Of a stretch of 13,563 nucleotides of DNA, positions 1-13,563 are shown piece after piece. Below the pieces are notes generated by a model. That model was given only the letters and a program-made list of their open reading frames with translations, ran no database searches and was not told where the DNA came from. Made by a program: the position numbers and the translations under genes. The stretch's first letter is position 1; each line of letters begins with the position of its first letter. Origin of the DNA: Lysobacteraceae bacterium (lineage in GTDB: Bacteria; Pseudomonadota; Gammaproteobacteria; Xanthomonadales; Wenzhouxiangellaceae); NCBI GenBank assembly GCA_020201235.1, contig JAIVHD010000007.1:1-13563 (forward strand), in the 5' to 3' direction.

Positions 1-1
1 G

Positions 2-166
2 GTCGGTCGCATGGTGCTCGCAGCCAAGCAGATCGCCGCCAGCGAAGGCATTGCCGAGGAAGGCTACCGGCTGAATTTCAACTGCAACGAAAAGGCCGGC
101 CAGTCGGTCTGGCATATCCACTTGCATTTGCTCGGGGGGCGACAAATGCAGTGGCCGCCTGGCTGA
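2..166 (+). CDS. hinT: HIT-family (HinT-like) nucleotide-binding protein, 3' end only
   Basis: The gene is cut by the left edge of the window, so only the last 54 codons are present. The reading frame carries the histidine triad as HIHLHLLGGR and ends in QMQWPPG, which is the usual C-terminus of bacterial HinT proteins. HinT enzymes are small cytosolic purine nucleoside phosphoramidases, and the triad histidines form the active site that cleaves AMP-linked phosphoramidates. The C-terminus has family-typical length, so the gene is probably intact upstream. The stop codon (164-166) overlaps a GAATAAGCCCG motif resembling the ends of the small mobile elements found later in the window. Family assignment is firm; the exact subfamily is inferred from the tail sequence. 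Confidence 0.88.
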   Translation, partial: VGRMVLAAKQIAASEGIAEEGYRLNFNCNEKAGQSVWHIHLHLLGGRQMQWPPG

Positions 167-265
167 ATAAGCCCGATCTGCCGATGCTGCGGGATGTATA
201 ACGGTGCATGGTCTTTATTAACCTGATCCATCGCCGTGGCCAGACGCTGGCGCAGTGCAGTGTAG

Positions 266-533
266 TTACGAGTCCAACCGGAAGTATTGCCTCATGCAGC
301 TTGTCTTTCAGCGTCTGTGGCAAGGCGTTGGCGCGAAGTCTGTAACCGAGTCTACATCGCACGACAACAACGCAATCCACGGGCGCTGAGAGGCGAGCCC
401 TGCGGGTTCCGGACGAATCCGCCTGCGGCGCTAAAGTGCCTCAACGTAGAATCACGATGACTTCGCCACTTTGCCTTGCAGGCGAATTCGTCCGGAGTCC
501 TGAATGAGGCAATATTTCCGGTTGGACTCGTAA
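266..533. mobile_element. Candidate 268-bp MITE-like element bounded by 30-bp inverted repeats
   Basis: Positions 266-295 and 504-533 are reverse complements at 29 of 30 bases; the single difference is the C/T in GGCAATAYTTCCGG. Such long, nearly identical inverted ends around a short non-coding core are typical of small non-autonomous transposons. No target-site duplication is obvious: the outside bases GTAG and TCTG do not match. It could therefore also be two inverted copies of a dispersed repeat. The ends do not match those of the elements at 11954 and 12451, though they share TCCAACCGG with the inner arm of the latter. No transposase is encoded inside. Confidence 0.6.
408..496. repeat. 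Imperfect 89-base palindrome inside the 266-533 element
   Basis: Arm 408-426 and arm 478-496 are reverse complements at 18 of 19 bases (TCCGGACGAATCCGCCTGC against GCAGGCGAATTCGTCCGGA). A second paired block, AAAGTG at 433-438 with CACTTT at 467-472, continues the stem towards a loop of about 28 bases. G-T pairs extend the base of the stem to 404/500. There is no U-tract after it, so a simple Rho-independent terminator is unlikely. A REP-like hairpin or a folding end of a mobile element fits better. Confidence 0.65.
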
Positions 534-587
534 TCTGGTATGTACGTCAAGCGCGGCGGGAAAGTCGATCAGCGGGTCAGCAGCAGG

Positions 588-1442
588 TCAAGGGTCGCAG
601 GCGTGCGGCGGTGGTTCGCGCGCCTCGACGTGTAGCGTGGTTTCCAGCCGTTCAGCCAGTGCCCGCAGGTCGTCTCGCCCCGGCGGGATCCCGCGTTCCG
701 CAATGCCCTGGGGCGTGATCGTGGTCTGCGCCGTGAAGTAAAAGAGTTTTTTCACCTTCGAACGGTTGACCTGGGTCTGATCGCCGGCCACGGCGAAGCG
801 CGACTGGCGGATTTCAGCCATGCCGAGCAGATTGAACAGTGCGCCCAGCCCGCCCGAGGTCGGCTGCCCGTGGATGCCGCGCATGTTCTCGAAGGCCGTG
901 AAGTCGCCGAAATCGATCAGTTGATAGGTGATGTCCCGCTCGTGGCGCAGGCGCACCGAGGGTTCGGCCAGCGTATCGTGGTAGCTGTAGTGATCTTCGG
1001 CGTCGGACGTGTTGGGCCAGCTGGCGCGCACGCTCAGTACCTGTCTGGCGACCCGCGTGCCAGGCACGATCCGGACGGGCGGGTCGACCTCGACGACGAA
1101 GCGCTGGCCGTGTTCGAGTACCAAGCGCATGCTCACCGGTGCCTGGTCGAACCGTTGGCCGGTAACGTCCAGCCAGGCTTGGAAAAATCTCTCCGGCTGA
1201 ACCTGAAAGGTGCCGGAACGTTCGGTTAGTTGCGGTCTTTGAGCCAGGGCAAATAAAAAGTCGGCCACGAATCGCAACTGATTGGTGGTCGCCGCGATGT
1301 CATAACCCTTGATTGCGGCCATCACTTCGCGCATGTCTTCGGTCTCGACCAGGACGTGTCGGCACTGCTCCGCGCCCGCTGTCGCGGTCGTGTCCACAAG
1401 CGCCAGCAACAGCGCGCCTGCAAACCAGTATCTTGCGGCCAT
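588..1442 (-). CDS. Exported protein of unknown function (284 aa)
   Basis: I chose the ATG at 1442 because it begins a good Sec signal peptide: MAAR, then a hydrophobic run FAGALLLALV, then a probable cleavage after TAGA near residue 24. An AGGG lies a few bases upstream. The frame stays open upstream to 1664, but that stretch is arginine- and proline-rich and looks non-coding. The mature part is soluble, with no further membrane segment. It has only two cysteines (27 and 282), which could pair in the periplasm. I do not recognise the family. The central part is rich in short alternating hydrophobic strands, suggesting a beta-rich fold. It is divergent from miaB and has no partner gene beside it. 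Its 3' end faces the repeat element at 266-533. Confidence 0.75.
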   Translation of the reverse strand: MAARYWFAGALLLALVDTTATAGAEQCRHVLVETEDMREVMAAIKGYDIAATTNQLRFVADFLFALAQRPQLTERSGTFQVQPERFFQAWLDVTGQRFDQAPVSMRLVLEHGQRFVVEVDPPVRIVPGTRVARQVLSVRASWPNTSDAEDHYSYHDTLAEPSVRLRHERDITYQLIDFGDFTAFENMRGIHGQPTSGGLGALFNLLGMAEIRQSRFAVAGDQTQVNRSKVKKLFYFTAQTTITPQGIAERGIPPGRDDLRALAERLETTLHVEAREPPPHACDP

Positions 1443-1561
1443 TTCAGACCCTGAATGAGGTCGACAGGTGACAGCATACATCTGCCGAGGCGGTATCTGC
1501 ATGAAACGCTGCCAACGCGACCACCCCGGCCACAGGAGCGGTCGACCCCCGCGACGGCAGG

Positions 1562-1577
1562 GTGGCGAATAAGGCGG
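1562..1577 (+). repeat. Solo copy of the GAATAAGSCGG terminal motif
   Basis: GTGGCGAATAAGGCGG matches the outer ends of the two elements at 11954-12133 and 12451-12748 (GGTGAATAAGCCGGG and relatives). No inverted partner is visible nearby, so it may be a degenerate solo end or chance similarity. It lies in the divergent region between the exported protein gene and miaB. Confidence 0.35.
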
Positions 1578-1622
1578 TTGAAGGCGAATGCGCGGCGGAT
1601 GGCGTGCGCGGGATCGGTATTC

Positions 1623-1631
1623 TGATAAAAT
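1623..1631 (+). promoter_or_regulatory. Extended -10 promoter element for miaB
   Basis: TGATAAAAT fits an extended -10 box (TGn followed by TAAAAT, one base from TATAAT). Transcription would start near 1638, giving a leader of about 26 bases before the miaB ATG at 1664. No convincing -35 box is seen at the usual spacing, which is tolerated with an extended -10. It would serve the whole miaB-phoH-ybeY-corC run. Confidence 0.45.
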
Positions 1632-1663
1632 CATGGGCTTATTTCGAAAACGATCCGCATCCA

Positions 1664-3001
1664 ATGCCCGGCAAGCTCTACATCAAGACCCACGGCTGTC
1701 AAATGAACGAATACGACTCCGATCGTATGGCCGAGGTGCTTGCGACATCGCACGGAATGGAGTTGACCGACGATGAGCACGCCGCCGATGTTATTTTGGT
1801 TAACACCTGCTCGATTCGTGAAAAGGCCCAGGAGAAGGTTTTTTCGCAACTCGGTCGATGGCGGCCGCTGAAGCAGAAACGGCCCGACCTGGTCATCGGC
1901 GTGGCCGGCTGCGTGGCCAGCCAGGAAGGCGAGGGCATTCTTAAGCGTGCACCGTTCGTCGATCTGGTGTTCGGGCCGCAGACCATACACCGGCTTCCGG
2001 CCATGCTCGACCAGGTTCGCGGCAGCGGCACACCGTCGGTGGATATCAGTTTTCCGGAGATCGAGAAATTCGATCACCTGCCGCCGCCTGGCGCGCACGG
2101 TCCGAGCGCATTCGTCTCGATCATGGAAGGCTGCTCGAAGTACTGCTCGTTCTGCGTCGTGCCGTACACCCGAGGCGAGGAAGTCAGCCGGCCGCTGGAC
2201 GATGTGATTGCCGAAGTCGCCGGGCTCGAAGCCCAGGGCGTCCGCGAAATTAACCTGCTCGGGCAAAACGTCAACGCCTACCAGGGGCCGATGCACGACG
2301 GCGGCTCGGCCGACCTGGCGATGCTGATTCGCTTTGTCGCGGCCTTCGACGGCATTGAGCGGATTCGATTCACGACCTCGCACCCGGTCGAATTCTCAGA
2401 CCGCCTGATCGAGGCATTCGCCGATACCCCGAAACTGGCCAACTACCTGCATTTGCCGGTGCAGTCGGGTTCGGATCGCATTCTTGCGCTGATGAAGCGC
2501 GGCCATACGGCCCTGGAATACAAGGACAGGATTCGCCGATTGCGTCTGGTTCGCCCGGAGATTTCCTTGTCTTCGGATTTCATTGTCGGGTTCCCGGGCG
2601 AGACGGCGGCTGATTTCGAGCAAACCATGAAGCTGATCCGCGACCTCAACTTCGACCAGAGCTTCAGCTTTGTTTATTCCGCCCGTCCAGGCACACCGGC
2701 GGCGGGATTGCCGGATACGGTGCCGATGGCGGAAAAAAAGCAGCGCTTGAGAAACCTGCAGGATCAAATCAACGCGCAGGCGCGCTCGATTTCCGAGGCC
2801 ATGGTCGGGACCACGCAGCGGGTTCTGGTCGAAGGCCCGAGCCGCAGGGACAGCGGCGAACTGGCCGGGCGTACCGAGAACAACCGGGTGGTCAATTTCC
2901 CGGGTTCGGGCACCATGGTCGGTCAGTTTGTCGACTTGCAGATTACCGCAGCACGGGCCAATTCGCTGCGCGGTCGGGTTGCGGCCCGCGACGTGGCCTG
3001 A
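1664..3001 (+). CDS. miaB: tRNA-2-methylthio-N6-isopentenyladenosine synthase MiaB
   Basis: This cytosolic radical-SAM methylthiotransferase converts i6A37 to ms2i6A37 in tRNAs reading UNN codons. The N-terminal domain has the three cysteines of the auxiliary 4Fe-4S cluster: Cys12 (KTHGCQMN), Cys49 (NTCSIRE) and Cys83 (GVAGCVA). The radical-SAM cluster is Cys157/161/164 in [18 protein letters not shown]. The C-terminal ~65 residues fit a TRAM domain for tRNA binding. The product is 445 aa, close to the usual 440-475. I chose the ATG at 1664 because [15 protein letters not shown] aligns with family N-termini; the frame is open to a GTG at 1562, but that extension is non-conserved. There is no strong Shine-Dalgarno. 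The stop abuts the phoH start. Confidence 0.97.
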
Positions 3002-3991
3002 ATGAACGCTGCGACGTCTACTCCGGTAACGATCGAACTCGAGCCTGCCGATAACCAGCGGCTCGCCAACCTGTGCGGTCCATTCGACGAGCACCTGAGG
3101 CTGATCGAAAAGCGGCTTGGCGTGGATATTCATTCCAGGGGAAATCTGTTTGCCATCGAAGGCGATGTCGACGCTACGCGCGCGGCCCGTCGTCTGTTGC
3201 GCAAACTCTTTCGCCAGACCGAACGCGAAGTCCTGACTCCGGCGCTGGTCAACCTCAGCCTGCAGGCTTCCGGCCTGGACGATGCCGCCGACGATCTGAC
3301 CGAAGTCTCGATTCGCACGCGTCGCGGCCTGATCCGGGCGCGCGGCCCCAACCAGCGTCGTTACCTCGAGCGAATCGCCCGCGATGATATTAATTTCGGC
3401 GTCGGACCGGCCGGCACCGGCAAGACCTTTCTGGCCGTTGCCTGTGCCGTCGATGCGCTCGAATCCGATCGGGTCCAGCGTATCGTGCTGGTGCGCCCGG
3501 CGGTCGAGGCCGGCGAGCGGCTGGGGTTTTTGCCCGGCGATCTTTCGCAGAAAGTCGATCCCTATCTTCGCCCGCTCTACGATGCGCTGTATGAAATGAT
3601 GGGTTTTGAGCAGGTCGGACGCTTGATCGAGCGCAATGTCATCGAGGTCGCGCCACTGGCCTATATGCGCGGGCGCACGCTTAGCGACGCCTACGTAATC
3701 CTCGACGAGGCCCAAAACACCACGCCGGAGCAGATGAAGATGTTCCTGACGCGTATCGGCTTTGGCTCCAAGGCCGTGATCACCGGCGATTTGACCCAGA
3801 TCGATCTGCCGCCCAAAAGTTTGTCCGGACTAAAGCAAGCCATCGGTCTGCTACGCGATGTCGAAGGCGTCAGTCAGACATTTTTCGACGCTCGCGACGT
3901 CGTGCGTCATCCGATCGTGCGGCGAATTGTCGAGGCCTACGAAAAAGCATCCGAAAATCAACCACCGGACCCCAATCACTATGCACGTTGA
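3002..3991 (+). CDS. ybeZ: PhoH-like ATPase (YbeZ)
   Basis: PhoH/YbeZ is a cytosolic P-loop NTPase related to superfamily I helicases. It partners with the RNase YbeY in ribosome and RNA quality control. The Walker A motif GPAGTGKT is at residues 135-142 and the Walker B motif is ILDEAQN around 233-239. The family block RPAVEAGERLGFLPGDLSQKVDPY lies between them, and TGDLTQIDLP follows. The N-terminal ~110 residues form the usual KH-like part. The length, 329 aa, is typical. The ATG directly follows the miaB stop codon and the 3' end overlaps ybeY by 11 bases, which implies co-translation of the two partners. Confidence 0.96.
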   Translation: MNAATSTPVTIELEPADNQRLANLCGPFDEHLRLIEKRLGVDIHSRGNLFAIEGDVDATRAARRLLRKLFRQTEREVLTPALVNLSLQASGLDDAADDLTEVSIRTRRGLIRARGPNQRRYLERIARDDINFGVGPAGTGKTFLAVACAVDALESDRVQRIVLVRPAVEAGERLGFLPGDLSQKVDPYLRPLYDALYEMMGFEQVGRLIERNVIEVAPLAYMRGRTLSDAYVILDEAQNTTPEQMKMFLTRIGFGSKAVITGDLTQIDLPPKSLSGLKQAIGLLRDVEGVSQTFFDARDVVRHPIVRRIVEAYEKASENQPPDPNHYAR

Positions 3992-4454
3992 AATTCAGCG
4001 CCAGATCGAGCTACCGGGGATTCCAGACAATCAGACCCTGTCCCGCTTTGTTGCGGCCGTCATATCGGGCAATGATTCCGGCGCGCTTTGCCTCCGAATC
4101 GTCGATGAGGCCGAAGGCCGCGCGCTCAACCTGCAATGGCGCGGCAAGGACTACGCCACCAACGTGCTGAGTTTCGCCGCCGGAACGCCGGTCGGGGTTC
4201 CAGCGGCCGCCGTGCCGAATCTGCTCGGCGACATCGTCCTGTGCGCGCCGGTCATTGCCCGTGAGGCGCAAATGCAGGGTAAGGCGCTGGAGCATCATTG
4301 GGCCCATTTAATCGTACACGGCATTTTGCATTTACGCGGCCATGACCATGTCGAACCGCATTCGGCGGCCTTAATGGAGCAGGTCGAGCGTGATTGCCTG
4401 GCGCAACTGGCCATTCCCGACCCATACGCAGACGAGTCCGACCTTGGATCCTGA
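3981..4454 (+). CDS. ybeY: Endoribonuclease YbeY (16S rRNA maturation)
   Basis: YbeY is a metal-dependent single-strand endoribonuclease needed for 16S rRNA 3'-end maturation and 70S ribosome quality control. The UPF0054 signature is intact: HGILHLRGHDH with metal ligands His113, His117 and His123. The upstream block NVLSFAAG is the usual family motif that precedes the metal site. The start at 3981 (MHVEIQRQ) overlaps the 3' end of phoH by 11 bases and gives 157 aa, the normal size. The frame is open further upstream inside phoH, but that part is non-conserved. Confidence 0.96.
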   Translation: MHVEIQRQIELPGIPDNQTLSRFVAAVISGNDSGALCLRIVDEAEGRALNLQWRGKDYATNVLSFAAGTPVGVPAAAVPNLLGDIVLCAPVIAREAQMQGKALEHHWAHLIVHGILHLRGHDHVEPHSAALMEQVERDCLAQLAIPDPYADESDLGS

Positions 4455-4478
4455 CCGGCGCGAAGCGCATATGAACTC

Positions 4479-5336
4479 ATGAACGAAGACCCAAACAGTA
4501 CCAACGGCTCCGGGGGCCGAACCTGGCTGGAAAGGCTAGGGCGCATGTTCGGCGCAGACCCCCAGAGCCGTGAAGATCTGCTCGAGCTTCTACACGAAGC
4601 GGCCGAGCGCGGTCTGATCGAGGCCGAAACCCTGAAGATGATCGACGGTGCACTTGAAGTCGACGAACTGCAGGTCCGGGACGCTATGATCCCGCGTTCC
4701 CAGATGGTTGTGATCCACAAAGGCGATACGCTGGATGAAATTCTGCCGCTGATCATTGAGTCCGGCCACTCGCGTTTTCCGGTGGTCGGAGAGGACAAGG
4801 ATGAAATTCAGGGGATTCTGCTTGCCAAGGATCTGTTGCAACTGGTGACTCGTGATGCCGAGTTGAAGCTGGAGCTCCACGACCTGGTCCGCGCACCGGT
4901 CATCATTCCAGAGTCCAAGCGCCTGAATGTGTTGTTGCGCGAATTTCGCCTGAGCAAGAATCACATGGCGATCGTGGTTGATGAATACGGCGGCGTTGCC
5001 GGGCTGATCACGATTGAGGATGTACTCGAGGAAATCGTTGGCGATATCGACGATGAGCATGACGCAGAGACGACCCAGGACATTCTGCCGATCAGCGACG
5101 ACCACTTTCTGGTCCAGGCGTTGACGATGATCGAGGATTTCAACGAAGCGTTCGGCTCGGAGTTCAGCGACGAGGAGTTTGACACCATCGGCGGGCTGGT
5201 GGTGTCGGAATTCGGTCGGGTCCCCGAAGTTGGCGAAAGCGTTGATCTGGGCGGCTGGCAATTCGAAGTGACCGCAGCCGACGAACGTCGCCTGCATGCC
5301 ATGGAAGTTCGGCTAGTGGACCATGCGGCTGATTAA
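4479..5336 (+). CDS. corC: CBS-domain protein CorC/YbeX
   Basis: CorC/YbeX proteins are soluble paired-CBS proteins linked to magnesium/cobalt efflux and, in E. coli, to ribosome metabolism. Two CBS repeats are visible: residues ~69-125 (MIPRSQMVVI... HSRFPVVGED) and ~135-192 (NHMAIVVDEYGGVAGLITIEDVLEEIVGDI). A C-terminal transporter-associated domain follows at ~205-280. No DUF21 membrane domain is present, as expected for CorC. The length, 285 aa, is close to the ~292 aa of E. coli. The gene lies 24 bases after ybeY. Its normal downstream partner lnt (apolipoprotein N-acyltransferase) is missing. Bases 2-3 of the stop codon are the first bases of a 33-base repeat shared with the element at 12451. 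Confidence 0.94.
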   Translation: MNEDPNSTNGSGGRTWLERLGRMFGADPQSREDLLELLHEAAERGLIEAETLKMIDGALEVDELQVRDAMIPRSQMVVIHKGDTLDEILPLIIESGHSRFPVVGEDKDEIQGILLAKDLLQLVTRDAELKLELHDLVRAPVIIPESKRLNVLLREFRLSKNHMAIVVDEYGGVAGLITIEDVLEEIVGDIDDEHDAETTQDILPISDDHFLVQALTMIEDFNEAFGSEFSDEEFDTIGGLVVSEFGRVPEVGESVDLGGWQFEVTAADERRLHAMEVRLVDHAAD

Positions 5337-5667
5337 GATCGAAAAATCTGACTCCAACCGGCTTTCCATCGTCGGTGCGATCACCTCGATTATGAAGGAG
5401 GCCGAATACGAGCACATGGGCACCTGGTATGACGTGATCGGGAACGACAGTAACGAGCCGGACTATTTCGTTGTCTCGCACTACAATAATTTCGCCGCCC
5501 TGGACGAGGACCGGGTTGGTGCCTACAAGTCTGTCTCCGACGCCGCGGGCGAAGAACGCGCCGACGAACTTTGGGAACAATTCGGTAATGCGCTGCATGA
5601 TGACTGGGAATATTCAAGCCAGCTGTTGCGCCGTGATGTCGAGTTGAGCCACAGCGGCGACGACTGA
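5323..5667 (+). CDS. Small orphan protein, possibly N-terminally truncated by a repeat junction (114 aa)
   Basis: The ATG overlaps the last 14 bases of corC, so it may be translationally coupled. The product is acidic and soluble with no signal peptide. The part from about residue 28 (HMGTWYDVI... DYFVVSHYNNFAALDEDR... ERADELWEQFGNAL) resembles the C-terminal half of uncharacterised proteobacterial proteins of roughly 180-220 aa, which usually carry a signal peptide and an N-terminal half; this is from memory and only family-level. Codons 5-15 (KIEKSDSNRLS) are exactly the 33-base sequence found in the element at 12451-12748. The N-terminus may therefore be repeat-derived and the gene a truncated remnant. 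No strong Shine-Dalgarno is present. Confidence 0.6.
   Translation: MRLIKIEKSDSNRLSIVGAITSIMKEAEYEHMGTWYDVIGNDSNEPDYFVVSHYNNFAALDEDRVGAYKSVSDAAGEERADELWEQFGNALHDDWEYSSQLLRRDVELSHSGDD
5335..5367 (+). repeat. 33-base exact copy of an element arm (partner 12644-12676)
   Basis: This segment is identical, in the same orientation, to 12644-12676 inside the palindromic element downstream of the DUF2909-type gene. It begins with AAGATCGAAAAATCTG and ends with CCGGCTTTCC. It starts within the corC stop codon and spans exactly 11 codons of the following gene. Flanking bases on either side do not match. An exact 33-base match in 13.5 kb is far beyond chance. Confidence 0.93.
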
Positions 5668-5743
5668 AATCGCAGGGCCGCGAGCGGTCGGCACGGCGTC
5701 ATGCCCCGTCGGCCGTAATTTTCGGTATTGCGAGTCTTGCAAG

Positions 5744-5774
5744 AAAATGGCCCGGGATTCCGGGCCATTTTTTT
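5744..5774 (+). terminator. Rho-independent terminator
   Basis: A perfect 12-bp stem (AAAATGGCCCGG with CCGGGCCATTTT), a GATT loop and a run of seven T (5768-5774) form a strong terminator for the plus-strand miaB cluster. The opposite strand reads only four T after the stem, so it may also stop gcvP transcription, more weakly. It sits between the convergent 5323 gene and gcvP. Confidence 0.95.
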
Positions 5775-5801
5775 ACTAATGCTGTCGGGACCGCTTCGGA
5801 T

Positions 5802-8711
5802 TCAGCCCGCCTCAAGCCAGTCCTCCATCGGTGGGCACGAGCAGACCAGGTTGCGGTCACCGTAGACGTTGTCGACGCGCGCCACGGATGCAAAGAACTT
5901 GCCCGCCTTAAGCGACGCGACCGGCCAGCCAGCCTGCTGGCGCGAATACGGATGGCTCCATTCATCCGCGCTCAATTCAGCAATCGTGTGCGGCGCCATT
6001 TTCAGTGGATTGTCGGCGTCGTCGAACTCGCCCGATGCACAGCGGTCGATTTCACCGCGTATCTCGATCATGGCCTCGATGAAGCGATCCAGCTCCTGCT
6101 TTGATTCGCTTTCAGTTGGCTCGATCATCAACGTGCCGGGGACTGGCCACGACATGGTTGGGGCGTGGAACCCGTAGTCGATCAGTCGCTTGGCGACGTC
6201 CTCTTCGCTGATTCCGGCGCTTTCCTTGAATGGGCGCAGATCGACGATACATTCGTGAGCGATGCGACCGTTCTTGCCCGTGTACAGGATGTCGTAATGG
6301 TTTTTGAGACCTTCGGCAATGTAATTGGCGTTCAGAATTGCGACATCGCTGGCCTTGCGCAACCCGTCACGGCCCATCAGGGCAATGTAGGCCCATGAAA
6401 TCGGCAGAATGGATGCCGAGCCCCAGGGCGCGCCCGCGACTGCGGGATTGGTTCCGTTTCCGGCGCCGAGAGTGCCACTGACGTGCCCCGGCAAATGCTT
6501 GGCCAAGTGCTCACGCACGCCGATCGGTCCGACCCCCGGTCCGCCGCCGCCGTGGGGAATGCAAAAGGTTTTGTGCAAATTGAGATGGCAGACATCGGCG
6601 TAGTCGGCCACCTGTGAAATCCCGACCAACGCGTTCATGTTGGCACCATCCAGGTAAACCTGACCGCCGGCTTGTCGAATCCGCTCGCAGATTTCAACCA
6701 CGTCCTGTTCGAAAACGCCGTGTGTCGACGGGTAGGTGATCATCAGGGCCGCCAGTTCGTCGCGATGCTTTTCGATCTTGGCGGCGAGGTCGTCGCGATC
6801 AATATTACCGCTGGCATCGCAGCCCACGACCACAATGCGGTAGCCGACCATCTGGGCACTGGCCGGGTTGGTGCCGTGGGCCGATGACGGGATCAGGCAG
6901 ATGTCGCGGTGGCCGTGGCCGCGCGCCTTCTGCCATTGCTGGATCGTCAGCAGGCCGGCGTATTCGCCCTGCGAGCCGGCGTTGGGCTGGAGCGAAATCG
7001 CTGAAAATCCGGTGATTTCCCGAAGCATGCGTTCGAGGTCATCGATTAATTCGTGGTAGCCGCGCGCCTGATCGTGCGGGCAAAACGGGTGCAGCTCGGC
7101 AAATTCGGGCCAGGTCACCGGCATCATCTCGGCGGTGGCATTGAGTTTCATCGTGCACGAACCCAGCGGAATCATGGCGTGGGCCAGGCTGAGGTCGCGG
7201 TTTTCAAGCCGCTTCAGATAGCGCAGCATTTCGGTCTCGGAATGGTAGCGGCTGAAGACCTCATGGCCCAGGTATTCGCTGCTGCGCTGGAGCGCTTGGG
7301 GGATGCCGGGTAGGGCATGGTTTTCCAGTTCGGCATCGCTTGTCTTGAGGTCGGCCGGCGAGCCGGTCAGTAGTGAGATCACTTGATCCGCCTGCTCGAT
7401 GGTTGTGACTTCGTTGAAGCTCAGGCCGATATGACCAGGACGGTCGGCTCGAAGATTGAAGCCGGCGCGCTGGCTTGCCTGCAGCAGCCGCTTCTTGGTG
7501 TCTTCGTCGACCGCCAGCGTCAATGTGTCGAAAAACTGCTCGTGGATTGGCACAATGCCGGCCTGGCTCAGGGCTCTGGCTGCCGCCGAGGTCATGCGGT
7601 GGACGCGAGTGGCGATCGTGCGGATGCCGTCGGCACCATGCCAGACGGCGTAGAAGCCCGCCATGACCGCGAGCAGCGCTTGCGACGTGCAAATGTTACT
7701 CATGGCTTTTTCGCGACGAATGTGCTGTTCGCGCGTTTGCAGTGCCATGCGCAGTGCCAGGTCTCCGTGGCGATCCCGGGAAACGCCGATAATGCGCCCG
7801 GGCACGCTGCGCCTGTGGCTTTCATGGGTGGCCAGAAATGCGGCATGCGGGCCGCCGAAGCCCATTGGTACGCCAAAGCGCTGGGCCGAGCCGACCACCA
7901 CATCGGCACCCATTTCGCCCGGTGGGCGCAGCAGTGCCAACGACAGTAGATCGGCGGCCACAGCGACCCGTGCATCGTGTTGGTGTGCAGCATCGCAAAC
8001 CCGATCGAGAGCGCGAAGTTGCCCCCCGGCACCGGGATATTGCACCAGCACACCGAAGTAGTCACCGCCCGCAACTGCCTGCTCCAGGTCATCGACAACA
8101 TCGATCTTGATGCCGAGATGCGCGGCGCGCGTGCGCACGACATCCAGGGTCTGCGGCAGTGCGTCGGCGTCGACCAGGAACCGGCTGGATTTGTTCTTGC
8201 GTGCGATTCGACGGATCATGGTCATGGCTTCGGCCGCTGCGGTTGATTCATCGAGCAGCGAGGCATTGGCCAGCTCCATCGCGGTCAGGTCCATGACCAT
8301 CTGCTGGAAATTCAGCAGCCCTTCGAGACGGCCCTGGGAGATTTCGGCCTGGTACGGCGTGTAGGCGGTGTACCAGCCTGGATTTTCGAGAACGTTGCGT
8401 AAAATCACCGGTGGTACATGGGTCGGGTGATAGCCCAGTCCAATCAGGCTGTGGTTAACCGTGTTGGCCGCGGCCATTGCGCGAATACGGTCCAGGACCT
8501 GAGCCTCATTGCGCGCCGCTGCCAGGTCGAGCGTTTGCCCGGAACGGATGCTGGCCGGCGTGGCCTGATCGATCAGTTCGTCAAGAGAGGTCGCGCCGAC
8601 CGAGTCCAACATCGCCGCGATGTCCGGGTCGCGGGGTCCAATGTGCCGACCGGTAAATTCAGCGCGATCTTCGAGCGAGCGTAACGAACGGTTGGAGCCG
8701 GATACAGTCAT
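5802..8711 (-). CDS. gcvP: Glycine dehydrogenase (decarboxylating), P-protein
   Basis: GcvP is the PLP-dependent P-protein of the glycine cleavage system: it decarboxylates glycine and passes the aminomethyl group to lipoylated GcvH. The sequence is a full single-chain P-protein (969 aa; E. coli has 957). The N-terminal half begins [17 protein letters not shown], and the C-terminal catalytic half carries the PLP lysine at residue 714 in [22 protein letters not shown]. The ATG at 8711 is preceded by AAGGATGA, a good Shine-Dalgarno. It starts 17 bases after the cyoE stop codon. Neither gcvT nor gcvH is in the window. The reading frame remains open upstream through cyoE to 9467, giving a possible read-through fusion (see findings). 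Confidence 0.97.
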
Positions 8712-8728
8712 GTAGTCATCCTTGAATT

Positions 8729-9467
8729 TCAATTCAGATAGTGATCGACCAGCAGGATGGCGAAAAGCGCCATCAGGTAGAGCACCGAGTAATGAAACAT
8801 GTCCATTGCCAGGCGCTCGTTTTTGGTCTTGAGCAAAGCGACGGCATAACCCAGAAAGCCGACATTCAGCACGCTGACACCGGCCAGGTAGATCATGCCG
8901 CTCATGCCAGTGAGGTAGGGTAGTAGCGTAACCAGAATAAGAATAATGGTATAGAAAAGAATTTGCCAGCGCGTGAACGGCACGCCGTGGGTGACCGGCA
9001 GCATCGGCAGGCCGACGCCGGCATAGTCCTCGCGGCGATAAATGGCCAGCGCCCAGAAGTGCGGCGGTGTCCACACAAAGATGATTAAAAAGAGAATCAG
9101 TGCGTAGGCGTGGATCTCTCCGGTGATCGCGGTCCAGCCCAGCACCGGCGGTGCTGCTCCAGCCGCGCCGCCAATCACGATGTTCTGAGAAGTGGCGCGC
9201 TTGAGCCAAACGGTGTACACCACCGCGTAGCCGATCAGGCTGAGGAAGGTTAGCACCGCAGTCAGGATGTTGACCATTACAGTCAGCATGAACATCTGCT
9301 GCCATGCCGATGCCGAGACTGGCCCAGAAAAACCGGCCCAGCGGCACCAGGCCCGGTGTTGCCAGGGCCATGCCGACCATAGCGGTGAACACAATCAGCG
9401 CGACGACTCGCAACTTGCACAGGCCGAGCAACGCCGACATATGCTGTAATAACCCTGTGCTATTCAC
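8729..9467 (-). pseudogene. cyoE: Heme O synthase (protoheme IX farnesyltransferase) with internal deletion and frameshift
   Basis: CyoE/CtaB is a membrane prenyltransferase that farnesylates heme b to heme O, the substrate of CtaA. The start is GTG at 9467 with AGGAGG just before it. The first ~57 residues match the family ([24 protein letters not shown]... LGIGMAA). From about 9294-9300 the homologous frame shifts by one and resumes at [54 protein letters not shown], then continues to the stop at 8729. About 47 residues are missing between the parts, including the first Asp-rich motif (N-x3-D-x3-D) that binds prenyl diphosphate. Adding about 140 bases would restore both the frame and the usual ~293 aa. 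The second Asp-rich region ([16 protein letters not shown]) remains. The gene is non-functional as read, by real deletion or assembly collapse. Confidence 0.88.
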
Positions 9468-9470
9468 TCG

Positions 9471-9477
9471 CCCTCCT
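9471..9477 (-). promoter_or_regulatory. Shine-Dalgarno that fixes the GTG start of cyoE
   Basis: On the minus strand AGGAGGG ends three bases before GTG at 9467. This is the strongest ribosome binding site near the gene and supports GTG over the internal ATG (MSALLGL) nine codons later. Confidence 0.7.
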
Positions 9478-9651
9478 GTGGTGGCAGCAGCATGCCCCGT
9501 GTTTGGGGTGTTTCGCCCATCCTCTGCCCACAGTCAGCGACTCGGCGGGCGAGTACGTCACCGGCGCGTCCGGTCGTTAAAGGCCCCAGCCACGGGACCG
9601 GGTGGCACATCGTGATGACGGGCGGGCGAGTCAGGCCGGGTGCCATAGAAG

Positions 9652-10686
9652 TCAATGTTGTTCCGCCGGGCGCAGGCGGGTTTTATCGAGCAGGGAGATC
9701 ATCAGGCCCAAAAGCAGCGCGGCGACGCCGTTGTGCGCGACCGCATTGATCAGCGGCAGACTGCCAACGACGTTGTAGATTCCCAGCGCGACCTGGGTCG
9801 CCAGCAGGAGAATGACAATCGGCACCGTTTTCGTCAGGTCCTCGGCCCGCCACAGCCGGATCGTCAGCCAGGCAAACGTTGCGACCACCACCAGTGCCCA
9901 AACCCTGTGGGCCAGATGGACTGCGATGCGCGCCGGCTGATCGAGCAGGCCACCTTCATAATCAACGCCCACGCCCCGCCATAGCCTGAAACCTTCGGTG
10001 AAGTCGGTCTGCGGCCACCATTGGCCACCGCAGCGCGGGAAGTCGCTGCAGGCCAATGCCGCATAGTTGGTGCTGACCCAGCCACCAAGGATGATCTGGA
10101 TCGCGACCACGATCAATGCCACGACGACCGGCCAGTGCTGCGCGCGTGCCGGCAGCGACGGTATGCTGCGGCGCGGTGTAACCGACAGCGATAGCCAGAA
10201 AAGCAGCGCAAATGTGGTCATGCCGCCGATCAGATGGGCCGTTACGATGGCCGGCTTAAGCAGCAGAGTGACCGTCCACATACCCAGGGCTGCCTGAAAA
10301 ATAACCAGCAGCAGAATCAGGCCAGGCAATACACGCGGTATCGACACGGATGGCTCGACATCCCCGCAGCCTGATTGGTGATTGCGCTGATGATTGCGCC
10401 AGGCCACCACAGCCAGCGCCAGGACCAGAAACCCCAGCAGGCCGGCCAGATAGCGATGAAGCATTTCGCGAAAGGCCTTGCCGGAATCGACTGGTCGCAG
10501 GTGGCCCCACTCGGCGTTCGCCTGGTCGACATGCTCGGGTGCTTCGGGCCAGGTTGGCATGCCGTAGCAGCCGGGCCAGTCCGGGCAACCGAGACCGGCG
10601 TCGGTGAGTCTGACCCATGCGCCGGCGACGATGACAAGCAGCGTGAACGCTGTGGCGCTCCACGCCAGGATTCTGAAAAGCTTCAT
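9652..10686 (-). CDS. ctaA: Heme A synthase (COX15/CtaA family)
   Basis: CtaA oxidises the C8 methyl of heme O to a formyl group, giving heme A for aa3-type cytochrome oxidase. The protein (344 aa) has about eight membrane segments in two homologous halves. Expected heme-ligand histidines are visible: His77 (EMLHRYLAG), His151 (TAHLIGGM), His257/260 (HLAHRVWA) and His318 (VAHNGVAA). Cysteine pairs lie in the periplasmic loops at 34/40 (GLGCPDWPGCYG) and 213/219 (ACSDFPRCGG), typical of the proteobacterial type. It begins one base after the stop codon of the SCO-like gene and is followed, after 184 bases, by cyoE. CtaA itself looks intact although its substrate-producing partner is broken. Confidence 0.95.
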   Translation of the reverse strand: MKLFRILAWSATAFTLLVIVAGAWVRLTDAGLGCPDWPGCYGMPTWPEAPEHVDQANAEWGHLRPVDSGKAFREMLHRYLAGLLGFLVLALAVVAWRNHQRNHQSGCGDVEPSVSIPRVLPGLILLLVIFQAALGMWTVTLLLKPAIVTAHLIGGMTTFALLFWLSLSVTPRRSIPSLPARAQHWPVVVALIVVAIQIILGGWVSTNYAALACSDFPRCGGQWWPQTDFTEGFRLWRGVGVDYEGGLLDQPARIAVHLAHRVWALVVVATFAWLTIRLWRAEDLTKTVPIVILLLATQVALGIYNVVGSLPLINAVAHNGVAALLLGLMISLLDKTRLRPAEQH

Positions 10687-10687
10687 G

Positions 10688-11260
10688 TTATTCTCGGATG
10701 GTCCACTTCAAAAGACGATCGAGATCCTTGCGAATTCCGGTAGGATCTGCGTCCGGCTGGAAACGCTCCATTATATTTGTATCCGGGTCAACGATGTAGA
10801 AAGCCCCGTTTTCGACCGCTGGAAAGCGCCTGATCAGGGCACCTCCGGCGTCGCTCTGAAAAATCATGAACGTTGGATCAAGCAACTCGACGCTGTCGAT
10901 TTCGAGCTCAGACAAGACCCCTTCAGTAATCAGCATCAGGCCGACCTCGAGTCGGTGCCGGTCCTGCGCCAGTCGAATCCGGCGCATCAGCTCCAACCGC
11001 GCCAGACAGTCGCGCTTGCAGTGATCGGGCTGAACAAGTATCAGCCACCAGCGCCCGGTCAAGTCGCTGGGACCTCGGATTTGGCCCTGTGCATCGGCCA
11101 GTTCAAACGCGCCGATCGGAACCACCGGGTCGATCAGAATGCCGTGGCTTCGATCCGGCGGTGCCTGCCAGTCAATCCATTCGGAGTGCAACAGCAGTGC
11201 AATCAGAAGCGGCGCAAAAAATGCCGCGAACAGTCCGATCAATATGAGTCTGTTTTTCAT
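10688..11260 (-). CDS. Membrane-anchored SCO/thioredoxin-like cytochrome oxidase assembly protein (190 aa)
   Basis: The start at 11260 (MKNRLILIGLFAAFFAPLLIALLL) has AAGGA before it and overlaps the SURF1 stop codon (ATGA). The first ~24 residues form a membrane anchor. The rest looks like a periplasmic thioredoxin-fold domain, with a CxxxC pair at Cys81/Cys85 (QPDHCKRDC) where SCO proteins bind copper. Genes of this type regularly sit between SURF1 and ctaA in gammaproteobacterial oxidase loci, usually annotated only as hypothetical or transmembrane proteins. A role in oxidase copper or redox assembly is inferred from the motif and context. It is weakly conserved compared with true SCO1, so I give no gene name. 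Confidence 0.82.
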   Translation of the reverse strand: MKNRLILIGLFAAFFAPLLIALLLHSEWIDWQAPPDRSHGILIDPVVPIGAFELADAQGQIRGPSDLTGRWWLILVQPDHCKRDCLARLELMRRIRLAQDRHRLEVGLMLITEGVLSELEIDSVELLDPTFMIFQSDAGGALIRRFPAVENGAFYIVDPDTNIMERFQPDADPTGIRKDLDRLLKWTIRE

Positions 11261-12021
11261 GATTTCCTTGAACGAAGAAGGCGCACGGTCAACGTCAGCC
11301 AGATCAGCGCGACGACGATGGCAATCGAGGCCCAGGTCCATGCGTAACCCTGGTGTCGCTCAGGACCAAACGTAACGATCTTCCAGCGGTCGCCGGTCAG
11401 ATGCGCCGGATGATCCGGGTCAAGCTGGATGACCAACGGCTGCAGTTCCTGCCCCAGCACGGCCCGAATGCGATCGATATCAAAATAGGTGACCAGCTTT
11501 GGCCACCCTGCACGATCATCAATGGCGGCGGCCCGGCCGAGTCGAGCACCGACGTCGGGTGGTGAATTCAGCACCCCGTAGACTGGTCCACTGGCCGTTG
11601 GAACCGCCGGCTTTGGCAACGGTTCGGAGCGCGTGGGCCAGGATGCCCAGCCGCGATTCACCAGGAAAAGGCGGCCGTCGGTCGCCCGCCACGGCGTCAG
11701 GACAAAAACGCCCATTCGCCTGTCGCGAATCTGGTTATCGAGCAGGATCTGGCGGCTGGCATCGAAGTGCCCGGTCGCCATGACCGGCTGCGGTAGATCG
11801 TAGGGTGGGCGCAGGCTTTCCAGGCGCACCGGATCGCGCTGCGTCCAACGGTCGATCCATTGCTGCTTGTATTCGGCCCGCTCGAATTGCCAGTGCATTA
11901 AACCGATGCAGCCTGCAATCACGACGATGGCAGCCAGATGCGGGACCAGTAAACCCGCTTTATTCACCACTGTTCCTGGTGGGATTGTGACAAAGCCCGT
12001 ATTGTCGTTTCGCCCGCTCAT
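11257..12021 (-). CDS. SURF1-family cytochrome oxidase assembly protein with element-derived N-terminus
   Basis: SURF1/Shy1 proteins help insert heme A into cytochrome oxidase subunit I. The protein (254 aa) has the family plan: an N-terminal membrane helix (~24-45, LLVPHLAAIVVIAGCIGLMHWQFERAEYKQQW), a large periplasmic domain with the family motifs NRGW and YFDID, and a C-terminal helix (~225-248). The ATG at 12021 follows AGGATGACCT, a plausible Shine-Dalgarno. Residues 1-22 lie wholly inside the small mobile element 11954-12133 and look unlike SURF1; VVNKAG is simply the translated element end. The native start may have been lost to the insertion. The four-base overlap with the next gene implies coupling. 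Confidence 0.9.
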   Translation of the reverse strand: MSGRNDNTGFVTIPPGTVVNKAGLLVPHLAAIVVIAGCIGLMHWQFERAEYKQQWIDRWTQRDPVRLESLRPPYDLPQPVMATGHFDASRQILLDNQIRDRRMGVFVLTPWRATDGRLFLVNRGWASWPTRSEPLPKPAVPTASGPVYGVLNSPPDVGARLGRAAAIDDRAGWPKLVTYFDIDRIRAVLGQELQPLVIQLDPDHPAHLTGDRWKIVTFGPERHQGYAWTWASIAIVVALIWLTLTVRLLRSRKS

Positions 12022-12133
12022 AGGTCATCCTGTTGATGGCTGCGTGTACCGCAGGCCTGGGCTTGCCTGCGCAACGTCCAAGCCACAAGGCCTGAAGGCC
12101 GCCAGCGACGGCGCCATCGTGAATAAGGCAGGG
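11954..12133. mobile_element. MITE-like element A (about 180 bp) with TAAA target duplication
   Basis: The left end reads CCCGCTTTATTCACC (11954-11968). The right end, reverse-complemented, reads CCCTGCCTTATTCACG (12118-12133), an inverted pair with a one-base gap. TAAA flanks both sides (11950-11953 and 12134-12137), a likely 4-bp target duplication. Inside are two short hairpins, GCAGGC/GCCTGC near 12050-12070 and GGCCT/AGGCC near 12090. No transposase is encoded. The element covers the start of SURF1 and most of the divergent region before the DUF2909-type gene, so it may carry their promoters. Confidence 0.62.
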
Positions 12134-12203
12134 TAAACGTGTGGGCATTTTGTTGATCGTGATCCGTTACGATGACGAAATATTTTTTGGAAAAGGCCTG
12201 ACG

Positions 12204-12440
12204 ATGCTAACCAAACTCATCATTATCGCATTCATGATTGCCATACTTTACAGTCTGGCATCAAGTTTCTATTTTCTTGTCAACGACAAGGGTGAAGGCG
12301 ACCGTATGGTTCGGCGTCTGAGCTGGCGGGTTGGATTGTCGTTACTGCTGGTCATCCTGCTTTTCGCGGGCTTCAAGCTGGGCGTGATCGAGCCCAGCGG
12401 CGTCAATCCGGTACAGTACCCGTCCGGGCGTGCCGATTGA
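12204..12440 (+). CDS. Twin-transmembrane DUF2909-family protein (78 aa)
   Basis: The start at 12204 (MLTKLIIIAFMIAILYSLASSFYFLV) has AAAGG seven bases upstream. The frame is open to 12141, but that part is not conserved. Two membrane helices are clear (about residues 2-26 and 40-63), joined by a charged loop NDKGEGDRMVRRLSWR, followed by a short tail. This matches the small DUF2909 twin-transmembrane proteins found next to SURF1 in proteobacterial cytochrome oxidase loci; their function is unknown but context suggests oxidase assembly. It is divergent from SURF1 and is caught between two MITE-like elements. The oxidase subunit genes expected beyond it are absent here. Confidence 0.85.
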   Translation: MLTKLIIIAFMIAILYSLASSFYFLVNDKGEGDRMVRRLSWRVGLSLLLVILLFAGFKLGVIEPSGVNPVQYPSGRAD

Positions 12441-12492
12441 TTGCTTTTATCCCGCCTTATTCACCTCCGCTGCGTTGCGAGGTGCCGCCAGC

Positions 12493-12544
12493 GGCCCCGG
12501 TATCGGCGTTTCGCGACCGAACGAAACGCCCTGGACGCGGGGCC
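12493..12544. repeat. Nested hairpin inserted in the left arm of element B
   Basis: GGCCCCG (12493-12499) pairs with CGGGGCC (12538-12544), and inside it GGCGTTTCG (12505-12513) pairs perfectly with CGAAACGCC (12522-12530) around an 8-base loop. The right arm of element B has no counterpart: GGTGCCGC is followed there directly by the GAGCCTG block. The hairpin of about 55 bases therefore looks like a later insertion or expansion in one arm. Confidence 0.72.
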
Positions 12545-12643
12545 TAGGAGCCTGGCGGATTTAACGCTGATCTACTGCTGAAAAGCCGGATTGGGCCAGA
12601 TTCTCCGCTCTTTTTCGTTAAATAGGCCCACAATTGGCCTCAA

Positions 12644-12676
12644 AAGATCGAAAAATCTGACTCCAACCGGCTTTCC
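12644..12676 (+). repeat. 33-base arm segment shared exactly with 5335-5367
   Basis: This part of the right arm of element B is identical to codons 5-15 of the gene after corC. The left arm carries a diverged inverted version of the same sequence (12582-12615), so it belongs to the palindrome of the element and was probably not captured from the gene. In the element this frame reads KIEKSDSNRLSLSVDRSNPTGS and then a stop. Confidence 0.93.
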
Positions 12677-12749
12677 CTCAGCGTAGATCGGTCAAATCCG
12701 ACAGGCTCGTAGCGGCACCGCAGTCGGTGGAGTGGTGAATAAGCCGGGT

Positions 12750-13232
12750 TTAGAGCACCGAAAGAATGTGATCGGCGCTTGAGACCCTGAATTCGCCCGG
12801 CGCTTCGACCAGAACGTCTTCGACCGTGCCGTCTTGCACGATCAGCGCAAAGCGTTGCGAGCGCAGGCCCATGCCAAAGCCCCGCCCATCCATTTCCAGG
12901 CCCAGCGCCTGGGTGAAGTCAGCATTGCCATCGGCGGCCATGATGATCTGGCCGTCAACGCCGGCGCTCTTGCCCCAGGCATTCATGACAAAAACGTCAT
13001 TGACCGCCATGCAAACGATTCTGTCAACGCCTTTTTGCAGAATTTGATCGGCCTTGTCGATGAAACCGGGCAGGTGCTTGGCCGAACACGTCGGCGTGAA
13101 TGCCCCTGGCACTGCGAATACGACTGATTTGCCGTCGGCAAGCAACTCTGCCGCGTCAATCGGGCTGGGCCCGTCCTCGCTCATGATCGTCAGCTGCGCG
13201 TGTGGAACTGCTTGTCCTTTATGAATGCCCAT
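12750..13232 (-). CDS. Peroxiredoxin of the Prx5-like (AhpC/TSA-redoxin) group
   Basis: This 160-aa cytosolic thiol peroxidase reduces hydrogen peroxide and alkyl hydroperoxides. The peroxidatic cysteine is Cys49 in VPGAFTPTCSAKHLPGF, the Prx5 signature. Arg124 or Arg127 (GLRSQRFAL) fits the conserved active-site arginine. The only other cysteine is Cys74 (RIVCMAVND), so resolution is probably by glutathione or glutaredoxin, as in many bacterial Prx5 proteins; that is inferred. The ATG lies three bases after the pilH-like stop codon, so the two are likely co-transcribed. The stop codon falls inside the TTTA duplication at the edge of element B, which abuts the gene without truncating it. Confidence 0.94.
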   Translation of the reverse strand: MGIHKGQAVPHAQLTIMSEDGPSPIDAAELLADGKSVVFAVPGAFTPTCSAKHLPGFIDKADQILQKGVDRIVCMAVNDVFVMNAWGKSAGVDGQIIMAADGNADFTQALGLEMDGRGFGMGLRSQRFALIVQDGTVEDVLVEAPGEFRVSSADHILSVL

Positions 13233-13235
13233 TTT

Positions 13236-13563
13236 TCAGCTTCCCAGGGTTTTGTTGATGGTCGCGACCAGTTTTTTCTTGTCGACCGGTTTGGTCAGGT
13301 AATCTGACGCGCCTTGTCGCATGCCCCAGATTCGATCGGTTTCCTGATCTTTGGTCGTCACAAAAATAATTGGAATATCAGCGGTTTCAGCGTTCTTCGA
13401 GATTTTTCGCGTGGCTTGAAAACCGTTCAGGCCAGGCATTACGACATCCATCAGAATCAAGTCGGGATGTTTCGAAATTGCAGCATCGACGCCCTCTTCG
13501 CCGCTGGCCGCAGTGACGATCTCGTGTCCCTCGTCTTCGCAGATCTTCGACAGTGTGTAGAGT
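13236..13563 (-). CDS. pilH: PilH-like response regulator receiver protein, 5' end outside the window
   Basis: About 108 C-terminal codons of a stand-alone CheY-like receiver domain are present; roughly 14 N-terminal residues lie beyond the window. The phosphorylation aspartate is in LILMDVVMPGLNGFQATRKI, the switch threonine in FVTTKDQETDRIWGMRQGA, and the conserved lysine in YLTKPVDKKKL. The blocks NGFQATR, TTKDQETD and RQGA-DYLTKPV match PilH, the second receiver of the type IV pilus chemosensory (Pil-Chp) system that tunes pilus retraction and twitching. The protein ends directly after the receiver fold, with no output domain. The pilI/pilJ genes that often follow pilH are absent; a peroxiredoxin gene follows instead. 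Confidence 0.87.
   Translation of the reverse strand, partial: LYTLSKICEDEGHEIVTAASGEEGVDAAISKHPDLILMDVVMPGLNGFQATRKISKNAETADIPIIFVTTKDQETDRIWGMRQGASDYLTKPVDKKKLVATINKTLGS

Follow-up and report, generated by a model that had tools for sequence, protein, structure and literature searches.

Pieces of two miniature inverted-repeat elements form the joint between corC and a truncated downstream gene in a bacterium of the family Wenzhouxiangellaceae

In an uncultured bacterium of the family Wenzhouxiangellaceae (assembly GCA_020201235.1), the last codons of corC and the first codons of the gene that follows it are made of mobile DNA. The stretch that was analysed, referred to here as the window, consists of 13,563 nucleotides of contig JAIVHD010000007.1. 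Comparison of its bases with other copies identifies the segment 5313-5367 as the scar of two non-autonomous mobile elements, with the foot of a family C miniature inverted-repeat element (MITE) on the left and an internal piece of a family B MITE on the right. Very probably, a nested insertion of MITEs at the 3' end of corC, combined with deletion, has cost the downstream gene its 5' part and given the remainder an accidental start; what is left is probably a young pseudogene.

Layout of the scar

The features of the window on which the argument depends are the following, all of them on the forward strand:

4479..5312, + strand: corC, native part, with CBS and CorC_HlyC domains (Pfam PF03471, PF00571, PF21917; tails of homologues)
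5313..5335, + strand: foot of MITE family C, the start of its terminal inverted repeat (21/23 identity)
5334..5336, + strand: stop codon TAA of corC at the C/B joint (read from the sequence)
5335..5367, + strand: 33 bp from the interior of a family B MITE (body position 97-129), read as codons 5-15 of the open reading frame
5323..5667, stop included, + strand: chimeric open reading frame (ORF) of 114 amino acids, to which C contributes residues 1-4, B residues 5-15 and the native second domain residues 16/17-114
12544..12712, + strand: complete MITE B copy (161-bp body at 12548-12708; feet CTAG and GTAG)

The 33 bases at 5335-5367 are identical in all 33 positions to those at 12644-12676, which lie inside the complete MITE B copy, and allowing one mismatch extends the match to 36 bp; dinucleotide shuffling of the window, done 200 times, never produced a match to the 33-mer. 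The first-pass annotation had reported this identity, and also that the 33-mer supplies codons 5-15 of the downstream gene in frame as well as the final two bases of the corC TAA (5335-5336); both statements were borne out when the positions were read again. Its further remark that the flanks do not match is correct in that the piece after corC is flanked by MITE B sequence on neither side, but the left flank had been left unexplained: it is not native and corresponds to the C foot. In the frame of corC this foot encodes the residues LVDHAAD, and in another frame it provides a TAG (5314), the ATG (5323) and codons 1-4 of the 114-aa ORF, which overlaps corC by 14 bases and has that in-frame TAG shortly upstream of its start.

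MITE family B and its relation to an IS30-family element

The 33-mer is found at 14 places in the genome of the window (G000) when up to three mismatches are allowed, eight of them exact and both window copies counted, and the reversed control pattern at none. At 13 of the 14 places it lies within MITE B sequence, with B on both sides at 12, and at one locus (L007) B stops about 4 bases past the 33-mer; the site next to corC is the only one of the 14 where MITE B sequence is present on neither side. Among the 61 genomes searched, the 33-mer occurs at up to three mismatches in five: G000 itself, one of the same genus (G002), two of another genus in the same family (G009 and G013) and one of another family in the same order (G060).

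The body of B measures 160-163 bp in the 18 unique two-ended copies present among 30 loci. CTAG stands at both feet in 13 of these 18 copies, and the other five depart from it at one foot or at both; this motif is palindromic and may be the element's own rather than a target-site duplication. The 33-mer occupies body position 97-129 and is therefore interior rather than terminal. A query of 316 bp around the window's B copy gave at least 74 matches in the best 40 of 266 candidates, a number that includes both orientations and a few flank matches, and the loci examined in G000 contain 48 places with B sequence, fragments and the window's piece included. B is thus multicopy, has terminal inverted repeats and is too short to encode a transposase, as befits a MITE.

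A likely parent, judged from its sequence, is present in G009, where an IS30-family insertion sequence of 1.3 kb (L144:96-1394, on G009:C7) carries both ends of B and an exact 33-mer at 1327-1359. Its transposase has 362 amino acids (frame 214-1302; NF033563, IS30, E=1.1e-86), and the 33-mer is situated outside that frame. Since this element shares both ends with B and combines the 33-mer with an IS30 transposase, B can be described as an IS30-derived MITE. A protein search of G000, whose assembly is 83% complete and whose contigs break at repeats, found no matching IS30 transposase. Besides, no B end was detected in the viral contigs searched, and an Rfam scan of the window gave nothing.

These data also bear on the direction of transfer. 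The 33-mer keeps the reading frame of the gene, something that chance would produce once in three cases, and this would fit an element that had captured gene sequence. Such a capture is nevertheless hardly credible: in G009, G013, G060 and G002 the 33-mer (0-3 mismatches) sits inside MITE B or the IS30-family parent of B, it lies outside the transposase frame in the parent, and native homologues of the gene differ at that place. Its presence in other genera and in another family, and its position near the end of an IS30-family element, argue that the sequence did not pass from the gene to the element, and the origin in an element family that had been proposed from the window alone holds.

Several other properties of family B were recorded. 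A relative of B with 79% identity and CTAG feet occurs far outside the family, on a plasmid of Pseudomonas sp. MPC6 (NZ_CP034782.1, L139:2975-3150); no transposase is among the four annotated features around it, and a search with this plasmid copy returned its own record only. At L125, L137, L107 and L151 (contigs C42, C331, C347 and C248) B halts at a near-identical consensus position, 121-125, and other DNA follows, and contigs C352, C100 and C432 end at this same position; the common stop could reflect either a short form of B with an end of its own or an effect of assembly. A crude scan showed an open stretch of at least 120 codons overlapping B at 22 of the 48 places, one alone of which was examined as a gene. 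On contig C248 (L113/L151, around 2230-2710) an MgsA_C-domain gene, probably rarA, runs into a cut-off B and receives from it a tail of about 30 residues; its Pfam match stops at position 121 of 167, and a second match to that family is absent from G000.

MITE family C and composites of the two families

The left side of the scar belongs to a different family. The 25-mer at 5310-5334 has three other places in G000 at up to three mismatches, all of them C feet. Family C is characterised by 35-bp terminal inverted repeats beginning CTAGTGGGCCATGCGG, which on contig C336 lie in inverted orientation at 1978-2012 and 2228-2262. Window positions 5313-5335 agree with the first 23 bases of C at 21, and the next best place in the window at 14 of 23. 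There are 23 C ends in G000 at up to three mismatches, and C ends occur in 20 of the 61 genomes, G000 included; with its terminal inverted repeats and numerous copies, C can be classified as a MITE as well. At two loci (L008 and L164) a C foot is followed by B, arranged and oriented as in the scar after corC, and at others (for example L148, L150 and L154) B ends directly at a C foot. The existence of such loci elsewhere in G000 indicates that C/B composites are a recurrent product in this genome.

Three half-size copies of B (L112, L136 and L138, on contigs C193, C319 and C344) end in ...GGCC(C/G)ACTAG, which resembles the reverse complement of the C foot, and it is possible that they are B/C recombinants formed at a shared stretch in the centre of B. 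The window contains another inverted repeat at 266-299 and 500-533, with 34-bp arms that are 94% complementary and 200 bp apart, possibly a third element family. Motifs similar to GAATAAGGCGGG are found in both orientations at 1547-1577, 11950-11971, 12102-12129, 12442-12482 and 12731-12757, and some of these copies flank the B element at 12544-12712 on either side.

The new end of corC

The comparison of CorC proteins included at least 102 sequences, the window's own among them (best 8000 candidates scored; cut at 1e-120). In the 30 closest other CorCs among the matches listed, the C-terminal region reads RRL(H/Q)AM(E/R/K/Q)V, with 11-13 residues after RRL(H/Q)AM, V being the second of these and often followed by PA one residue further. 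Across the 102 proteins listed the tail after RRL(H/Q)AM ranges from 5 to 20 residues, with a median of 13, so the length of the tail alone is weak proof. The window protein has EVR and then the LVDHAAD written by the C foot; its R is common to two of the 30 closest proteins, and the rest of the tail differs. From this comparison, native corC would end at about the codon for the R of EVR (5312). The CorC domains of the window protein are intact according to Pfam.

The downstream gene in relatives and in the window

A protein search with the 114-aa ORF gave matches in 14 of the 61 genomes, G000 included, and in all 13 relatives the match is part of an open stretch of 264-588 residues. Four of the five genomes of the same genus (G002-G005) have the order corC, intact gene and a gene that, judging from its sequence, is presumably gcvP; in the fifth (G001) neither neighbour is in the stretch fetched. 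A search with the gene of a relative yielded 61 proteins, 53 of them of 250-255 amino acids. The protein of the relatives, of about 252 residues, consists of two domains, has a start that reads like a signal peptide and carries around 150 native residues upstream of the part shared with the window.

The first-pass annotation had predicted that similarity to homologues would begin just after residue 15, and the alignments agree with this. The match starts at window residue 13 or beyond in ten of the 13 relatives, and in the other three at residues 5, 6 and 11. By BLAST against the window protein, 61 of 63 proteins match, that is, itself and 60 others; the alignments of these 60 start within residues 1-13 in 18 cases, at 14-18 in 41 and at 24 in one, hence at residue 14 or later in 42, and the 18 that enter residues 1-13 apparently do so through an R-L match. 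A multiple alignment was also constructed from 40 of the 62 homologous proteins, chosen by hand, and the window protein (41 rows). Over residues 1-16 the family majority is matched at R2, L3 and D10 only, and the near-invariant residues H4 (39/40), F6 (37/40), R7 (38/40), V8 (37/40) and F14 (40/40) are lost, whereas over residues 17-114 the window protein is 89.8% identical to P0020, its closest full-length homologue.

From the EVR end of corC to V17 of the gene there are 58 bp in the window (61 from EV) versus 621-624 bp in two relatives. This represents a net loss of about 0.56 kb, comprising the native tail of corC, the spacer, the signal peptide, the first domain and the first strand of the second domain (the first 150 codons, approximately). 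At E values up to 10, a full-length query retrieved the C-terminal part alone from G000, and no other location of the missing N-terminal part emerged. The suggestion that a repeat-mediated rearrangement or a decayed insertion had created a chimeric N-terminus is consequently supported, but it overlooked that a second element provides both the ATG of the ORF and the end of corC, and that more than half of the gene has disappeared.

Profile searches (Pfam, PDB sequences and NCBIfam) did not name the protein family. Pfam matches among 40 members were GDH_HM2 in five (best E 0.02), LutB_C in four (best E 0.00014) and ABM in three (best E 0.023), none of which names the family; the best match among PDB sequences had an E value of 0.069, and NCBIfam gave no match for P0020 or for the window protein.

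It could be argued that the joint is an artefact, in which the assembler linked corC to a gene fragment through a k-mer of the repeat and the genome really has an intact gene. The draft nature of G000 (2.89 Mb in 439 contigs, 83% complete) gives some room for this, as do the several contigs that end inside MITE B and the four loci that leave B for other DNA at nearly the same position, 121-125. This explanation is considered unlikely. Identical copies of the 114-aa protein (P0001) and of the chimeric-tailed CorC (P0064) are recorded on two contigs each, the longest of 52,187 bp in both cases against the 13,563 bp of the window, and this recurrence argues against a local assembly error. The 52,187-bp record is most simply another assembly, and it may also derive from the same reads or be a longer scaffold of the same assembly. 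A false join would, moreover, still require two real junctions of truncated elements, and the absence of the missing N-terminal part from the G000 search also counts against it.

Structure and constraint of the 114-aa product

The AlphaFold2 model of P0020 (40 sequences, mean pLDDT 86) contains two strand-helix-strand-strand-helix-strand units, the second of which opens with a well-predicted strand at 137-143. The model of the window protein (41 sequences) has a mean pLDDT of 69, and of 56 over its first ten residues; its main helices and both central strands are kept, the last strand is shorter, and the residues encoded by the elements form two-residue strand pieces only. On these models, the 114-aa protein is predicted to be without the first domain and to have the first strand of the second domain replaced by mobile DNA.

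With five outgroups, the 98 retained residues show 1-2 changes unique to the window protein versus 5-7 unique to P0020, and one change at columns conserved at 80% or more. In the DNA, 23 of the 44 changes unique to the window in a comparison with G002 and G005 fall at codon positions 1-2 (3 of 9 for G002), two values that are not comparable because the branch of the window is deeper. The retained part shows no excess of amino-acid changes, so that the event would be recent or the fragment would still be of use.

The second option leads to the proposal of a new functional small gene, in which the second domain would have been freed as a cytoplasmic protein, started in a mobile element, coupled to corC and placed under selection. 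The 114 codons that remain open, the TAG at 5314 just before the ATG and the retained residues, conserved as in intact homologues, are compatible with it. We regard it as unlikely, because the signal peptide and the partner domain are gone, near-invariant residues are lost, the model is weak in comparison with that of P0020 and no AGGAGG-like site was seen by eye for this ORF. Its most complete form, in which a 23-bp terminal repeat read in two frames both ends CorC and starts a single-domain protein kept by selection, the first strand being largely the interior of an IS30-derived MITE, seems slightly less likely still. A young pseudogene is the most likely status of the leftover ORF, which has lost the signal peptide, domain 1 and the strand with which domain 2 natively begins. 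Its translation would probably occur only by coupling to corC, which it overlaps.

Proposed history of the locus

The comparisons establish what each piece is, what has been lost and which reading frames are new; the path from insertion to scar is a reconstruction. In the history proposed here, a C element would have landed in the tail of corC and a copy of B would then have become joined to it, as in the C-foot/B composites at two other loci. Most of C and B, together with the 5' part of the downstream gene, may have been lost through one or several deletions or through repair that copied between repeats, leaving 55 bp. If the scar is read in this way, the gene start MRLIKIEKSDSNRL would not be native and would not be expected in close relatives without C or B elements at this place.

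Relation to known systems

Palindromic repeats in protein genes have a precedent in the Rickettsia palindromic elements (RPEs), which, in the part of the source available, are small palindromic repeats inserted in frame inside protein genes (PMC10969869); the scar shares with them the presence of palindromic-repeat sequence in frame in a protein gene. RPEs differ in that whole elements are inserted many times with a conserved peptide, whereas at this locus a 33-bp piece of the B interior stands alone beside the foot of another element, at a deletion joint. Family B itself corresponds to an IS30-derived MITE, having both ends in common with the IS30-family element of 1.3 kb and no room for a transposase gene; the scar after corC differs from such an element in keeping an internal piece with neither end left. 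Truncated MITE copies of QMITE2 (PMC10969869) and the mosaic non-autonomous elements known as TIME mosaics in Pseudomonas (PMC4133298) are, in the portions of these papers that were available, similar to the scar in being truncated or mosaic. The difference, within those same portions, is that the mosaic described here lies across two genes, altering the stop of one and the start of the other. Literature searches found no paper on Wenzhouxiangella together with miniature inverted-repeat elements, nor any on MITE together with start or stop codon terms.

Implications

The locus is an ordinary but clear case of mobile DNA remodelling a genome, and it represents a new case of a known kind, the particular point being that two families meet in one scar and jointly write a stop and a start. 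As an example of MITEs altering both the end of a gene and the beginning of its neighbour it is well resolved: the bases of the joint could be traced to C and B, and relatives with the intact arrangement serve for comparison. The analysis also describes two MITE families that occur across several genera of the family to which the host belongs, and a likely IS30-family parent for one of the two. Should the leftover gene turn out to make a functional product, the locus would show directly that mobile DNA can furnish a start codon and an N-terminus.
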